Assembly: GCF_000013405.1 (NCBI RefSeq)
Contig: NC_007759.1
Coordinates: forward strand, 1,489,001 to 1,553,000
DNA: 64,000 nt
Source: Syntrophus aciditrophicus SB
Lineage (GTDB): Bacteria; Desulfobacterota; Syntrophia; Syntrophales; Syntrophaceae
Direction: 5' to 3'
Positions within the stretch are counted from its first letter, which is position 1; every line of letters begins with the position of its first letter. The notes under the pieces were generated by a model, which ran no database searches, had not been told where the DNA came from, and saw only the letters and a list, made by a program, of their open reading frames with translations. The position numbers were made by a program, and so were the translations under genes. Positions 1 through 64,000 of the stretch are shown piece by piece.

Positions 1-193
1 CGCCTGGGACGCGGCAAGAAAAGCGTGGGAAGGAGATGATTTTCAGAGGGGCGAAGGTGTTGATCATTACAACCGCCTTTGTTTTGGGGATTTCTCCCCC
101 CAGGATGTGGAATTTCAGGAATTGTCCCTGAACGTCTATAGACCTCTGCTCGAAACGCAATGGAAGAAAAAATCAAATCGTAAAGCGCCATGA
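1..193 (+). CDS. recC: RecC, exodeoxyribonuclease V gamma subunit (3' end only)
   Basis: An open frame enters the window at base 2 and stops with TGA at 191-193, encoding about 63 C-terminal residues (AWDAARKAWEGDD near the edge, then LCFGDFSP and NVYRPLLE). The stop overlaps the RecB ATG as ATGA, so the two are translationally coupled. RecC is the chi-recognition and scaffold subunit of RecBCD. The identification rests mainly on position in a recC-recB-recD order and on the tail resembling RecC C-termini; the N-terminal bulk lies outside the window. Confidence 0.8.
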   Translation, partial: AWDAARKAWEGDDFQRGEGVDHYNRLCFGDFSPQDVEFQELSLNVYRPLLETQWKKKSNRKAP

Positions 194-3100
194 AACCTTT
201 TGACCTCCTCAACGCGCCCCTTCAGGGACGAAACCTGATTGAAGCCAATGCGGGCACTGGAAAAACCTACGCCATCAGCGGACTCTTTCTTCGCCTGATT
301 GTGGAGCATGCCCTGCAGGTCGGGGAGATTCTCGTCATGACCTACACCGTGGCGGCGACGGAGGAACTGAAAGACAGAATCCGCTGCACACTCAGCCGGG
401 CTTTGGAGGCCCTCGGGCATGGAAGGGTTGAAGACCTCTTTCTGGACTCATTTGTCCGTCGTCTGGCGGAGGATGATCGCACGAATTCCGCACGGCGGCG
501 TTTGGCGACGGCGCTGCGGGATTTCGACGAGGCGGCCATTTTTACCATTCATGGTTTCTGTCAGCGGACGCTTCAGGAAAACGCTTTTGAAAGTCATTCA
601 ACCTTCAATGCCGAACTGATCACCGAGTCGGAAAAAATAACGGATTTGATTCTCCAGGATTTCTGGCGGCGTCACTTTTACGAAGCGCAGCCGGAACTGG
701 TCGCCTACGCGCTTGAAACAAAAAATAACCTGGCGGGATACCGCTCTTTTCTGAGGCAGATTTCCAGCCATCCGGATATTCGAATCGTTCTGGAGCCGCC
801 AGCCCCGAACCATGATATCGTGGAAGAAGAAATCGCCGCTTATCGCCGGGAGATCAGCAAATTGCGGGACTCATGGAAAGAGTGCCGCGAAACCGTTTGC
901 AGCCTCCTCAGGGATGGTTCGCTAAACGGCAAAGTATACGGGGAATATCAAACGGATCGCTATGTCGATGAACTGGATGTTTTTCTGGAAAGAGGGGGGC
1001 CCTGCTTTCCCCTGCCGAAAAACTTCGAAAAATTTACTGCAGGCAAACTGTCCAGATCGTGCCGGAAAGGCTGTGTGCCTCCAAAACATCACTTTTTCGA
1101 AATTTGCCAAGTAATTAATGACTTGGAGAAAAGACTTAAAGTTGTACTTGACAGTATTCTTCTATCGCTGAAGAAAGAACTTCTGCAGACTATCCACGCT
1201 GAACTGCCCGCTTTTAAAACCCGGCGGAATATCCTCTTTTTCGACGACCTTCTCCTGCGCCTGCGGGATGCCCTCGGACGGCCGGAAGGCGATCTCCTGG
1301 CGGCGGCTATCCGGAGAAAATACCGGGCTGCCCTGATAGATGAATTTCAGGATACGGACCCCGTGCAGTATGCCATTCTGCAAGCGGCTTTTCTGTGCAA
1401 CCGCCCTGAGGAGTCAGATAAACCGCCGATATTTCTCATAGGTGATCCAAAACAGGCGATATACAGTTTCCGGGGCGCGGACATTTTTGCCTACATGGCA
1501 GCGGCGAAACAGGTGGATGCAGCATATACCCTTCAGGAGAACTGGCGTTCTGCGCCTGCGCTTCTCAATGCTGTCAACAGCGTGTTTCACAGTCATCCAA
1601 ATCCTTTCGTTTACGAGGCCATTTCCTTTATGGATTCAAAACCGGCTCCGGGAGGGCAGAAAGAACAGTTGATCCTTGCCGGACCCGACGAATGGGATCC
1701 GGCGCCTCTTCAACTCTGGGTTATTCCTGATCATCAAAAGGGCGGAAAGGTGAAGCCGTTGGGAAAAGGCCATGCGACCCCCGGGATTCTCCAGGCCGTT
1801 ACAGCGGAGATCAGTCACCTGCTGGATGCAGGAAGGAAGGGGATGGCCCTGATTGGCAACCGGAGAATAGAAGCCGGGGATGTGGCCGTTCTCGTCCGGT
1901 CCAATCGGGAGGCCCGGCTTATTCAGCAGGCCCTTTTGGAAGGATCGATACCGGCTGTTATGCATAGTCGGGATAATCTGTTTGACTCGCTGGAGGCAAC
2001 GGATATGGATCTGCTTCTCCGAGCGATTGAAGTTCCCAACGACGAGCGTCGTCTTGGAGCGGCCATGATGACTTCCCTCCTGGGGTTGAGCATTGGCGCT
2101 CTTTACCGCCTCAAAATCGATGAAAGACAATGGGAAAACTGCCTTCAACGTTTCCGCAATTATCACAGACAATGGCAGGAAGCAGGCTTCATGCGGATGA
2201 TGCGTTCTCTGCTGCGGATTGAAGATATACGTTCCCGTCTTTTGTCGCAACCCGACGGAGAACGGAGGCTGACCAACGTTCTTCACCTCGCGGAAGTCCT
2301 GCACCGTGAGAGTCTGGAGAGAAACCGCGGGATGCGGGGCCTCATCCGGTGGCTGGCAGAGCAGCGCGATCCGGGAAAGATGCGATCCGATGAACATCAG
2401 CTCCGGCTTGAAAGTGATGCCCGCGCTGTGAGGATTGTGACCATCCATAAAAGCAAGGGACTGGAATATCCCGTTGTATTCTGTCCCTTTGTCTGGGAGG
2501 GCGCAAAGGATGTTTCTAAAAATGATGCTCTCACCTGCCATGGTGGGGATGAAAACAGCTTTCTCCTCTGTGATCTGGGCCTTCCTCACCAGGCTCTCCA
2601 TGAACTGCGGGCTTACCGGGAAGGGCTTGCGGAGCGTGTCCGTCTCCTCTATGTCGCACTGACCCGTGCCAAACATCGCTGCTATCTTGTTTGGGGCCAT
2701 TTCAACGGAGCGGGAGGCTCCGCCCCGGCCTATCTCTTCCACGACAGGACTTCAAAGTGGGATGAGAATAATCCGGAAGAAGCCATTGCCGCGGCTGCAT
2801 CATTCCGGAATTTCTATAATGAACTTACAGGACCGGAAATTCTTCGGGATCTGGATCGGATAGCGGATTCCGCTCATGGATCGATTTCGATTGCCGATCT
2901 GCCTGTTCCGACTGCGGTCACTCCCCTTCCGAATGAGCACTGGAAAGGGACTCTTTCACGCAGGAATTTTACGCGGAAGCTGGAACAGTCCTGGCGGTTC
3001 ACCAGTTTTTCCTCCCTGGTATTCGGTACCTATGTTCCTCAGGAAGGAGCCGATCGGGATAGGGAAGAGGAGTATCGGCCGCTGAAATCTTCAGACTGGC

Positions 3101-3882
3101 AGGTCCTCCCTCCGGGAACTCAGACGGGAAATCTTCTTCATGAGTTCCTGGAACAGCTTGATTTTAAGGAAAGGGACGAAATGGTTCTCCAGCAGCGGGC
3201 ATCAGAGGCGTTATCTTCTCACGGATTCGATTCCCGCTGGAAGACGGCCCTGCTGACGCTTATCAGGAATGTCCTTGCCCTGTCGCTATCGGGGGGAGGA
3301 AATGGGCAATCCTTTCGTTTATCAGACATTTGTTGTGGGGATCGGATCAGTGAACTGGCATTTTATTTTCCTCTGAAGCGGCTGACCCGGGATAACCTGC
3401 GCATCCTCTTTCAGGAGATCAGCCGGGAAGACCCCGGGATGGTTCCCGATTCATGGGACCTGGAAATGGAACGCCTCTCCTTCAGCTCGGTCCGGGGGTG
3501 GTTGAGGGGCTTCATCGATCTCGTTTTTGTCATCGATGGCCGATATTACCTTCTGGACTGGAAGTCCAATTTTCTTGGCGCCGACCCATCCGGCTATTCT
3601 CCGGAAGCCCTGAAAAGCGTCATGGTCCGGAAGCATTACATCCTTCAGTATCATCTCTATGCCCTGGCCCTGCATGCCTATTTGAAACAGCGTCTTCCCG
3701 GATACCGCGTGGAAAGGCATTTCGGCGGGATTTATTATCTATTTCTTCGGGGCATCGATCCAAGCCGGGGAGAAAAAACGGGCGTTTATTTCGATCGGCC
3801 GTCAGAGGCGCGGCTGACTGCGCTGTATGACGGACTTATTGAAAAGAATCCTGCGGAAAGGAGAAATGCCGATGTTGCCTGA
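190..3882 (+). CDS. recB: RecB, exodeoxyribonuclease V beta subunit (helicase-nuclease)
   Basis: This 1230-residue protein is a UvrD-like (SF1A) helicase fused to a C-terminal RecB-family nuclease, as in Gammaproteobacteria. Visible motifs are Walker A EANAGTGKT (18-26), motif II DEFQDT (384-389), motif III GDPKQAIYSF (from 418), motif V TIHKSKG (751-757) and motif VI VALTRAK (822-828). The nuclease active site has D1110, D1123 and K1125 in LLDWKSN; this D-13-D-2-K spacing equals that of E. coli RecB. With RecC and RecD it resects double-strand breaks and loads RecA. The ATG overlaps the recC stop by four bases. Length is close to the family norm (about 1180) and no motif is missing. Confidence 0.95.
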   Translation: MKPFDLLNAPLQGRNLIEANAGTGKTYAISGLFLRLIVEHALQVGEILVMTYTVAATEELKDRIRCTLSRALEALGHGRVEDLFLDSFVRRLAEDDRTNSARRRLATALRDFDEAAIFTIHGFCQRTLQENAFESHSTFNAELITESEKITDLILQDFWRRHFYEAQPELVAYALETKNNLAGYRSFLRQISSHPDIRIVLEPPAPNHDIVEEEIAAYRREISKLRDSWKECRETVCSLLRDGSLNGKVYGEYQTDRYVDELDVFLERGGPCFPLPKNFEKFTAGKLSRSCRKGCVPPKHHFFEICQVINDLEKRLKVVLDSILLSLKKELLQTIHAELPAFKTRRNILFFDDLLLRLRDALGRPEGDLLAAAIRRKYRAALIDEFQDTDPVQYAILQAAFLCNRPEESDKPPIFLIGDPKQAIYSFRGADIFAYMAAAKQVDAAYTLQENWRSAPALLNAVNSVFHSHPNPFVYEAISFMDSKPAPGGQKEQLILAGPDEWDPAPLQLWVIPDHQKGGKVKPLGKGHATPGILQAVTAEISHLLDAGRKGMALIGNRRIEAGDVAVLVRSNREARLIQQALLEGSIPAVMHSRDNLFDSLEATDMDLLLRAIEVPNDERRLGAAMMTSLLGLSIGALYRLKIDERQWENCLQRFRNYHRQWQEAGFMRMMRSLLRIEDIRSRLLSQPDGERRLTNVLHLAEVLHRESLERNRGMRGLIRWLAEQRDPGKMRSDEHQLRLESDARAVRIVTIHKSKGLEYPVVFCPFVWEGAKDVSKNDALTCHGGDENSFLLCDLGLPHQALHELRAYREGLAERVRLLYVALTRAKHRCYLVWGHFNGAGGSAPAYLFHDRTSKWDENNPEEAIAAAASFRNFYNELTGPEILRDLDRIADSAHGSISIADLPVPTAVTPLPNEHWKGTLSRRNFTRKLEQSWRFTSFSSLVFGTYVPQEGADRDREEEYRPLKSSDWQVLPPGTQTGNLLHEFLEQLDFKERDEMVLQQRASEALSSHGFDSRWKTALLTLIRNVLALSLSGGGNGQSFRLSDICCGDRISELAFYFPLKRLTRDNLRILFQEISREDPGMVPDSWDLEMERLSFSSVRGWLRGFIDLVFVIDGRYYLLDWKSNFLGADPSGYSPEALKSVMVRKHYILQYHLYALALHAYLKQRLPGYRVERHFGGIYYLFLRGIDPSRGEKTGVYFDRPSEARLTALYDGLIEKNPAERRNADVA

Positions 3883-5839
3883 TGAGGCCCTCCTTTTTTA
3901 CTTCTCCGACCTGGATCGTCATTTCGGACGACTGATGGAAAAGATTTCCGGGGGGGACAACCAGGATGTCTTTCTGGCTGCCGCACTGACCAGCCGAAGC
4001 AACCGGGGTGGGCATGTCTGCCTCGATCTTGCCGAATATGCAGGCAGGCCACTCATGGCGGATATCCGGGAGGAACCGGAAGACGAGATACTCGAGGAGA
4101 TGCCCGAAAGCATCCTGCTGTCCTGTCCACCCCTTTCCATCTGGAGGGAAACCCTGCTGGCATGCTCCGTTGTCGGAACGCCAGGTGAATACAAGCCCCT
4201 GATCCTGGATGATAAGTCGCGGCTTTATCTTTACCGTTACTGGTCTTATGAAGACACTCTGGTCCGTTTTATCAAATCATGCGGAAATCCAGCTGAATCG
4301 GAGGATTTCCGGAAAATATCAAATGTATCTCTCGATCTTTCCGGTCTTGGACATAACTTGCAGACTTTTTTCCCGGAGGATGCAGGGCAGTTCAGGTTTG
4401 AGGATGACAAGTCGAAAATTTTTCCGGACTGGCAGAAGATCGCCGCTCTCGCCGTCCTGCGAAACCGTCTGGTCGTCATTTCTGGAAGCCCTGGAACGGG
4501 AAAGACAACGACGGCGGCACGGGCTCTTGCTCTGCTGCAGATATTGAGCCGCGGGCCGAAGCTGCGTATTGCCCTGGCCGCACCTACCGGAAAGGCGGCT
4601 GTCCGCCTGGACGAAGCCATGAATTCGGCTTATGCCCGAGTCGGACTCAATGATCAACAGGGTAAGGCGATGACGGTGCACCGGTTGCTGGGGACTGTAG
4701 CCGGCTCTCCCTATTTTCGTCACGGGCCGGGAAATCCTCTGCCATACGATGTGATTGTCGTGGATGAGGCCTCCATGGTCGATCTCCCCCTGATGGCCAA
4801 ACTGGTTCAGGCTCTCTCCCCGGCTTCCCGGCTGATACTACTGGGGGATCGGGATCAATTGGCCTCTGTTGAGGCTGGCGCCGTGCTCGGTGATCTCTGC
4901 GGCCCCGACGATGCAGGAAATTTCTTTTCACAGGCATTTCGGCAGGAAATCAGAAGGATGACCGGCGAGTCGTGTTTGCCGCCGGTTCCTTTCCGGCATT
5001 TGCCGCCGGTTCCTTTCCGGCATTTGCCGCCCGTCAGTGACAGTATGGTTCAGTTGCAGAAAAACTATCGTTTCGACGAAAACAGCGGCATCGGTCAGCT
5101 CAGCAGGGCGGTCAACCGGGGGGATAAAGACCGAGTCTTCAGCATTTTGAATTCGTCACGCTGTTCCGACATAGCCTGGGAGAATCTGCCCGACCCGCTG
5201 GGACTGCCCCGGTTAATCGAGGAAAACTTAATTCATTACTTCAGGAAATACATGCAAATGGTTATAAATAATGACAATCCTGAAGTTATATTTGATTATT
5301 TTGAGCGATTCAGGATTCTCTGCGCCCTTCGTCGAGGACCATTCGGCGTGGTGTACGTCAATGCCCTGCTGGAAAGTATGCTGCGGTCGGAGCGCCTGAT
5401 CGCCGGGAGCGGAAGGTGGTATCCGGGACGGCCCATAATGATTAACCGCAACGACTATTCTCTGGGGCTCTTCAATGGGGACGTGGGCTTGACCCTTCCT
5501 GAACACGGCGGCAGCGGACTTTCCGTTTTCTTCAGAGACTCCGAAGGGAATTTCCGCCGTTTCGCTCCATTTCGGCTTCCGGAACATGAAACCGTATACG
5601 CCATGACCGTGCACAAGAGTCAGGGATCAGAGTTTGACGAGGTTCTGATGATTCTGTCCGATCGGGATTCGCCGTTGTTGACTCGGGAACTGATTTACAC
5701 AGGCGTATCGCGGGCGAAGAAAGGTCTTCTTCTGTGGGGAAGAGAAGATATCATACGCCAGGCCATTTCGCGCCGCATTAAACGGACATCCGGACTTCGT
5801 GACGCGTTGTGGGAAAGCGCGGATGTCTCAGACTCCTGA
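3872..5839 (+). CDS. recD: RecD, exodeoxyribonuclease V alpha subunit (5'-3' helicase)
   Basis: SF1B helicase, the fast motor of RecBCD. Taking ATG 3872 gives 655 residues; it lies 8 nt after an AGGAG inside the end of recB (11-base overlap). An in-frame ATG at 3827 has no ribosome site. The N-terminal region carries the RecD sequence GGHVCLDL. Motifs are Walker A GSPGTGKTT (205-213), Walker B VVDEAS (296-301), GDRDQLASVEAGAV downstream, and motif VI region TVHKSQGSEFDE (from 579). The protein is typical except for an in-frame tandem repeat (LPPVPFRH twice plus a partial third unit, residues 369-388) in the linker between the Walker B half and the second RecA-like domain. Confidence 0.94.
   Translation: MLPDEALLFYFSDLDRHFGRLMEKISGGDNQDVFLAAALTSRSNRGGHVCLDLAEYAGRPLMADIREEPEDEILEEMPESILLSCPPLSIWRETLLACSVVGTPGEYKPLILDDKSRLYLYRYWSYEDTLVRFIKSCGNPAESEDFRKISNVSLDLSGLGHNLQTFFPEDAGQFRFEDDKSKIFPDWQKIAALAVLRNRLVVISGSPGTGKTTTAARALALLQILSRGPKLRIALAAPTGKAAVRLDEAMNSAYARVGLNDQQGKAMTVHRLLGTVAGSPYFRHGPGNPLPYDVIVVDEASMVDLPLMAKLVQALSPASRLILLGDRDQLASVEAGAVLGDLCGPDDAGNFFSQAFRQEIRRMTGESCLPPVPFRHLPPVPFRHLPPVSDSMVQLQKNYRFDENSGIGQLSRAVNRGDKDRVFSILNSSRCSDIAWENLPDPLGLPRLIEENLIHYFRKYMQMVINNDNPEVIFDYFERFRILCALRRGPFGVVYVNALLESMLRSERLIAGSGRWYPGRPIMINRNDYSLGLFNGDVGLTLPEHGGSGLSVFFRDSEGNFRRFAPFRLPEHETVYAMTVHKSQGSEFDEVLMILSDRDSPLLTRELIYTGVSRAKKGLLLWGREDIIRQAISRRIKRTSGLRDALWESADVSDS
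4975..5032 (+). repeat. 24-bp in-frame tandem repeat inside recD
   Basis: Two perfect 24-bp units (4975-4998 and 4999-5022) are followed by about 10 bases of a third. Each unit encodes LPPVPFRH. The period is a multiple of three, so copy-number change keeps recD in frame. The site is a surface linker in the RecD family, where E. coli has unrelated sequence of similar length. Confidence 0.9.
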
Positions 5840-5935
5840 AGGGTGAAAAAGCGTGGTGAGGCAGACAGTGCCGAAGCGTCCATATTGACACCATAAAAAG
5901 GCTCTGATATTTCAGTTCAGGATGGGTTCAGGATC

Positions 5936-6109
5936 ATGCCGGAAAGAAGCAAAACGGATCATGTTTTCGGTGTTTTCAGAAACGAGGGCATGTTGATCGT
6001 CAGACCCGCCGGGAGACTGACGATCCGGTTTGATGATGAGAAGGCTGCCTTAAGATTGGCTGGGGCGCTGAGTCCTGGTTCTGGCGAACGGCTTCAGCCT
6101 TCCCTTTAA
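5936..6109 (+). CDS. Possible small protein, 57 residues
   Basis: An ATG at 5936 opens a 57-codon frame ending TAA 6107-6109, in the gap between recD and the DUF362 gene. The predicted product (MPERSKTDHV, then GMLIVRPAGRLTIRF, then DDEKAALRLAGAL) has a beta-rich middle and an Ala/Leu-rich helix, which looks protein-like. There is only a weak purine stretch (CAGGATC) upstream. No family is recognised. It could also be leader sequence of the next gene. Confidence 0.35.
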   Translation: MPERSKTDHVFGVFRNEGMLIVRPAGRLTIRFDDEKAALRLAGALSPGSGERLQPSL

Positions 6110-6138
6110 TCCTGATGTGGAAGAAAGAGGAGAGCATC

Positions 6139-7155
6139 ATGAATGAAATCCTTTTTGAAGAGATTCAAGGTATGCAGGGGCCTTACCGATCCGAACTGAG
6201 GCGCCTGCTGAAAAAGCTGGTCATGCCATTCCATCGGGGCGACCGGGTGGGAATCAAGCTTCACTGGGGAGAGAGGGGGAACAAAAGTTTTCTCCCGCCT
6301 GACTATGCCAGGGAGATCGCTCAATGGTTGCAGGAAGGAGGGGTCAGGCCTTTCCTTTTTGATACGACGGTTTTATACTCCGGCGGACGACGCAAGGCTG
6401 AAGATTCACTCCAGACGGCAGTGGAGCACGGATATACGGAATCCTTTCTGGGCTGTCCGGTGACCATTGCCGACGGAATGGGTGGGCGGTGCGTGATCGA
6501 TCTGCCGGCGGGATACCGGCATTTCGCCCATGTTCAGGTTGCAGACATTTTTGACCAGACGGATGGTTTTGTGATTTTTTCCCACTTCAAGGGACACATG
6601 GAGGCCGGTTTCGGCGGCGCCATTAAAAATCTGTCCATGGGATTTGCTTCCAGGGCACAGAAACAGAGGATGCATGCCGATGTCCGTCCTCTTTTAATGC
6701 CTGAGAAATGCACGAAGTGCGGGACCTGCGTTGAAGTATGCCCCACTGGTGCGGCGCAGTTCGGCGATGACGGCTTACCCTTTTACGACCACGAAGTCTG
6801 CATCGGTTGCGCTCAATGCATCGGCTTCTGTCCAGCTCTTGCCCTTAAAATTCACTGGGAGACCGACGCCGCGGTTTTTCAGGAAAAACTCGTTGAAACG
6901 GCGGCAGCCGTGTGGCGTCAGATCGAAGGACGTTCCGTTCTGATCAACGCCCTGCTGAATATCACCACGGAATGCGACTGCTGGCCGGGAGAAAACCCGG
7001 TCATCCACGCCGATCGGGGCTTTATGGGTGCTTATCACCCCGTACGGATCGATGAGGAATCGATCCGTATTGTCGGAGAAAACACATTCAACCAGGCTCA
7101 TCCGGATATCCCCTGGTCGCGACAGTTTTCCTACGCCGGGGAAATTGGATTTTGA
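6139..7155 (+). CDS. DUF362 domain protein with 2x[4Fe-4S] ferredoxin domain
   Basis: This 338-residue protein combines an N-terminal DUF362 domain with a ferredoxin insert. The start is ATG 6139, preceded by GAGGAG at good spacing; an upstream ATG at 6115 lacks a site. DUF362 signatures visible are IKLHWGERGNKSF near the N-terminus and FSHFKGHMEAGFGGAIKNL in the middle. Two cluster motifs, CTKCGTCVEVCP (from C191) and CIGCAQCIGFCP (from C221), predict two [4Fe-4S] clusters. The family is common in anaerobes and its function is unknown; an electron-transfer or scaffold role is inferred. It has no signal peptide, so it is probably cytoplasmic. Confidence 0.85.
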   Translation: MNEILFEEIQGMQGPYRSELRRLLKKLVMPFHRGDRVGIKLHWGERGNKSFLPPDYAREIAQWLQEGGVRPFLFDTTVLYSGGRRKAEDSLQTAVEHGYTESFLGCPVTIADGMGGRCVIDLPAGYRHFAHVQVADIFDQTDGFVIFSHFKGHMEAGFGGAIKNLSMGFASRAQKQRMHADVRPLLMPEKCTKCGTCVEVCPTGAAQFGDDGLPFYDHEVCIGCAQCIGFCPALALKIHWETDAAVFQEKLVETAAAVWRQIEGRSVLINALLNITTECDCWPGENPVIHADRGFMGAYHPVRIDEESIRIVGENTFNQAHPDIPWSRQFSYAGEIGF

Positions 7156-7447
7156 TGCCGTATTCGATGAAATATTCCACGAACAGTCAAAACATGAAAG
7201 AATGATTTTCCCGTAGTGACTGTATTAAAAAAACAGGTATGGGAACGGGACAGATTGGAAAAACCATAAATAAGAATAATAAAATGGAGACTGGTCCTTA
7301 TCCGGAAATATGGAGTAAGGACAGAAATGGTAAGATAAACCGCTGAAATGGAACACTTGAAATGGATCGGTTCGGGCCGCCGGGAGGAGTCGATTTTAAG
7401 AGCTGGTAAAACAATGCAGAAAGATAATGAACCGTCAATAATCAGAT

Positions 7448-8197
7448 TTATTTTATAGAAATATCTCTGTTGCTGTAAAAACCAAAAAGATGATTGTAAA
7501 CGTTTTTTAAATTATTCCACCTGAGATTCGGGAATGAAACTCTTTGCAGTTGCAAATCCTTAAAAGCGGCAAACAATCGTTCCTCTTTAGCAATGGGAAA
7601 GATTATACAGAGTGTCGCTTCAGGGCTGTGTGCAGTAACTGAATATAACGATTCGCGTAATTCATCAACCAGTAGAGCAAAGGGGGGATCTGCGATGACA
7701 AGATCGAACTCCATTTTCAATTCAACCGGATTCTTCAAATCAAAATATTGATAACCGGGCATATAGTTAAATCGATCATCAATATCCAGCACGGTGACAA
7801 TTCTTTGCCGTTCATACCATTCATGGGCCAGGCGTGGTGTGCATAAACAACATATTTTTTTATAGGAATCGAAATGATTTACAAGCAGTTCAGCTGTAGA
7901 TTTGCTGAAGAAAAATTGATGCAATTCAAAGTTCGGTTGCACAAAATAATCCTGTTTGCTCACCTTATCCGTGTAATGCAGTTTTACACAACCAAGATTT
8001 GACGCAATCTTTCGCAACGTGCGATGTAAGACTGCCAGTTGTAATTTGACTTTGTCTGTATAAAAAGAAATCGGATTTCCCTTAAAATAATCTATTGATG
8101 AATCACATTCATTCAGAATGCCTTCGCTTGCTGTCAATTCAGGCTTCTGGAACTTCATGGTATCCAGTGCGTCTTTAAATTTCAGGGATTTTTTCAT
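7448..8197 (-). CDS. EEF1AKMT1/N6-adenineMlase-like methyltransferase
   Basis: This 249-residue protein has a class I AdoMet methyltransferase fold with IADPPF (168-173), the DPPF/Y motif used for amino- or N6-methylation. Order of matching segments to the EEF1AKMT1 (N6AMT2) family: QFFFSKSTAELL (94-105), a core strand near KKICCLCTPR, then DDRF near 140, YFDLKNPVEL (151-160) and DPPF. EEF1AKMT1 methylates a lysine of eukaryotic eEF1A; the bacterial substrate is unknown. About 85 residues precede the core. The start has AGGAG upstream. The gene is clearly more AT-rich than its neighbours and stands alone, which suggests acquisition. The family call comes from remembered sequence, not a search. 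Confidence 0.7.
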   Translation of the reverse strand: MKKSLKFKDALDTMKFQKPELTASEGILNECDSSIDYFKGNPISFYTDKVKLQLAVLHRTLRKIASNLGCVKLHYTDKVSKQDYFVQPNFELHQFFFSKSTAELLVNHFDSYKKICCLCTPRLAHEWYERQRIVTVLDIDDRFNYMPGYQYFDLKNPVELKMEFDLVIADPPFALLVDELRESLYSVTAHSPEATLCIIFPIAKEERLFAAFKDLQLQRVSFPNLRWNNLKNVYNHLFGFYSNRDISIK

Positions 8198-8396
8198 CTG
8201 AAACTGCTCCTTTTTTTCAAATTCCGCCGCATCTATGATGGGATGACAGACAGGGGTATTTCAGAAATCACATCTCTAAATTCATTCATATTCTAATAAT
8301 CAAACACGATCAACAGATAATTAATCACACAATCAGAGGATCGTGATATTTTTCACTCAAGAATCCCGCTTTTCAGTTTCTCACGGCCGCTCTTTC

Positions 8397-8436
8397 ATTT
8401 TTCACATTTCTGATAAAAAGCAGAAATGTGAAAAAT
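8397..8436. repeat. Perfect 16-bp inverted repeat in a divergent gene gap
   Basis: Arms 8397-8412 and 8421-8436 are perfectly complementary around an 8-nt loop (ATAAAAAG), with core CACATTTCTG. The gap 8198-8585 lies between divergent genes (methyltransferase minus, autotransporter plus), so the repeat is upstream of both and cannot be a 3' terminator of either. An operator or a transcribed 5' hairpin is more likely. The rest of this 388-bp gap is AT-rich; I see no RNA gene or convincing small ORF in it. Confidence 0.8.
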
Positions 8437-8585
8437 ATCATAATAATACGATGGAAAAAGAATTGATCTGTTCTGAAATATATCTTAAATTAATATTTCG
8501 AATTCAGTTTCATGCAATAGAGCCGTCCCTGATGTCTGTTCAGTACAATGTCAAATAAAAGTCCCATAAACAGAAGGAGGCCGTT

Positions 8586-10814
8586 ATGTATCGTTCGAGT
8601 CTGACCTGCTGCGGAAAGTTTGTTCTGTCCTGTCTTTTTTTCGTTTTTCTACCTTGTACCGCCCTGTCAGTGGATTATGTGATTCCGGGCAGCCCGCCTC
8701 CGGCCGGCTTTTCTAATTTGTTTGCCGGCGATACTCTCACCATCAACTCCGGTGGCGACTTTACAAATACAGGTACAAACTGGATATATAACAATGGCAT
8801 CATAACGAACAACGCTGGCGGGACCTTCACGAATAATAACGGCAATACACGCAACGACACGACTTTTATAAACAGCGGCACTTTCACAAACGCTAATGTC
8901 AGTCAGATTTATAACTATGGAACCTTTACGAACAATACCAGCGGCACCCTCACAAACGATAACAGCTATATTCATAACATGCTCGGTGCTGTGATTACAA
9001 ACGATGGCACGTTCACGAACCTGAATTCAAACACATCAACGATCCGGGAATTCAGAAACTACGGAACATTCACAAACAACGGCAGTTTTACAAACAGCAA
9101 CAGTAGAATTTATAACGCTGCCAGCGGTGTTATCACAAACAACGGCACTTTTATCAACGAAGCCGGCAGCACGATTGAGAATAACGGCGCCTTCGCAAAT
9201 CAACCGGGAGCGGTTCTGATCAATGACGGCACTTTCACTGCGAATACCCCGTTTACAAATTCCGGAACTCTCTCCGGAATCGGGACAATCAATGGTAACG
9301 TGACCAACGCCGGGACGCTGGCCCCCGGGAATTCCATCGGTCAAATGACAATAACCGGAAACTATACTCATAACGCGGGAGCGGCCTATCAGGTGGATGT
9401 CAATGCCGCGGGACAGTCAGACCGGCTTGTCGTTACAGGGACCGCTACCCTGAATGGAGGCGCCGTGGATGTGCTGGCGCAATCAGGCAGCTACCTGCAG
9501 AACACAAGCTATACGATCCTGACTGCAGGAGGCGGAGTGACAGGTGTTTTTGGCACGGTAACAAGCAATCTGGCATTTCTCACTCCCTCGTTGAGCTATG
9601 ACCCATCGAATGTGTATCTCCTGCTTACCCGGAACTCGACAAACTTTGTCGATGTCGCCGGCACACCCAACCAGCGGGCTGTCGCCTCTGCTTTTGATTC
9701 GATCTCTCCCGGCGCGACCGGGGAAATGGAAGCTGTCCTCAACAGCCTTACCAGCCTTTCCGCCGACGGGGCGAGATCCGCTTTCGACCAGATGGGAGGC
9801 AATGTCCACACGGCCCTGACGGGAGTGTCATTCTCCAGTTTCAACAGTTACATGGGCGTATTGACCGGCAGAATGGGAGGGGGTATTGCCGACAGGTCTT
9901 TCCTTGCGTCACTTCCGCAACCCATGTATGCGTCCCGCGGCGATGTTGCCACCGATGCCGGCGGCAATCTGAGCGGGGGCGATGAATGGGGTATCTGGGC
10001 AAGGGTATACGGAAATGTGGGAGACCGGGACGGAAATGATGTAACAACCGAATATGACTACAATATGGGAGGATTGGCAATCGGATTTGACAGAAAAATC
10101 ACGAATATTCTCCTTCTTGGTTTTTCAGTTGGGCTTTCCGGCGGAAAGCTGGACATGAATGACCTTACCGAGTCCTCAAAAATCAACAGCTGGCATGGTT
10201 CTCTTTATGGATCCTGTACAAAAGGCGCCTGGTATATGGATGGCATCCTGGCTTACGGTTATAACCGCTACGATACATCGCGAGACATTTCCTTCGGGGC
10301 TGTAGACAAGACAGCCGATGCCGAATACGATGGTCATATTGTCGGCGCCTATATGGAAGCAGGATACAAATTGAAGCTGAACACGATCAACATCACTCCC
10401 ATGGCGTCTTTTCAGGCGAGTCATCTTACCCGGGACGATTTTACGGAAGACAATGCCGGGGTGTTAAGCCTCGATGGGGACAGTGAAAACGCCGACTCAC
10501 TCCTGGGTACACTGGGTATAAAAGTGAACAGGGACTTTGTGGTGAATGCGGCCACCATTACCCCTGAAGTCCGGATAAAATGGCTCCACGAATTTTCCAA
10601 CGACGATTATATGCTCGATACGGCCTTTGCAGGAGCGCCTGCTGCGCCCTTCACCATCCGGGGGGATCATCCGGATAGAGATCGTGTCGCATTCGGCGTG
10701 GGGCTCAATGCCGATATGAAGAATAATTCGAGCCTCTTTCTTGCTTATGACGCCAATTTCTCAGGAGAGTATACTGAGCACGTGGGATCACTGGGATGGA
10801 GGTACAGGTGGTAA
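8586..10814 (+). CDS. Autotransporter (type Va) with Asn/Thr-rich passenger
   Basis: This 742-residue secreted protein starts at ATG 8586 behind AGAAGGAGG. A signal peptide covers about residues 1-28 (hydrophobic LSCLFFVFLPCTAL). Residues about 50-230 are short degenerate repeats built on GTFTNN/FTNSG, which predicts a beta-helix. Next comes an autotransporter-associated stretch (APGNSIGQMTITGNY, QSGSYLQNTSYTILTAGG). From about residue 468 (DEWGIWARVYG) the sequence alternates as an outer-membrane beta-barrel and ends in SLGWRYRW with a terminal aromatic residue, as BamA substrates do. No protease triad or adhesin domain is seen, so the passenger function is unknown; surface adhesion is only a guess. 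Confidence 0.9.
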   Translation: MYRSSLTCCGKFVLSCLFFVFLPCTALSVDYVIPGSPPPAGFSNLFAGDTLTINSGGDFTNTGTNWIYNNGIITNNAGGTFTNNNGNTRNDTTFINSGTFTNANVSQIYNYGTFTNNTSGTLTNDNSYIHNMLGAVITNDGTFTNLNSNTSTIREFRNYGTFTNNGSFTNSNSRIYNAASGVITNNGTFINEAGSTIENNGAFANQPGAVLINDGTFTANTPFTNSGTLSGIGTINGNVTNAGTLAPGNSIGQMTITGNYTHNAGAAYQVDVNAAGQSDRLVVTGTATLNGGAVDVLAQSGSYLQNTSYTILTAGGGVTGVFGTVTSNLAFLTPSLSYDPSNVYLLLTRNSTNFVDVAGTPNQRAVASAFDSISPGATGEMEAVLNSLTSLSADGARSAFDQMGGNVHTALTGVSFSSFNSYMGVLTGRMGGGIADRSFLASLPQPMYASRGDVATDAGGNLSGGDEWGIWARVYGNVGDRDGNDVTTEYDYNMGGLAIGFDRKITNILLLGFSVGLSGGKLDMNDLTESSKINSWHGSLYGSCTKGAWYMDGILAYGYNRYDTSRDISFGAVDKTADAEYDGHIVGAYMEAGYKLKLNTINITPMASFQASHLTRDDFTEDNAGVLSLDGDSENADSLLGTLGIKVNRDFVVNAATITPEVRIKWLHEFSNDDYMLDTAFAGAPAAPFTIRGDHPDRDRVAFGVGLNADMKNNSSLFLAYDANFSGEYTEHVGSLGWRYRW

Positions 10815-10860
10815 AAAGATCTGATGATCTTATTGAGCAGTGCAGTTAACATTGTTTTTT

Positions 10861-10893
10861 GACGATACCGCCGTTATTCCCGGCGGTATCGTC
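10861..10893. terminator. 13-bp hairpin after the autotransporter gene, terminator-like
   Basis: Perfect arms 10861-10873 (GACGATACCGCCG) and 10881-10893 enclose a 7-nt loop, 46 nt past the autotransporter stop. There is no T-run after the stem; six Ts precede it on the plus strand. It sits between convergent genes, which favours a terminator or 3'-end stabiliser despite the missing tail. Confidence 0.5.
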
Positions 10894-11020
10894 CATATCG
10901 GATTCCGGGGCAGAAGCTTTCGATAAACCTATTCACAAATTAAGAATGTATTTTATGGCGTGTCGCACCGGAAGGAAAGACAATCAGTAAAAATTCAGCA
11001 ACTTTCTTTCCCATAGCGAA

Positions 11021-11641
11021 TCAGGCGTTTTTCAGAACAATCCCCTCGGCGATGTTGGAAAAATCTTCACAGACATCGATGGCGTGCTCTATCTGCTCAA
11101 ATATTTCTTTCCATTTGATTATCTCGACAACATCCATCCCATTTTCAAACAGCCTGCTGATCGCTATTCTCAGTACCACGTCCCCTTCATTTTCTGCCGT
11201 GTTGATTTCCACGCAGGCGTCTAAAATCGTCTGGGCATTCTTCATGTTTCTCAGGGCACGGACAACTTCTTTGACCTTGGTGATGGCTCCGTTCAGGATG
11301 CGAACCTGTTCTTTCAGCTCCGGTGCAGGCTCCTTGATCCTGTAGAGTAACATGATCGTGGCACAGGACTCGATAATATCCAGGATGCTGTCCATCTTGT
11401 TAACGAGGGCGTAGATATCTTCCCGGTCAAAAGGGGTGAGAAAGGTCCGATACATTCTCTCGTACGTTTCGTGGGTGATTACATCAGCCTCATGTTCGAT
11501 TTCTTTAAGACGAAAAATATTGGGTTCAGACTGATCGTAATGATCAAGAATATGCATGAACAGGCTGCCACCTTCTTCTATTTTGACGGCCAGCTCTTCA
11601 AAAAGGTCGAAAAATTTTTCCTCTCTGGGAAGAATTCTCAT
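11021..11641 (-). CDS. DUF47/PhoU-like phosphate transport regulator
   Basis: This protein of about 206 residues belongs to the DUF47 (PhoU_div) family: MRILPREEKFFDLFEE at the start, then EIEHEADVITHETY and DREDIYALVNKMDSILD, all typical helical-bundle segments. Family members are thought to regulate Pit-type inorganic phosphate permeases, usually encoded next door; no Pit gene is adjacent here. The chosen ATG at 11641 lies 6 nt after AGGAG; the ATG at 11644 is equally readable, and a longer GTG-started form (11695) lacks a ribosome site. Confidence 0.88.
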   Translation of the reverse strand: MRILPREEKFFDLFEELAVKIEEGGSLFMHILDHYDQSEPNIFRLKEIEHEADVITHETYERMYRTFLTPFDREDIYALVNKMDSILDIIESCATIMLLYRIKEPAPELKEQVRILNGAITKVKEVVRALRNMKNAQTILDACVEINTAENEGDVVLRIAISRLFENGMDVVEIIKWKEIFEQIEHAIDVCEDFSNIAEGIVLKNA

Positions 11642-11940
11642 CATGTTCTCCTTCCTCGTCTGAGAACTTGACACGATGATGAGCACGAAGCTCACGGTAA
11701 AGCTGAGAACAGTTCTGGATTTTTGCCATTATTACGGATCGGCGCCGACCAGAGCAGCCGGGATTGCGGAATGACCACTCAAGTCGCTGGATCCTATCAA
11801 CAAACATGACTGAATGGAGGCTCGGGCATCCGAGGATGCGGGTTCAAGGTTTACAGAAATAGTTAACATCAATTGTGAGGCGTGTCGTTCATAACATAAC
11901 GACATTCAAATATTAATACGCTTTATGTGAATCGGTCCTC

Positions 11941-12375
11941 TTAACGTTTAACAATAAGTACCGGTTTTCGGGCCTTCCTGACCACTTTTTCTGAAACGGA
12001 TCCCAGAAGCATTTCCTTCACATTACTGACTCCATGAGAGCCAATGACGATCAGGGAGATATCCTCTTCCGATTCGGCTCTCAATATCTCCTTGAAAGGA
12101 ATGCCCGTTTCGATTCTGACAGCGGTCCTGATTCCCGCATTTGCCAGAATCCCGGCTATTTTATCCGCTTTATCCCGTGCCGCAATTTCCTGTTTTTCTC
12201 CTAATAAAGACAGGTCCATAAGAGAATAGACTTCAGGAATATGCAGGCTTCGTGTATCGACGACATGGAGGATCACGACTTCTTCTGTTCCGGCTTCTTT
12301 AAACTTTATCAGATAATCGAGAGCTTTATTTGCAACATCTGAAAAGTCGGTCGGGTACAGGATCTTTCGGAACAT
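11941..12375 (-). CDS. Universal stress protein, UspA family
   Basis: This 144-residue single-domain Usp protein starts MFRKILYPTDFSD behind AGGAGG. It ends with the ATP-binding type motif GSHGVSNVKEMLLGSVSE followed by RKARKPVLIVKR, matching the G-2X-G-9X-G(S/T) pattern of nucleotide-binding members. These small cytoplasmic proteins accumulate under stress. It stands alone between the DUF47 gene and a diguanylate cyclase on the same strand, with gaps large enough for its own promoter. Confidence 0.92.
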   Translation of the reverse strand: MFRKILYPTDFSDVANKALDYLIKFKEAGTEEVVILHVVDTRSLHIPEVYSLMDLSLLGEKQEIAARDKADKIAGILANAGIRTAVRIETGIPFKEILRAESEEDISLIVIGSHGVSNVKEMLLGSVSEKVVRKARKPVLIVKR

Positions 12376-12506
12376 CTTTCCACCTCCTTCTGCATTGAAT
12401 CAAGATACGCCATGCAGGTTGAATGTTCAGCGAATCTTCATGCGTCTCACGACAGCTGAACCTGCAGTTTAATTTCTCATATTGCCTGTCGTATGTCGAA
12501 GATTAT

Positions 12507-13409
12507 TCATCCTATTGTCAGACAATTTCTTCCTCTGCGCTTACTTTCATAGAGAAGCATATCCGCTCTTTTCAACAGCGTATCACTGCTGTCATTGTCA
12601 AGCATGAGCGTCGCTCCGACGGATATGCTGACATGCAGCTGCTCTGTTTTCAGGGTGATGTAGGCGTTTTCGATCAGGACTCGCAATCTGTTGCCGAGAA
12701 TTTCAAGGTTTTCATGGGTTACGTTTCGCAGAATTCCGATAAATTCTTCTCCGCCCCATCGGCCGATCAGATCCGACGGTCTTGCATTCTTGACCAGGGT
12801 GTCGGCAACGAACCGGAGGACAAGATCGCCGACGTCGTGGCCGTAAGTGTCGTTGAATTCCTTGAAATGATCGATATCCATAAAAAGAATGCCAAAGGAG
12901 ACGCCCAACCTTTTCTGCTCCTCGAAACGGATCTGGAGCTCATTTTCAACGCAGTTTCGGTTTGCCAGCCGGGTCAGATTGTCGTAAAAAGCCTTTTTTT
13001 CGAGGTCTCTGATTCTCCGCTCAATGGATCTGGAACTGCTTCGACTTGTAAACAGTTCCACGCCGCCGATCACATTTCCATCGGCGTCAGTGAGCGTGTT
13101 GACGCGAACAGAGACCGGCATCCGGTAGCCCTCCTTGTGGTGAAGGAAAACCTCGGCTTCGCGGGTCTTTCCATCGGCGATTGTCATTGCCAGAGGACAC
13201 ATTCCCTTGCATAATGTATTGCCGTCTCGATCCACATGGGTGAGAATGTTGTCAGAACAGGATTTACCGATCACCTCTGCGGCTGTAAACCCTGAAATCC
13301 TTTCAGCGGCTTTGTTCCAGTACTGGATAACCCTGTTTCGATCCACAAGGTACAGCCCGTCATAAAGATCATCTACGATTCTGCGATAAGAATCCCGGTC
13401 TATAAACAT
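12507..13409 (-). CDS. Diguanylate cyclase, PAS-GGDEF
   Basis: This 300-residue soluble protein has an N-terminal PAS domain (about 5-120, with DDLYDGLYLVDRNRVIQYW) and a GGDEF domain (about 135-300). The active site GGEEF is at 219-223 and the metal-binding strand FMDIDHF at 176-182. An intact inhibitory I-site, RPSD (210-213), lies exactly five residues before GGEEF, so product inhibition by c-di-GMP is expected. The PAS domain holds three cysteines (C51, C67, C71) in an SCSDN...LCKGMCP pattern shared by a known PAS subgroup; the ligand is unknown. The ribosome site is weak. Confidence 0.9.
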   Translation of the reverse strand: MFIDRDSYRRIVDDLYDGLYLVDRNRVIQYWNKAAERISGFTAAEVIGKSCSDNILTHVDRDGNTLCKGMCPLAMTIADGKTREAEVFLHHKEGYRMPVSVRVNTLTDADGNVIGGVELFTSRSSSRSIERRIRDLEKKAFYDNLTRLANRNCVENELQIRFEEQKRLGVSFGILFMDIDHFKEFNDTYGHDVGDLVLRFVADTLVKNARPSDLIGRWGGEEFIGILRNVTHENLEILGNRLRVLIENAYITLKTEQLHVSISVGATLMLDNDSSDTLLKRADMLLYESKRRGRNCLTIG

Positions 13410-13767
13410 AACGTTTAAGTCGCTTTCTCAGACAAGTCCATCAGCTGTGGTTATCAGTCAGCCCTTCTGCCTGCAGACGAATGAAAACTTCATTTTGGCG
13501 GCGCTTTCAGGATAATCGTTTTTTTCATTCCAATTTTTTCATCTCAATCATGTAGTTGAATTTAACACAAAAACTGCAAACTGAGAAGACATCACAGCAA
13601 TGGAATGTCATCGCATTCTCACTCTTGAAAGTCGGAAGGCGCCGGGGGAAAACTACGCGTCAGCACGGGAAGCCTGGCAGATGAAGGAAAAAAACAGCAG
13701 CGGAAAAAATTTTACTGTCGTGGAAGACAATAAAGACGCCGCGGCCCGTATAAACATGATCGGCATT
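13410..13767. other. Gene-free gap of 358 bp
   Basis: This lies between the diguanylate cyclase start and the EEP phosphodiesterase stop. It should contain the promoter of the diguanylate cyclase, but no clear -35/-10 or hairpin stands out. A plus-strand open frame from 13600 runs antisense into the neighbouring gene and is not accepted. Confidence 0.6.
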
Positions 13768-14808
13768 TCAAGTGGCTTTTATTACCATGTCGGCAATCAC
13801 GGGACGGTGGTCGGAGGCTTTGCCTGTTCCGACCCGGCAGTTCCGTGTCTTCAATTGAGCGTTGCTCATGATGTGATCGATCCGCATCCAGGAGAAGCGG
13901 AGCCAGGGAAGTCTGTTCTTCAGCAGAAAGTGTCCGTAGGTGTGACCATAGCCTCGCCCCCCTTCAGCGAAAGCGTCGCGCAGTCCGGCTCCACGCAGAG
14001 TTGAGCAGACCAGAGATGCATCAGGTGCATTCAGGTCGCCGGAAAGGATAACCGGTCCCCGTTCAGCGATGAGATATTCCCGTATTGTGGCGGCCTGGGC
14101 GATGCGGATTTTCATGTTGTTATCAAAGCTGCGGATAAATTCAGGAAGATCCCATGGGCGGCTTTTGGCCTTACTCAAAGTATAGAAACTATTCCGAGGG
14201 GTCTTGAAATGGACGTTATAAAGTGAAATAGCTGTCGATCCGACGGTCATCCGACAGCGCAAGAAGCTCTCTTTTCTTTTTCCGGAAAAGGGCAATTCAT
14301 GTACCTCTGCCTCGGAGAGAGGATATCTGCTCGCGATAACGTACTGTCCCCGGGTAAGAACGTGCCAGTCCGGGGGCATGTGTTTCCCCAGCGGGCCTCT
14401 CATCGAATTCCATGCATCCTGGAAAAGAAGCACGTCAGGCTTGCAGCGGTCGATCTCGCGAATAAAACGTGCTGCCTTGCGACGGTCATACTTGATATTC
14501 CAGGTCATGACCCGGATGTTCAAACTTCCCGGTGCCGGTTCGGGCTGATTCATTGACCAGCAGTAACCCATAACAGGGCCAAGCACCCAAAGCAGGCACA
14601 ACAGAGGCAGCCAAGCCCAGCAGCGGTCCGCCTTGAACATGAAAACAGTCAGAAACATTCCCGGAACAGCCCACATGACCTGGGGCATGTAGAGATTTAC
14701 AGCGCCGAGCCAGAATCGTTCCGGGCCCTTCCAGTTCAAAATTGATATGGAGACCAGAGCCATTACATAAATACAGGCAAGAAAACGCAGCCAGACAGCG
14801 GCTTTCAA
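13768..14808 (-). CDS. Membrane-anchored endonuclease/exonuclease/phosphatase (EEP) protein
   Basis: This 346-residue protein has three hydrophobic N-terminal segments (about 7-25, 36-57 and 66-84) followed by an EEP phosphodiesterase domain. Motifs are MTWNIKYD (101-108), SGDLNAPDA, RIDHIM and GKASDHRPV, covering the Asn, Asp-Asn and Asp-His active-site elements. In the second motif, DVLLFQDAW, Asp131 occupies the place of the usual metal-binding Glu. The domain would face the periplasm or the cytoplasm depending on topology. Substrates of this family range from nucleic acid to phospholipid. It follows the YihY gene by 88 bp on the same strand, which suggests an envelope-related operon. Confidence 0.85.
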   Translation of the reverse strand: MKAAVWLRFLACIYVMALVSISILNWKGPERFWLGAVNLYMPQVMWAVPGMFLTVFMFKADRCWAWLPLLCLLWVLGPVMGYCWSMNQPEPAPGSLNIRVMTWNIKYDRRKAARFIREIDRCKPDVLLFQDAWNSMRGPLGKHMPPDWHVLTRGQYVIASRYPLSEAEVHELPFSGKRKESFLRCRMTVGSTAISLYNVHFKTPRNSFYTLSKAKSRPWDLPEFIRSFDNNMKIRIAQAATIREYLIAERGPVILSGDLNAPDASLVCSTLRGAGLRDAFAEGGRGYGHTYGHFLLKNRLPWLRFSWMRIDHIMSNAQLKTRNCRVGTGKASDHRPVIADMVIKAT

Positions 14809-14896
14809 TGATAACCTCCGTTTCTGTCATAACTCATAATGAATTTCTCAAAAGAAGCACGGCAATCTTCCTGACTCTGTATCGCTGATAAAGAAG

Positions 14897-16234
14897 TCAA
14901 AGCTCTTTCAGAAGCTTGTTCGCGGGCAGACTTTCAATTGCCTTCCCGAATGATTTCACAACCTCCGACAGAACTCCAAATTCGGGAGCATGGGCGAAGG
15001 GCATGTGGTTGAGTCCTCTCCGATCCATGGCCTCTAGAACATAATGGATTGTCAGGGCATTGATATCGACAGCCGGTTGAAATCCGCGTTCTCCATCTCC
15101 TTCGGCTTCCGTTACCGAAAGAACGTTGCTTTTAGCCAGTTCAAAAAGAAGCTCATTGACGAAGCGGATTGGAATCTCAAGGCGGTGTGATATTTCACGA
15201 GCCGTAAGAGGTTTGCCTCCCGCAGCAAAGTTTTTAATCAGATGATGCGTGATCTGAAGAGCGAGCAGAGTTTTGAGGCGGTGGCTTGCCTGCAGGGCGT
15301 CCGGTTCGAATTCATAGGTGTCAACGTTCTGGTAGGCAAAGGATAATTCAGCCCCGTACAGGACGATCAACCAGCTCAGTTGAAGCCAGACTAGAAAAAG
15401 CGGCAGAACGGCAAAACTTCCATAAATGGCATTGTACTGGACGACTCCGATCTGGAAGGTAATGTAGCCCCACTGAACGATTTGAAAGATGGTCCCTGCG
15501 ATGATTCCTGCCAGGAGGCCGGACGTAAAGCGGACCTTCGTATTCGGCATGAAAATGTAAATAAAGGTGAAAAGGCTCCACAGCAGGCCATAGGGCAGCA
15601 ACTTCAGAAAAAGAAAGAAAAGGGGGCTGAGGACTCCCAGAATTGTGAACTTTTCCATGATCAGATTCAACTGGGTGGTAATGAAGACGGTCATGCTGCT
15701 GGAAAGGATGATGAGAACGGGGCAGATCAGCATGAGAGACAGGTAGTCGCTGAACATCCTGCCGATCGTTCGCCGTTCCTTGACTCCCCAGATATCGTTG
15801 AAGGCCTCTTCAATCTGTCCCAGCACCTTGATCACGGCCCAGAACAGAACAATCAGGCCGATTCCCGCAATCACACCTCCCCTGGTATTTTCCAGGAGAG
15901 AATGAGAAAACTGAATGACATTGGCAAGAATCTCCTCATGGCCGGCAAGTTTGCTTCGCAACTGCGCTTCCAGCACTTTCTCGAAACCGAATCCCTTGGC
16001 GATTCCAAAGGCCATGGCCGCAACCGGGACAATCGAAACCAGAGAATAAAAGGTCAGAGAAGAGGCGCGCAACTTACACTTGTCTTCATCAAATCCGCGA
16101 ATTGAAAGGATCAGGACCCTGAGAAGAGTCAGGAAAAAGGATTTTCCGGGAGGAAGCTGAGTGCGTCTAATCCGCCAGATATCCTGTTTAATGAAATTAC
16201 CCACCTGCCGAAACTTCTTTCCGACCTCCACCAT
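14897..16234 (-). CDS. YihY/BrkB family membrane protein with C-terminal helical extension
   Basis: An integral membrane protein of about 445 residues. The BrkB core has six hydrophobic segments and the family pattern SLTFYSLVSIVPVAAM, FNDIWGVKERRTIG and YGSFAVLPLFLVWLQLSW. After residue about 310 comes a soluble tail with a winged-helix look (LTAREISHRLEIPIRFVNEL), seen in deltaproteobacterial members. The chosen ATG 16234 follows GGGAGG by four bases; ATG 16261 is an alternative. The family was once called ribonuclease BN but is not an RNase; its role is unknown. It follows the DUF2156 gene by at most 32 bp. Confidence 0.88.
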   Translation of the reverse strand: MVEVGKKFRQVGNFIKQDIWRIRRTQLPPGKSFFLTLLRVLILSIRGFDEDKCKLRASSLTFYSLVSIVPVAAMAFGIAKGFGFEKVLEAQLRSKLAGHEEILANVIQFSHSLLENTRGGVIAGIGLIVLFWAVIKVLGQIEEAFNDIWGVKERRTIGRMFSDYLSLMLICPVLIILSSSMTVFITTQLNLIMEKFTILGVLSPLFFLFLKLLPYGLLWSLFTFIYIFMPNTKVRFTSGLLAGIIAGTIFQIVQWGYITFQIGVVQYNAIYGSFAVLPLFLVWLQLSWLIVLYGAELSFAYQNVDTYEFEPDALQASHRLKTLLALQITHHLIKNFAAGGKPLTAREISHRLEIPIRFVNELLFELAKSNVLSVTEAEGDGERGFQPAVDINALTIHYVLEAMDRRGLNHMPFAHAPEFGVLSEVVKSFGKAIESLPANKLLKEL

Positions 16235-16266
16235 GATCCCTCCCGTTGAATTCCTCTCCATTCCAG

Positions 16267-17214
16267 TCAGTTCCTTTTTCCGTTCAACAGGCTCAACTTA
16301 TAGGATCGGACCCGATTGACCGGAAAATAAGACTTCTTTGAACCGGCCAGTCCCGGAATCCCCATGTCACTTTCCTTGTTGATGAATTCAACATCTTCAA
16401 AAAGACGGCAGGCGCACTCCCTGTCCAGGAACTGATACAAACCCCGGATATGGGAATAAGCCTTTTCAAAATTGAGGACTTTTATCTTGTCCGTCAGAGA
16501 GGTGACGATCCCAAAGGCGCAGACCTCACCGTCGATCCTGATGGCGATTCCCCGCGCCTCGAGCAGTTCCAGATTTTCCAGCATAAGCCGGGCCGCCTGG
16601 CTTTCCTGTCCCAGATTCGGATCAGTCTCCGGGTTGCACCTGCTGTCTTTGGCACACCAGCGGTCCAGAAAAAGAAGGGTGTCGGGAATGTTGACCGGGG
16701 AAAGAGCTTCGATCGTCGTTCTGCCGGTTTCCAAAAAGATCCTGCGGAAATAATTAATGTGATTCCGTTTCTTGAGGTAGCGTTTCCCCTGCAGTTCCGT
16801 CAGATCCTTTTTCAGATAGATGTAGTCGCTGTAATCCGGCTGCTCCGTCAGTGAAAAGAGGGTCCTGATGGAAGATAACCCGAAGTGTTCGACATAGCTC
16901 TCCGGAATAAAGCAGAAGGTTGAAAGACAGTGGCGACGAGCCAGCTCAGCCAGTTCAGGAGGAGTAACTTCCCGGAATGGACTGAGGGGCAGCAGCAGGC
17001 AACGGCATTTCGGATATTCCGGGAGGGTACCGGCAGTCATCAACAGGAGCAGATTGTCCTCCATGGTGTAATAGGTTGGATTCAATTCATTGTTCCAGGC
17101 AATCAGCGAAGAGAGGGAATAGATTGCCAGGGGATATTTAAGGGGATTAAAAAACGGTTTCAGCCGCGAATAATCACTAACGGTTAACAACCTGAAGGAA
17201 TTCTGTATTTTCAT
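16267..17214 (-). CDS. DUF2156 (LPG-synthase C-terminal-like) acyltransferase
   Basis: This 315-residue protein matches the phosphatidylglycerol lysyltransferase C-terminal family (a double GNAT fold) without the membrane part. Visible signatures are KKRNHINYFRR, YQFLDRECA and NKESDMGIPGLAGSKKSY near the end. Proteins of this type aminoacylate lipids or act as stand-alone transferases of unknown substrate. Its ATG overlaps the stop of the GNAT gene by four bases (ATGA), and the YihY gene follows directly, so the three are probably cotranscribed. Confidence 0.85.
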   Translation of the reverse strand: MKIQNSFRLLTVSDYSRLKPFFNPLKYPLAIYSLSSLIAWNNELNPTYYTMEDNLLLLMTAGTLPEYPKCRCLLLPLSPFREVTPPELAELARRHCLSTFCFIPESYVEHFGLSSIRTLFSLTEQPDYSDYIYLKKDLTELQGKRYLKKRNHINYFRRIFLETGRTTIEALSPVNIPDTLLFLDRWCAKDSRCNPETDPNLGQESQAARLMLENLELLEARGIAIRIDGEVCAFGIVTSLTDKIKVLNFEKAYSHIRGLYQFLDRECACRLFEDVEFINKESDMGIPGLAGSKKSYFPVNRVRSYKLSLLNGKRN

Positions 17215-17627
17215 GACTTCCTGAGCAGCATAGGGGTCGAATCGGGCATTTTTTCAAAACCGAAAGGGATGTAAAAGGGAAAGGAATTTCGTTCGGCAAT
17301 CAAGCCGATCCAGGGAATCCCATCGGTCTGGAGACGTTTCAGAAGCGTGTTCACGAGACAGGTGCCGATTCCCCGGCGCCGGTAATCGGGATGGACTGTC
17401 AAATCCTGGATGTAGGCGTCGCTGGCCCGGTCACTGATGACCCGTCCCATTCCAGCAAGACGTTGTCCATCCAGGGCCGCAAGAAAGCAATGACTTCCCT
17501 TGATGATTTGTGCGACGAGAAGAGGGTCCGCGTCCTCCTCCGGCCACCAGCCGGCCCTCCGGTAGAGGGTGATGATCTGGTCAAGAAGTTCCGGTTGAGC
17601 GTCTTCAAGAAAACGATAGATAGTCAT
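17211..17627 (-). CDS. GNAT family N-acetyltransferase
   Basis: A 138-residue single GNAT domain. The acetyl-CoA loop reads VHPDYRRRGIGTCLV, preceded by AYIQDLTV, and the C-terminal FYIPFGFEK is typical of a large YhbS-like subgroup. The ATG at 17627 follows ACGGA at suitable distance; a TTG at 17702 would add 25 residues that do not fit the family. It is the first gene of the GNAT-DUF2156-YihY-EEP series and diverges from adk. The substrate is unknown. Confidence 0.85.
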   Translation of the reverse strand: MTIYRFLEDAQPELLDQIITLYRRAGWWPEEDADPLLVAQIIKGSHCFLAALDGQRLAGMGRVISDRASDAYIQDLTVHPDYRRRGIGTCLVNTLLKRLQTDGIPWIGLIAERNSFPFYIPFGFEKMPDSTPMLLRKS

Positions 17628-17912
17628 GTCATTCCGTCTGATGCAATCTGATGTGCGGGTTGCCTGCATTCGTCCCGCATCGATGAGCTTTTGCCGCCTC
17701 AATTTATGCTGCCGCCTGCAGCCGTGTATAACCGCGATGGGAAGTAAGCCTCTTCCCTGAGGCTGGCGGCGTTCCGTGACTATAAAAAAGTATTATGGAT
17801 TTAGTCAAGAATTAATGCCTTTCCGCCCTGTATTCGCTTGACCCGGTGCCGGATTTTGCCTATAGTCCCAAAACTGCAAACGAAATTGAAAGTTAAGGAG
17901 GTTATCAGGAAT

Positions 17913-18563
17913 ATGAAGATTATTCTTTTGGGAGCGCCGGGCGCCGGGAAGGGCACAGTGGCCAAACTGCTGACGGAGTATGATGGTTCCGTACAGATTT
18001 CCACGGGAGACATTCTGCGGGCGGCCGTCAAGGAAGGAACAGAGCTTGGACGGGAGGCCAAAGGCTACATGGATCGGGGTGATCTGGTTCCCGATGCGCT
18101 GATCATGCGGATGATGGAAACCCGCCTTCAACAGCCGGATTGTGCAAACGGATTCATCCTGGACGGTTTTCCCAGAACGATTCCCCAGGCCGAGGCCTTG
18201 AAGAAGCTCCTGGAAAAACTGAATATTCGACTGAATTTTGTCGTCAATCTGGAAGTTCCGCGGGATGTGATCCTGGATCGGCTGACCACTCGGAGAACCT
18301 GCTCCAATCCGGATTGTCAGGAAATATACAATATCAAAAGCAATCCTCCCCTGCCCGATGGCCGCTGCAAGAAATGCGGCAGTCCGACGATTCAGCGGGA
18401 TGATGAGACCGAAGAAGCCATTCTGAACCGTCTGGAAACCTACAATGAGAAAACCGCGCCTCTGATTGGCTTTTATGAAAGGGAAGGGCTGCTCAAGACA
18501 TTTTCCTCAGTCAGCAGCGCCGAAACCGTGGAAGCCGTTAAAAAGGCCTTGAAGGAATGCTGA
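17913..18563 (+). CDS. adk: Adenylate kinase, zinc-binding LID type
   Basis: This 216-residue enzyme interconverts ATP + AMP and 2 ADP. P-loop GAPGAGKGT is at 7-15, the AMP site at DGFPRT. The LID domain has C130, C135, C152 and C155 (CSNPDC and CKKC), as in zinc-containing Gram-positive-type kinases. ATG 17913 follows AAGGAGG, and the length is exactly standard; a longer frame from 17838 is rejected. adk often sits in the ribosomal-protein cluster; here it is followed by a UvrD-type helicase gene 24 bp downstream, probably in the same transcript. Confidence 0.96.
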   Translation: MKIILLGAPGAGKGTVAKLLTEYDGSVQISTGDILRAAVKEGTELGREAKGYMDRGDLVPDALIMRMMETRLQQPDCANGFILDGFPRTIPQAEALKKLLEKLNIRLNFVVNLEVPRDVILDRLTTRRTCSNPDCQEIYNIKSNPPLPDGRCKKCGSPTIQRDDETEEAILNRLETYNEKTAPLIGFYEREGLLKTFSSVSSAETVEAVKKALKEC

Positions 18564-18587
18564 TCAAAATACCGGGTCTGTTTCGCC

Positions 18588-20561
18588 ATGATCGATTATG
18601 AGAAGGAACTGAACGAAGAGCAGTGTCACGTTGTGCTGGAAGCGGGAGGGCCCATGCTGGTTCTTGCCGGCGCGGGGAGCGGAAAAACCCGGACGCTGAC
18701 CTATCGGGTGGCGCGCCTGGTTGAGACCGGGATCAAACCCGAGCGGATTTTGCTGGCCACGTTCACTAACAAGGCTGCCCGTTCCATGCTCAACCGGGTC
18801 CGGGAACTCGTTCCTGTGGATCTCAGCCGCCTCTCCGGCGGAACCTTTCATCACAACGGTCATTTCATGTTGCGGGCTCACGCCGAAAGGCTGGGCTATA
18901 CACGGAGCTTTTCCATACTCGATACGGAAGACGCCCGGCAGTTGATCTCGACCTGCGTTGTCGAGGCGGGCATCGATACGAAAGGGGCGACCTTTCCCAA
19001 GGCCAATGTTCTTTATGGGATATTGAGCCTTGCCGTGAATACAGCGGCCGATCTTTCCACGACCGTAGCGGAACGCTATCCTTTTTTCAGCCATCGTCTT
19101 GAGGATATCCGAAAAGTCGCCGCTCTTTATGATCTGCGCAAGCGTCAGTCCGATTTCATGGATTTTGACGACCTGCTCCTCAACTGGCGTCGCCTGCTGC
19201 TGGAATGTCCCGATGTCCTGCAACATTACGCTGAACGCTTTGAACACATTCTCGTGGATGAATATCAGGACACGAATCGCATCCAGGCGGAAATCATGGA
19301 TCTGCTGGCATCACGACACCGCAACATCATGGTCGTAGGGGATGACTCCCAGAGCATTTACGCCTTCCGCGGGGCCAACTTTGCCAACATCATGTCTTTC
19401 CCGGAAAAATATCCGGACTGCCGGATTTTCAAACTGGAGACCAATTACCGCAGCACCCCGGAAATTCTCCATCTGGCAAATCTCAGCATTGAAAACAATG
19501 AAAATCAGTTTGCCAAGTCTCTGCGGGCCGTCCGGGAAGCGGGTCTGAGACCGGTGGTCGTCCCTGCCCGGAATGCCCTGCAACAGGCCGAATTTGTTGC
19601 CCAGCGGATACTGGAGCTTCACAGAGACGGCATTCCTCTGCACGAAATGGCGATTCTGTACCGGGCCCATTTTCACGCCATGGATGTTCAGATGGAGTTG
19701 ACACGGCGGGGAATCCCCTATGAAATCCGTTCGGGAATCCGCTTTTTCGAACAGGCCCACATCAAGGATGTAACCGCTTATCTGAGAATTCTGGGGAATC
19801 CGCTGGATGAACTGGCATGGAAACGGATTTTTGGGCTGTGTCCGAAGATCGGGAAAAAAACTGCCGAGAAACTCTGGCAATTTCTTTCGGAATCGGGAGA
19901 ACCGCTGGAAGCTGCTTTAAGGGAAGATTTTCTGAAGGTGGTTTCGAAGACGGCCAGAGGCGGACTCGCTTTTTTTCAGGAAGTATTGATCAAGCTGCGG
20001 GAGGAGGCTGTTCATGCTTCGACGCTGCCGGATCTCATCAGCCTGATTATTGAGAGAGGATATCGAAAGTATCTGCGGGAAACGTATACCGATACGGCCT
20101 CACGGGAAGAAGATCTCGAACAGCTCGCGGAATTTTCCGGCAAGTTTTCCTCTCTGGAGGACTTTTTGAGTGAATTGTCCCTCATGACCAACATGGACGC
20201 CGACGGACGGGACAAGGCAGCCGGCGATGACCTCCAGGAAAACAAGGTCATTTTGAGCACCGTTCATCAGGCAAAGGGGTTGGAATGGTCCGTTGTCCTG
20301 CTCGTCGGATGCGCTGAAGGCATGATTCCCCTGGAACGGGCGGTTCAGGAAGCCGGCGGCGAAGAAGAAGAGAGGAGACTTTTTTATGTGGCCGCCACCC
20401 GGGCCAAGGATTACCTCTACCTCTGCTATCCCCAGACGGATTATTCAAGATGGGCCGGGTTTGCCAATCTCAGCCCATCCCGGTTCATTCGAGAACTGGT
20501 TCCCTCCTCCCGAAAAAAAGAACTGCCCTTCGAACACTGGGTTGTCGAAGAGCAGTGGTGA
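18588..20561 (+). CDS. UvrD/PcrA/Rep-type SF1 DNA helicase
   Basis: This 657-residue 3'-5' helicase shows all SF1A motifs: GAGSGKT (28-34), FTNKAA, VDEYQDT, GDDSQSIYAFRGA, ETNYRS, STVHQAKGLEW and VAATRAKDYLYL. The length is close to Rep (about 670) and shorter than UvrD (about 720), with no C-terminal tail. In the cell such helicases act in nucleotide excision repair, replication restart or removal of RecA. The ATG has no good ribosome site, so coupling to adk is likely. The gene is convergent with the citrate-synthase-like gene, with only 18 bp between them. Confidence 0.92.
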   Translation: MIDYEKELNEEQCHVVLEAGGPMLVLAGAGSGKTRTLTYRVARLVETGIKPERILLATFTNKAARSMLNRVRELVPVDLSRLSGGTFHHNGHFMLRAHAERLGYTRSFSILDTEDARQLISTCVVEAGIDTKGATFPKANVLYGILSLAVNTAADLSTTVAERYPFFSHRLEDIRKVAALYDLRKRQSDFMDFDDLLLNWRRLLLECPDVLQHYAERFEHILVDEYQDTNRIQAEIMDLLASRHRNIMVVGDDSQSIYAFRGANFANIMSFPEKYPDCRIFKLETNYRSTPEILHLANLSIENNENQFAKSLRAVREAGLRPVVVPARNALQQAEFVAQRILELHRDGIPLHEMAILYRAHFHAMDVQMELTRRGIPYEIRSGIRFFEQAHIKDVTAYLRILGNPLDELAWKRIFGLCPKIGKKTAEKLWQFLSESGEPLEAALREDFLKVVSKTARGGLAFFQEVLIKLREEAVHASTLPDLISLIIERGYRKYLRETYTDTASREEDLEQLAEFSGKFSSLEDFLSELSLMTNMDADGRDKAAGDDLQENKVILSTVHQAKGLEWSVVLLVGCAEGMIPLERAVQEAGGEEEERRLFYVAATRAKDYLYLCYPQTDYSRWAGFANLSPSRFIRELVPSSRKKELPFEHWVVEEQW

Positions 20562-20579
20562 GTTCCTGTATTTATCTGT

Positions 20580-22469
20580 TTACAGCCAGTGATCTGATTT
20601 GTATTTCGCGTCATATTCCGCTTTCAGGGCGATCTGCGTTGCTTCGGCGATATATTCAGGCTCTTTAACCAGATCTTCAACGCGAATATCCACTCCAAAA
20701 ATTCCGACCATATCGTCATTGTCATCTGTAATCGGTTCTGAAACGGTAAAGCAGAGGGCGCCCGTCATTTTGGAAATGTAAAAATCAGTCACATGAAGTT
20801 TGCCCGTCTGCAGCGGCTTGATGAACCATTCCCGATCGGACTGATCCGTTCCCACGCCGTAGTTTTCATATTTGGCGCGATCAACGATATTCGTGATGTT
20901 TCTCGTGGTCTTCTTGCCGTTCATGTCCACCACGTATGCAAACTGGATCGAGGGGTATTCCTCGATAAACCGCTGCATTACCGGTTCCTGGAGTTCAGGT
21001 TGCATCGTTTTCATGGCCGGATCATCGATGATCTTGCGCAGTACGGCGATGGCTGCTTCCGCCGCTTTGAATTTGATCCTTTCCAGATCAGACATGAAGA
21101 GTTCCGGCATATACTTGCGAACCTTCGCCTCGAGTTCTTCCGTGGAAATGGTGGTGACTCGCCCCAATTCATACTCATCCGCGATCCATTTGTTGATCTT
21201 CGAAATGCCGGGGTGTCGCTTATCCACGGTACTGTCGCCGGACAGTCCGAAATGCGAGTTGATCCAGTAAGCGATGCCAGCTTTTCCGGACTTGTCGGTG
21301 ATCATGGGTACGATGGGACGCTTCAGAATCTTCGTCGTGTTGAAGATGTTGTAGATCTCTTCACTCTTGATCAGGCCGTCAGCGTGAACACCAGCCCGGG
21401 TAACATTGAAATCCGCGCCGACAAAGGGGTAATTGGACGGGATTTTGTATTCGATTTCATTTTTAAAGTAATTTGCGATATCAGTAATCACCGTCGTGTC
21501 GATCCCGTTTGTCTTTCCCATGAGCCCGATATATTCAATAATAAGCCCCTCAATAGGGGGATTGCCCGTCCGCTCGCCCAGCCCGAGCAGAGTGGAATTG
21601 GCGGCGCTGCAGCCGTAAAGCCATGCGGTAGTCGCGTTGATCAGGGCTTTATGAAAATCGTTGTGGCCATGCCATTCCAGAAGTCGGCCGGGCACATCGG
21701 CGTCATCAATGAACGCCCGCACCAGTTTGTCGACACCACGCGGCAGCGAAGCGCCCGGATAGGTCACACCGTATCCCATGGTATCGCAGAGCCTGATCTT
21801 GATATCCACACCGCTTTCCTCCCGAAGCTTCATCAGCTCGATGGCGAAGGGGATGCAGAATCCATAAATGTCCGCACGGGTGATATCTTCGAAGTGGCAG
21901 CGGGGAACGATGCCGGCATCCAGGATCGCCTTGACGATTCCCAGATATTCTTCAAGGGCCTGACTTCGGGTCATGTTCAATTTAAGGAAGATGTGATAGT
22001 CGGACACGGAGGTCAGAATCCCTGTTTCCTTCAGACCGGCTTCTTTCACCAGGGGGATGTCTTCCCGGGCAGCCCGGATCCAACCCGTAATTTCAGGATA
22101 TTGCAGGCCAAGGTCCTGGCACATTCTGACGGCTTCCTTATCCCGATTGCTGTAAAGAAAAAACTCCGTCTGCCGGATAATTCCATTGTATCCGCCAAGG
22201 CGGCTCATCATCTGGTAAAGGTCGACGATCTGCTGAGTCGTGTAAGGAGGTCTGGCCTGCTGCCCATCCCGAAATGTCGTATCGGTAATAAAAATTTCTT
22301 CAGCGGGCTGGATGGGAATAATCCGGTGATCAAAGTCGATCCGGCTGACTTCGTCATAGGGGAATACTTCTTTCTGAAGATTCGGTTCATCCACATCCCG
22401 CAATTCAAAGCGCCAGAATCGGGTATGCTCATGATTCAACACTCTTTTCTGGGGATTCCATTTGGCCAT
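20580..22469 (-). CDS. HMGL-family synthase, probable Re-citrate synthase, with C-terminal Cache-like domain
   Basis: This 629-residue protein of the isopropylmalate/homocitrate synthase (DRE-TIM) superfamily has TDTTFRDGQQ (62-71), HGHND (267-271), GLGERTGNPP (from 296) and AGVHADG (359-365), the metal and acyl-CoA binding sites. It resembles the Re-type citrate synthase characterised in Clostridium kluyveri and Syntrophus aciditrophicus, which condenses acetyl-CoA and oxaloacetate with inverted stereochemistry. From about 508 to 600 there is an extra Cache/PDC-sensor-like region (FAYVVDMNGKK, DREWFIKPLQTGK, VSEPITDDND, GIFGVDIRVEDL). ATG 22469 follows GGAG. No leucine or lysine pathway genes adjoin, which fits a role in citrate and glutamate synthesis. 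Confidence 0.8.
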   Translation of the reverse strand: MAKWNPQKRVLNHEHTRFWRFELRDVDEPNLQKEVFPYDEVSRIDFDHRIIPIQPAEEIFITDTTFRDGQQARPPYTTQQIVDLYQMMSRLGGYNGIIRQTEFFLYSNRDKEAVRMCQDLGLQYPEITGWIRAAREDIPLVKEAGLKETGILTSVSDYHIFLKLNMTRSQALEEYLGIVKAILDAGIVPRCHFEDITRADIYGFCIPFAIELMKLREESGVDIKIRLCDTMGYGVTYPGASLPRGVDKLVRAFIDDADVPGRLLEWHGHNDFHKALINATTAWLYGCSAANSTLLGLGERTGNPPIEGLIIEYIGLMGKTNGIDTTVITDIANYFKNEIEYKIPSNYPFVGADFNVTRAGVHADGLIKSEEIYNIFNTTKILKRPIVPMITDKSGKAGIAYWINSHFGLSGDSTVDKRHPGISKINKWIADEYELGRVTTISTEELEAKVRKYMPELFMSDLERIKFKAAEAAIAVLRKIIDDPAMKTMQPELQEPVMQRFIEEYPSIQFAYVVDMNGKKTTRNITNIVDRAKYENYGVGTDQSDREWFIKPLQTGKLHVTDFYISKMTGALCFTVSEPITDDNDDMVGIFGVDIRVEDLVKEPEYIAEATQIALKAEYDAKYKSDHWL

Positions 22470-22573
22470 GATCTCAAACTCCAACGCAAATAGTTTTCGC
22501 TAAAGAGACTATTTTCTATAGCAGTTACAGAAAATTACTATAATAAGCTGGCAATGTCTGTCAATAGGGAAGA

Positions 22574-24349
22574 CTAAACAATTTTAAGGGACAACTCCAT
22601 CAGTTGTTCAATGCTCACCCGCGAAGGGGCATCCGTCATCAGACAGGTGGCCTTCTGCGTTTTGGGAAAGGCGATGACATCGCGGATGGATTCCGCCCCG
22701 GTCATCATCATGACCAGTCGATCCAGACCGAAGGCAATCCCGCCATGGGGCGGCGTCCCGAATTCCAGGGCGTCCAGAAGGAAGCCGAACTTGCTGCGGA
22801 CTTCTTCATTCTCCAGGCCCAGAGCTTCGAAAATAAGGGACTGGATCTCTTTTCTGTGAATCCGGATGCTGCCGCCTCCCACCTCGGAACCATTGAGCAC
22901 GAGATCGTAGGCCCGCGCCCTGACCTTCCCCGGTTCTCCCGGAAGGTACTTCACATCATCGGGTACAGGAGATGTAAAAGGATGATGCGTGGAAACATAG
23001 CGCTTTTCCGTATCGCTGAATTCCATGAGTGGAAACTCGGTAATCCAGACGAAGGCAAATTGTTCCGGATCGATCAGATTGAGCTTTTTGGCCAGATGGA
23101 TACGGAGATTCCCCAGGGAGTCATTGACCACGGTCGGCGTATCCGCGACAAAAACGAGGACGTCGCCTTCGACCGCTTCCATTCTGCCATTGATCTGCCG
23201 GACTTCATCCGCGGTGAGGAATTTGAAGATAGGCGATGTCCATCCGTCGGCAAGTACACGAGCCCAGGCGAGGCCCCTGGCCCCGTAAATGGAGACGAAA
23301 TTCTGGAGGTCATCCAAATCCTTACGGGAGAGACGCTTCCCTTCGGGGATGCGGATCGCCTTGATCATGCCCCCGCCTGCCGCGGCTTCGCGGAAGACAG
23401 TAAGCCCCGAGTCGGCAAGAATATCGGTCAGATCTCTGAGTTCAAGGCCGAACCTGATATCCGGGTTGTCCTTTCCATATCGACCGATCGCTTCCGCATA
23501 GGAAAGACGGGGGAAGGGCGTCGAAAAAGTCCGGTTCAGGCATCGGGAAAAGAGATGGGTCATCAGGCCTTCCATAATTTCGATGATATCGTCCTCTGTG
23601 ATAAAGGACATTTCCACGTCGATCTGGGTAAATTCCGGCTGCCGGTCCGCGCGGAGGTCTTCGTCGCGAAAGCACTTGACGATCTGAAAATAGCGGTCGA
23701 AGCCGGAAACCATGAGCAACTGCTTGAATATCTGAGGAGATTGGGGAAGGGCGTAAAAGGTTCCCTTGTTGATGCGGCTGGGAACGAGATAATCGCGGGC
23801 GCCTTCCGGGGTGCTCTTCGTGAGAAAAGGCGTTTCGATTTCGATAAAACCGTTGCTTTGAAAAAACTGCCGCGTCTCTGCAGCAACGCGGTTCCGCAAC
23901 ATGATATTCCTCTGAATCTGTGGTCTGCGCAGATCCAGATAGCGATACTTCAGTCGGATGTTCTCCGAAATGTCGCTTTCGGATTCGAGACTGAAAGGCG
24001 GGGTCTGCGATTCATTGAGAATTTCCAGCTCCTCGACCATGACCTCGATGGCTCCTGTTTTCATGTCAGGATTAACCATCCCCTCCGGCCGATTGCGAAC
24101 CGCTCCCCGAACGGCCAGAACGTACTCGCTGCGGATTTTGTGGGCTTCCTGGTGAGCAACGGGACTGTATTCCGGATTGAAAACAATCTGAACAAGGCCT
24201 TCGCGGTCTCGGAAATCGACAAAAATGACACCGCCGTGATCCCTCCGACGGTGAACCCATCCCATGAGTATGACTTCCTTTCCGCTATCGCTGCTGTCTA
24301 ATTGCCCGCAGTAATGTGTTCTCTTCTTAATCGTGATGAAATCCGACAA
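22574..24349 (-). CDS. aspS: Aspartyl-tRNA synthetase, probably non-discriminating
   Basis: A 591-residue bacterial class IIb AspRS with the N-terminal OB domain, [18 protein letters not shown] (motif 2, from 227), a GAD insertion and [12 protein letters not shown] (motif 3). The start is TTG 24349 behind GAGAGG; the next in-frame ATG lies inside the OB fold. His38 in RRRDHGG is the residue found in AspRS enzymes that also charge tRNA-Asn; discriminating enzymes have Leu there. Asn-tRNA would then be made by GatCAB, which is not in this window. The start is 5 bp after the hisS stop. Confidence 0.95.
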
Positions 24350-24354
24350 CGTCT

Positions 24355-25620
24355 TTACCTCTCTTTTATAAGTTTCAGAATTTGTTCTTCAAGGTTGTCC
24401 AGGAAAAGAGTCTGCTGGGCTCCCGTTTTCATGTCCCGAAATTCGGCCTTTTTTTCTTCCAGTTCTCTGTCGCCCAGAATCAGGGTGTAGGCGCAGTTCA
24501 AGCGGTTTGCCCGCTTCATTTGACTTTTCAGACTCCTGGCCGAGAAATCCTGTTCGACATGAAGCCCTTTGATCCGCAACTGGTTGCATAACAGGAAGGC
24601 CAATCTCTGCGCGGACTCTCCAAGGGATGCAATGAAGAGATCCGGTTGAGGCAGAAAACGCGTGTTTTCTGCCTGCAGAAGAGTGATCAAACGTTCAAAA
24701 CCGACCGCAAAGCCGATGCCGGGAATATCAGGGCCTCCGAGTTCCTCTACAAGACGGTCATAGCGTCCGCCTCCGACCACGGCATTCTGAGACCCCAGAT
24801 GCTCCGTGGTGACCTCAAAAGTTGTCTTGGTGTAATAATCCAACCCCCGGACCATGCGGGCATTGATTTTAAAGGGGATATCCAGCTCCGTCAGAGTGGA
24901 GGCAACGGTCTCGAAATGTGTGTGGCAGTCGCTGCAGATAAAGTCGGAAAGCCGGGGGGCATCGGCGATGATCTCCTGGCATTCCTTTGCCTTGCAGTCA
25001 AAAACACGAAGCGGATTCGATCCGAGACGCCGTTTGCAGTCGTCGCAGAGACCGTCTTCCTTTCCGCTCAGAAATTCCAGGATGACTTTTCGGAAAGCGG
25101 GACGGCAGGAGGAGCATCCCAGAGAATTGAGTTCAAGGCTCACATTCTTCAGACCGACGGTGGAAAGAAAATGCATGAGCATGAGGATAACTTCCGCATC
25201 CGCCCGCGGGTCATCGAGGCCCAGCAGTTCCACATCGATCTGATGAAACTGCCGGAAACGGCCCCGCTGGGGTCTTTCCCGGCGAAACATGGGGCCGATG
25301 GTGAACAGCCTGCTGACCGGTTCGGCATTGTAGAGCGCATGTTCCAGATAAGCCCGGATCACAGAAGACGTCGCTTCCGGCCGAAGCGTCAGATACTCGT
25401 CTCCCCGGTCGAGAAAAGTGTACATTTCCTTTTCGACAATATCGGTGGATTCACCAATCCCTCTTTTGAAAAGATCCGTCTTTTCCAGAACGGGAAGACG
25501 GATTTCCTTGAATCCGAAGCGGGAAAAAATTTCCCGTGCGGCGTCTTCCACAAAACGCCATTTTCCCGTTTCCTCGGGAAGAATGTCCTTGAAACCCTTA
25601 ACGGCCGTAATGACTTCCAT
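24355..25620 (-). CDS. hisS: Histidyl-tRNA synthetase
   Basis: This 421-residue class IIa enzyme attaches histidine to tRNA-His. Signatures are [11 protein letters not shown] at the N-terminus, [17 protein letters not shown] (motif 2), the HisA motif [12 protein letters not shown], and [13 protein letters not shown] followed by [10 protein letters not shown] (motif 3). A four-cysteine insertion (CSSC, CDDC, CKAKEC, CSDC), likely zinc-binding, sits in the middle. ATG 25620 gives the usual N-terminus; a GTG five codons earlier is possible. It is followed directly by aspS, a hisS-aspS order common in bacteria. Confidence 0.95.
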
Positions 25621-25740
25621 TTTGATTAACCACACCCAGTCTCGATTTTAACGACCCTGCTGCTTAACATAGAACCAGGTGAATGACAATAAAATTATGT
25701 TCTTCCATGATTTAGGCGCCGGAACGTAAAGACAGGAAAA

Positions 25741-28236
25741 TTATTTCGAGAAAAGTCCTCCGTCGATAATTCCTTTAAATACTTTTACCCGAAGATTCTG
25801 TCCATCAGAGTGCACGGTAACCGCTCCATTCATGTCAGTCCTGAATATAGGAGCGCCGATGGCCTTGTATCGTTCAAGGATCTCCCGATGCGGAACACCG
25901 AAGGAATTATCCGGGCCACAGCTCACAATGGCCATTTTTGGACGCACTTCTTCCATAAAGGGCATGCTGCTGGACATCCGGCTGCCATGGTGAGGAACAA
26001 AAAGAACGTCACTGCTGAGCTCAAGACCCTTTTTAAGCAGAAGTTTCTCTTCTTTCTCAGAAATATCTCCCGGCAGCATCAGACTGATCTTCCCGATGGT
26101 CATCCTCACCACCAGAGACTTTTCATTGAAATTCCTTCCTGTAGAATCGGGAGTTACCGTATGAAATACCTGAATTCCGACTTTTTCCACGCTCAGTTCG
26201 GTTTTCTGGTCTTTGAGAATGCGGTGTCGGATACCCTTCCTGTGAATGATTTCCAGAAAACGACGATACATCTCGTTATCCGCTGCTTCTCCATTGGACC
26301 AGACTTCCTGGACGTGAAAATTCTCCAGGATGAAGGGAAGTCCGCCAAGGTGATCGGCATGAGGATGGGAAAGAACAACGATGTCGATTTTTCTGATGCC
26401 TTCATGCCATAAAAAGGGTGCCACGACAAAGCGACCGACATCAAAGGCGTCCCCGGGAAGTCCTCCGCCATCCAGCAGCAGTGTCTTTCCTCCGGGGAAC
26501 CGGACGAGGGTCGCGCTTCCCTGATGAACATCGATGGCCGTTACTGTCAGTTCCCGGTTGTTGATCCGCTGAACGGATTGCAGAACGCTGCCGCCTGCCA
26601 GAAAGGTGAGCATGACAATAAACAGAAGTCCGAACAGACGTCTTTTCCGCTGGAGCCCAGGTATATCATCCTGTCGAAAGAGATCGATCATCTGGATGCC
26701 GGAAATCAAAAGCATGTAGAATGCCGCAATCTGCCATAAAGACGGCGTGCAGACATAAAAGGCCGTACCGTCCAGTCCGGCAAGGAAATCGATCAGAATC
26801 AGGGATAGTTTGATCAGCCAGGCTGAACAATGGATCAAAAGACCAGCAAGCATTTCTGAAAACGGGCTCACGACGATGACCATCATGCTGAGCGGCAGGG
26901 CCAGAAGGCCAAGTATGGGGACCAGAATCATATTGGCAGGGAGAACAACAAGGGACAGACGGTTGAAACAGAAAACGATAATCGGCATAGTTCCCAGGGT
27001 GACGCTCACCGTCGTGATCAGAAACAACAGGATATTCCTTTTGATTTTTACAATCCAGGCCGTTTTGCCGGTTGATTCCGGGAGAGACTCCGGCTTCATC
27101 ATGAATCGGGAGAACACGGGATTGATCCCTATAATGGAGGCAACCGCGGCAAAGGAAAGCTGAAAAGAAATGTCGAACAGAGCGTCTGGGGAAAACATCA
27201 GGATCAGCACGGCAGCGGCGGCCAGGCTGTTGGCCGGATCCTGCCGGCGATCAAGAAGGAGCGCGGCCATGAAGACAAGGGCCATGATTGCCGCTCGGAG
27301 AACGGACATTCCGGCTCCTGCTACGAGCGCGTAAAGAACGACAGGCGGAATGGCCCACAAAAGTGACAGTTTGATGATGTTGAAACGGAGCATGAGATAG
27401 TCCGAAATTTTGAAGAGCCGGCGAATGACTACGAGGGTCCACAAAGCAATGATGCCCACATTGAAACCGGAAATGGCCAGGATATGGGATGTGCCGGTTA
27501 TGTTGAACTTTTCCATGAGTGTCGGCGGAATTTCCTTCTGACAGCCGATGATCATAGCCTGAAGGACCGTCTGTTCCGGATGGGGGGCGTTAGCGATGAT
27601 AATTCTCCTGATATCGTTTCGAAATCGTTCGATGGCCCCCTTGAAGAAATTCCCCTGGCCTTCGCGAAGCATAACGATTCGCGATTTTTCCGCAATAAAG
27701 CCCGTGAAGGAGATTTTTTCGAAACGCAGACGTTTCTCATAATCCAGTCCACCAGGATTATTGAAATTATGCGGTTTTCCAAGACAGGTTTCGCAACGGA
27801 TAAAATCGCCATATTTCAGGTCATGACGTCCTTTGACCGTCAAGAGGACGCGTTCTGACAGGGGAATATAGACTCCATTTTTCAGTATCCGGGTTGTCTG
27901 CAGAATCAACTTCGTTTTTTCCGGCAGATATTGAGGGCTCTCACAGATCACTCCCTCCAGTGTATGCATTTCACGTTTATTCTGATACTGGAGTGCTTCG
28001 GTTTGTCTGGTGGGCCGATGGTCAAGCTGGGAGATGTTCATGCTTCCCTGAAGAAACAGGATGGCCATGACACTCAGGAAAGTCAGAAGAGAGTTTTTCC
28101 GGAAAATTCCAATGAAAAGCAGGACAAGGAAAGGAAAATAAGCGATTAACAATCCGTAAACCGGAAGGGGCAATGTGTTCCCCGCGATAATGCCCGAAAT
28201 CAGCGCTGAAAGGAGAAGGAGAAAGGGCTTTTGCAT
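25741..28236 (-). CDS. comEC: ComEC/Rec2 DNA-uptake channel protein
   Basis: This 831-residue inner-membrane protein has an N-terminal DUF4131/OB region, a central Competence domain with about eight membrane segments (ITGTSHILAISGFNVGI, GAGMSVLRAAIMA), and a C-terminal metallo-beta-lactamase domain. The MBL part has DVHQGSATLVRFPGGK, the metal site SHPHADHLGG near residue 620 and VPHHGS. ComEC carries single-stranded DNA across the inner membrane in naturally competent cells. It diverges from pilS by 135 bp, and the window has a type IV pilin, so pilus-assisted DNA uptake is possible; competence itself is not shown. Confidence 0.93.
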   Translation of the reverse strand: MQKPFLLLLSALISGIIAGNTLPLPVYGLLIAYFPFLVLLFIGIFRKNSLLTFLSVMAILFLQGSMNISQLDHRPTRQTEALQYQNKREMHTLEGVICESPQYLPEKTKLILQTTRILKNGVYIPLSERVLLTVKGRHDLKYGDFIRCETCLGKPHNFNNPGGLDYEKRLRFEKISFTGFIAEKSRIVMLREGQGNFFKGAIERFRNDIRRIIIANAPHPEQTVLQAMIIGCQKEIPPTLMEKFNITGTSHILAISGFNVGIIALWTLVVIRRLFKISDYLMLRFNIIKLSLLWAIPPVVLYALVAGAGMSVLRAAIMALVFMAALLLDRRQDPANSLAAAAVLILMFSPDALFDISFQLSFAAVASIIGINPVFSRFMMKPESLPESTGKTAWIVKIKRNILLFLITTVSVTLGTMPIIVFCFNRLSLVVLPANMILVPILGLLALPLSMMVIVVSPFSEMLAGLLIHCSAWLIKLSLILIDFLAGLDGTAFYVCTPSLWQIAAFYMLLISGIQMIDLFRQDDIPGLQRKRRLFGLLFIVMLTFLAGGSVLQSVQRINNRELTVTAIDVHQGSATLVRFPGGKTLLLDGGGLPGDAFDVGRFVVAPFLWHEGIRKIDIVVLSHPHADHLGGLPFILENFHVQEVWSNGEAADNEMYRRFLEIIHRKGIRHRILKDQKTELSVEKVGIQVFHTVTPDSTGRNFNEKSLVVRMTIGKISLMLPGDISEKEEKLLLKKGLELSSDVLFVPHHGSRMSSSMPFMEEVRPKMAIVSCGPDNSFGVPHREILERYKAIGAPIFRTDMNGAVTVHSDGQNLRVKVFKGIIDGGLFSK

Positions 28237-28371
28237 CGTCGAAATTCATTAGATTTAATTGATGAAATAATATAGCATGGCGTCGTTTTTGACAGATAAA
28301 ACTCTTTCGTGAAAACACCGCAAATATTGAAGAGATAAAATTTTCTGCAGGAAGAAGGTATATGTTTTGAA

Positions 28372-30102
28372 ATGAAGTCTCATGAAAATTCCTCAATGCG
28401 GGAAGTGATATTGCTGGAAAGATTGCGCTGGCTGATTGTCTGCCGGGTGGCCATTGCCACTTTTCTTCTGGTAATCATCATTTTCATCGACCTCAAACAG
28501 ACATCCCTTTACCCGGAGATCCGCTTTCCATCCTTTTACAGCCTCATTCTCACCACCTATATCATCTCTTTCATCTATGTTTTTTTGCTGAAAGTCGTCA
28601 AAAACTCTCATCTTCATGCCTATATTCAGATGGTCTGCGATGTGTTTCTGATTACGCTTCTCGTTCATATCACCGGTGGCGTCAGCAGCATCTATTCCGT
28701 TCTCTATCCCATGGTTATCATTTACACCGTACTGTTTGCGGAAAGAAAAGGAGGATTAATCGTGGCCACCGCCTGCAGTCTCTCCTATGGCCTTCTTCTG
28801 AATCTGGAATATTTCGCTGTGATTGCCCCGCAGTATCAGTCGATTATCCCGGAAGTCCAGAGAAATGCCGGATATCTCTATTCGAGAATATTCATTCATG
28901 CGCTGTCATTTTATATCGTGGCTTTCCTTGCAAGTTTCGTGATCGAACAGGAAAAAACCGCCAGGACGCTTCTTGCTGAAAAGGAAAATGCCTTCGATCA
29001 GCTGGATCTTCTGCACCAGAGCATTATCGAGTCGGTCGATGCGGGCATTTTGACCATCGATATGGAAGACCGGATCAAATCCTTCAATCGTGCTGCGGTC
29101 GACATAACAGGTCTTTCAGTCGCGGATGTTCTGAATCGAAGTATTCATGAGGTCTTTCCCGGCTATGCTTCTCTATTCGCCCGATATTCCTGCATCCAGA
29201 CGGGTAAGAGTTCGGGCAGGCGAATGGAAATGAACATCAGGAACCGGAATAATGAGGAACTGATCCTTGGCTGTTCCCTGTCGCGGCTCAGAGGAAGCCA
29301 GGGAGAGCACATAGGAGAAATCCTGATTTTTCAGGACTTGACTTCCATCAAGAAAATCGAGGCCGCCTATGAAAAAAGCCGGCGTTTTGCCTTTATCGGG
29401 GAAATGGCCGCAGGCCTGGCTCATGAAATCAGAAACCCGCTGGCTGCCATCAGCGGTTCGATTCATATGTTGAAAAAAGATCTGAAGCTGGATCCAACGG
29501 ACGAGCGGCTCATGAAGATCATTCTCAGAGGAAAGGATCAGCTCGAAAATTTCATGAAGGATTTCCTTCTGCTTGCCAAGCCGGCTGCAGGTGAGAAGGA
29601 ATGGATGAATCTCAATGCTCTGATCGATGAAATCCTTGAATCTCTTGTTTATATTCCGGACTGGTCAGAGAACATCACGGTGGAGAAAAACTATCCGGAA
29701 CCTTCCCTGTTGTACGCGAACAAAAGAGAAATGCAGCATGTCATCTGGAATCTTATCCTCAATGCCCTGCAGGCCATGCCCCGGGGAGGGCGTCTGCATA
29801 TCAGAACAACCCCTGTGGTGGTTATGAACGAACGCCAATGTGTTCAACTGGACATCGAAGACAGCGGTGAAGGCATTTCCAGAGAAGATATGAACCGGAT
29901 CTTCGAGCCTTTCTTTACGACCAAGGAGAGGGGGACAGGGCTCGGTCTGGCGGTGGTCGGGAAGATCATCGAGAATTATTCCGGAACGATCACGATAACC
30001 AGCGAAAAGGAAAAAGGGACCCGTCTCCGGGTCTGCCTGCCGAAAAATCAGGAATTGGCGGAAACGGAAACAATTTTCACGAAGGATGTCCGGGTTGCTT
30101 GA
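28372..30102 (+). CDS. pilS: PilS-type membrane sensor histidine kinase
   Basis: This 576-residue kinase has about six N-terminal membrane helices (residues 18-195), a PAS domain (about 218-325), a HisKA box AGLAHEIRNPLAAI with phospho-acceptor His351, and a HATPase domain (NLILNALQAMP, DSGEGIS, TTKERGTGLGLAVV). The six-helix membrane part and the fit to the next gene match PilS of type IV pilus systems. It probably phosphorylates PilR, 21 bp downstream. The chosen ATG has only a weak site; ATG 28396 is an alternative. Confidence 0.88.
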   Translation: MKSHENSSMREVILLERLRWLIVCRVAIATFLLVIIIFIDLKQTSLYPEIRFPSFYSLILTTYIISFIYVFLLKVVKNSHLHAYIQMVCDVFLITLLVHITGGVSSIYSVLYPMVIIYTVLFAERKGGLIVATACSLSYGLLLNLEYFAVIAPQYQSIIPEVQRNAGYLYSRIFIHALSFYIVAFLASFVIEQEKTARTLLAEKENAFDQLDLLHQSIIESVDAGILTIDMEDRIKSFNRAAVDITGLSVADVLNRSIHEVFPGYASLFARYSCIQTGKSSGRRMEMNIRNRNNEELILGCSLSRLRGSQGEHIGEILIFQDLTSIKKIEAAYEKSRRFAFIGEMAAGLAHEIRNPLAAISGSIHMLKKDLKLDPTDERLMKIILRGKDQLENFMKDFLLLAKPAAGEKEWMNLNALIDEILESLVYIPDWSENITVEKNYPEPSLLYANKREMQHVIWNLILNALQAMPRGGRLHIRTTPVVVMNERQCVQLDIEDSGEGISREDMNRIFEPFFTTKERGTGLGLAVVGKIIENYSGTITITSEKEKGTRLRVCLPKNQELAETETIFTKDVRVA

Positions 30103-30123
30103 GTTTTAAGGGAGGAGGAAGGT

Positions 30124-31494
30124 ATGGCAACAATCCTTGTCGTTGATGATGATAAGGGGATGAGAGAATTTCTCGATATAATGCTGACCAGGGAAGGTTA
30201 TGATGTCAGTTGCGCCCGAGATGCCGGGGAAGGATTGGACCGTTGCCGGAAGCAGCGCTTCGACCTGATCATCACCGATCTGAGAATGCCCAAAATCGAC
30301 GGGATCGAATTTCTCAAGTCCGTCAAGGATGTTTCTCCTGAATCTCTGGTAATCCTGATTACGGCTTATGCCTCCGGAGAGACGGCGGTCAGGGCAATGA
30401 AAGAGGGAGCTTACGATTATATCGAGAAGGATTTCAACATCGAAGAATTTACGTCGACGATCCGAAGTGCCCTGGAGTCCAACGGCAGGATGCAGGATGA
30501 CGCAAAATTTATCCGGGACATCGAAAATTCAGTCTGCTTTGGCGAAATCATCGGGAAAAGCAGGGAAATGCTCAAGGTTTATTCCCTGATCAAGAAAGTG
30601 GCTGATACGACGGCCAATGTTCTGATTCTCGGGGAAAGCGGAACGGGAAAAGAGCTTGTTGCCAAGGCCATCCATGAGAACAGCCCAAGAAAAGACATGC
30701 CTTTTGTCGTGATCAATTGCGGCGGCATACCGGAAAATCTTCTGGAAAGCGAGCTGTTCGGTTATCTCAAAGGATCCTTTACGGGAGCCTACGCGGATAA
30801 GCCGGGACTGTTTGAGATCGCCCGGGGCGGGACGATTTTCCTCGATGAAGTGGCCGAGCTGCCCCCCGTTCTTCAAGTCAAGCTTTTAAGAGTCGTTCAG
30901 GAAAAAACCTTTCTGAGAATCGGCGGCACGGAAAATATTCGCGTCGATGTACGGATTATCTCGGCGACAAACCGGAATCTCGAGGAGATGGTCCAGAAAG
31001 GGGATTTCCGGGAGGATCTTTATTACCGGTTGAATGTCATCCCGATCTCCATTCCGCCCTTGAGGGAACGAAAGGATGACATCCCCGTCCTGACAAAGTA
31101 CTTCATTGAAAAATATTCCCGTGAATTCGGCAAAGGGATTAAAAATATCTCTAATTATGCCCTGGAACTTCTCATGGACTATTCTTTTCCGGGGAATGTC
31201 CGGGAGCTGGAAAACATTATCGAAAGAAGCGTGGCCCTGGAGCATTCCAGCATCGTCCTTCCTGAGAATCTGATGATTTCCCGAGAGAATTCGGCAGCAA
31301 AGCACGAGACATTCAAAATTGAGAATATCCCTGATCAGGGTTTGAATCTGAACGATGAACTGGCAAGATTCGAACGGGCCATAATCGGAAAAGCCCTTGA
31401 GAAATCAAAGGGATCAAAAACGAAGGCGGCGGAACTTCTGATGATCAGCTTTGATTCGCTTCGTTATCGCATCGAGAAACTCGGGATTGGGTAA
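30124..31494 (+). CDS. pilR: PilR-type sigma-54-dependent response regulator
   Basis: This 456-residue NtrC-family activator has a receiver domain with phospho-acceptor Asp52 (ITDLRMPKIDG), a AAA+ domain with Walker A GESGTGKE (170-177), the sigma-54 contact loop GSFTGA (217-222; Ser variant as in known PilR), and a C-terminal Fis-type helix-turn-helix (KTKAAELLMISFDSLRYRI). It lies behind a clear GGAGGAAGG site. Phosphorylated PilR opens sigma-54 promoters, classically pilA; a sigma-54-like site precedes the pilin at 58.9 kb. Confidence 0.92.
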   Translation: MATILVVDDDKGMREFLDIMLTREGYDVSCARDAGEGLDRCRKQRFDLIITDLRMPKIDGIEFLKSVKDVSPESLVILITAYASGETAVRAMKEGAYDYIEKDFNIEEFTSTIRSALESNGRMQDDAKFIRDIENSVCFGEIIGKSREMLKVYSLIKKVADTTANVLILGESGTGKELVAKAIHENSPRKDMPFVVINCGGIPENLLESELFGYLKGSFTGAYADKPGLFEIARGGTIFLDEVAELPPVLQVKLLRVVQEKTFLRIGGTENIRVDVRIISATNRNLEEMVQKGDFREDLYYRLNVIPISIPPLRERKDDIPVLTKYFIEKYSREFGKGIKNISNYALELLMDYSFPGNVRELENIIERSVALEHSSIVLPENLMISRENSAAKHETFKIENIPDQGLNLNDELARFERAIIGKALEKSKGSKTKAAELLMISFDSLRYRIEKLGIG

Positions 31495-31555
31495 CACCCT
31501 TATCTTAAACACTGTTTGAACAAACCAGTTAAAGACCTCGGAAATTCCAGATTCC

Positions 31556-33316
31556 TCAGTTGCCGCGAATCGTGATGTCCTTCATTTTCAATTGAATGTC
31601 GGAAGCTCCGTTCCAGGTGTTGATCTGCGGTGTAAAAGCGATATCAAGACAGGAATCGTTGAGTTCACGAATGAAATGTCCCTGGCTGAACCAGATCGTA
31701 TTGCGCGACACACCCGCTTCCGATACGCGCATGCGGAGATGGTTGTTCCCTACGACAGCGGGCGAAAAGGCGTTGACATTCCGCACACAGAGGACCGGCT
31801 CGGGATTTTTGCTTCCAAAGGGCGCCAGCAGTTCCATCTGCGCCAGCAGTTCATGGGTAATGTCGTTCAAATGGCATTGTGCTTCGATGAACGTCGCGGA
31901 GATGAAATCGGACTGCAGAACATTTTCCCTTACAATTTCATCGAGCGTTTCAGCGAATTGTTCGATGTCTTCTTCCATGATGGAAATACCGGCAGCGTAC
32001 CGATGGCCGCCATATGATATCAGATAATCTTCACATTCCCTTAAGCCCTGATAAATATTGAAATTCGCGATACTCCGGCCGGATCCTTTCCCGATTCCGT
32101 CTTTCAGGCTGATCAGGATAGCCGGACGGTCGTAGCGATCAGCTATCTTGGATGCCACAATCCCGATGACTCCCGGGTGCCATTTTTCCGAAGCCATGAC
32201 CAGAGCTGTCCTGTTCCGGTCACTTATTGTCTTTTCGAGATCTTCAATGATTTCTTCCAGGATATTTTTTTCCAGAGCCCTTCTTCTGCGATTGTAGCTG
32301 TCCAGCTTTACCGCGAGGTCTCTGGCTTTTCCCATATCGTCGGCAAGGAGCAACTCAACGGCGTCATCTGGCAATCCAACGCGGCCGGCGGCGTTGATCC
32401 TGGGAATCAGCGAAAAGGAGGCCTTCTCGGTATCGACGGCCTGAGTGTCGACGCCGCAGATTTCCTTCAAGGCGCGGATTCCGACTCTTTTCCCTTCTGT
32501 CAGCAATTCCAGGCCTACTCTGACAAAAATTCTGTTCTCGTCGACCATGGGACAGATGTCTCCGATCGTCCCCAGGGCCACGAGATCAAGATATTCCTTG
32601 AGGTTCGGATAGGGTTTTCCGTGCCAGAATCCCTCTTTCCGGAGATTTCCGCGCAGGGCGATCAGGAAATTGAAAACGATGCCCACAGCGGCAAGGTGTT
32701 TCAGCGGGAAGGGACAGTCCGGGCGTTTCGGGTTGATGGACGCAACGGCTGTGGGAAGCGAATCGGAAACCTCATGGTGATCGAGTATGATGGTGTCCAG
32801 ACCCAGCGACCTGGCGTACAGGATCTCGTCGCAATCGGAAATGCCGCAATCGACGGTTATGATCAGACTGGCGCTTTTTTCTTTTATCCGGTCAATTGCT
32901 TTCCTGTTCAGACCGTATCCTTCGTCAATCCGGTCGGGGATGTAATAGGAAACGTCTGCCTGAATGTCCCGTAAAAATTTGACAAGCACAGCTACGGACG
33001 TAATTCCATCGGCGTCATAATCGCCGTACACCACGATTTTTTCTCCCTGGTACACCGCTTGAATCAGCCTATTGACCCCGAGCTGCATGTCTTTCATGAG
33101 AAAAGGATTGTGAAGATCGTGAAGGGATGGATAGAGGTACTTCCGGGCGTCATCAGGGGTTTGGATGTCACGGCTCGCCAGGATGGAAGACATGATCCAG
33201 TGAATACCCAGTTCCTTGACAAGGAGATATTGTGCCTCCTTGTTGACATCGGACATAACCCAGTTTGTTGTCGGCAAGCATTTTCTAAACATGATCACAC
33301 AAAGGAAAAAAGACAT
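31556..33316 (-). CDS. recJ: RecJ, single-strand 5'-3' exonuclease
   Basis: This protein of about 586 residues has the DHH phosphoesterase motifs VVYGDYDADGITSV (I), TVDCGIS (II), LDHHEV (III), and the DHHA1 motif GGHRYAAGIS, followed by the RecJ OB domain. RecJ degrades ssDNA in recombination and mismatch repair. The start is uncertain: ATG 33316 and 33292 both lack a clear site, but the conserved TNWVMSDVNKEA shows that the start lies upstream of ATG 33256. It is convergent with pilR, 61 bp apart. Confidence 0.93.
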   Translation of the reverse strand: MSFFLCVIMFRKCLPTTNWVMSDVNKEAQYLLVKELGIHWIMSSILASRDIQTPDDARKYLYPSLHDLHNPFLMKDMQLGVNRLIQAVYQGEKIVVYGDYDADGITSVAVLVKFLRDIQADVSYYIPDRIDEGYGLNRKAIDRIKEKSASLIITVDCGISDCDEILYARSLGLDTIILDHHEVSDSLPTAVASINPKRPDCPFPLKHLAAVGIVFNFLIALRGNLRKEGFWHGKPYPNLKEYLDLVALGTIGDICPMVDENRIFVRVGLELLTEGKRVGIRALKEICGVDTQAVDTEKASFSLIPRINAAGRVGLPDDAVELLLADDMGKARDLAVKLDSYNRRRRALEKNILEEIIEDLEKTISDRNRTALVMASEKWHPGVIGIVASKIADRYDRPAILISLKDGIGKGSGRSIANFNIYQGLRECEDYLISYGGHRYAAGISIMEEDIEQFAETLDEIVRENVLQSDFISATFIEAQCHLNDITHELLAQMELLAPFGSKNPEPVLCVRNVNAFSPAVVGNNHLRMRVSEAGVSRNTIWFSQGHFIRELNDSCLDIAFTPQINTWNGASDIQLKMKDITIRGN

Positions 33317-33467
33317 GGGTACTGGAGAATGAAAAAAAAAGACTGTCAGATTCTAATCAGGAAATTTGTGATGTCAAGAAAAAGAAACGGCTTTACAAGC
33401 CAATACAGGCGAGACGGGGCTTAGAAGAGGGAAAAATCACTTTAAGAACATTGAAGAACACTTTACC

Positions 33468-33632
33468 ATGTATCGTGAGACCGGCAAAAACGAGGCACAC
33501 TGCATAATTTGTTTTGCTCCTGAAATTCAGAATGCAAAACTTTATTTGCAGGTGCATATAACCGATTGCAGAGACAGAGGAAGGAAAAGGTTTGTTGTCG
33601 CACCGCAAAAGAAATTTCCAAGTGACGCATAA
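33468..33632 (+). CDS. Possible small ORF or gene relic, 54 residues
   Basis: ATG 33468 opens a frame to TAA 33630-33632; the frame stays open upstream to 33372. The product contains HCIICFAPEIQNAKLYLQ and DRGRKRFVVAPQKK, which looks protein-like, but there is no ribosome site and no family is recognised. It sits in the 398-bp AT-rich gap 33317-33714 between recJ and the radical SAM gene, which otherwise shows nothing definite. A decayed gene is as likely as a real one. Confidence 0.25.
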   Translation: MYRETGKNEAHCIICFAPEIQNAKLYLQVHITDCRDRGRKRFVVAPQKKFPSDA

Positions 33633-33714
33633 ATGCCAGGTTCAGAAGCTGACGGCATCGAATTATCAATAATTTTAAATCAAAACGAGATAGTAATTGA
33701 AGAAAATGTTAGCC

Positions 33715-34941
33715 TCACTCCGAAATGGATTTTTCGGCTGTCCTGCTTCGGATGAAACAGCGGGGGTCTTCGGCCAGGTAATCGCCACTGTAAGCAAAGG
33801 CTCTTCCTCTGCAGCCGCCGCAGATCCTGCGGTAGCGGCAATCGCCGCACAGTCCCTTCAACAGATTTTCCCGATCCATCAGGTGACGCAGAACGGGGGC
33901 TTCCTCATAGATTTTGTTCAGTGATTTTTCCCGTACATTACCGTTGTTGATTTCCACAAAAGGACAGGGCCACACGTCGCCGTTGGCCTTGATGTAGAGA
34001 AAGTCCCGTCCCGCCGAGCAGCCGTAAAAGACCTGTTCCGCAAACTTCAGAGCCGGGCCGTCGTTCCAGCCCTTCTTTTCGAGCAGGTAGGGCCAGTACT
34101 GGGGGCCGGCGACCGGTTCGATGATGGTCTCAACCTGCTTCTGCTTTCTGGAAATGAGCTCGCTTAGTTCCCTGTTGGCGCTCTTTTTCAGAGTTTTGCT
34201 TTTGATTTTTTCTCCCCGTCCCACCGCCACGAGCTGGTACATCAGCATAACGGAGGCGCCCTGATCATTAATGAAGTCAATGAGCTCCGACAGTACGGGC
34301 AGATTGTATTCCATAGCGGTGGTGTTGATCTGCAGAAGGATTCCCGCCTTCTTCGTAGCCTCGATGCCCCTTAAGGCCAGTTCGAAGGCACGTGGGGAAT
34401 TCCGGACGTAATTATGTATTGTTTCGTCCGGCGCATCCACGGAGATCGCGTTGCAGACCACTCCGTGATCTTTAAGCTTCCGGGCCATGGCGTCGTCGAT
34501 GAGAGTGCCGTTGGTGGCGAGAATGTTAGCCAGCCCGGCTTTCTGTGAATGGCGAAGCAGTTCAAAAATGTCCTTTCTGACCAGCGGCTCACCGCCGGTA
34601 AAAACCAGAGTGCGGAATGCCGGCATGGAGGCGATCTGATCGATGAGGCGCTTACCTTCGGCAGTGGTCAGCTCATCCGATGCGGCCTGGCTGCTCTTCG
34701 CGTGGCAGTGAATGCAGCTCAGATTGCAGGCACGGGTGACTTCCCAGACGGGGTGCCCCGGATATCCGATGCAGCCCATGCCGTAGGCGCCGTTGGCAAC
34801 GGGAATAGATTTCAGGCTGTGATGGACAAGCCAGGAAGGAAATTTTTTCCAGTCGTTTAATACAGCCATGAGGATCGCGCTGCCGATCTGCCGAAGAATC
34901 AGAGTCGGCGGCATGTAAAACGGTTTGACCTGTCTGAGCAA
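33715..34941 (-). CDS. Radical SAM/SPASM enzyme, AhbD/NirJ/PqqE-like
   Basis: This 408-residue radical SAM protein has the cluster motif CNLSCIHC (C72, C76, C79), GGEPLVRKDI, and a C-terminal SPASM region with YGCSAGRDFLY, CPF, CGDCRYRRICGGCRG and GDYLAEDPRCF. The tail closely resembles the haem d1 / alternative-haem (NirJ, AhbC, AhbD) branch. About 65 residues precede the core, longer than usual, including IGYPGHPVWEVTRA. The start is a TTG behind AAAGGA; ATG 34914 is possible. It follows a UbiA prenyltransferase gene on the same strand. The exact substrate cannot be read from sequence. Confidence 0.82.
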   Translation of the reverse strand: MLRQVKPFYMPPTLILRQIGSAILMAVLNDWKKFPSWLVHHSLKSIPVANGAYGMGCIGYPGHPVWEVTRACNLSCIHCHAKSSQAASDELTTAEGKRLIDQIASMPAFRTLVFTGGEPLVRKDIFELLRHSQKAGLANILATNGTLIDDAMARKLKDHGVVCNAISVDAPDETIHNYVRNSPRAFELALRGIEATKKAGILLQINTTAMEYNLPVLSELIDFINDQGASVMLMYQLVAVGRGEKIKSKTLKKSANRELSELISRKQKQVETIIEPVAGPQYWPYLLEKKGWNDGPALKFAEQVFYGCSAGRDFLYIKANGDVWPCPFVEINNGNVREKSLNKIYEEAPVLRHLMDRENLLKGLCGDCRYRRICGGCRGRAFAYSGDYLAEDPRCFIRSRTAEKSISE

Positions 34942-35025
34942 TTTTCTTTTCCTTTCACTGCCGTCAATGATATTGATTTGTTCCGTTTATTGATCCGGGA
35001 GAAAACCCTGAATCCTTATCGAATG

Positions 35026-35976
35026 TTATAAATAGGCCAGCAGGTAGGAAAGCGTCGTGCCGATGTTCACCACAATATTGAGACCGCAGAGAATTTCCAG
35101 GGTTATACGATTTTCGTATTTTTTCTGCAAGACCATTGCGACAAGAATAACCGAGAGGATCATGACCGGAAGGTAATAGGGAATCACGAGGGAGGGAACG
35201 CCGAACCAGGGGGAAAGCAGGTGGGATATCCAGGCGAAGAACGCCGCCAGGGAATACAGTTCAGCCCCGCGTTTTTTTCCGAAACGGACGAGAAGATTGC
35301 GCTTGCCGACGGCCAGGTCCGCCGGATAGTCGGGGAACTCGTTGAGAAGAATGACGTTGAAGATCGTCAATCCGACGGGCAGACTCATCCAGGCAATAAT
35401 CGCGGGGATATAGCCGCTTTGAATATAGAAGGCGGAAGCGATGGGCAGCCATCCGTAACAGAATCCGATAAAGAGCTCTCCGATTCCTCTGTTCACGAGA
35501 CGGACAGGACGCCTTGAATAGAAAAATCCCGGCAGTGCCCCCGCGCACCCCAGAAGGAGAGTCCAGGGGCCGGTATTCAGGACGAACTGAAGCACCACGC
35601 CGATCAGAACCGCAAGGAGCATGCTGACCACGCTTGTAATTAAAGCGACCAAAGGAGAGAGGATTCTTTTCTGGAGGATGCCGGAACCGCCAGCGAAACG
35701 GCTGGGGTGATGCTTTCTGGATAGAGCGTCCTCCTCGTAATCGAAATATTCTCCCGATTGATACGTGGAAAGCATGATCAGGATAACGGCCAGACTGCCC
35801 AGCAGGAAAACCGTTGGGTGGAATACGCCTTCAAGTTTCCAGGCAAGGAGAGTTCCAAGAAAAAAAGGCAGAAGGCCCACGATATGAAAGGCGGGGCGGG
35901 ACATTGAGAGCCAGCCGGATACCTTGGCCGGCAGATTCACATCGGGGGGCTTTACGGAATCGGAATTCTTTCCCAT
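35026..35976 (-). CDS. UbiA family prenyltransferase
   Basis: This 316-residue membrane protein has eight or nine hydrophobic segments and two Asp-rich loops: SGEYFDYEEDAL (where MenA-like enzymes have N-x3-D) and NEFPDYPADLAVGKRNL. UbiA enzymes move a polyprenyl chain onto an aromatic ring; MenA-like action (menaquinone) is the nearest family guess. ATG 35976 is used; a GTG five codons earlier is possible; neither has a strong site. The radical SAM gene lies 84 bp downstream on the same strand, suggesting a shared cofactor or quinone pathway. Confidence 0.85.
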   Translation of the reverse strand: MGKNSDSVKPPDVNLPAKVSGWLSMSRPAFHIVGLLPFFLGTLLAWKLEGVFHPTVFLLGSLAVILIMLSTYQSGEYFDYEEDALSRKHHPSRFAGGSGILQKRILSPLVALITSVVSMLLAVLIGVVLQFVLNTGPWTLLLGCAGALPGFFYSRRPVRLVNRGIGELFIGFCYGWLPIASAFYIQSGYIPAIIAWMSLPVGLTIFNVILLNEFPDYPADLAVGKRNLLVRFGKKRGAELYSLAAFFAWISHLLSPWFGVPSLVIPYYLPVMILSVILVAMVLQKKYENRITLEILCGLNIVVNIGTTLSYLLAYL

Positions 35977-36117
35977 AGGGCAGATCGCCACACTTATTTA
36001 ATAAAGCGATAACGAAAATGACTATATCGAATATCCGAAAGTTTTCTTCCCGACAGGTACTCGCCTGTCATTTCATGGAAGTATAGGGAGAGGGGAGGGG
36101 ACTGTCAAGGATACAAT

Positions 36118-36140
36118 GCCGCCCGCACAAAGCAGGCGGC
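36118..36140. terminator. GC-rich hairpin after the Ldh-type gene
   Basis: Arms 36118-36126 (GCCGCCCGC) and 36132-36140 (GCAGGCGGC) pair with one G-T wobble around a 5-nt loop, 22 nt past the dehydrogenase stop. No strong T-run follows on the minus strand. It is a probable terminator separating this gene from ubiA. Confidence 0.5.
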
Positions 36141-36162
36141 TCAGCTTTTATCATGATCGGCA

Positions 36163-37254
36163 TCAGAGATCGAATACGACTCCTCTTTCACCGGCAATGG
36201 CCTTCAGTGTTTCATGGACATTTTCCTCCAGCGGGACGCCGGTCTGCCGGTGCTGTTCGTACAGTTCATATTCTTTTTCGCCGTGAATATAAATCCGATT
36301 TTGACCCTCGGCTTTGGCAGATTCCTTGAGGCGGTCGATGAGATCGTCCATTTTTTCCATGAAAATCTCCATTTCTACAAAATTTTCGATGTTCAGGGCC
36401 ATGAAGAAGTGGGCGACCAGCGCCGGTTGACCTGCGCCGCCCGGCCCCTTGATATCGACCAGATCGGCATAGGCGCCTCCGGAAAGGACCCCGCAGAGGA
36501 TATCCACCAGCAGGGCAATGCCGTAGCCTTTGTAACCGCCGTAAAGTTCTCCTTCCCCTCCAAGGGGAAGAATGCCCCCGCCGAGACGGGCCACCATGTT
36601 TCTCAGAACCTCCGTTGCGTCCGTGGCGGTCTGGCCCTTGGAATCCACAGCCCACCCTTCGGGCATGTCCTTTCCCATCCGGTCATAGACCTCCAGCTTG
36701 CCGCGGGGAATCACCGATGTGGCCATGTCCAGAAAAAAGGGTTTATTGCGCCGGGTCGGAGCGGTCATGCTGATGGGGTTGGTGCCGATAATCATTTTCC
36801 GACCGAACGTCGGCACCACAAGGGGGGCTGTGTTTGTCATGGATATCCCCAGGAGGCCCGCATCAAGCATCATCTGGGTGTAATAGCCTGCGATGCCGTA
36901 ATGATTCGAATTGCGGACGGCAACGATTCCTACTCCCGTTTTCCGGGCTTTTTCAATAGCAAGCTGCGTCGAAAAATGACCCACGATCTGTCCCAGTCCC
37001 GCCTGGCCGTCGACGGTGGCGGTGGATGGGGCTTCACGGACAATGATGGGCTTGCTGTGCGGCAGGATGGTGCCGTTGGACATCCCGTCGACATAACGTC
37101 GAAGGCGCGCCACTCCGTGGGAAGGAATACCGCGCAGATCGGCGAGGACCAGATTATCGGCACAGATGACGGCATCTTCCCGGGTGACGCCGAAACTGGA
37201 GAAAATCTTCTGTACGAATTGGGTTAATTTCTGGTTGTTGACATATAAACTCAT
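36163..37254 (-). CDS. Malate/L-lactate dehydrogenase family oxidoreductase (Ldh_2)
   Basis: This 363-residue NAD(P)-dependent dehydrogenase belongs to the YlbC/AllD/ComC family, unrelated to Rossmann-type LDH. Signatures are DLRGIPSHGVARL, the catalytic-His segment SNHYGIAGYY, TNTAPLVVPTFG and GTNPISMTAPT, then FFLDMATSVIPRGK and GGYKGYGIAL. Members reduce 2-oxo acids such as oxaloacetate, sulfopyruvate or ureidoglycolate derivatives; the substrate here is unknown, malate or a 2-hydroxyacid being the default. ATG 37254 follows GGAGG by 8 nt; the frame from 37284 is longer without support. Confidence 0.92.
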   Translation of the reverse strand: MSLYVNNQKLTQFVQKIFSSFGVTREDAVICADNLVLADLRGIPSHGVARLRRYVDGMSNGTILPHSKPIIVREAPSTATVDGQAGLGQIVGHFSTQLAIEKARKTGVGIVAVRNSNHYGIAGYYTQMMLDAGLLGISMTNTAPLVVPTFGRKMIIGTNPISMTAPTRRNKPFFLDMATSVIPRGKLEVYDRMGKDMPEGWAVDSKGQTATDATEVLRNMVARLGGGILPLGGEGELYGGYKGYGIALLVDILCGVLSGGAYADLVDIKGPGGAGQPALVAHFFMALNIENFVEMEIFMEKMDDLIDRLKESAKAEGQNRIYIHGEKEYELYEQHRQTGVPLEENVHETLKAIAGERGVVFDL

Positions 37255-37405
37255 TGAGGACGCCTCCATTATAAAAAATGTCAAAAAACGAGGGCACAGT
37301 AGTGAGTGCCCGCTCTCAAGTCAACGGAAATCCTGCATCCGGGGTTCGTGAATCCGGTTCATCCCGATCCGATCCTGTACGATTAAAGATCCCGGTTTTC
37401 CGTTC

Positions 37406-38809
37406 TTACATATCCACAAAATGGTTTTCCCACGCAATGTCGATATTTTCCCTGGTCAGCTCGGGGGGCTTGCGGTGATACCGGGAATTGGTCAACACAT
37501 GTTCAATAATATCCCTCGGATGGCAGGCATTGAAATCAACGCCCAGTTTCCGGTAGTAATTTTCTACGAGATATTCGAAAACTTCCTGGTTGAAGGTTAC
37601 GCCGTTCGCCCTGCAGACCAGTTTGAAAATGGCATAATACTCTCTTTCCGTGGGATGATCGATCTTGATCTTGTAATGAATCCTTCGCAGGAATGCTTCG
37701 TCAACGAGTGATTTCGGTTCGAGATTGGTGGAAAAGATAACGAGCATGTCAAAAGGAATGGAAAACTTCATTCCAGTATGCAGGTTCATGAAGTCGATTC
37801 TCCGGTCGAGGGGTACGATCCAACGGTTTAGCAGATTCTGGGGATCGATCTGCTGCCGGCCGAAATCATCGATGATGAAGAGGCCGTTATTCGCCTTCAT
37901 CTGGAGAGAGGCCTCATAAAACTTGGATATGGAGTTGAAATCCAGGTCGAGCATGCGCATGTTCAGCTCTCCCCCGGTGATGATGACCGGCCTTTTGATC
38001 AGAACCCAGCGCGGATCGATGTTGCCCTGCGATCCTGAATCTTCAATGGGGAAATGATTGACCGGGTCGAAGACATTGATGATCTGTCCGCCGACGGTCA
38101 CGGCGTAAGGGATCAGGACGGTATCCGGCAGGATGCGGCCGATGGTCTCGGCGATGGCCGTTTTTCCGTTGCCGGGAGGGCCGTAGAGGAAAATGGCCCG
38201 GCCTGAACTCATGGCGGGACCAAGACGCTTCAGGATATCCTCCGTAATGATCAGATGATTGAAGGCTTTTTTAACGCTTTCTTCGTCGACAATGACATTT
38301 TTCACGCTCTGGATTTCCACCATCCTGCGGTAGGCGTCCAGGGTCACCGGCGCCGGGCCCACGTAATGGCAGAGATTCGTCAGTTCCGTCGCCCATTCCT
38401 TGCCGCGATCCGTCTGTTTGAAATTGTAGGTGATGCTCGCATAGCCTGCCCCCCCGGTAACCTCGACGAACTTGTCACGGCGCAGAATCTCGATGGCCTG
38501 TTGTGTGATAGCCATGGAAAGCTTTGTCCGTTCAGCCACCTCAGACAGCTTGAATTCACCCATGAAAAGCGTATGCTTCATGATAAGTTCCGTGATGAAT
38601 CCCATGTCAAGGCCTGTTTCCTCAATGGTTGTCGGTATGGGAGGGGCGGCCTGAAAAAAGCGCTGAAGATCTTCTTCCTTCACGAAACCAAGATCAACGA
38701 GATTCTGCCCGATCCTTCCTCCCTGCTGTTGCTGCCTTTCAAGGGCTTCGGAGAGCTCCTGCTCCGTGATCAACCCTTCCTGGATCAATCTGCTGCCAAG
38801 CTGATTCAT
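37406..38809 (-). CDS. AAA ATPase with GspE/PilB N-terminal domain
   Basis: This 467-residue protein has a MshEN/GspE N-terminal-like domain (residues 1-50: SRLIQEGLITEQELSEALE, LVDLGFVKEEDL), a winged-helix-like middle (85-140), and a MoxR-like AAA+ domain with Walker A GPPGNGKT (210-217), Walker B FIIDDFG and a sensor at FSTNL. It is not a GspE/PilB ATPase: the Asp and His boxes and the tetracysteine are absent. The GspE_N domain in assembly ATPases binds partner proteins or c-di-GMP. AGGAGG lies 6 nt before the ATG. The role is unknown; a link to pili or secretion is only inferred. Confidence 0.85.
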   Translation of the reverse strand: MNQLGSRLIQEGLITEQELSEALERQQQQGGRIGQNLVDLGFVKEEDLQRFFQAAPPIPTTIEETGLDMGFITELIMKHTLFMGEFKLSEVAERTKLSMAITQQAIEILRRDKFVEVTGGAGYASITYNFKQTDRGKEWATELTNLCHYVGPAPVTLDAYRRMVEIQSVKNVIVDEESVKKAFNHLIITEDILKRLGPAMSSGRAIFLYGPPGNGKTAIAETIGRILPDTVLIPYAVTVGGQIINVFDPVNHFPIEDSGSQGNIDPRWVLIKRPVIITGGELNMRMLDLDFNSISKFYEASLQMKANNGLFIIDDFGRQQIDPQNLLNRWIVPLDRRIDFMNLHTGMKFSIPFDMLVIFSTNLEPKSLVDEAFLRRIHYKIKIDHPTEREYYAIFKLVCRANGVTFNQEVFEYLVENYYRKLGVDFNACHPRDIIEHVLTNSRYHRKPPELTRENIDIAWENHFVDM

Positions 38810-39074
38810 CTTCTGCCTCCTGTTTCCGCCGGATCGTACGCGTTTCTGGAATAGAGTCGCAAATGCGGGATCAAATGCCGCCGCCGATTACGAAACGACA
38901 CAATATACTTTAAAGACAATAAAAAAAGAAGAGGATAAAATGTAACAGGCGAGTGTTAAAGAAGTTTGGAATAATCCCATAATTTGATCAATGGGTTGCG
39001 ATTGCTTTATCTGTCATTCCGGCATTCAGAAGATTGAATGATTTTCTGGATGGCGATGTATATTTCAGGCAGGC

Positions 39075-39112
39075 TCATCTCCAGCCCGGTCATTGAAACC
39101 CGGGGGAGATGA
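39075..39112. repeat. Bulged 13-bp hairpin in the 38810-39177 gap
   Basis: Arms 39075-39082 (TCATCTCC) with 39105-39112, then after a 2-nt bulge 39085-39089 (CCCGG) with 39100-39104, enclose a 10-nt loop. It lies 66 nt past the stop of the small gene 39178-39378 on the minus strand, so it may end that transcript, though no T-run follows. The rest of the 368-bp gap shows no gene. Confidence 0.45.
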
Positions 39113-39177
39113 CAATTTCTGATCGGAAAGGATCTGAAGGCGGCACGAAGGCGGTAGAGTGGTATCCGACCTGATGA

Positions 39178-39378
39178 TCAGGATTCACCGTCGTTGAAAT
39201 ATTTGGAGACAGCGGCATAAATGGCGGCCTCTTCGACGGAGAGCGGACTGCCGTTTTCCGTGTAGGGATTCAGATAAACCGTTGTATTGCTCAGGATCAT
39301 ATTGTTCAAACCGTAGTATCTCATTTTCCGTTTCCGAAGGAGCTTAGTTGTTTCCAATGATTTATTCTGAGATGCCAT
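39178..39378 (-). CDS. Small hypothetical protein, 66 residues
   Basis: An ATG at 39378 follows a strong GGGGGAAGGAAC site. The product begins MASQNKSLETTKLLRKRK, has a hydrophobic middle (MILSNTTVYLNPY) and an acidic C-terminus (SVEEAAIYAAVSKYFNDGES). No membrane segment or known domain is seen. It stands alone between the AAA ATPase and arsC. The strong ribosome site is the main reason to accept it. Confidence 0.6.
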   Translation of the reverse strand: MASQNKSLETTKLLRKRKMRYYGLNNMILSNTTVYLNPYTENGSPLSVEEAAIYAAVSKYFNDGES

Positions 39379-39604
39379 GTTCCTTCCCCCTTTCAGGTTA
39401 TTTCCTGCGAGATGTTGAGAACTGAATGTTCACTTTGTCGATGTGACGCTATCATGCCATATTCATTCATGATTACAATACGGATTGATTACGGACGCTA
39501 TGCCAGCCATTAACTGGTATGTAGGAAAATGGGAAAACCTCATGCCTGTGCAGAAAACAATCACATGGATAACTGTCAGTCATTCGTATCAACATCTGAA
39601 ATTC

Positions 39605-40045
39605 TTAAATAGCACCTTCTGACTTGCGTTCCTCCAGCCATAACCTGATACGAAGATCGATCTGATCACGTATTTCTCTGAACTTCTTTATATTTTCTTC
39701 TGCCGTTCCGACAAATGCTCCCGGGTCATCAAAAGCCCAGTGAAGTCGATGACTGATGCCGGGAAACGTTGACGGACATCGTTGTTCCGCATCCGAACAG
39801 ACCGTGATCAGATAGCCGAAATGGATCTTACCCATGTATTCATTGACATGTTTTGCATAGTGACCCTCCAGCGGAATGCCGATTTCCTCCATAACCCGGG
39901 TCGTCAGGGGATTGATGCCTTTCGGGTCAAGCCCCGCGCTGAAAACTTCGAATGTGTTCCCGGCCAGATGACGAAGCAGGGCCTCCGCCATCTGGCTGCG
40001 AGCGGAATTTCCCGTGCATAAAAACAATACTTTGATTTTGCTCAT
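39605..40045 (-). CDS. arsC: Arsenate reductase, thioredoxin-coupled / LMW phosphatase type
   Basis: This 146-residue protein has the low-molecular-weight phosphatase loop CTGNSARS (C10, R16, S17), with EVFSAGLDP and the ArsC pattern VCSDAEQRCPSTFPG and HWAFDDPGAF. C10 with the two downstream cysteines in CSDAEQRC fits the three-cysteine relay of S. aureus pI258-type ArsC. It reduces arsenate to arsenite. AGGAG precedes the ATG. It diverges from pstS, and a Pho-box-like array on its own strand lies 137 bp upstream, so phosphate control is likely. No arsenite pump or ArsR is adjacent. Confidence 0.9.
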   Translation of the reverse strand: MSKIKVLFLCTGNSARSQMAEALLRHLAGNTFEVFSAGLDPKGINPLTTRVMEEIGIPLEGHYAKHVNEYMGKIHFGYLITVCSDAEQRCPSTFPGISHRLHWAFDDPGAFVGTAEENIKKFREIRDQIDLRIRLWLEERKSEGAI

Positions 40046-40181
40046 GTCAGTATCTCCTGAATTGTGATGAAAATTTTTCGACGGTTGACTGATGCTCCCG
40101 TTTCATATCCCAAAATGTTGGGGACGACAAAGGCATCCCGATTTATTGAGCTTTACCATATAAAACATTTTCTCTTATTCA

Positions 40182-40210
40182 ATCACAGAATTGTGACAAA
40201 GGTATGACAA
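40182..40210 (-). promoter_or_regulatory. Pho-box-like direct repeats facing arsC
   Basis: Read on the minus strand, three 7-mers TTGTCAT, TTGTCAC and CTGTGAT begin exactly 11 nt apart (4-nt AT-type spacers). This matches the PhoB consensus of CTGTCAY repeats with 11-nt period. A TTTATAT-type -10-like stretch follows toward arsC. Binding is inferred. Confidence 0.65.
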
Positions 40211-40381
40211 ATTGATTAAAAAACGATGAAGATATTGCCAGGCGCTGAAAAGTCTGGCTTTAATGGAATAAAATCTTTCGAGAAGCAGAAAATCTTTCAG
40301 GAAATTCATATTCCGATATTTCCTCTTCCAGAAAATCCACATGGGCCTGAACATGAAGTCCAAAAGGTGTACTTCATAAAA

Positions 40382-40421
40382 CTGTCGCAAAAATTTCATC
40401 ATCCTGTCATCATATTGCAAC
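40382..40421 (+). promoter_or_regulatory. Pho-box-like direct repeats facing pstS
   Basis: Four 7-mers at 11-nt steps: CTGTCGC (40382), ATTTCAT (40393), CTGTCAT (40404) and TTGCAAC (40415). The first and third are near-consensus PhoB half-sites; the others are degenerate. The array ends 97 nt before the pstS ATG. The rest of the 473-bp arsC-pstS gap shows no gene. Confidence 0.6.
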
Positions 40422-40518
40422 AATTCTCCTGTAAGAAGAAACACACTTCAATTCATCGTGACCGCGGCAATCAATTGGTGAAGAGAAAAAACATCGAATT
40501 ACAAGGAGGTAAAGCAAT

Positions 40519-41370
40519 ATGAAAAAGGTCATGTCATGGTTTATCAGTTGTCTTGCGCTACTGGCATGGAGCCTTCCGGCTGCCGCCGCGACGACAGTGG
40601 TCATCAAGGGTTCGACAACAGTGCTTCCCATTGCGCAGTCTGCTCTGGAAGCGTATATGAAAACACATCCGGGAGTGAATATTTCCCTTTCCGGGGGTGG
40701 GTCAGGTGAAGGCATCAAGGCTCTGATGGATCGGACAACGGATATTGCCACATCATCACGGGAAATCAAGGATAAAGAGGCGGCCAGTGCCCGCGCTAAA
40801 GGCATCCAGCCTTTGGAACATGTGGTGGCCATCGATGCCATTGTTCCCATTGTCCATCCTGCAAATCGGATTACGGGACTCACTCTGGATCAGTTGAGTC
40901 AGATTTATCAGGGGAAAATTCGAAACTGGAAAGAGGTTGGCGGTGACAACCGACCCATCGTGGTGGTTTCCCGAGACAGCAGTTCGGGAACTTACGAATC
41001 CTGGGGGCACCTCGTGCTCAACGGCGCCAAGGTCACTCCCAGGGCCCAACTACAGGCATCCAGTGGGGCAGTCGTGCAGACGATTTCCAAAAACCGTTAC
41101 GCCATCGGCTACATCGGACTGGGATATCTGAACCGTTCGGTCAAGGGGCTGACGGTAAACGGTGTGCAGGCCTCTTCGGATAATGTTCTGGCAAAAACCT
41201 ATCCGATTGCCAGACCACTTTACATGTATACCAATGGCGAGCCGAAAGGCGACGTGGCCGGTTTCATCAATTTTGTTCTCAGCCCCGCAGGGCAGCAACT
41301 TGTGGCGAAGGATGGATTTGTGCCGGTGAAGGCCCCGGCAAAGGGTAATGCCAAAAAGGTCAAGAAGTAA
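40519..41370 (+). CDS. pstS: PstS, periplasmic phosphate-binding protein
   Basis: This 283-residue protein has a signal peptide (about 1-24, ending LPAAAA) and the PstS fold: IKGSTTVLPIAQ, SGGGSGEGIKAL, DIATSSREIK and SRDSSSGTYESW, the phosphate-contacting loops. AAGGAGG lies before the ATG. It captures phosphate for the PstCAB importer encoded directly downstream (15-bp gap to pstC). No lipobox cysteine is present, so it is soluble in the periplasm. The lysine-rich tail is a little unusual. Confidence 0.95.
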   Translation: MKKVMSWFISCLALLAWSLPAAAATTVVIKGSTTVLPIAQSALEAYMKTHPGVNISLSGGGSGEGIKALMDRTTDIATSSREIKDKEAASARAKGIQPLEHVVAIDAIVPIVHPANRITGLTLDQLSQIYQGKIRNWKEVGGDNRPIVVVSRDSSSGTYESWGHLVLNGAKVTPRAQLQASSGAVVQTISKNRYAIGYIGLGYLNRSVKGLTVNGVQASSDNVLAKTYPIARPLYMYTNGEPKGDVAGFINFVLSPAGQQLVAKDGFVPVKAPAKGNAKKVKK

Positions 41371-41385
41371 GAAAGGAAAGGAAGA

Positions 41386-42273
41386 ATGACCCGGCAAGGA
41401 AAAGAAAAGATCATCAAAGGGCTGTTTCTCCTGATCGCTTTCGTATCCATTCTTATTCTCGGGCTGATCGTGGTCTCTCTTTTCCGTGAAGGGTTGCCCA
41501 TCTTCCGGGAAGTGTCTGTTACGGGATTTCTTTTAGGCAGAGAATGGTATCCCACCTACGAACCGCCGGAATACGGAATCTGGCCGTTGATTGTGGGGTC
41601 CCTGATCGTCACGTTCTTTTCCTCGCTGATCGCAGTGCCACTGGGGGTGCTGTCCGCGATTTTCATCGCTGAGATAGCCCCTCTCTCCATCCGGGAAATT
41701 TTGAAATCGGCGATCGAACTTCTGGCCGGTCTGCCTTCCGTGGTGCTGGGATTTTTCGGTATGGTGATTCTGGCGCCGTGGCTGCAGGAGACTTTTGATC
41801 TGCCAACGGGGCTGAACATCGTCAACGCCTCGCTCATGCTCGCCATCATGGCGATTCCAACCATTTCCAGCATTTCTGAGGATGCCCTTTACGCGGTTTC
41901 CCAGGAATTCAAGGAAGCGTCCTATGCCCTTGGGGCGACGCGATTTGAGACAATCACCCGCGTGATTGTTCCGGCGGCCCTGTCCGGTATTTCGACGGCT
42001 GTTATTCTGGGCATGGCTCGAGCGATGGGGGAAACCATGGTCGTCTTGATGGTGGCGGGCGGCGCGGCGGCCATTCCGGAAAGCATCTTTGACCCGGTGC
42101 GGCCCATGCCGGCAAGCATTGCTGCGGAAATGGGGGAGGCGCCTTTCCGCAGCGGTCATTATCACGCCCTGTATGCCACAGGGATCATCCTGTTTTTTGT
42201 GACTCTTCTGTTCAATATGATTGCAGACTACGTCTCCCAACGCTTCAAGCAGGTAGGGTCGGCCACGCTGTAG
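41386..42273 (+). CDS. pstC: PstC, phosphate ABC permease
   Basis: This 295-residue inner-membrane permease has six predicted helices and a BPD_transp_1 domain with the EAA-type loop EASYALGATRFETITRVIVP near residue 185. FREGLPIFREVSVTGFLLG near the N-terminus is typical of PstC. The ribosome site is GGAAAGGAAG. It forms the channel with PstA. Confidence 0.95.
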   Translation: MTRQGKEKIIKGLFLLIAFVSILILGLIVVSLFREGLPIFREVSVTGFLLGREWYPTYEPPEYGIWPLIVGSLIVTFFSSLIAVPLGVLSAIFIAEIAPLSIREILKSAIELLAGLPSVVLGFFGMVILAPWLQETFDLPTGLNIVNASLMLAIMAIPTISSISEDALYAVSQEFKEASYALGATRFETITRVIVPAALSGISTAVILGMARAMGETMVVLMVAGGAAAIPESIFDPVRPMPASIAAEMGEAPFRSGHYHALYATGIILFFVTLLFNMIADYVSQRFKQVGSATL

Positions 42274-42292
42274 CTTTTTGGTAAAAATTATC

Positions 42293-43153
42293 ATGAAATG
42301 GAAATGGCGTTATATTAAGCAGAATCTTTTTATGGGTGCGGTTTCTCTATGCGCCCTTCTGATCATTCTTGCCCTGGGTGGAATACTCTTTTATATTTTC
42401 AGCAACGGCCTTCAGGCGATCAACTGGGAATTCCTGACCAGCCCCCCTCGTGATTCCATGACCCGAGGGGGCATCATGCCGGCGATTCTCGGGACCCTGT
42501 ACCTTACGCTGGGGGCGATTACGGTGGCCCTGCCGCTGGGCATCGCCTCGGCGGTTTATCTGACGGAATACGCGCGTCAGGGGCTGATAATCCGGATTAT
42601 CCGCCTGGGGGTGAACTGTCTTGCCGGTATTCCTTCCGTGGTTTTCGGACTGTTCGGCCTGGGTTTTTTTGTCGTTTTCCTGCAATTCGGATCATGCATT
42701 CTCTCCGGAGCGCTGACCCTGGGATTCCTTGTCCTGCCGACCATTATCGGGGCATCTGAGGAAGCGCTCAAAGCTGTTCCTCAGACCTTCCGGGAAGCGT
42801 CACTGGCCTTGGGCGTTTCCAAATGGCGCACCATATCTCGGATTGTCCTGCCAAACGCCCTGCCGGGAATTCTGACCGGTTCCATTCTGGGAATAGGACG
42901 CGCCGCCGGTGAAACGGCGCCGATCATGTTCACGGCTGCCGCGTTTTTCACCGCGAAGCTGCCTTCGTCAATTTTCGACGAGGTGATGGCCTTACCCTAC
43001 CATATTTATGTTCTGGCAACGGCCGGAACCCGGATCGAGGAAACCCGTCCCCTTCAGTTCGGAACGGCCCTTGTTCTGATGGCGCTGGTTCTGGGAATCG
43101 ACCTGTTCGCAATCATCATTCGAAGCCGTATGCGCAAAAAGAAAAGGTGGTAA
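42293..43153 (+). CDS. pstA: PstA, phosphate ABC permease
   Basis: This 286-residue permease has six helices. Typical PstA sequence is [21 protein letters not shown] and the EAA loop [24 protein letters not shown] 42293 is used; a TTG at 42278 would begin 5 codons earlier, and neither has a clear site, suggesting coupling to pstC 20 bp upstream. Its last codons overlap the start of pstB. Confidence 0.95.
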
Positions 43154-43917
43154 CATTGGATACACAATCGATTATTCGAACCGTGAACGTCAATTTCTAC
43201 TACGGCCGGTTTCAGGCCTTGACCGACATCACCATGGATTTTCAAAAAAACCGGGTGACTGCGCTGATCGGGCCGTCGGGGTGCGGAAAATCCACGCTGC
43301 TGCGCCTTCTCAACCGGATGAACGATCTCATCGACGGCTGCCGGGTGGAAGGGCAAGTGCTTTTTGAAGACCAGAATATTTATGCGCCCGAGATGGACCC
43401 CGTTGAAGTTCGTCGCCGGATCGGAATGGTTTTTCAAAAACCCAATCCCTTTCCCAAAACCATTTTCGACAACATCGCCTATGGTCCCCGGCTTCACGGA
43501 TTCAGAAAAAGAAGCGATCTGGAAGCGCTGGTGGAATCGAGCCTGCAGCAGGCAGTGCTCTGGGAGGAAGTGAAGGACATTCTTCCCCGTTCGGCGATGA
43601 CACTTTCAGGAGGCCAGCAGCAGCGCCTCTGTATCGCCCGCGCTTTGGCCATGAAACCCGACGTGCTCCTCATGGATGAGCCGACTTCCGCCCTGGATCC
43701 CATCTCCACGGCCAAGATCGAAGAACTCATTGACGAACTCAAAGAAAACTATACGATCATCATTGTTACCCACAACATGCAGCAGGCAGCCCGGGTTTCC
43801 GGCATGACGGGCTTTTTCTATCTGGGGAAGCTGATTGAATACAACGCCACGGAAAAGATTTTCACCAATCCGGAACAGAAGCAGACGGAAGACTACATCA
43901 CGGGGCGATTCGGATAG
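43147..43917 (+). CDS. pstB: PstB, phosphate ABC ATPase
   Basis: This 256-residue ATPase drives PstCA. Walker A is GPSGCGKST (42-50), signature [14 protein letters not shown], Walker [34 protein letters not shown] is diagnostic of PstB. The start is GTG 43147, or TTG 43156 after AGGTGG; the first overlaps the pstA stop by seven bases. Confidence 0.95.
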
Positions 43918-43958
43918 GCCGCGGCAATCTGCCGCTTCACTTCAGACACGGGGGGATC

Positions 43959-44657
43959 ATGGCAAACCAGAGACATACGAGCAGACATTATGAGAAGGAG
44001 CTTCAGGAGCTCAAGGAGGGGTTGCTTTATCTGGGGGGGCTGACGGAGAGGGCCATCGAAAATGCCCTGCAGGCCCTGCTGGGCAGGGATTCTGAACTGG
44101 CGCGGAAGGTTATTGCCGACGACAACGCCATCGATCAGCTTGATTCGGAAAATGAAGAGCGATGCATCCGCATCCTGGCATTGCGGCAGCCGGCGGCGAG
44201 AGATTTGCGCTTTATCGCGACGGCAATCAAGATCAACGGCCATCTGGAACGGATCGGAGACATGGCGGTCAACATCGCCGAGAAGGTTCTGCTGCTGAAT
44301 GAAGAACCTCAGTTGAAACCCTATATCGATATTCCCCGCATGGGGGAGATCGTTCAGAGGATGATCCGTCAAAGTATGGATGCCCTGGTTAATGAAAATG
44401 TCGAACTGGCTGATCAGGTTCGTAAAGATGATGAAATTGTTGATGAACTGACAGAACAGGTTTTTCGGGAACTTCTCACCTTCATGATAGAAAATCCCCG
44501 GACAATTAAAGTGGCGCTGCTGATCATGCAGATTTCCAAGAACCTGGAACGGATAGCCGACCATGCGGAAGGAATTGCCGATATGGTGATTTACATGGTG
44601 ACGGGGAAAAGCGTGCGTCACGATTCCTCCACGGAACCCAAGGGGCGGATGGCTTGA
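43959..44657 (+). CDS. phoU: PhoU, phosphate signalling regulator
   Basis: This 232-residue protein has two PhoU helical repeats, each with an E-x3-D metal motif (for example IKINGHLERIGDMAVNIAE and MQISKNLERIADHAEGIAD). It links Pst status to PhoR and keeps the Pho regulon off when phosphate is ample. GGGGG precedes the ATG. The stop overlaps the phoR start as TTGA. Confidence 0.95.
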   Translation: MANQRHTSRHYEKELQELKEGLLYLGGLTERAIENALQALLGRDSELARKVIADDNAIDQLDSENEERCIRILALRQPAARDLRFIATAIKINGHLERIGDMAVNIAEKVLLLNEEPQLKPYIDIPRMGEIVQRMIRQSMDALVNENVELADQVRKDDEIVDELTEQVFRELLTFMIENPRTIKVALLIMQISKNLERIADHAEGIADMVIYMVTGKSVRHDSSTEPKGRMA

Positions 44658-46405
44658 AACCAAAACTATTTCTCCGGATCCTGTTCAGCTATTTCGCGGT
44701 AATCCTGCTGGTAGCGGTGATTGTGGGCTTCTTTTTCACCGAACAGGTTCGCCGGAACGAGACATGGAAAATCGAGGAAAGCCTTCTGAATTATGCGCGT
44801 CTGACGGCGTTGCTGCCACTCCCTGAGATGGCAGATCAGATTGGCCATCTGGAAAAAGTGTCCGAAGCCAGAGTGACCGTGATCGATGCGGGCGGTCATG
44901 TCCTTGCCGACTCACAGGTCGACGCGCCCCGGATGGAAGACCACATGAACCGTCCCGAGGTTCAGGAAGCCAGGATCAAGGGTTCCGGCAAAGCCATCCG
45001 GCAAAGTCATACCCTCCAGGTAGATATGCTTTATGTGGCGCTGGCGCTTCGAGACGGAGAGAGCATCCGGGGTTATGTCCGCATGGCCCGTTCCCTGCTG
45101 GAAGTGGAACATGCGGTGGATCGTATGTATGGTTCCCTCTACCGGGCAATCGGTTTTGCCCTTGTTCCCGCGCTTCTGCTTGCCTTTCTCTATACCTGGA
45201 AAATTTCCCGGCCTGTTTTGGAAATGAGGGATTATACCCGGGCCATCCGCCGGGGAGAACTTCCCGGAACCCTCCTCGTGGATTCCGCCGATGAACTGGG
45301 TCAAGTAGCTGAAGACATCAATTATCTGGTCACGGAGTATCGGGAAAAAATCCGGCTGGCCCATGAAGAAAAAGGCAAACTTGAATCTGCCCTGGCCAGC
45401 ATGGTGGAAGGAGTCGTGATCCTGGATTCCCGGAATCGAATCGAGTCCTGCAATCAGGCTATTGAGGCCATTCTCGAACGACCGGAGACGGAAATCCGGG
45501 AGAAAACACTTCTGGAAGCCTTTCTCAACGCGGATCTGCAGAATGCGCTGGATCGTTTCCGCATGGAGCGGAAGCCCGTTCTACAGGAAATCAGGCTGGG
45601 AAGAAAAGATCCTCGCGTCGTGGATGTCAGTATTTCCGCCATCAAGGATCTTCCGGACGGAGTGGAAAAAACGATGCTCGTCTTTCACGATGTGACGCGG
45701 CTGAAAAAGCTGGAGCAGATAAGGACCGATTTTGTGGCAAACGTAACTCATGAAATCAAAACCCCTCTGACCGCGATCATCGGCTTTCTTCAGACTCTGC
45801 TGGACGGCGCACTGGATGATCGGGAAACGGCAAGGAAGTTCCTGCAGACCATCGCAACCAACGCGGAACGGTTAAGCCGGCTTGTGGACGATCTGCTGAC
45901 GCTTTCCAGTATTGAACTCAACGAAACGAGTCTCCATCTTGAACCTCTTTCTGTAGACGTCCTGATCCGCTCCATACTGCCCATGGTAAATGCCGACGCG
46001 AAGGCAAAAAATATTCTCCTTAATGTTGATCTTCCGGAAGCTTTCCTGAATATCCTCGCGGATCGGGACAGGGCCGCGCAGATCCTGATGAATGTGCTTC
46101 ACAATGCCGTAAAATTCACGCCAGCCGGGGGAATCGTCACTGTTTCAGGCAGTGAGGAGGAAAAGGGGAATTTCGTGATCATTCAGGTTGTGGATACTGG
46201 TATAGGCATTCCTCCCCGGGAGATTCCCCGACTCGGTGAACGATTTTATCGGGTGGACAAGGCGCGATCCCGGGAACTGGGTGGGACCGGTCTGGGTCTG
46301 TCCATCGTGAAGCACCTCATGGCGGCGCATGGCGGAAAAATGCGGATTGAAAGCACTCCCGGCAAGGGAACCATCGTTTCACTTTTCTTTTCCAGGGCGG
46401 GATAA
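44654..46405 (+). CDS. phoR: PhoR-type membrane histidine kinase
   Basis: This 583-residue kinase has helix 1 (about 6-27), a periplasmic sensor of about 135 residues, helix 2 (about 163-181), HAMP, PAS (SMVEGVVILDSRNRIE), HisKA with His366 in VANVTHEIKTPLTAI, and HATPase (NVLHNAVKFTPAGG, DTGIGIP, GGTGLGLSIVKH). The start is TTG in a TTGA overlap with the phoU stop, so translation is coupled. The cognate PhoB regulator is not in the window. Unlike E. coli PhoR, it has a substantial periplasmic domain. Confidence 0.9.
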   Translation: MKPKLFLRILFSYFAVILLVAVIVGFFFTEQVRRNETWKIEESLLNYARLTALLPLPEMADQIGHLEKVSEARVTVIDAGGHVLADSQVDAPRMEDHMNRPEVQEARIKGSGKAIRQSHTLQVDMLYVALALRDGESIRGYVRMARSLLEVEHAVDRMYGSLYRAIGFALVPALLLAFLYTWKISRPVLEMRDYTRAIRRGELPGTLLVDSADELGQVAEDINYLVTEYREKIRLAHEEKGKLESALASMVEGVVILDSRNRIESCNQAIEAILERPETEIREKTLLEAFLNADLQNALDRFRMERKPVLQEIRLGRKDPRVVDVSISAIKDLPDGVEKTMLVFHDVTRLKKLEQIRTDFVANVTHEIKTPLTAIIGFLQTLLDGALDDRETARKFLQTIATNAERLSRLVDDLLTLSSIELNETSLHLEPLSVDVLIRSILPMVNADAKAKNILLNVDLPEAFLNILADRDRAAQILMNVLHNAVKFTPAGGIVTVSGSEEEKGNFVIIQVVDTGIGIPPREIPRLGERFYRVDKARSRELGGTGLGLSIVKHLMAAHGGKMRIESTPGKGTIVSLFFSRAG

Positions 46406-46437
46406 TCTCCCGATTCCAACCTCCAATCGAAATAATG

Positions 46438-46461
46438 ATGTTCGGAAAAATCCGAGAACAT
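46438..46461. terminator. Weak bulged hairpin after phoR
   Basis: ATGTTC plus GGA pairs with TCC plus GAACAT with a 2-nt bulge around an AAAA loop, 32 nt past the phoR stop. A short mixed tail follows. It may end the pst-pho transcript. Confidence 0.3.
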
Positions 46462-46538
46462 TCTCCCGAAAAAGTATTTGTCCTGAATAAATCCTCCGCC
46501 TGAAGATCAGCCAGAGCAAAAATTTTTTTGGAACCGAC

Positions 46539-46620
46539 TTGACAGGGAGAATTTTATGTTTAAGTTACCGCCAAACCCGTTTTGGAGATAAGAAACCACA
46601 TTCTTTTTATATCTCAAAAA
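46539..46620 (+). promoter_or_regulatory. Candidate groES promoter region with imperfect inverted repeat
   Basis: TTGACA at 46539-46544 is a perfect -35 hexamer; a weak -10 (TAAGTT) lies 16 nt on. Downstream an imperfect repeat (46580-46590 with 46610-46620, core GAGATA/TATCTC, one mismatch, 19-nt spacer) lies in the leader. No CIRCE element (TTAGCACTC-N9-GAGTGCTAA) and no clear sigma-32 -10 were found. Confidence 0.35.
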
Positions 46621-46648
46621 AATCAACAGGAAAGGAGAAAGTTTCCGC

Positions 46649-46939
46649 ATGAACATCAGGCCATTACAGGACAGAGTGATCGTTAAGAGACTCGAGGAAG
46701 AGCAGAAAACCAAGGGAGGCATTATTATCCCCGACACGGCAAAAGAGAAGCCTATTGAAGGTGAAGTTGTCGCCGTTGGCAAAGGCAAGGTAACGGAAGA
46801 CGGCAAATTGCTGCCCCTGGATGTGAAAGTGGGTGATCGTGTTCTGTTCAGCAAGTATGGTGGTACGGAAGTTAAATTTGACGGACAGGAATATCTCATC
46901 ATGAGAGAGGATGATATTCTGGGGATCGTGGAGAAATAA
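46649..46939 (+). CDS. groES: GroES co-chaperonin
   Basis: This 96-residue heptameric lid of the GroEL chamber is full length. It begins [14 protein letters not shown], carries the mobile loop [20 protein letters not shown] and ends [16 protein letters not shown] precedes the ATG. It is followed 36 bp later by groEL. Confidence 0.98.
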
Positions 46940-48613
<1,674 letters not shown>

Positions 48614-48658
48614 TGCGCCTGCGCCGTTAAACCTCGGACGGCATCCGCCGTCAGAGTC

Positions 48659-48694
48659 AAAAAAGCCTCCGAGCTCAAAGCCGGGGGCTTTTTT
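48659..48694 (+). terminator. Rho-independent terminator of groESL
   Basis: AAAAAAGCCTCCG (48659-48671) pairs with 48682-48694 (one G-T wobble) around a 10-nt loop, ending in six Ts. It lies 46 nt past the groEL stop and reads well on both strands. Confidence 0.92.
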
Positions 48695-48904
48695 ACTTTG
48701 ACTTGAAAACCATGAACTTCTATGATAGGGCACACTGCGGCAGCGAACAGGATCAGGAATGTCATCCAGCCGGAAAAACTGACGTTTTCTCCCCCTTATC
48801 AACCCTCTGCCGCCCTGCACAGAACGTGTTTCCTTTCCCCTGAGCGAATACTCAGCCGAAAGATTTTTTTAATCTGCATTTGATAGAAATTCGAGGAGCT
48901 ACCC

Positions 48905-51706
48905 ATGGATTACAAAGACAGTCTGAATCTGCCCAAGACCGATTTTCCCATGAAAGCGAATCTGGCGAAGAAGGAGCCGGAACAGCTCAAAGTATGGGAT
49001 GAGATGCGCATCTACGACCGGATAAGAGAAGCCGCGCGAGGACGGCAATCCTATATCCTGCACGATGGTCCTCCTTACGCGAACGGCAACATCCATCTGG
49101 GACATGCCCTGAATAAGATCATCAAGGATATTGTCATCAAGTCCAAAAGCATGACCGGCTGCGACTGCGGCTTTGTTCCGGGATGGGATTGTCATGGACT
49201 GCCCATTGAACACCAGGTGGACAAAGAACTGGGCGAGAAGAAGACGGAGCTGTCGCAGGCGGATAAAAGGCGCCTCTGCCGGGTCTATGCCGATAAGTAT
49301 GTGGGAATTCAGCGGGAGCAGTTCAAGCGACTCGGTGTCTTCGGGGAGTGGGAAAATCCCTATCTGACCATGCATTATGACTATGAGGCCACCACGGTTG
49401 AGGAGTTCGGTAAACTTTACCTCGGCGGGGCTGTTTATAAAGGGAAAAAGCCGGTTTACTGGTGCGCCTCCTGCAAGACGGCACTGGCCGAGGCGGAAGT
49501 GGAATACGCAGATCATACGACCCCGTCCATCTATGTAAAGTTTGCCATGATTTCCGATATCAGCGCGGTAAGGCCCAAACTGAGCGGACAGAAGGTCAGC
49601 ATCGTGATCTGGACGACGACTCCCTGGACGATTCCTGCCAATCTGGCTATTGCCCTCCATGAAGAATTCATCTATGTGGCTGTCCGGTTTGACGAAGAGG
49701 TTCTCATACTTGCCAAGGATATGCTTGATTACTGCATCGATGCCTTCGGCTATCAGAATAAGCCTTACGAGATTCTGGATGAATTTCCCGGGGCGGTCCT
49801 GGAGGGGCTCAAAGCGCGCCACCCCCTGATCGACCGGGAAAGTGTCGTGATTCTCGCTCCCTTCGTGACTCTGGATGCCGGAACAGGCTGTGTTCACATT
49901 GCGCCGGGCCACGGGCAGGAAGACTATGAAATCGGCATGAAATACGGGCTGGACAACTACGCCCCCGTCGATGCCGACGGCCGCTTTACCCCCGATGTTG
50001 CGGATTTTGCGGGAGAGTTCGTCTTTGACGCCAACGACAGCGTCAACCGGAAGCTGAAAGAGGTCGGCGCCCTGCTGGGACTGGTGAATATCGAACACTC
50101 CTATCCGCACTGCTGGCGGTGCAAAAATCCGATCATTTTCCGTTCCACGGAACAGTGGTTCATTTCCATGGAAAAAAATGAACTGCGAAAAAAAGCCCTC
50201 GAAGCGGTAGAAAGCGTGCGCTGGATACCGGCCTGGGGGAAGGACCGTATTTACGGAATGATCGAAAATCGCCCGGACTGGTGCATCTCCCGTCAGCGCC
50301 TCTGGGGAGTGCCGATTACGATGTTTTACTGCGAGTCCTGTGGCGCTCAGGTTATGAATGAAGAAATTCTGAAACATCTGGTGGGGCTGGTCAGGGAGTC
50401 CGGCGCTGATGTCTGGTATGAAAGGGAAGCGGGGGCTCTGCTGCCGTCTGGAACCGTTTGCCCTGAATGCCACGGGAGCGAATTCCGTAAGGAAACCGAT
50501 ATCCTGGATGTCTGGTTCGATTCAGGGGTGAGCCACGCGGCCGTGCTGGAAAAAAGGCCCAATCTAAATTCGCCGTCGGACATGTATCTTGAAGGCAGTG
50601 ATCAGCACCGAGGCTGGTTTCATTCCTCCCTGCTGGAATCAGTGGGAACGCGCAATCGTGCTCCGTACCGCAATGTGTTGACGCACGGTTTCGTGGTGGA
50701 CGGCGAAGGCAAGAAAATGTCCAAATCAGTGGGCAACGTGATCGAATCCCAGCAGATCATTGATGCTTATGGCGCAGAAATCCTTCGCCTCTGGGTGGCC
50801 TCGGAGGATTACACAGTCGACCTTCGCATCTCCGATGAAATACTTAAACGTCTCGTGGAAGCTTATCGACGAATCCGCAATACCAGCCGCTTTATCCTGG
50901 GAAATCTTTATGATTTCAATGTTGAATCCGATTCAGTCGCCTATGCGGATCTGGAGCCGATGGATCGCTGGATGCTGCACCGGCTGCAGGAGCTGATTCG
51001 GAAGGTGAGAACCTCCTATGACAATTTCCAGTTTCATGCTGTATTCTCTGCGCTGTACAATTTCTGCACCGTCGATTTGAGCGCCCTTTATCTGGATGTT
51101 CTCAAGGACCGGCTTTATACGTCAAGGGCTGATTCCCGTGAACGAAGGTCGGCACAGACCGTCATGTTCCAGATCGCCAATGACATGACCCGACTTCTGG
51201 CGCCGATCCTCACTTTTACAGCGGAAGAGATCTGGACGGCGCTTCCCGCTTATGAAGGCAAAGCGGCCAGTGTCCATCTGGCCCAGTTTCCTGAGGTTGA
51301 GGAGACCTGTATAGACAATGAACTCGGGGAGACCTGGACAACAATGATCGCGCTGAAGAGCGAGATTTCCAGGGTCATTGAAAACGCCAGGAAGAACAAG
51401 GTGATCGGCCATTCACTCGATGCCTGCGTCGAACTGGCGCCTCCGGAAAAACTGAGTGCATTTCTGGAGGAACACCTGGAAGAGTTGCGGACCCTTCTGA
51501 TCGTGTCCCAGATTCGGATTGCCCCTGCGGCGGATATTGCCGAGCCTTATCCCTGTCCCGGGGCCGATTTTGAAGGACTGCATGTTGGAGTGTCCCGCGC
51601 CAGGGGGCAGAAATGCAATCGCTGCTGGATGTACAGTGAACTCGTCGGGGTTGATACGGAATATCCTGAGGTCTGTGAGCGGTGCCTCAAAAATCTTAAG
51701 GCATAA
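48905..51706 (+). CDS. ileS: Isoleucyl-tRNA synthetase
   Basis: This 933-residue class I enzyme of bacterial type has HIGH as IHLGH (63-67) in PPYANGNIHLGHALNK, the editing-domain WTTTPWTIPAN, KMSKS at 604-608, and a C-terminal zinc finger (CNRCWMYSE, then CERC). GAGGAG lies before the ATG. In the 210-bp upstream region I find no T-box specifier or antiterminator, only short A/T hairpins. It is followed by lspA five bases later, a common pairing. Confidence 0.97.
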   Translation: MDYKDSLNLPKTDFPMKANLAKKEPEQLKVWDEMRIYDRIREAARGRQSYILHDGPPYANGNIHLGHALNKIIKDIVIKSKSMTGCDCGFVPGWDCHGLPIEHQVDKELGEKKTELSQADKRRLCRVYADKYVGIQREQFKRLGVFGEWENPYLTMHYDYEATTVEEFGKLYLGGAVYKGKKPVYWCASCKTALAEAEVEYADHTTPSIYVKFAMISDISAVRPKLSGQKVSIVIWTTTPWTIPANLAIALHEEFIYVAVRFDEEVLILAKDMLDYCIDAFGYQNKPYEILDEFPGAVLEGLKARHPLIDRESVVILAPFVTLDAGTGCVHIAPGHGQEDYEIGMKYGLDNYAPVDADGRFTPDVADFAGEFVFDANDSVNRKLKEVGALLGLVNIEHSYPHCWRCKNPIIFRSTEQWFISMEKNELRKKALEAVESVRWIPAWGKDRIYGMIENRPDWCISRQRLWGVPITMFYCESCGAQVMNEEILKHLVGLVRESGADVWYEREAGALLPSGTVCPECHGSEFRKETDILDVWFDSGVSHAAVLEKRPNLNSPSDMYLEGSDQHRGWFHSSLLESVGTRNRAPYRNVLTHGFVVDGEGKKMSKSVGNVIESQQIIDAYGAEILRLWVASEDYTVDLRISDEILKRLVEAYRRIRNTSRFILGNLYDFNVESDSVAYADLEPMDRWMLHRLQELIRKVRTSYDNFQFHAVFSALYNFCTVDLSALYLDVLKDRLYTSRADSRERRSAQTVMFQIANDMTRLLAPILTFTAEEIWTALPAYEGKAASVHLAQFPEVEETCIDNELGETWTTMIALKSEISRVIENARKNKVIGHSLDACVELAPPEKLSAFLEEHLEELRTLLIVSQIRIAPAADIAEPYPCPGADFEGLHVGVSRARGQKCNRCWMYSELVGVDTEYPEVCERCLKNLKA

Positions 51707-51711
51707 ACAGG

Positions 51712-52197
51712 ATGAAAAAACCCCTGATTCTTTTTTTAATCACAGCCGGACTTGTGCTTCTGCTGGACCAGTTCACGAAGTTCTATGTGGCCTCTCACTT
51801 CTGGCTTCATGAATCGCTCCCGGTTATCGATGGGTTTTTCAACATTACTTATATCCGGAACCCTGGGGCCGCCTTTGGCTTTCTGGCCGGGGCGCCTCTC
51901 TTATTCCGGGGATTGTTCTTTACCTCGGTAACGCTTATCGCCGCCGGTCTGATTCTTTTTTATCTCATCAAGAACCGGGTCAGTGATCTGATGATGGTGA
52001 TTCCACTGGCTCTGGTCCTTGCCGGAGCCATGGGTAACCTTGTGGACCGCATCCGCTTTGGCGAAGTGATCGATTTTCTGGATGTCTACATCGGCAGGTA
52101 TCATTGGCCTGCATTCAACATTGCCGATACGGCCATCTCCATCGGAGTGCTTTTCCTGGTCGTGGACATGATCCAGAAGCAGAAAGAGAAATCTTGA
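51712..52197 (+). CDS. lspA: LspA, prolipoprotein signal peptidase II
   Basis: This 161-residue membrane protease has four helices. Family boxes are RNPGAAFGF, GNLVDRIRFGEVIDF (Asp112) and FNIADTAISIG (Asp139); the 27-residue spacing matches the catalytic aspartates. It removes signal peptides from lipoproteins such as the one at 60.3 kb. It starts 5 bp after ileS and is likely cotranscribed. Confidence 0.96.
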   Translation: MKKPLILFLITAGLVLLLDQFTKFYVASHFWLHESLPVIDGFFNITYIRNPGAAFGFLAGAPLLFRGLFFTSVTLIAAGLILFYLIKNRVSDLMMVIPLALVLAGAMGNLVDRIRFGEVIDFLDVYIGRYHWPAFNIADTAISIGVLFLVVDMIQKQKEKS

Positions 52198-52328
52198 GAA
52201 AAGGGTGCACTGAAACATGAGCCGGCTGGCGTTGTACCGAAAGGAAATGATAGTCTGATCTCCGGAAGATATTCGAGTTTTCCCGTCGCCTTTACCAGTT
52301 GCATCTTACAGTTTCCGCCCTCAAGATT

Positions 52329-52583
52329 TCAGTCGAACAGCTCGTGGAGAAAACTTTTCCTCTTTTTATAATGATCATGATGACCAGAGTGATGCTTATC
52401 GTTGTAGGAATTATAATGGTCATGGTGGTCATGATGCCGTTCTGAATAGGATCGTGAAGGTATTTCCGCGGCTGACCGATCGATGATTTTGTCCAGCTCG
52501 CCCCGGCATTTAGGACAATAATCGATCTCTATGCCCTGACGCTCCGTGATGGCCAATGGTATATTGCAAATGGGACAATTCAC
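52329..52583 (-). CDS. TFIIB-type zinc-ribbon protein with shortened core and His-rich tail
   Basis: This 84-residue protein belongs to the zf-TFIIB family: CPIC (C3, C6) and YCPKC (C23, C26). In usual members CRG is followed by VWLDRGELDKII; here the sequence runs directly CRGELDKII, so about six residues including the conserved Trp-Leu-Asp are missing while the frame stays open. A 26-residue His/Asp/Tyr/Asn-rich tail (HHDHHDHYNSYND, HHSGHHDHY) could bind metal. The start is GTG behind AGGAG. The function of the family is unknown. Confidence 0.82.
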   Translation of the reverse strand: MNCPICNIPLAITERQGIEIDYCPKCRGELDKIIDRSAAEIPSRSYSERHHDHHDHYNSYNDKHHSGHHDHYKKRKSFLHELFD

Positions 52584-52666
52584 TGTTCTTTCTCCTGATG
52601 GATTCGTTGTTCTTTGCTGGTGATACAGTCCGGACCCTTCTACTTTGGCCTGCCCCCCCTGGTTAT

Positions 52667-53431
52667 TTATATAATTACAGGCAGCCCCCTGTCTGCAAGG
52701 TACTGCTTCACAGCCCTGATGCTTAAGGTACGGTAATGGAAGACGGAGGCGGCAAGGAGGATGGAAGCGCCGCCCTTCTGCACCGCTTCGTAAAAGTCCT
52801 CAAGTTTTCCTGCCCCGCCGGAAGCGACCACAGGCAGGTCAACAGCGTCGGCAATCGCCTTAGTGTACTCGATATCATAGCCTGCACGGGTGCCATCGCC
52901 ATCCATACTGGTGGGCAGGATGACGCCTGCGCCAAGCTCCTGGCACGTTCTGGCCCATGCAACGGCATCCCTGGCAACGGGCAGCGTGCCGCCCGACACG
53001 ACCAGTTCAAAGCCTGAAGGCATTTGGCTGTTTCTGCGCGCATCGATGGCCACGGTAATTTTTTCGGAACCGAACTTTTTCGCTGCCTCGCTGACGAGGG
53101 AGGGATTTTTTACTGCGGCACTGTTCATCGAGATCTTGGCCGCCCCGGCCTGCAGGACCAGTTCGATGTCTTCAAGCGTGGAAATGCCTCCTCCAACGGT
53201 CAGCGGGATAGTCAGCACGGCCGACACCTTATTCACCCATTCCAGCCTTGTCTTCCGATTTTCCAGCGTAGCCGCGATGTCCAGCATCGCAAGTTCATCG
53301 GCGCCTTCCGCCTGATAAAACGCGGCGTTTTCCACCGGATCGCCGGCGTCCTTCAACTCTACAAAGTGAATGCCCTTGACAACGCGCCCCTCTTTCATAT
53401 CCAGGCAGGGCATGATTTTGATCGGCTTCAT
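52667..53431 (-). CDS. hisF: HisF, imidazole glycerol phosphate synthase cyclase subunit
   Basis: This 254-residue (beta/alpha)8 barrel has catalytic Asp11 (MPCLDM) and Asp130 (VAIDAR), with GGGIS and SGGAGKLEDF as phosphate loops. It makes IGP and AICAR with ammonia from HisH. Length is typical. The usual THGGR segment reads VSGGT, and the TSMDRDG loop is TSMDGDG. AGGAGG precedes the ATG. No other histidine gene is near, so it stands alone here; a HisF-like paralogue of altered specificity cannot be excluded. Confidence 0.87.
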   Translation of the reverse strand: MKPIKIMPCLDMKEGRVVKGIHFVELKDAGDPVENAAFYQAEGADELAMLDIAATLENRKTRLEWVNKVSAVLTIPLTVGGGISTLEDIELVLQAGAAKISMNSAAVKNPSLVSEAAKKFGSEKITVAIDARRNSQMPSGFELVVSGGTLPVARDAVAWARTCQELGAGVILPTSMDGDGTRAGYDIEYTKAIADAVDLPVVASGGAGKLEDFYEAVQKGGASILLAASVFHYRTLSIRAVKQYLADRGLPVII

Positions 53432-53640
53432 CTAAATGCCTCCTTTTCTATTTCATTTCCTTTTATGGCGTAAAAGATTTGACCTGCTTCACGCAATCCA
53501 GCGTCGCAGGAATTCTGTTGCCGTATGAATCCCTGAATCCGCAATTCGGCAAATCTCCCAGTTCATTCATTCATCGGATTTTCGGGACTATAAAAAAACG
53601 GCGCCGGCAAGTCAAGTCAGAGATTTGTTCCCGGATACAA

Positions 53641-53675
53641 GGTTAAAGGTTCATGGTTCAACGGTCAAAGTTCAA
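53641..53675. repeat. Degenerate heptamer tandem repeats
   Basis: Five consecutive 7-mers read GGTTAAA, GGTTCAT, GGTTCAA, CGGTCAA, AGTTCAA, with more decayed units after (TGTTGCA, GTTTGGA). They lie in the 334-bp gap 53432-53765 between hisF and the export operon. No gene is seen in this gap. Confidence 0.7.
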
Positions 53676-53765
53676 TGTTGCAGTTTGGAGGATTGGCTGT
53701 GCGGTTTGACAGGTTATGGAATGATGAAAGGACACAGCTCGTTGTCGAGAGTTGTTGCCCGGATT

Positions 53766-54977
53766 TCATGTGCCGGGAACTCTCGCCCTGACGCGGGTGC
53801 CGTCCTTGATGGCATCGTCGGGCTGGGTAATGACCACGTCACCTTCAGAAATACCGGACAGGATTTCCGCATGCAGACCGCTCCGGTGGCCCACATCAAC
53901 GTGTTTACGACTTGCCCTGCGCTCTTCAACCGTAAAGACGGCCCACTGATCGCCCATGCGAAAGAGGGCGCTTGCGGGTATCTGGAGCACGTTCTGACCT
54001 TCCCAGACGGTGAAGCTCGCTTCAAGCCGGTATCCATCGCCCAGTTGAGACCTGACATCCGCATCCGATGTCAAATCGACGATGACCAGCACCCGCTGTT
54101 CCTCTACGCCGAGGCTTGATATCTTTGTAAAACCCGATGGCTCGATGGTTTTCACTTTACCTGTCAACAGAGCTTCGCCGCCCCAGCGTTGGAAGACGAC
54201 AGGGGTTCCCGGGCCGATCTTTACCGCATCGGCGGAAAGCAGTTCCACCCGAACTTCGATGTCCCGGGGATCACCGATCTCTATAATCGGTTCTCCCATT
54301 GCGACAGCCCCTTCGCTCTCCCTGTAGAGCTTCAGAACATGGCCTGTTTTCGGTGCACGAACAAGAACGGTTTCCTGATCGTGATCCCCGACGCGGGCTG
54401 CGGAATAGGCTAAAACGCTCCGACGTCTTTTCAGTTCCGCGCGCGCGACAGCCGATGTCGCCTTAGCAGCGAGATAGGCAGCCTTTGCCTGTTTGGCCTG
54501 TGCTTCGGCCTGGTCGAACTGATCTTTTGCGACAGCTCCTCCGGCAAGAAGGCGTTTGAATCTGACGTATCGTCTGTCTGTGAAATCGGCATCGGCTTTT
54601 GCCGACAGCTCCCGCTCCTCCGCCTCCCTGACTGCTGCCTGTGCCGCCGAAACGGCGGACTGGGCTTCCGCCCGGCTCCGTGGATCAAGAACCTGGGATC
54701 GCAGCGGTTCGAGGACAAAAAGCGGTCCGCCTTTTTGAACGGCATCGCCCGCTTCCAATTCGATGCGGCGCAGAAATCCCGCCACCGGCGCGGAGCAGAT
54801 AAAGCGGTCCTTCACCCTCGTTTTGCCTTCTTCTTCAATAGTCACCCTGAAAGGGCCTCTGAACGCTTCTGCTGTTTCAACAAGAACCGGTTTCGGCCAG
54901 AAGCCATATACAAGAGCCAGGAGGGCTATAACACCGCCCAAAGCGATGATGATCCGTCTGCGGATTTGTACCTTCAC
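53766..54977 (-). CDS. HlyD-type periplasmic adaptor (membrane fusion) protein
   Basis: This 403-residue protein has one N-terminal membrane segment (about 10-30), a split lipoyl/barrel-sandwich domain (ICSAPVAGFLRRIELEAGDAV and RAPKTGHVLKLY), an alpha-helical hairpin about 100-190, and a beta-barrel with IPASALF near the end. It bridges inner-membrane transporter and outer-membrane channel. The start is GTG 54977, 7 nt after AAGGGAG and 4 bp past the permease stop; a TTG at 55010 is possible. It is the last gene of the three-gene export operon; no TolC is nearby. Confidence 0.9.
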   Translation of the reverse strand: MKVQIRRRIIIALGGVIALLALVYGFWPKPVLVETAEAFRGPFRVTIEEEGKTRVKDRFICSAPVAGFLRRIELEAGDAVQKGGPLFVLEPLRSQVLDPRSRAEAQSAVSAAQAAVREAEERELSAKADADFTDRRYVRFKRLLAGGAVAKDQFDQAEAQAKQAKAAYLAAKATSAVARAELKRRRSVLAYSAARVGDHDQETVLVRAPKTGHVLKLYRESEGAVAMGEPIIEIGDPRDIEVRVELLSADAVKIGPGTPVVFQRWGGEALLTGKVKTIEPSGFTKISSLGVEEQRVLVIVDLTSDADVRSQLGDGYRLEASFTVWEGQNVLQIPASALFRMGDQWAVFTVEERRASRKHVDVGHRSGLHAEILSGISEGDVVITQPDDAIKDGTRVRARVPGT

Positions 54978-54981
54978 GCAT

Positions 54982-57345
54982 TCACTCCCTTGCTTTGAGA
55001 ACTTCGACAAGATTCAGGGAATCAAGCCTGTGGCGGACAATCAGCCCCGATATGGCAGCCGAAAGAATTACGACGGCGGCGGCCATGGAATAGGTAGCCG
55101 GTTCGATGACGACGGGGATCCGGAAAATATCGGACGCCACGGCATAGGCGAGATAGCTGCAGAGCGCTCGGCCGATAATGAAACCCAGCGGAATGGCTGC
55201 CAGGGTAATCAGGACAAGCTCACCCAGAAGGATGTAGGAAATTTCGCCACGGGTGTAGCCAAGGACGCGAAGACTGGACAATTCGCGGCTTCTTTCGGAA
55301 AGCGCGATCCTGGCGGTGTTGTAGACAACACCGAATGTGATGGCGCCCGCCATCAGGGTGGCGATGAGAGTAAAAAAAAGCATGGACTTAGCCTGAGTGT
55401 CGTAGAAATTCCGGATTTCATCCTTGATCACGACGGCGCCGGATACACGGGGCATATTGATCAACTGTTTATATATCTCCTTTTTATACATCGGGTCAAC
55501 CACAACAGATACGCCGGACAGAGCTTCCCCTTCACGGAGAAGGTGACTCAGCGCCGGGGCGTCCATATAACCCATGAGCCCCATATACTGTTTGGCCAGG
55601 GCGGCGACAGGAACCTGTCGCATGGGTCTTTCCCCTTCAAGAATTTCAACGGTCAGCATATCCCCCGGTCTGATGCCGAGATACCCGCCCAGATAGTCGG
55701 TCAGCACAATACCCGCAGGGGGGATAAAAATGGGCTTCAGTTTTTCGTTAAGGATCTGCCTCAAGGCGCTTCCGGATTCTATGCCTTCAATGGCGGTCTT
55801 GTAGCTTCGGTTGCCGAATCGAAGCCTCGCGGGAATCGTTCTGTAGCCTTCAACATATTCAATGCCGCGGATGCCTCTCATCGAATAGACGGCGTTTGCC
55901 GATGTGGGTTCGACAAAAGTCACTTTCATGTCTTCCCGCTGTGACAAGGTAAATTGAATATGAACCATGTAATCCACGGCGTCTTTAAAAAATCCGCTCA
56001 TCAGCATGATAGCGCAGGAAAAGGCGATGCCGATCACGGAAAGAAGCGACCTGAGGGGTCTTCTCTCCATATTGCGGGCGACGATCCGGGCGGGCTGTGA
56101 CAGAATGCGGCCCAGACCGAGGCGTTCAATATATGTCTTTCGGTACTTTGCCGGCTGCTCGGGGCGCATGGCTTCCGCGGGAGGCAGTTTCGCGGCGGTG
56201 CGGATCGCGTGTACCGTACCGGCCAGGGCCGCCGCCAGGCTGATGACCACTGCTTCAAGCACAATGGCGACATCGAGGCGGAAGAGAAGGTAGGGGAATC
56301 GATAATATTCCATGTAGATGTCGCCCAGGAGTCTTCCCAGCCAGACTCCCGTCGCTGTGCCGCCTGCCACTCCCAGGATGACGGTGAAGAGGACAAACTT
56401 GAAGTAGTGCAGACCGATTTCCAGGTTGCCGTAGCCGAAGGCTTTAAGGATCGCAACCTGTTCCCGCTGCGTATTGACGGTGCGGCTGATGACGACGTTG
56501 AGGAGAAAAGCTGCCACGGCGATAAAGATGGTCGGGAACAGGAATGAAAATATTTCCAGCTGTTTGAATTCCTCGCTGAGGAAACGGTGAGACGTCTGGT
56601 CTTTTCTGCCGTACGCTTCGAGTCCCCCGTAACGGTTGATGATATTGTCAAGGCGCCGGATCACGGCATTGATATCGGCATGAGGGGTACAGGTCAGGAC
56701 GACGTCGTTGAAGGCTCCTTTCATATCGTAGGCTGTGGCCAGGGTTGTCTTGGGCATCCATAGAAGACCATATCGCCTGTAATCGGGACTGATGGCCCCC
56801 GGTCGGATCTGAAGCACAAATTCCGGCGACAGGCCGACTCCGACGATGGTCAGCATTTTCCATTTACCGTTGATCACCGCGCCGATCCGGTCGCCCAGGG
56901 AGAAGCGGTGGGCTTCGGCGAACGTGTCGCCGAGCAGCACTTCGTCATCCCTGGAGGAGTCGGGAAGGCGACCTTTTCTGATATAGAGTTTGTTGATTTC
57001 CGGTCTTCCATTGTCGGGGATGGAAAGGATCTTTCCCGTCACGGGCTCTTCAAAGCCTTCTATGGCGAGTTTGACGTCGGCCGTAATCCGGGTTTCCACG
57101 GAGGAGACTCCTTCGATGCCGGCAATCTGACCCCTCACACTCTCAGGCGCCCGTTTCAGGGAGGCAAAGACATCGGCAAAAACGTATTCCCGATAGAACT
57201 TCTCGCGGGTGGCTTTGAGGGAGTTCATGTTGCTCATGAACATGACGAAATTGGTGATGCCGCAGAGGATGACGATGATGATGGCCAGAACCTGGCCCTT
57301 CATCCGCCACAGATCGCGCGTCAGTTTAACGTTCAGGGTGTTCAT
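54982..57345 (-). CDS. FtsX-like ABC transporter permease
   Basis: This 787-residue permease has an N-terminal helix, a MacB-type periplasmic domain (about 40-240), three helices ([38 protein letters not shown]), a linker, then a second helix-periplasm-helices unit with two FtsX domains ([19 protein letters not shown]). The duplicated layout matches the DevC/LolCE-like group that exports or extracts lipids or peptides with an HlyD partner. It starts 16 bp after the ATPase gene. Confidence 0.9.
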
Positions 57346-57361
57346 GGATGCATCATGAGCC

Positions 57362-58069
57362 TTACCAGCGAAGCTCTCCCGGTTTCTTCTTTATGGTGTT
57401 TATCGTAATGTCGGCGATGAGGCCGTTTCTCAGGCTGATGATCCGGTCGGCCATGGAGGCGATATCGGCGTTGTGCGTAATGATGACCGTTGCCGTACCG
57501 AGTTCCCGGTTGACCCGTTCCAGAGCTTCCAGAACCAGGATGCCCGTCTTGAAATCCAGCGCCCCTGTAGGCTCGTCACAGAGCAGAACCTCCGGATTTT
57601 TCGAGATGGCCCGGGCGATGGCGACGCGCTGCTGTTCGCCGCCGGAAAGCTGAGATGGAAAATGGTCCTTCCTGTCCAGAAGTCCGACAAGCGACAGGGC
57701 ATCTTCCGGCAGCATGGGATTCCGGGAGATCTCCGTGACAACAGCTACGTTTTCAAGGGCCGTCAGGCTGGGGATCAGGTTGTAGAATTGAAAAACAAAG
57801 CCGATGTGATATCGTCGATACTCCGTCAATTCCTGTTCCGTTGCTTTCGTCAGGTCTTTACCCCTGTAGGATACCTCGCCGGCCGTAGCCGTATCGAGGC
57901 CGCCCAGGATGTTCAGCAGGGTGGATTTCCCACTTCCGGACGGCCCCAGCAACACAACCATTTCACCCTCGTAGAGTTCCATATCGACGCCCCGCAGAGC
58001 ATTGACCTGAATCTCGCCCATGTCATAGATTTTTGTAAGACTCTTTACGGAAAATACGGTTTTCTTCAT
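57362..58069 (-). CDS. LolD/MacB-type ABC ATPase
   Basis: This 235-residue ATPase has Walker [10 protein letters not shown] (42-50), Q-loop at [10 protein letters not shown], signature [14 protein letters not shown] and Walker [19 protein letters not shown] in place of GALDS is common in this subgroup. First gene of the operon, it powers the FtsX-like permease. The ribosome site is weak. The promoter should lie in the 58070-58529 gap, which also holds a perfect inverted repeat. Confidence 0.92.
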
Positions 58070-58133
58070 CGAAATCGGTCAGGCCCTCCAGGAAAAGTTA
58101 ATTTCCGTATTGATGACGATGCCATATTTTATC

Positions 58134-58168
58134 ACTGAATTCATTTATATTTTTCAAATGAATTCAGT
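58134..58168. repeat. Perfect 13-bp inverted repeat upstream of the export operon
   Basis: Arms 58134-58146 (ACTGAATTCATTT) and 58156-58168 are perfect complements with a 9-nt spacer. The nearest edge is 65 bp upstream of the ABC ATPase start (minus strand). The size and position suit a dimeric repressor operator. The 58070-58529 gap also holds two possible small ORFs listed separately. Confidence 0.75.
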
Positions 58169-58232
58169 CTGCCGTTTCACGGGCTTAAAGAAGGCCGGCA
58201 TCGATTGTTTAATGATTTAAGCTCAAGATAAC

Positions 58233-58391
58233 ATGAGGGAAAAGGGCGGGAAAAAATCTTTCACTGAGCTGCCAGAGAATGCGTGGGGGGATTTTGTGCA
58301 GGGATTAAGAGCGGGGGATTTCTCAGGTGAAACGTATCACATCGTCTTTGGTGAGGACTATCACATTGGCCCTGTTGTAAAAAAGCAATGA
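58233..58391 (+). CDS. Possible small protein, 52 residues
   Basis: ATG 58233 to TGA 58389-58391. The product (MREKGGKKSF, TELPENAWGDFVQGLRAGDF, SGETYHIVFGEDYHIGP) has a balanced, globular-looking composition and ends VVKKQ. Only a weak AAGA lies upstream. No family is recognised. It sits between the inverted repeat and a tiny ORF with a strong ribosome site. Confidence 0.4.
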   Translation: MREKGGKKSFTELPENAWGDFVQGLRAGDFSGETYHIVFGEDYHIGPVVKKQ

Positions 58392-58423
58392 TCGAACTAA
58401 GTTAACATACAGGAGGATGTCGG

Positions 58424-58450
58424 ATGTATTGGCAAAAGGGCCATGACTGA
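58424..58450 (+). CDS. Possible 8-codon leader ORF
   Basis: ATG 58424 follows a consensus AGGAGG (58411-58416) at 7 nt and encodes MYWQKGHD before TGA. It lies 80 bp upstream of the next membrane-protein gene. It may be a leader peptide or the start of a decayed gene. Confidence 0.3.
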   Translation: MYWQKGHD

Positions 58451-58529
58451 GTGGATATCGACACAGGACCGTTTCTGGTGTCATTTTTATCAAAACGTCA
58501 CTTCAATATGTAAGGCATAAGGAGGAAAT

Positions 58530-58802
58530 ATGGATGTTTTTTATTCAGCTCAACTTTCTGTTCCCGTTATTCAGATCGTTTTCCTGCTTCTGATCAGCAC
58601 TCTGGCACTGCTTTATGGACGAATTAAACTGGCGTTGCTGATTAACTACTGTTTTACTCTGTACTGGGGCTATATCCTGAACATGGATGTGATCCGCGAA
58701 ACCGGGCCCTCTATCACTGACACATTCACCTACATGTATTTCGGCTTCGGCCTTGTCATCGTCATGCTTGCTGCGGTCGGTTTCATCGCTCAACGGGAGT
58801 AA
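58530..58802 (+). CDS. Small integral membrane protein, 90 residues
   Basis: ATG 58530 follows AAGGAGG. Two or three hydrophobic helices are visible: about 10-32 (VPVIQIVFLLLISTLALL), 34-50 and 66-86 (YMYFGFGLVIVMLAAVGFI). The loop contains NMDVIRETGPSITDTFTY. No family is recognised. It lies just upstream of the pilin on the same strand, 122 bp away, but with its own strong ribosome site. Confidence 0.75.
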   Translation: MDVFYSAQLSVPVIQIVFLLLISTLALLYGRIKLALLINYCFTLYWGYILNMDVIRETGPSITDTFTYMYFGFGLVIVMLAAVGFIAQRE

Positions 58803-58843
58803 ACGGGCATGACGATTTTTTGTACGGATGCAATCGTTTTTAT

Positions 58844-58859
58844 GGATTTTAAAATGCAT
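58844..58859 (+). promoter_or_regulatory. Sigma-54-like (-24/-12) promoter before the pilin
   Basis: TGGATTTTAAAATGCA has GG (58845-58846) and GC (58857-58858) separated by 10 nt, as in the TGGCAC-N5-TTGCA consensus. Transcription would begin near 58870, about 55 nt before the pilin ATG. It agrees with control by PilR encoded at 30.1 kb. Confidence 0.5.
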
Positions 58860-58924
58860 TATAGTGTAGAGTAAAATGAGTTATCAGTAGAAGTGATGGA
58901 ATTAATTACCAAAAGGGATGCTTG

Positions 58925-59311
58925 ATGCGTACAGAGAACAAAGGCAGGCGAAATGAGTGCGGTTTTACACTTATTGAACTGATGATTGTCATCGCGATTC
59001 TTGGGGTGCTTGCAACGATCGCCGTTCCCCGGTTTCTCGTTTATCGTCAGAGCGCCTGTGATTCACAGGCAAAGACGGATGCCAGAAACTTTTATACGGC
59101 TTCCATGTCCGATGCGATCGACAGCAGCGGGGATAAGACTTTCAACAGCACAAATCCACCTCCCAGTTATCGGGGGCTTTCTCCCGTCAGCGGGTCATTC
59201 GTTTTTATGGCCGCCACTCATACCGCGACCTGCGATGCGGCCTTCAAGCATCCGCAGGGGTCAAAGACCTTCACTCTCAATTCGGAAGGCCGTATCACCG
59301 CCTTCCCCTGA
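58925..59311 (+). CDS. pilA: Type IV pilin (PilA-like major or minor pilin)
   Basis: This 128-residue prepilin has a 13-residue basic leader (MRTENKGRRNECG) and the prepilin peptidase site G|FTLIELMIVIAILGVLA, with Glu5 of the mature protein. The hydrophobic helix runs to about residue 38 (AVPRFLVYRQ). The globular part has two cysteines (SACDSQAK and TATCDAAF). It is longer than the about 60-residue conductive pilins of Geobacter. ATG 58925 follows AGGG; a TTG one codon earlier exists. No pilus assembly gene is beside it. Confidence 0.92.
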   Translation: MRTENKGRRNECGFTLIELMIVIAILGVLATIAVPRFLVYRQSACDSQAKTDARNFYTASMSDAIDSSGDKTFNSTNPPPSYRGLSPVSGSFVFMAATHTATCDAAFKHPQGSKTFTLNSEGRITAFP

Positions 59312-59453
59312 GGCATGCCTTTCGCGCCGTTGTTCGCAGATTCAAAATATAATTTGATCGAAGTGATGCCGAACGTTGACAATGCTCAATAGTTATGGAA
59401 AATTTCCAGTCACATTCCTCAAAGAGAAGAGTTCGGACGTGAGGGAGAAGGGG

Positions 59454-60089
59454 ATGCAGAGACTCAGGAGCGCCATAACCGGTTTTTTGATCGCAATGAC
59501 ATGCTTTTTCTGCATGACAGTGGATTTGATGGCTGAGAACCGTTTTTTTCCTGAAGAGATTGTCGAAGGGGTCGCCCCGATATACACGGCGCCCCCCATT
59601 CCAGAGGGACTTCAGTATGCGAAATCCGGAAGCAGGGGAGAGGCGCCCGGAGAGAGCGAGAACTGGAAGCGCCGTCCGGAGGTTGTCGTCTCTTGGGGTG
59701 ACGAACCAACCCGGGTGAAGATCATGGGAAACTCAGTTCTTGTTCCCGCTACACTTGCGCACGGCGGCAATGAAATCGATGTTTATCTCCTGCTGGATAC
59801 AGGCTCTACGGGAACGGCGATCCATTCCGACATTGCCGATCAGTTGGCCATCAATCTGGATCAGGCGGCAAGGACCAAAGTGCAGGTCGTCGGGGGAGGA
59901 GTCCTCAACGCCCGCGTGGTCAGGATAGGTCGTTTGACTGTCGGGCCGCATACGAAACGCAATTGGAACATTTTTGTCGTCCCTCATAAAAGTTCGGCTG
60001 CACGATATGATGGACTGCTCGGGATGGATGTCCTGCGCGGGTTGAAGTATGAAGTGGATTTTAAAAAGCAGCTTATCATCTGGCAATAA
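59454..60089 (+). CDS. Secreted retropepsin-like aspartic protease
   Basis: This 211-residue protein has a signal peptide (about 1-27, GFLIAMTCFFCMTVDLMA) and a retroviral-type aspartyl protease domain: catalytic LLLDTGSTGTAIH (Asp115) and the closing GLLGMDVLRGLKYEVDF. Such single-domain bacterial enzymes are dimeric and periplasmic. ATG 59454 follows GGGAGAAGGGG. It lies 142 bp after the pilin on the same strand; the substrate is unknown. Confidence 0.85.
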   Translation: MQRLRSAITGFLIAMTCFFCMTVDLMAENRFFPEEIVEGVAPIYTAPPIPEGLQYAKSGSRGEAPGESENWKRRPEVVVSWGDEPTRVKIMGNSVLVPATLAHGGNEIDVYLLLDTGSTGTAIHSDIADQLAINLDQAARTKVQVVGGGVLNARVVRIGRLTVGPHTKRNWNIFVVPHKSSAARYDGLLGMDVLRGLKYEVDFKKQLIIWQ

Positions 60090-60328
60090 ATCTTATCGTA
60101 ATGACAATACCGAGTTTTATTTCGGGCAAAAAATATCATCTCATAATCTGGACTTAAGGTTCAGTCAACATTGCTGGTACAGGAAACTGACGTAAAAAAC
60201 GGACCGCCAGGGGTTGTTTCCTCATTAAAAAGGCTCAAGGCTTGTGGGCATTGTGACATGAAATAATGCGATCCAGTTGCAGGAGTTACGGAAAAAAATA
60301 GACAGACATCCTCTGAGGAGAAACCAAA

Positions 60329-60730
60329 ATGAAATTGATTATGCTTGTTATTGCGATTCTCTCGTTGACAGGGTGCGCCACCGGCCCCGTCCTTTATCCC
60401 AATGCTCACCTTCAGATGGTCGGCGAGGTGCAGGCCCGTAAGGATATAGCAGAATGTGAGGTCCTTGCCGATCAGTACGTCAAATCAGATGCAGGAATTG
60501 CCGCGGCCAGAAGCACCGCCATTGGCGGAGCCGGAGGGGCAGTCATCGGCGGCGCCGCAGGCGCCGTGACGGGCAACCTGGGTCGGGGCATTGGTGTCGG
60601 CGCAGCCGCCGGCGCGGCGACGGGTCTGGTGCACGGCATCATCCGCGCGTCGGAACCCAGTCCCATTTTCAAAAACTTCATGATCCGATGCCTGCAGGAA
60701 AAAGGATATGACGTCATCGGATGGGAATGA
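60329..60730 (+). CDS. Glycine-zipper lipoprotein
   Basis: This 133-residue protein has a lipobox LTGC (Cys16) after a short signal sequence. Residues about 65-105 are a glycine zipper (GGAGGAVIGGAAGAV, GRGIGVGAAAGAATG) that can insert into membranes. GAGGAG precedes the ATG. Similar small outer-membrane lipoproteins are widespread; function unknown. The preceding 239-bp gap shows nothing clear. Confidence 0.85.
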   Translation: MKLIMLVIAILSLTGCATGPVLYPNAHLQMVGEVQARKDIAECEVLADQYVKSDAGIAAARSTAIGGAGGAVIGGAAGAVTGNLGRGIGVGAAAGAATGLVHGIIRASEPSPIFKNFMIRCLQEKGYDVIGWE

Positions 60731-60831
60731 CGGCCTGATCCGCTTTTCTCATCGCAGATGACGGCTGACGTCGATATGGGAGACTCGTTCAGCAGTCGAA
60801 AAAGCCAATAATTCAAGAAGGAGGATATAGT

Positions 60832-61755
60832 GTGAAGAAGAAGTGGCCTGTATTCAGTAAGTTATTCATCATGGTGGTTGCGGCAACCGTGCTCCTGAGC
60901 CCGGGCGCTCTCCCGGGAACGGCCTCTGCGACCGAGGGAGGCGGCGGGGCATACCCGAACGGCGCCGAGGACTTCATGACCGGGGCGCTACCGCCGCCGG
61001 GGACCTATTTTAAAAACTACCTGACCTACTACACGGCATCGGATTTCAAGGACGGCAACGGCAACGATCTCATTCCCGATTTCGATCTGAAGGTGACGGC
61101 CGATGTGCTCCGGTTCATCCATGTGACAAACTGCAAGATCCTTGGCGCCAACTGGGCCGTTCATGCCTTTATTCCCCTGACCTATCAGGACGTGAAAAGC
61201 GGCGGCGACAGCGATGATCGTTTCGGGTTGGGAGACATCATCGTAAACCCGATCATTCTCGGCTGGCACACCAAAAACTTTCACGTCACGGCGGGTCTCG
61301 ACATCTATATCCCCGTGGGTACCTACGACGAGGACCGTCTGGCAAATCTCGGGAGGAATTACTGGACCTTCGAGCCCGTCCTTGCCATGACCTACCTGAA
61401 CGACAGCGGCTTCGAGGTCTCCGCCAAATTGATGTACGATTTCAACACGGAAAACGACGACACGAATTACGAGTCCGGCCAGGAATTCCACACCGACTTG
61501 ACTATCGGCTATCACATCAACAAGTCGTGGGCCGTCGGCATCGGGGGCTATTACTATGATCAGACGACTGATGATGAGCAGGACGGGGTCAAAGTCGGAT
61601 CAGACGGATTCGAGGGCCGAGTCTTCTCCATCGGTCCCGTGGCGCAGTACAGTTACAGGAACATGAGCTTCACGCTCAAGTGGCAGTCCGAATTCGAGGC
61701 AAGGAACAAGCCTGAGGGCGACAAGTTCTGGTTCAACCTCGTTTATGCCTTCTAA
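60832..61755 (+). CDS. Outer-membrane beta-barrel, phenol MetA/SphA-type family
   Basis: This 307-residue protein has a GTG start behind AAGGAGG and a signal peptide (about 1-36, VVAATVLLSPGALPGTASA). The mature part begins with GGGGAYPNGAEDFMTGALPPPG, then alternating strands ending FWFNLVYAF with a terminal Phe. This is the pattern of the MetA-pathway-of-phenol-degradation (SphA/TodX-unrelated) barrel family, putative channels for hydrophobic or aromatic compounds. A rho-independent terminator follows. Confidence 0.85.
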   Translation: MKKKWPVFSKLFIMVVAATVLLSPGALPGTASATEGGGGAYPNGAEDFMTGALPPPGTYFKNYLTYYTASDFKDGNGNDLIPDFDLKVTADVLRFIHVTNCKILGANWAVHAFIPLTYQDVKSGGDSDDRFGLGDIIVNPIILGWHTKNFHVTAGLDIYIPVGTYDEDRLANLGRNYWTFEPVLAMTYLNDSGFEVSAKLMYDFNTENDDTNYESGQEFHTDLTIGYHINKSWAVGIGGYYYDQTTDDEQDGVKVGSDGFEGRVFSIGPVAQYSYRNMSFTLKWQSEFEARNKPEGDKFWFNLVYAF

Positions 61756-61761
61756 CGCTTC

Positions 61762-61793
61762 AAAGGCCGCATTTTCCCGGGCGGCCTTTTTTT
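61762..61793 (+). terminator. Rho-independent terminator
   Basis: AAAGGCCGC (61762-61770) pairs with GCGGCCTTT (61781-61789) around a 10-nt loop, followed by a T-run to 61793. It starts 7 bp past the barrel gene stop. Confidence 0.93.
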
Positions 61794-61969
61794 CAAAAAC
61801 TTGAAATGAGCCGGCATTCTTATCTGCAGACTCCGCAGTTTTCTACCAGTAATTTTAATTTATTATTGTTGTGGGTTTCAGGATTGGAAGATATCAGGAA
61901 AGAGCCATCCTGAAGTCCTGGTTTCGTCTCAGATGAAAAAGTTCGTACAGACAGAATGAACTGCAAAAA

Positions 61970-63349
61970 TTATCCGACTTCATTATCCGGCGGTGTTCTC
62001 TTCTCCGCACCGGTTTTGTCATCAACTCCGCGCTGCTTAGCCTTTTCGCAGCGGGTCTGAAGGCGGGAAAACCGGTGACGCCAGGCATCTTTCTGCTGTT
62101 CCGGCATCGGGGGGGATGTCTTCATGATTCCATCCACGAGTTGTAACGCCCGTTCAAGATTTCCTGTCCGATGTTCATGCCATTTGGCCAGTTCCTCCGC
62201 GGCGAAGAGGTCATTCGGATTTTCCTTCAATAGATCCTCCCAGAGGATAACCGCCTTTTCCCACTGGCTGTTTTTTTTATGAATCAGGGAAAGGGCCTGA
62301 CGCGCCTCAAGGGACGCCGTTCGCGAAGCGGAACGGGAAGCATCCTCGTATAGGGAACAGGCCGAAAGCTGTCTCCCCCTGTCCAGGAAAAGACGGGCCG
62401 CGGCGCAGAGGTCCGAGGGATCATAATGGGAGCAATGACCGTTGGAGTTGAATATCCCCGCCAGATGAACGGTCAGTGCCGCAAGGGCCGTGATGTCCAG
62501 ACGGTTGTGCCGGAAGACGTCAAGCAGGGGATGGGGATCGCGAGACCGGAGCCAGTTGAAGTAGCGCATAGGGACTTCGCTACCCGGCAGGTCGTCCTCG
62601 CGATAGAATTTCAGAAGAGCCTCCTCCAGGGTAATAAGCCGGCTGTTGCTGATCCGATGGCCGAAAAGACGCCGGGCCGGGTGAAGCAGGTCGAGATGAG
62701 GAAGGGCGGTCAGCGGGTTGTCCAGACGGTTCAGGATGTAGCGGGTGGCGAGCAGGTTGATGTCGAAGGATTTGCCGTTGAACGTGACCAGATAACGTTT
62801 CGAAGCGGCAATTTTCTGAAGGGCGGCGAGAACGGCCCGTTCTTCCTCGAAACTCCGGGCGAAAAGCTGGCGGACGAGGAAGCGACCATCCGCTTCGAAC
62901 CAGCCCACGCCGACAAGAAAGGCCAGAGTTCCCGTTCCACCGGCCAAACCCGTCGTTTCCGTGTCGAGAAAAAGTGCGGTCCGGCTGTCAAAATCGGACA
63001 AGCGGGTGTCGTTGGCCAGGAGAGCCGTCGCTTCCATATCCAGCGTCTCCAGTTCATTAAGCCGGCGGATGCCGTGGGTCTCGGTTCCTTCCAGTAGAGA
63101 GTCGATTCGAAAAAATGCACCCCAGTCGTTGCATTCTTCGCATCCGGTCAGAAGGTCCTGCAGCGCCGGTAATTCCTTTCGGAGACGTCCCGGAGGAAAG
63201 AACTCAGGTGTATCTCCCGGTCGTCGGGATACAATGGCGTCAAGGCGCCGCCGCAGATCGCTGAGCTGTTCCGCTCGATCCGTCGTGTCCGGTTTTGCGG
63301 GCGATTCTTCTTCACCGGTCAGGCGCCGCAGACGGTCCTTGAGGCTCAT
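61970..63349 (-). CDS. mrfB: MrfB/YprB-type RNase H-like exonuclease with TPR tail
   Basis: This 459-residue protein has a DEDD-type exonuclease domain: LFLDTETTGLAGGTGTLAF (Asp129, Glu131), VTFNGKSFDINLLATRY and FRHNRLDITALAAL. C-terminal residues about 300-425 form tetratricopeptide-like helices (LWEDLLKENPNDLFAAEELAKW). It matches Bacillus subtilis YprB (MrfB), the nuclease that works with helicase MrfA in mitomycin C lesion repair. The MrfA-like gene lies just upstream (84-bp gap). AGAGAGG precedes the ATG. Confidence 0.87.
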   Translation of the reverse strand: MSLKDRLRRLTGEEESPAKPDTTDRAEQLSDLRRRLDAIVSRRPGDTPEFFPPGRLRKELPALQDLLTGCEECNDWGAFFRIDSLLEGTETHGIRRLNELETLDMEATALLANDTRLSDFDSRTALFLDTETTGLAGGTGTLAFLVGVGWFEADGRFLVRQLFARSFEEERAVLAALQKIAASKRYLVTFNGKSFDINLLATRYILNRLDNPLTALPHLDLLHPARRLFGHRISNSRLITLEEALLKFYREDDLPGSEVPMRYFNWLRSRDPHPLLDVFRHNRLDITALAALTVHLAGIFNSNGHCSHYDPSDLCAAARLFLDRGRQLSACSLYEDASRSASRTASLEARQALSLIHKKNSQWEKAVILWEDLLKENPNDLFAAEELAKWHEHRTGNLERALQLVDGIMKTSPPMPEQQKDAWRHRFSRLQTRCEKAKQRGVDDKTGAEKRTPPDNEVG

Positions 63350-63433
63350 GCCTCTCTTCCCATTTCGGTCATACTTTTCGTGCCGTCATTTAACACGTAA
63401 CTATTCCTGTATTCTCGCATTTTAAAAAACGGA

Positions 63434-64000
63434 TCAGTGCAGAGGAATCTCCTCGCTGATCAGGCCGAGGATGGCCAGCGCTGCTTCCTTGCCTGACGGT
63501 CCGACCTCCAGGGTCGGGCCTACGCAACTGGGACAGCCGTGGGTGCAGGGACAGCCTCGAATCAACTGACGGGCCACATTCAGCAGCCGGTCGTGTTCCT
63601 CGAAAAGAAGTTGAGAAAATCCGATGCCGCCGGGATAGGCGTCGAAGAGGAAAAGGGTGGGATCGAAGTCGTCCAGACGAAGAGGGGCTTGAGGATCAGA
63701 GATTGCCGATTTCCGTGATGAGGTTGAGGCGACGGCCCGACCACTTCGGCCGGAAGAAACGAAGAAATCGCCGCTCTTGTCGCCGATGCAGCGGTCGATG
63801 TCGCGGATATCGGCCATCAGGATCATCGCCGCCAGGTGATGCAGGGCGTAAGCGAGACCGGAAAGGCCGTCGAGTATCTCGGCCTGGGTGAAAGGAAGTT
63901 CCCGGAGCAGGTCGCGGGGCAGCGTGAACCAGTAACTCGTCGTATGCATGTCTTTTTCCGGAAGGTTGACGTCGCCGTATCCCAGATTTTCCGCAGTGTA
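63434..64000 (-). CDS. mrfA: MrfA/YprA-type DEAD/DEAH helicase, C-terminal part (DUF1998)
   Basis: The frame is open to the window edge and ends at 63434, giving 188 C-terminal residues. It contains GYGDVNLPEKDMHTTSYW, LRLDDFDPTLFLFDAYPGGIGFSQLLF and the cysteine cluster CPCTHGCPSC, hallmarks of the DUF1998/MZB domain of MrfA-type helicases. The helicase core lies outside the window. It precedes the MrfB-type gene in the same direction, as in B. subtilis yprA-yprB. Confidence 0.88.
   Translation of the reverse strand, partial: YTAENLGYGDVNLPEKDMHTTSYWFTLPRDLLRELPFTQAEILDGLSGLAYALHHLAAMILMADIRDIDRCIGDKSGDFFVSSGRSGRAVASTSSRKSAISDPQAPLRLDDFDPTLFLFDAYPGGIGFSQLLFEEHDRLLNVARQLIRGCPCTHGCPSCVGPTLEVGPSGKEAALAILGLISEEIPLH

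Follow-up and report, generated by a model that had tools for sequence, protein, structure and literature searches.

Cache domains are regarded as the principal extracellular sensors of prokaryotes and as the input parts of signalling proteins (PMC4822843), and the question raised by this locus is what such a domain might do at the end of a putative citrate synthase. The window analysed is a stretch of 64,000 nucleotides of Syntrophus aciditrophicus SB (NCBI RefSeq assembly GCF_000013405.1, contig NC_007759.1, positions 1,489,001 to 1,553,000 of the forward strand), and all positions are counted from its first letter. The coding frame lies on the reverse strand at 20583–22469; it starts with ATG at 22469 and is closed by a stop codon at 20582–20580 (Table 1). 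This ATG was preferred to a TTG at 22484 because a GGAG is found 9 nt upstream of it. The sequence-only reading had taken the last ~120 residues for the Cache region. Its C-terminal position held, but its size had to be revised: alignment of long against short forms of the protein set the boundary at residue 459, giving a domain of about 145 residues (459–605) that is followed by a tail of 24 residues. In most short forms the match ends near residue 458 of the Syntrophus protein, and the short protein has few residues after it. Outside the order, the terminal ~24 residues (606–629) are absent from most homologues; in near relatives the match mostly extends to residue 621–629, while matches in the wider phylum mostly reach only 602–616, with a few at 618–624.

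Table 1. Features of the Re-citrate synthase gene, its neighbours in the window and downstream frames at related loci
Feature	Position or locus	Strand	Evidence
Re-citrate synthase with C-terminal Cache domain, 629 aa + stop	20580..22469	-	ORF and Pfam
GGAG, likely ribosome-binding site, 9 nt before ATG	22479..22482	-	sequence reading
HMGL-like (DRE-TIM) catalytic domain, residues 60-333	21471..22292	-	Pfam PF00682, 102.4 bits, cut-off 29
Remaining synthase core, residues 334-458	21096..21470	-	short homologues stop about here
Cytosolic Cache/PDC domain with leading helices, residues 459-605 (predicted)	20655..21095	-	PF22673; AF2 model; PDB matches
C-terminal tail, residues 606-629	20583..20654	-	kept in near relatives
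R546, pocket arginine	20832..20834	-	column of the Arg changed in KinD R131A entries and of PctA R126
W548, pocket tryptophan	20826..20828	-	PctA W128 column
D594, pocket aspartate	20688..20690	-	PctA D173 column
aspS (aspartate-tRNA ligase), directly upstream	22574..24349	-	NCBIfam 873.9 bits, cut-off 443
hisS (histidine-tRNA ligase), upstream of aspS	24355..25635	-	NCBIfam 502.8 bits, cut-off 286.75
Iso_dh (isocitrate/isopropylmalate dehydrogenase), downstream	L091		Pfam
Aconitase piece, downstream	L113		Pfam
Malate/lactate dehydrogenase, downstream	L114, L133		Pfam

The HMGL-like domain by which a Re-citrate synthase is recognised was found well above its cut-off (PF00682, 102.4 bits against 29). 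The motifs DTTFRDGQQ and HGH, which hold metal and catalytic residues of the superfamily, were invariant or almost so in 16 and 72 aligned sequences. None of the 24 NCBIfam models listed reached its cut-off, a point of use to annotators of this Re-citrate synthase; the best match was the generic profile LEU1_arch with 132.1 bits against a cut-off of 484.75. That match and the common superfamily could be taken to indicate an isopropylmalate, homocitrate or citramalate synthase. However, the listed models of all three were missed by more than 300 bits each, and the same genome encodes a separate LeuA (805 bits, cut-off 532) and a separate CimA (746 bits, cut-off 450) elsewhere. The near exclusion with Si-citrate synthase described below and the reported assay of the purified enzyme also speak against such an activity, which we regard as extremely improbable. 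No grouping with the isopropylmalate synthases, the alternative named by the sequence-only reading, was seen.

The Re-citrate synthase of S. aciditrophicus, which we take to be SYN_02536 and presumably a homotetramer, was reportedly purified by Kim et al. in 2013. The purified enzyme is said to have made citrate with Re stereochemistry, to have been active without added effector (according to the abstract) and to have had a tagged subunit mass of 72,892 Da; the mass computed for the 629-residue protein without tag is 71,766 Da. The protein encoded here is probably the same Re-citrate synthase already purified from this organism, and its enzyme half is thus known. The earlier assignment of the catalytic half to the Re-citrate synthase type agrees with the missed NCBIfam models, with the separate LeuA and CimA and with a published report in which the Re-citrate synthases of S. 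aciditrophicus and C. kluyveri are named as known and isolated (PMC12016533). The same report gives the Heliomicrobium Re-citrate synthase as only ~28% identical to the enzyme of either species, indicating that Re-citrate synthases fall into far branches.

Citrate_synt (PF00285) was not found in the genome of S. aciditrophicus, i.e. no Si-citrate synthase was detected there. Among 60 related genomes, this one included, a Re-citrate synthase match above 160 bits was present in 43 (some of them partial) and PF00285 in 18. The two enzymes nearly exclude each other: 4 genomes showed both, 39 only the Re type, 14 only the Si type and 3 neither (Fisher p = 9e-8, kinship uncorrected). Since each of six families (f2, f10, f13, f15, f17 and f19) holds both a Re-only and a Si-only genome, exchange of the two types seems to have been repeated. 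On these sequence data, acetyl-CoA and oxaloacetate would be joined to citrate by this enzyme in a genome that lacks the usual Si type. The three genomes with neither match (G008, G022 and G024) might reflect an assembly gap or another route. A related genome, Smithella M82_1, was described as being without a detected citrate synthase gene (PMC5606693).

Residues 521–600 of the C-terminal region matched the Pfam model MCP-like_PDC_1 (PF22673) with 45.7 bits (cut-off 27, E = 1e-11), and residues 490–600 matched dCache_1 below the cut-off (E = 1.1e-7). When 72 aligned tails were scanned singly, each of the 72 matched the one Cache model and the other at E<=0.01; a chance match can thus be dismissed. 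In a search of the tail profile against solved structures by sequence only, Tlp3 (1.3e-11), KinD (1.5e-9), PctA (1.5e-6) and YkuI (0.0023) were found. Structure prediction gave the same result. The AlphaFold2 model of the tail, built with the 72 tails, had a mean pLDDT of 86.8 and a pTM of 0.80 and was Cache-like; its best Foldseek match was the KinD sensor (E = 3.3e-8), and the best 50 matches listed were, by title, receptor or kinase sensor or ligand-binding domains and YkuI. VIA-align gave a Z of 17.0 for KinD (rmsd 5.7 over 153 residues), 16.3 for WalK and 14.9 for CitA. The full-length model reached a mean pLDDT of 86.5 and a pTM of 0.72, with residues 1–19 and 604–614 uncertain. Helices were predicted at 461–481 and 491–504 and strands at 508–515, 572–581 and 587–596, i.e. 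a PAS-like sheet after a long helix.

LeuA_dimer gave no match in the C-terminal region at E<=1 with Pfam. A regulatory domain of the LeuA type, which we take to be PF08502, was thus rejected for the tail, the region being occupied by the Cache; an ordinary LeuA or homocitrate synthase fold, which had been considered as the alternative, was not seen. A membrane helix was not indicated anywhere in the 629-residue protein, the highest mean hydropathy over 19 residues being 1.08 overall and 0.90 in the tail, in agreement with the cytoplasmic position suggested earlier. The highest C-terminal value in 111 long-form homologues was 1.65; this stretch overlaps the predicted strand 572–581, and a membrane helix is therefore unlikely in the long forms as well. 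Taken together, profiles and models suggest that the C-terminal 145 residues form a single Cache/PDC domain working in the cytosol, as the sequence-only reading had proposed. Two usual, not defining, traits of Cache domains are lacking: the domain does not lie outside the cytoplasm between two membrane helices, and a synthase is attached in place of a signalling output domain. In the 2016 Cache census the outputs are signalling domains, with the exception of SMP_2 (PMC4822843). No description of a Cache domain on Re-citrate synthase was found among the matches listed in the full-text literature searched, most subscription journals lying outside its coverage. The fusion seems to be undescribed in the searchable literature; a domain database would show it.

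The amino-acid-binding columns of the dCache_1 domain of PctA are Y121, R126, W128, Y129, Y144 and D173 (PMC9796306). In the 111 long loci, arginine at R546 was kept in 107, tryptophan at W548 in all 111, phenylalanine at F549 in 108 (tyrosine in 2) and aspartate at D594 in all 111; the Y564 column held tyrosine in 91 and phenylalanine in 16. The Y121 column was mostly E or T, with tyrosine in only 1 of 60 representatives. A complete dCache_1AA amino-acid sensor motif was therefore rejected, the R, W, aromatic (F), Y and D columns being kept and the Y121 column not. Carboxylate and amino contacts would be kept except for Y121, which is the weakest point of an amino-acid reading. In the 60 representatives, the five kept columns had a mean entropy of 0.36 bits against 1.69 for the domain, a value reached by 7 in 100,000 random draws (p = 7e-5); such pocket residues are, however, common in Cache domains and may partly keep the fold. 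The KinD residue that is changed from arginine to alanine in the R131A entries sits in the R546 column of the alignment rows. We take it to be the same residue as the one elsewhere numbered R95A. The KinD mutant so numbered holds acetate (PMC3831638), and wild-type KinD binds pyruvate in its sensor domain (PMC8534201). Because the pocket columns are kept and the ligands at the arginine column of KinD are pyruvate and acetate, the ligand to be expected is a small carboxylate, which may or may not bear an amino group, and glutamate or 2-oxoglutarate would be the first guesses because of the pathway. The allosteric ligand site that had been suggested for the Cache domain is plausible.

Alternatively, the Cache might be a structural or oligomerisation part which has lost ligand binding; short forms without it are common, and the protein would be a homotetramer. 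PAS and Cache domains are also reported to serve as dimerisation domains (PMC8694187). Pocket columns among the least variable of the domain would, however, be needless in a purely structural part, although some of them are core residues as well, and we consider this explanation unlikely while giving it real weight.

Conservation of the fusion was investigated in 163 loci: 83 came from genome searches, and 80 were the best of 589 obtained when the catalytic half was run against one genome per species. In the phylum of the window, Re-citrate synthase was detected at E<=1e-50 in 197 of 395 sampled genomes. Among the 163 loci (best 80 of 589 included), 111 were long, i.e. synthase with Cache, 47 were short by rule and 5 were partial (L080, L083, L084, L085 and L108) and left out of both groups. 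Two loci counted as short (L077 and L111) end at contig ends, leaving 45 uncut short loci. The loci are not independent, as some genomes occur twice (e.g. L082 and L086) and 73 long loci come from the phylum of the window by choice of search. By record titles, and with the doubt that attaches to metagenome bins, long forms occur in at least nine phyla, including Thermodesulfobacteriota, Nitrospirota, Omnitrophota, Lentisphaerota, Spirochaetota, Fibrobacterota, Elusimicrobiota, Margulisiibacteriota and Auribacterota. Short forms were found in Bacillota, Planctomycetota, Gemmatimonadota, Bacteroidota and others; since part of the family lacks the Cache (the 45 uncut short loci), the domain is dispensable for enzyme activity. 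A far branch of short Re-citrate synthase-like proteins, ~46–56% identical to the Syntrophus protein, was also observed (L081, L086–L088, L094, L097–L099, L104, L112 and L122) and occurs in Gemmatimonadota, Planctomycetota, KSB1, Bacteroidota and others.

A tree of the catalytic half was built from 85 representatives below 80% identity, 60 long and 25 short (L077 was removed, and L111 was not among the rows). Presence or absence of the Cache changed five times on this tree, three of the changes being forced by well-supported branches, against 21.7 changes with shuffled labels. Rooting with LeuA and CimA was tried and rejected, the outgroup branches amounting to 2 and 10 changes per column, and with this root useless gain and loss look alike on the catalytic tree. 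Two Re-citrate synthases without Cache (L075 and L102) stand among the long forms; these are likely losses and would be good natural controls. In a quick, unrooted tree of Cache domains, the 25 Re-citrate synthase tails chosen from the 111 formed one clade (SH-aLRT 96). The simplest reading would be one origin of the fusion followed by losses, the single origin resting on the Cache tree alone; the fusion is old, as judged from the sequences compared. Pairwise identities of the two halves correlated at 0.71 among the 60 representatives, the catalytic half averaging 65% and the Cache 46%, so that in the whole family the Cache varies more than the synthase. Within the genus the Cache dN was 0.027–0.051 against 0.047–0.079 for the catalytic half, and it was the lower value in 6 of 6 pairs, synonymous sites being near saturation.

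Relatives of the Cache domain were found on both membrane-bound and soluble proteins. In 21 related genomes, ten of the eleven weaker Cache matches had two helix-like stretches above 1.8 hydropathy; the eleventh (L183) was a soluble EAL-type protein, its EAL part being read from its likeness to L202. The tail profile, run on 158 genomes of the phylum, gave 79 matches of at least 176 bits, read as Re-citrate synthase copies from their place and ORF length, and 10 weaker ones. The best-scoring relatives in the phylum were L194 and L196–L198, MCP proteins with a C-terminal Cache (112–119 bits) and no hydropathy mean above 1.34. L195 (116 bits) was rejected as a fifth soluble MCP, since it ends at a contig end and the piece holds a Cache but no MCP domain. 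L199 (94 bits) showed a C-terminal Cache on an MCP with a membrane part, and L200 (53 bits) was a membrane receptor, which outscored the soluble EAL protein L202 (40 bits); two more membrane receptors appeared with L202 at 40–41 bits.

Of 299 Bacillota genomes, 28 had a match at E<=1e-16 to profile A4, in which the soluble MCP tails were included. The top match (L220, 102.8 bits) was a membrane receptor with a double Cache. In the next five (L221–L225) the Cache lies inside a CheW domain, CheW being matched in two stretches; these are soluble proteins with reading frames of 278–402 aa. The remaining matches, as judged by place and hydropathy, were either MCP-like proteins bearing the Cache at their C-terminus or membrane receptors of the ordinary kind, with Pfam used on L226 only. 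On the Cache tree, the Re-citrate synthase tails grouped with the soluble MCP tails together with L199 and with the EAL tails (support 88), and CheW, other MCP C-terminal tails and extracytoplasmic domains fell outside. Because of this grouping, the Cache of Re-citrate synthase most likely stems from a lineage of cytosolic Caches, the wider picture being mixed. The soluble MCP-like proteins L194, L196–L198 and L217 are possibly sensors of the same internal metabolite as the Re-citrate synthase tail.

The occurrence of domain relatives on soluble MCP, CheW and EAL proteins could also mean that the Cache links the enzyme to chemotaxis or c-di-GMP machinery, by docking or signalling, without tuning catalysis. 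Gene neighbourhood, which is weak evidence, did not favour such a link: none of 20 neighbouring frames in 11 long-form loci of other phyla matched a chemotaxis or c-di-GMP family, and the neighbours in the window are aspS, hisS and a helicase. We regard a link of this kind as improbable. One of the 20 frames (at L110) encodes a PAS histidine kinase, and 7 had no Pfam match at 1e-6. The next downstream frame of at least 90 aa was of the citric-acid-cycle type in 4 of the 11 loci; the Iso_dh, aconitase and malate/lactate dehydrogenase neighbours (Table 1) fit the role of a citrate synthase. Other neighbours in these loci were mixed (thiolase, peptidase, glycosyltransferase, lactate racemase and others). 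Among the long loci in which 500 nt or more of upstream sequence was available, 74 of 107 had aspS upstream on the same strand, against none of the uncut short loci (43 by rule with room; L077 has aspS but ends at a contig end). A same-strand hisS match was seen in 8 loci, the sequence of most others not reaching that far, and an opposite-strand match to the Rep/UvrD-like helicase of the window in 25 of 163. The order hisS-aspS-Re-citrate synthase gives no direct clue to the ligand. Elsewhere in the window, the frame at 44654–46405 encodes a histidine kinase in which HAMP and PAS domains accompany a region weakly resembling a single Cache (PF16736, 27.3 bits, cut-off 27), and that at 8586–10814 encodes an autotransporter of 742 aa whose beta domain is typical (PF03797, 247.5 bits).

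The sensor tail is genuine; it is ancient, is under constraint and sits on an enzyme that is already known. Starting from the observed order of domains, the predicted fold, the absence of membrane helices, the conservation and broad distribution, the single tail clade (in the sampled tree) and the cytosolic relatives, we think it fairly probable that the Cache binds a small intracellular carboxylate and tunes Re-citrate synthase, with binding, ligand class and effect on activity as the inferred parts. The cleft would most likely take up an amino or 2-oxo acid that stands late in the pathway, namely glutamate or 2-oxoglutarate and less likely pyruvate or aspartate. Binding would be passed through the long helix 461–481 to the synthase core, and the outcome would be feedback control at the place where LeuA-type enzymes carry an unrelated regulatory domain. 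A bolder reading, on which we are evenly divided, is that one cytosolic Cache branch for a single class of internal metabolite has been plugged into soluble chemoreceptors, EAL proteins, perhaps CheW and an enzyme of central metabolism. The Cache of Re-citrate synthase would then be an allosteric valve controlling how carbon enters glutamate synthesis, and the first Cache with a metabolic enzyme as its direct output. If this is true, the Cache fold also regulates metabolism directly, beyond sensing of the outside, and a purifiable enzyme would be at hand on which ligand and effect could be measured.

Compared with known systems, the protein would share its enzyme family with the Re-citrate synthase of C. 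kluyveri, reportedly ~49% identical to it. The Clostridia loci among the 163 (L147, L150, L157, L165 and others) are short and lack the Cache; Clostridia and Paenibacillus loci of this set are 54–59% identical to the Syntrophus protein and fall among its relatives. The regulatory domain of isopropylmalate synthases is likewise C-terminal on a DRE-TIM synthase, whereas here its place is taken by an unrelated Cache. The sensor domain of KinD from Bacillus subtilis, the best solved fold match, has the arginine pocket column and the surrounding stretch in common with the tail, but it is a double PDC on a membrane histidine kinase, unlike the single cytosolic Cache of Re-citrate synthase. Closer in setting are the soluble MCP-like receptors (L194, L196, L197, L198 and L217), which bear a C-terminal Cache like that of the synthase and show no membrane helix by hydropathy; their output, in contrast, is an MCP signalling domain. 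YkuI of B. subtilis, an EAL protein, also carries its Cache at the C-terminus, and its family YkuI_C is described, together with Diacid_rec, as mainly intracellular (PMC4822843). YkuI_C was matched at E<=0.01 by 23 of 72 Re-citrate synthase tails; the output of YkuI, however, is a c-di-GMP domain, and its Cache lies further off in sequence (E = 0.0023).
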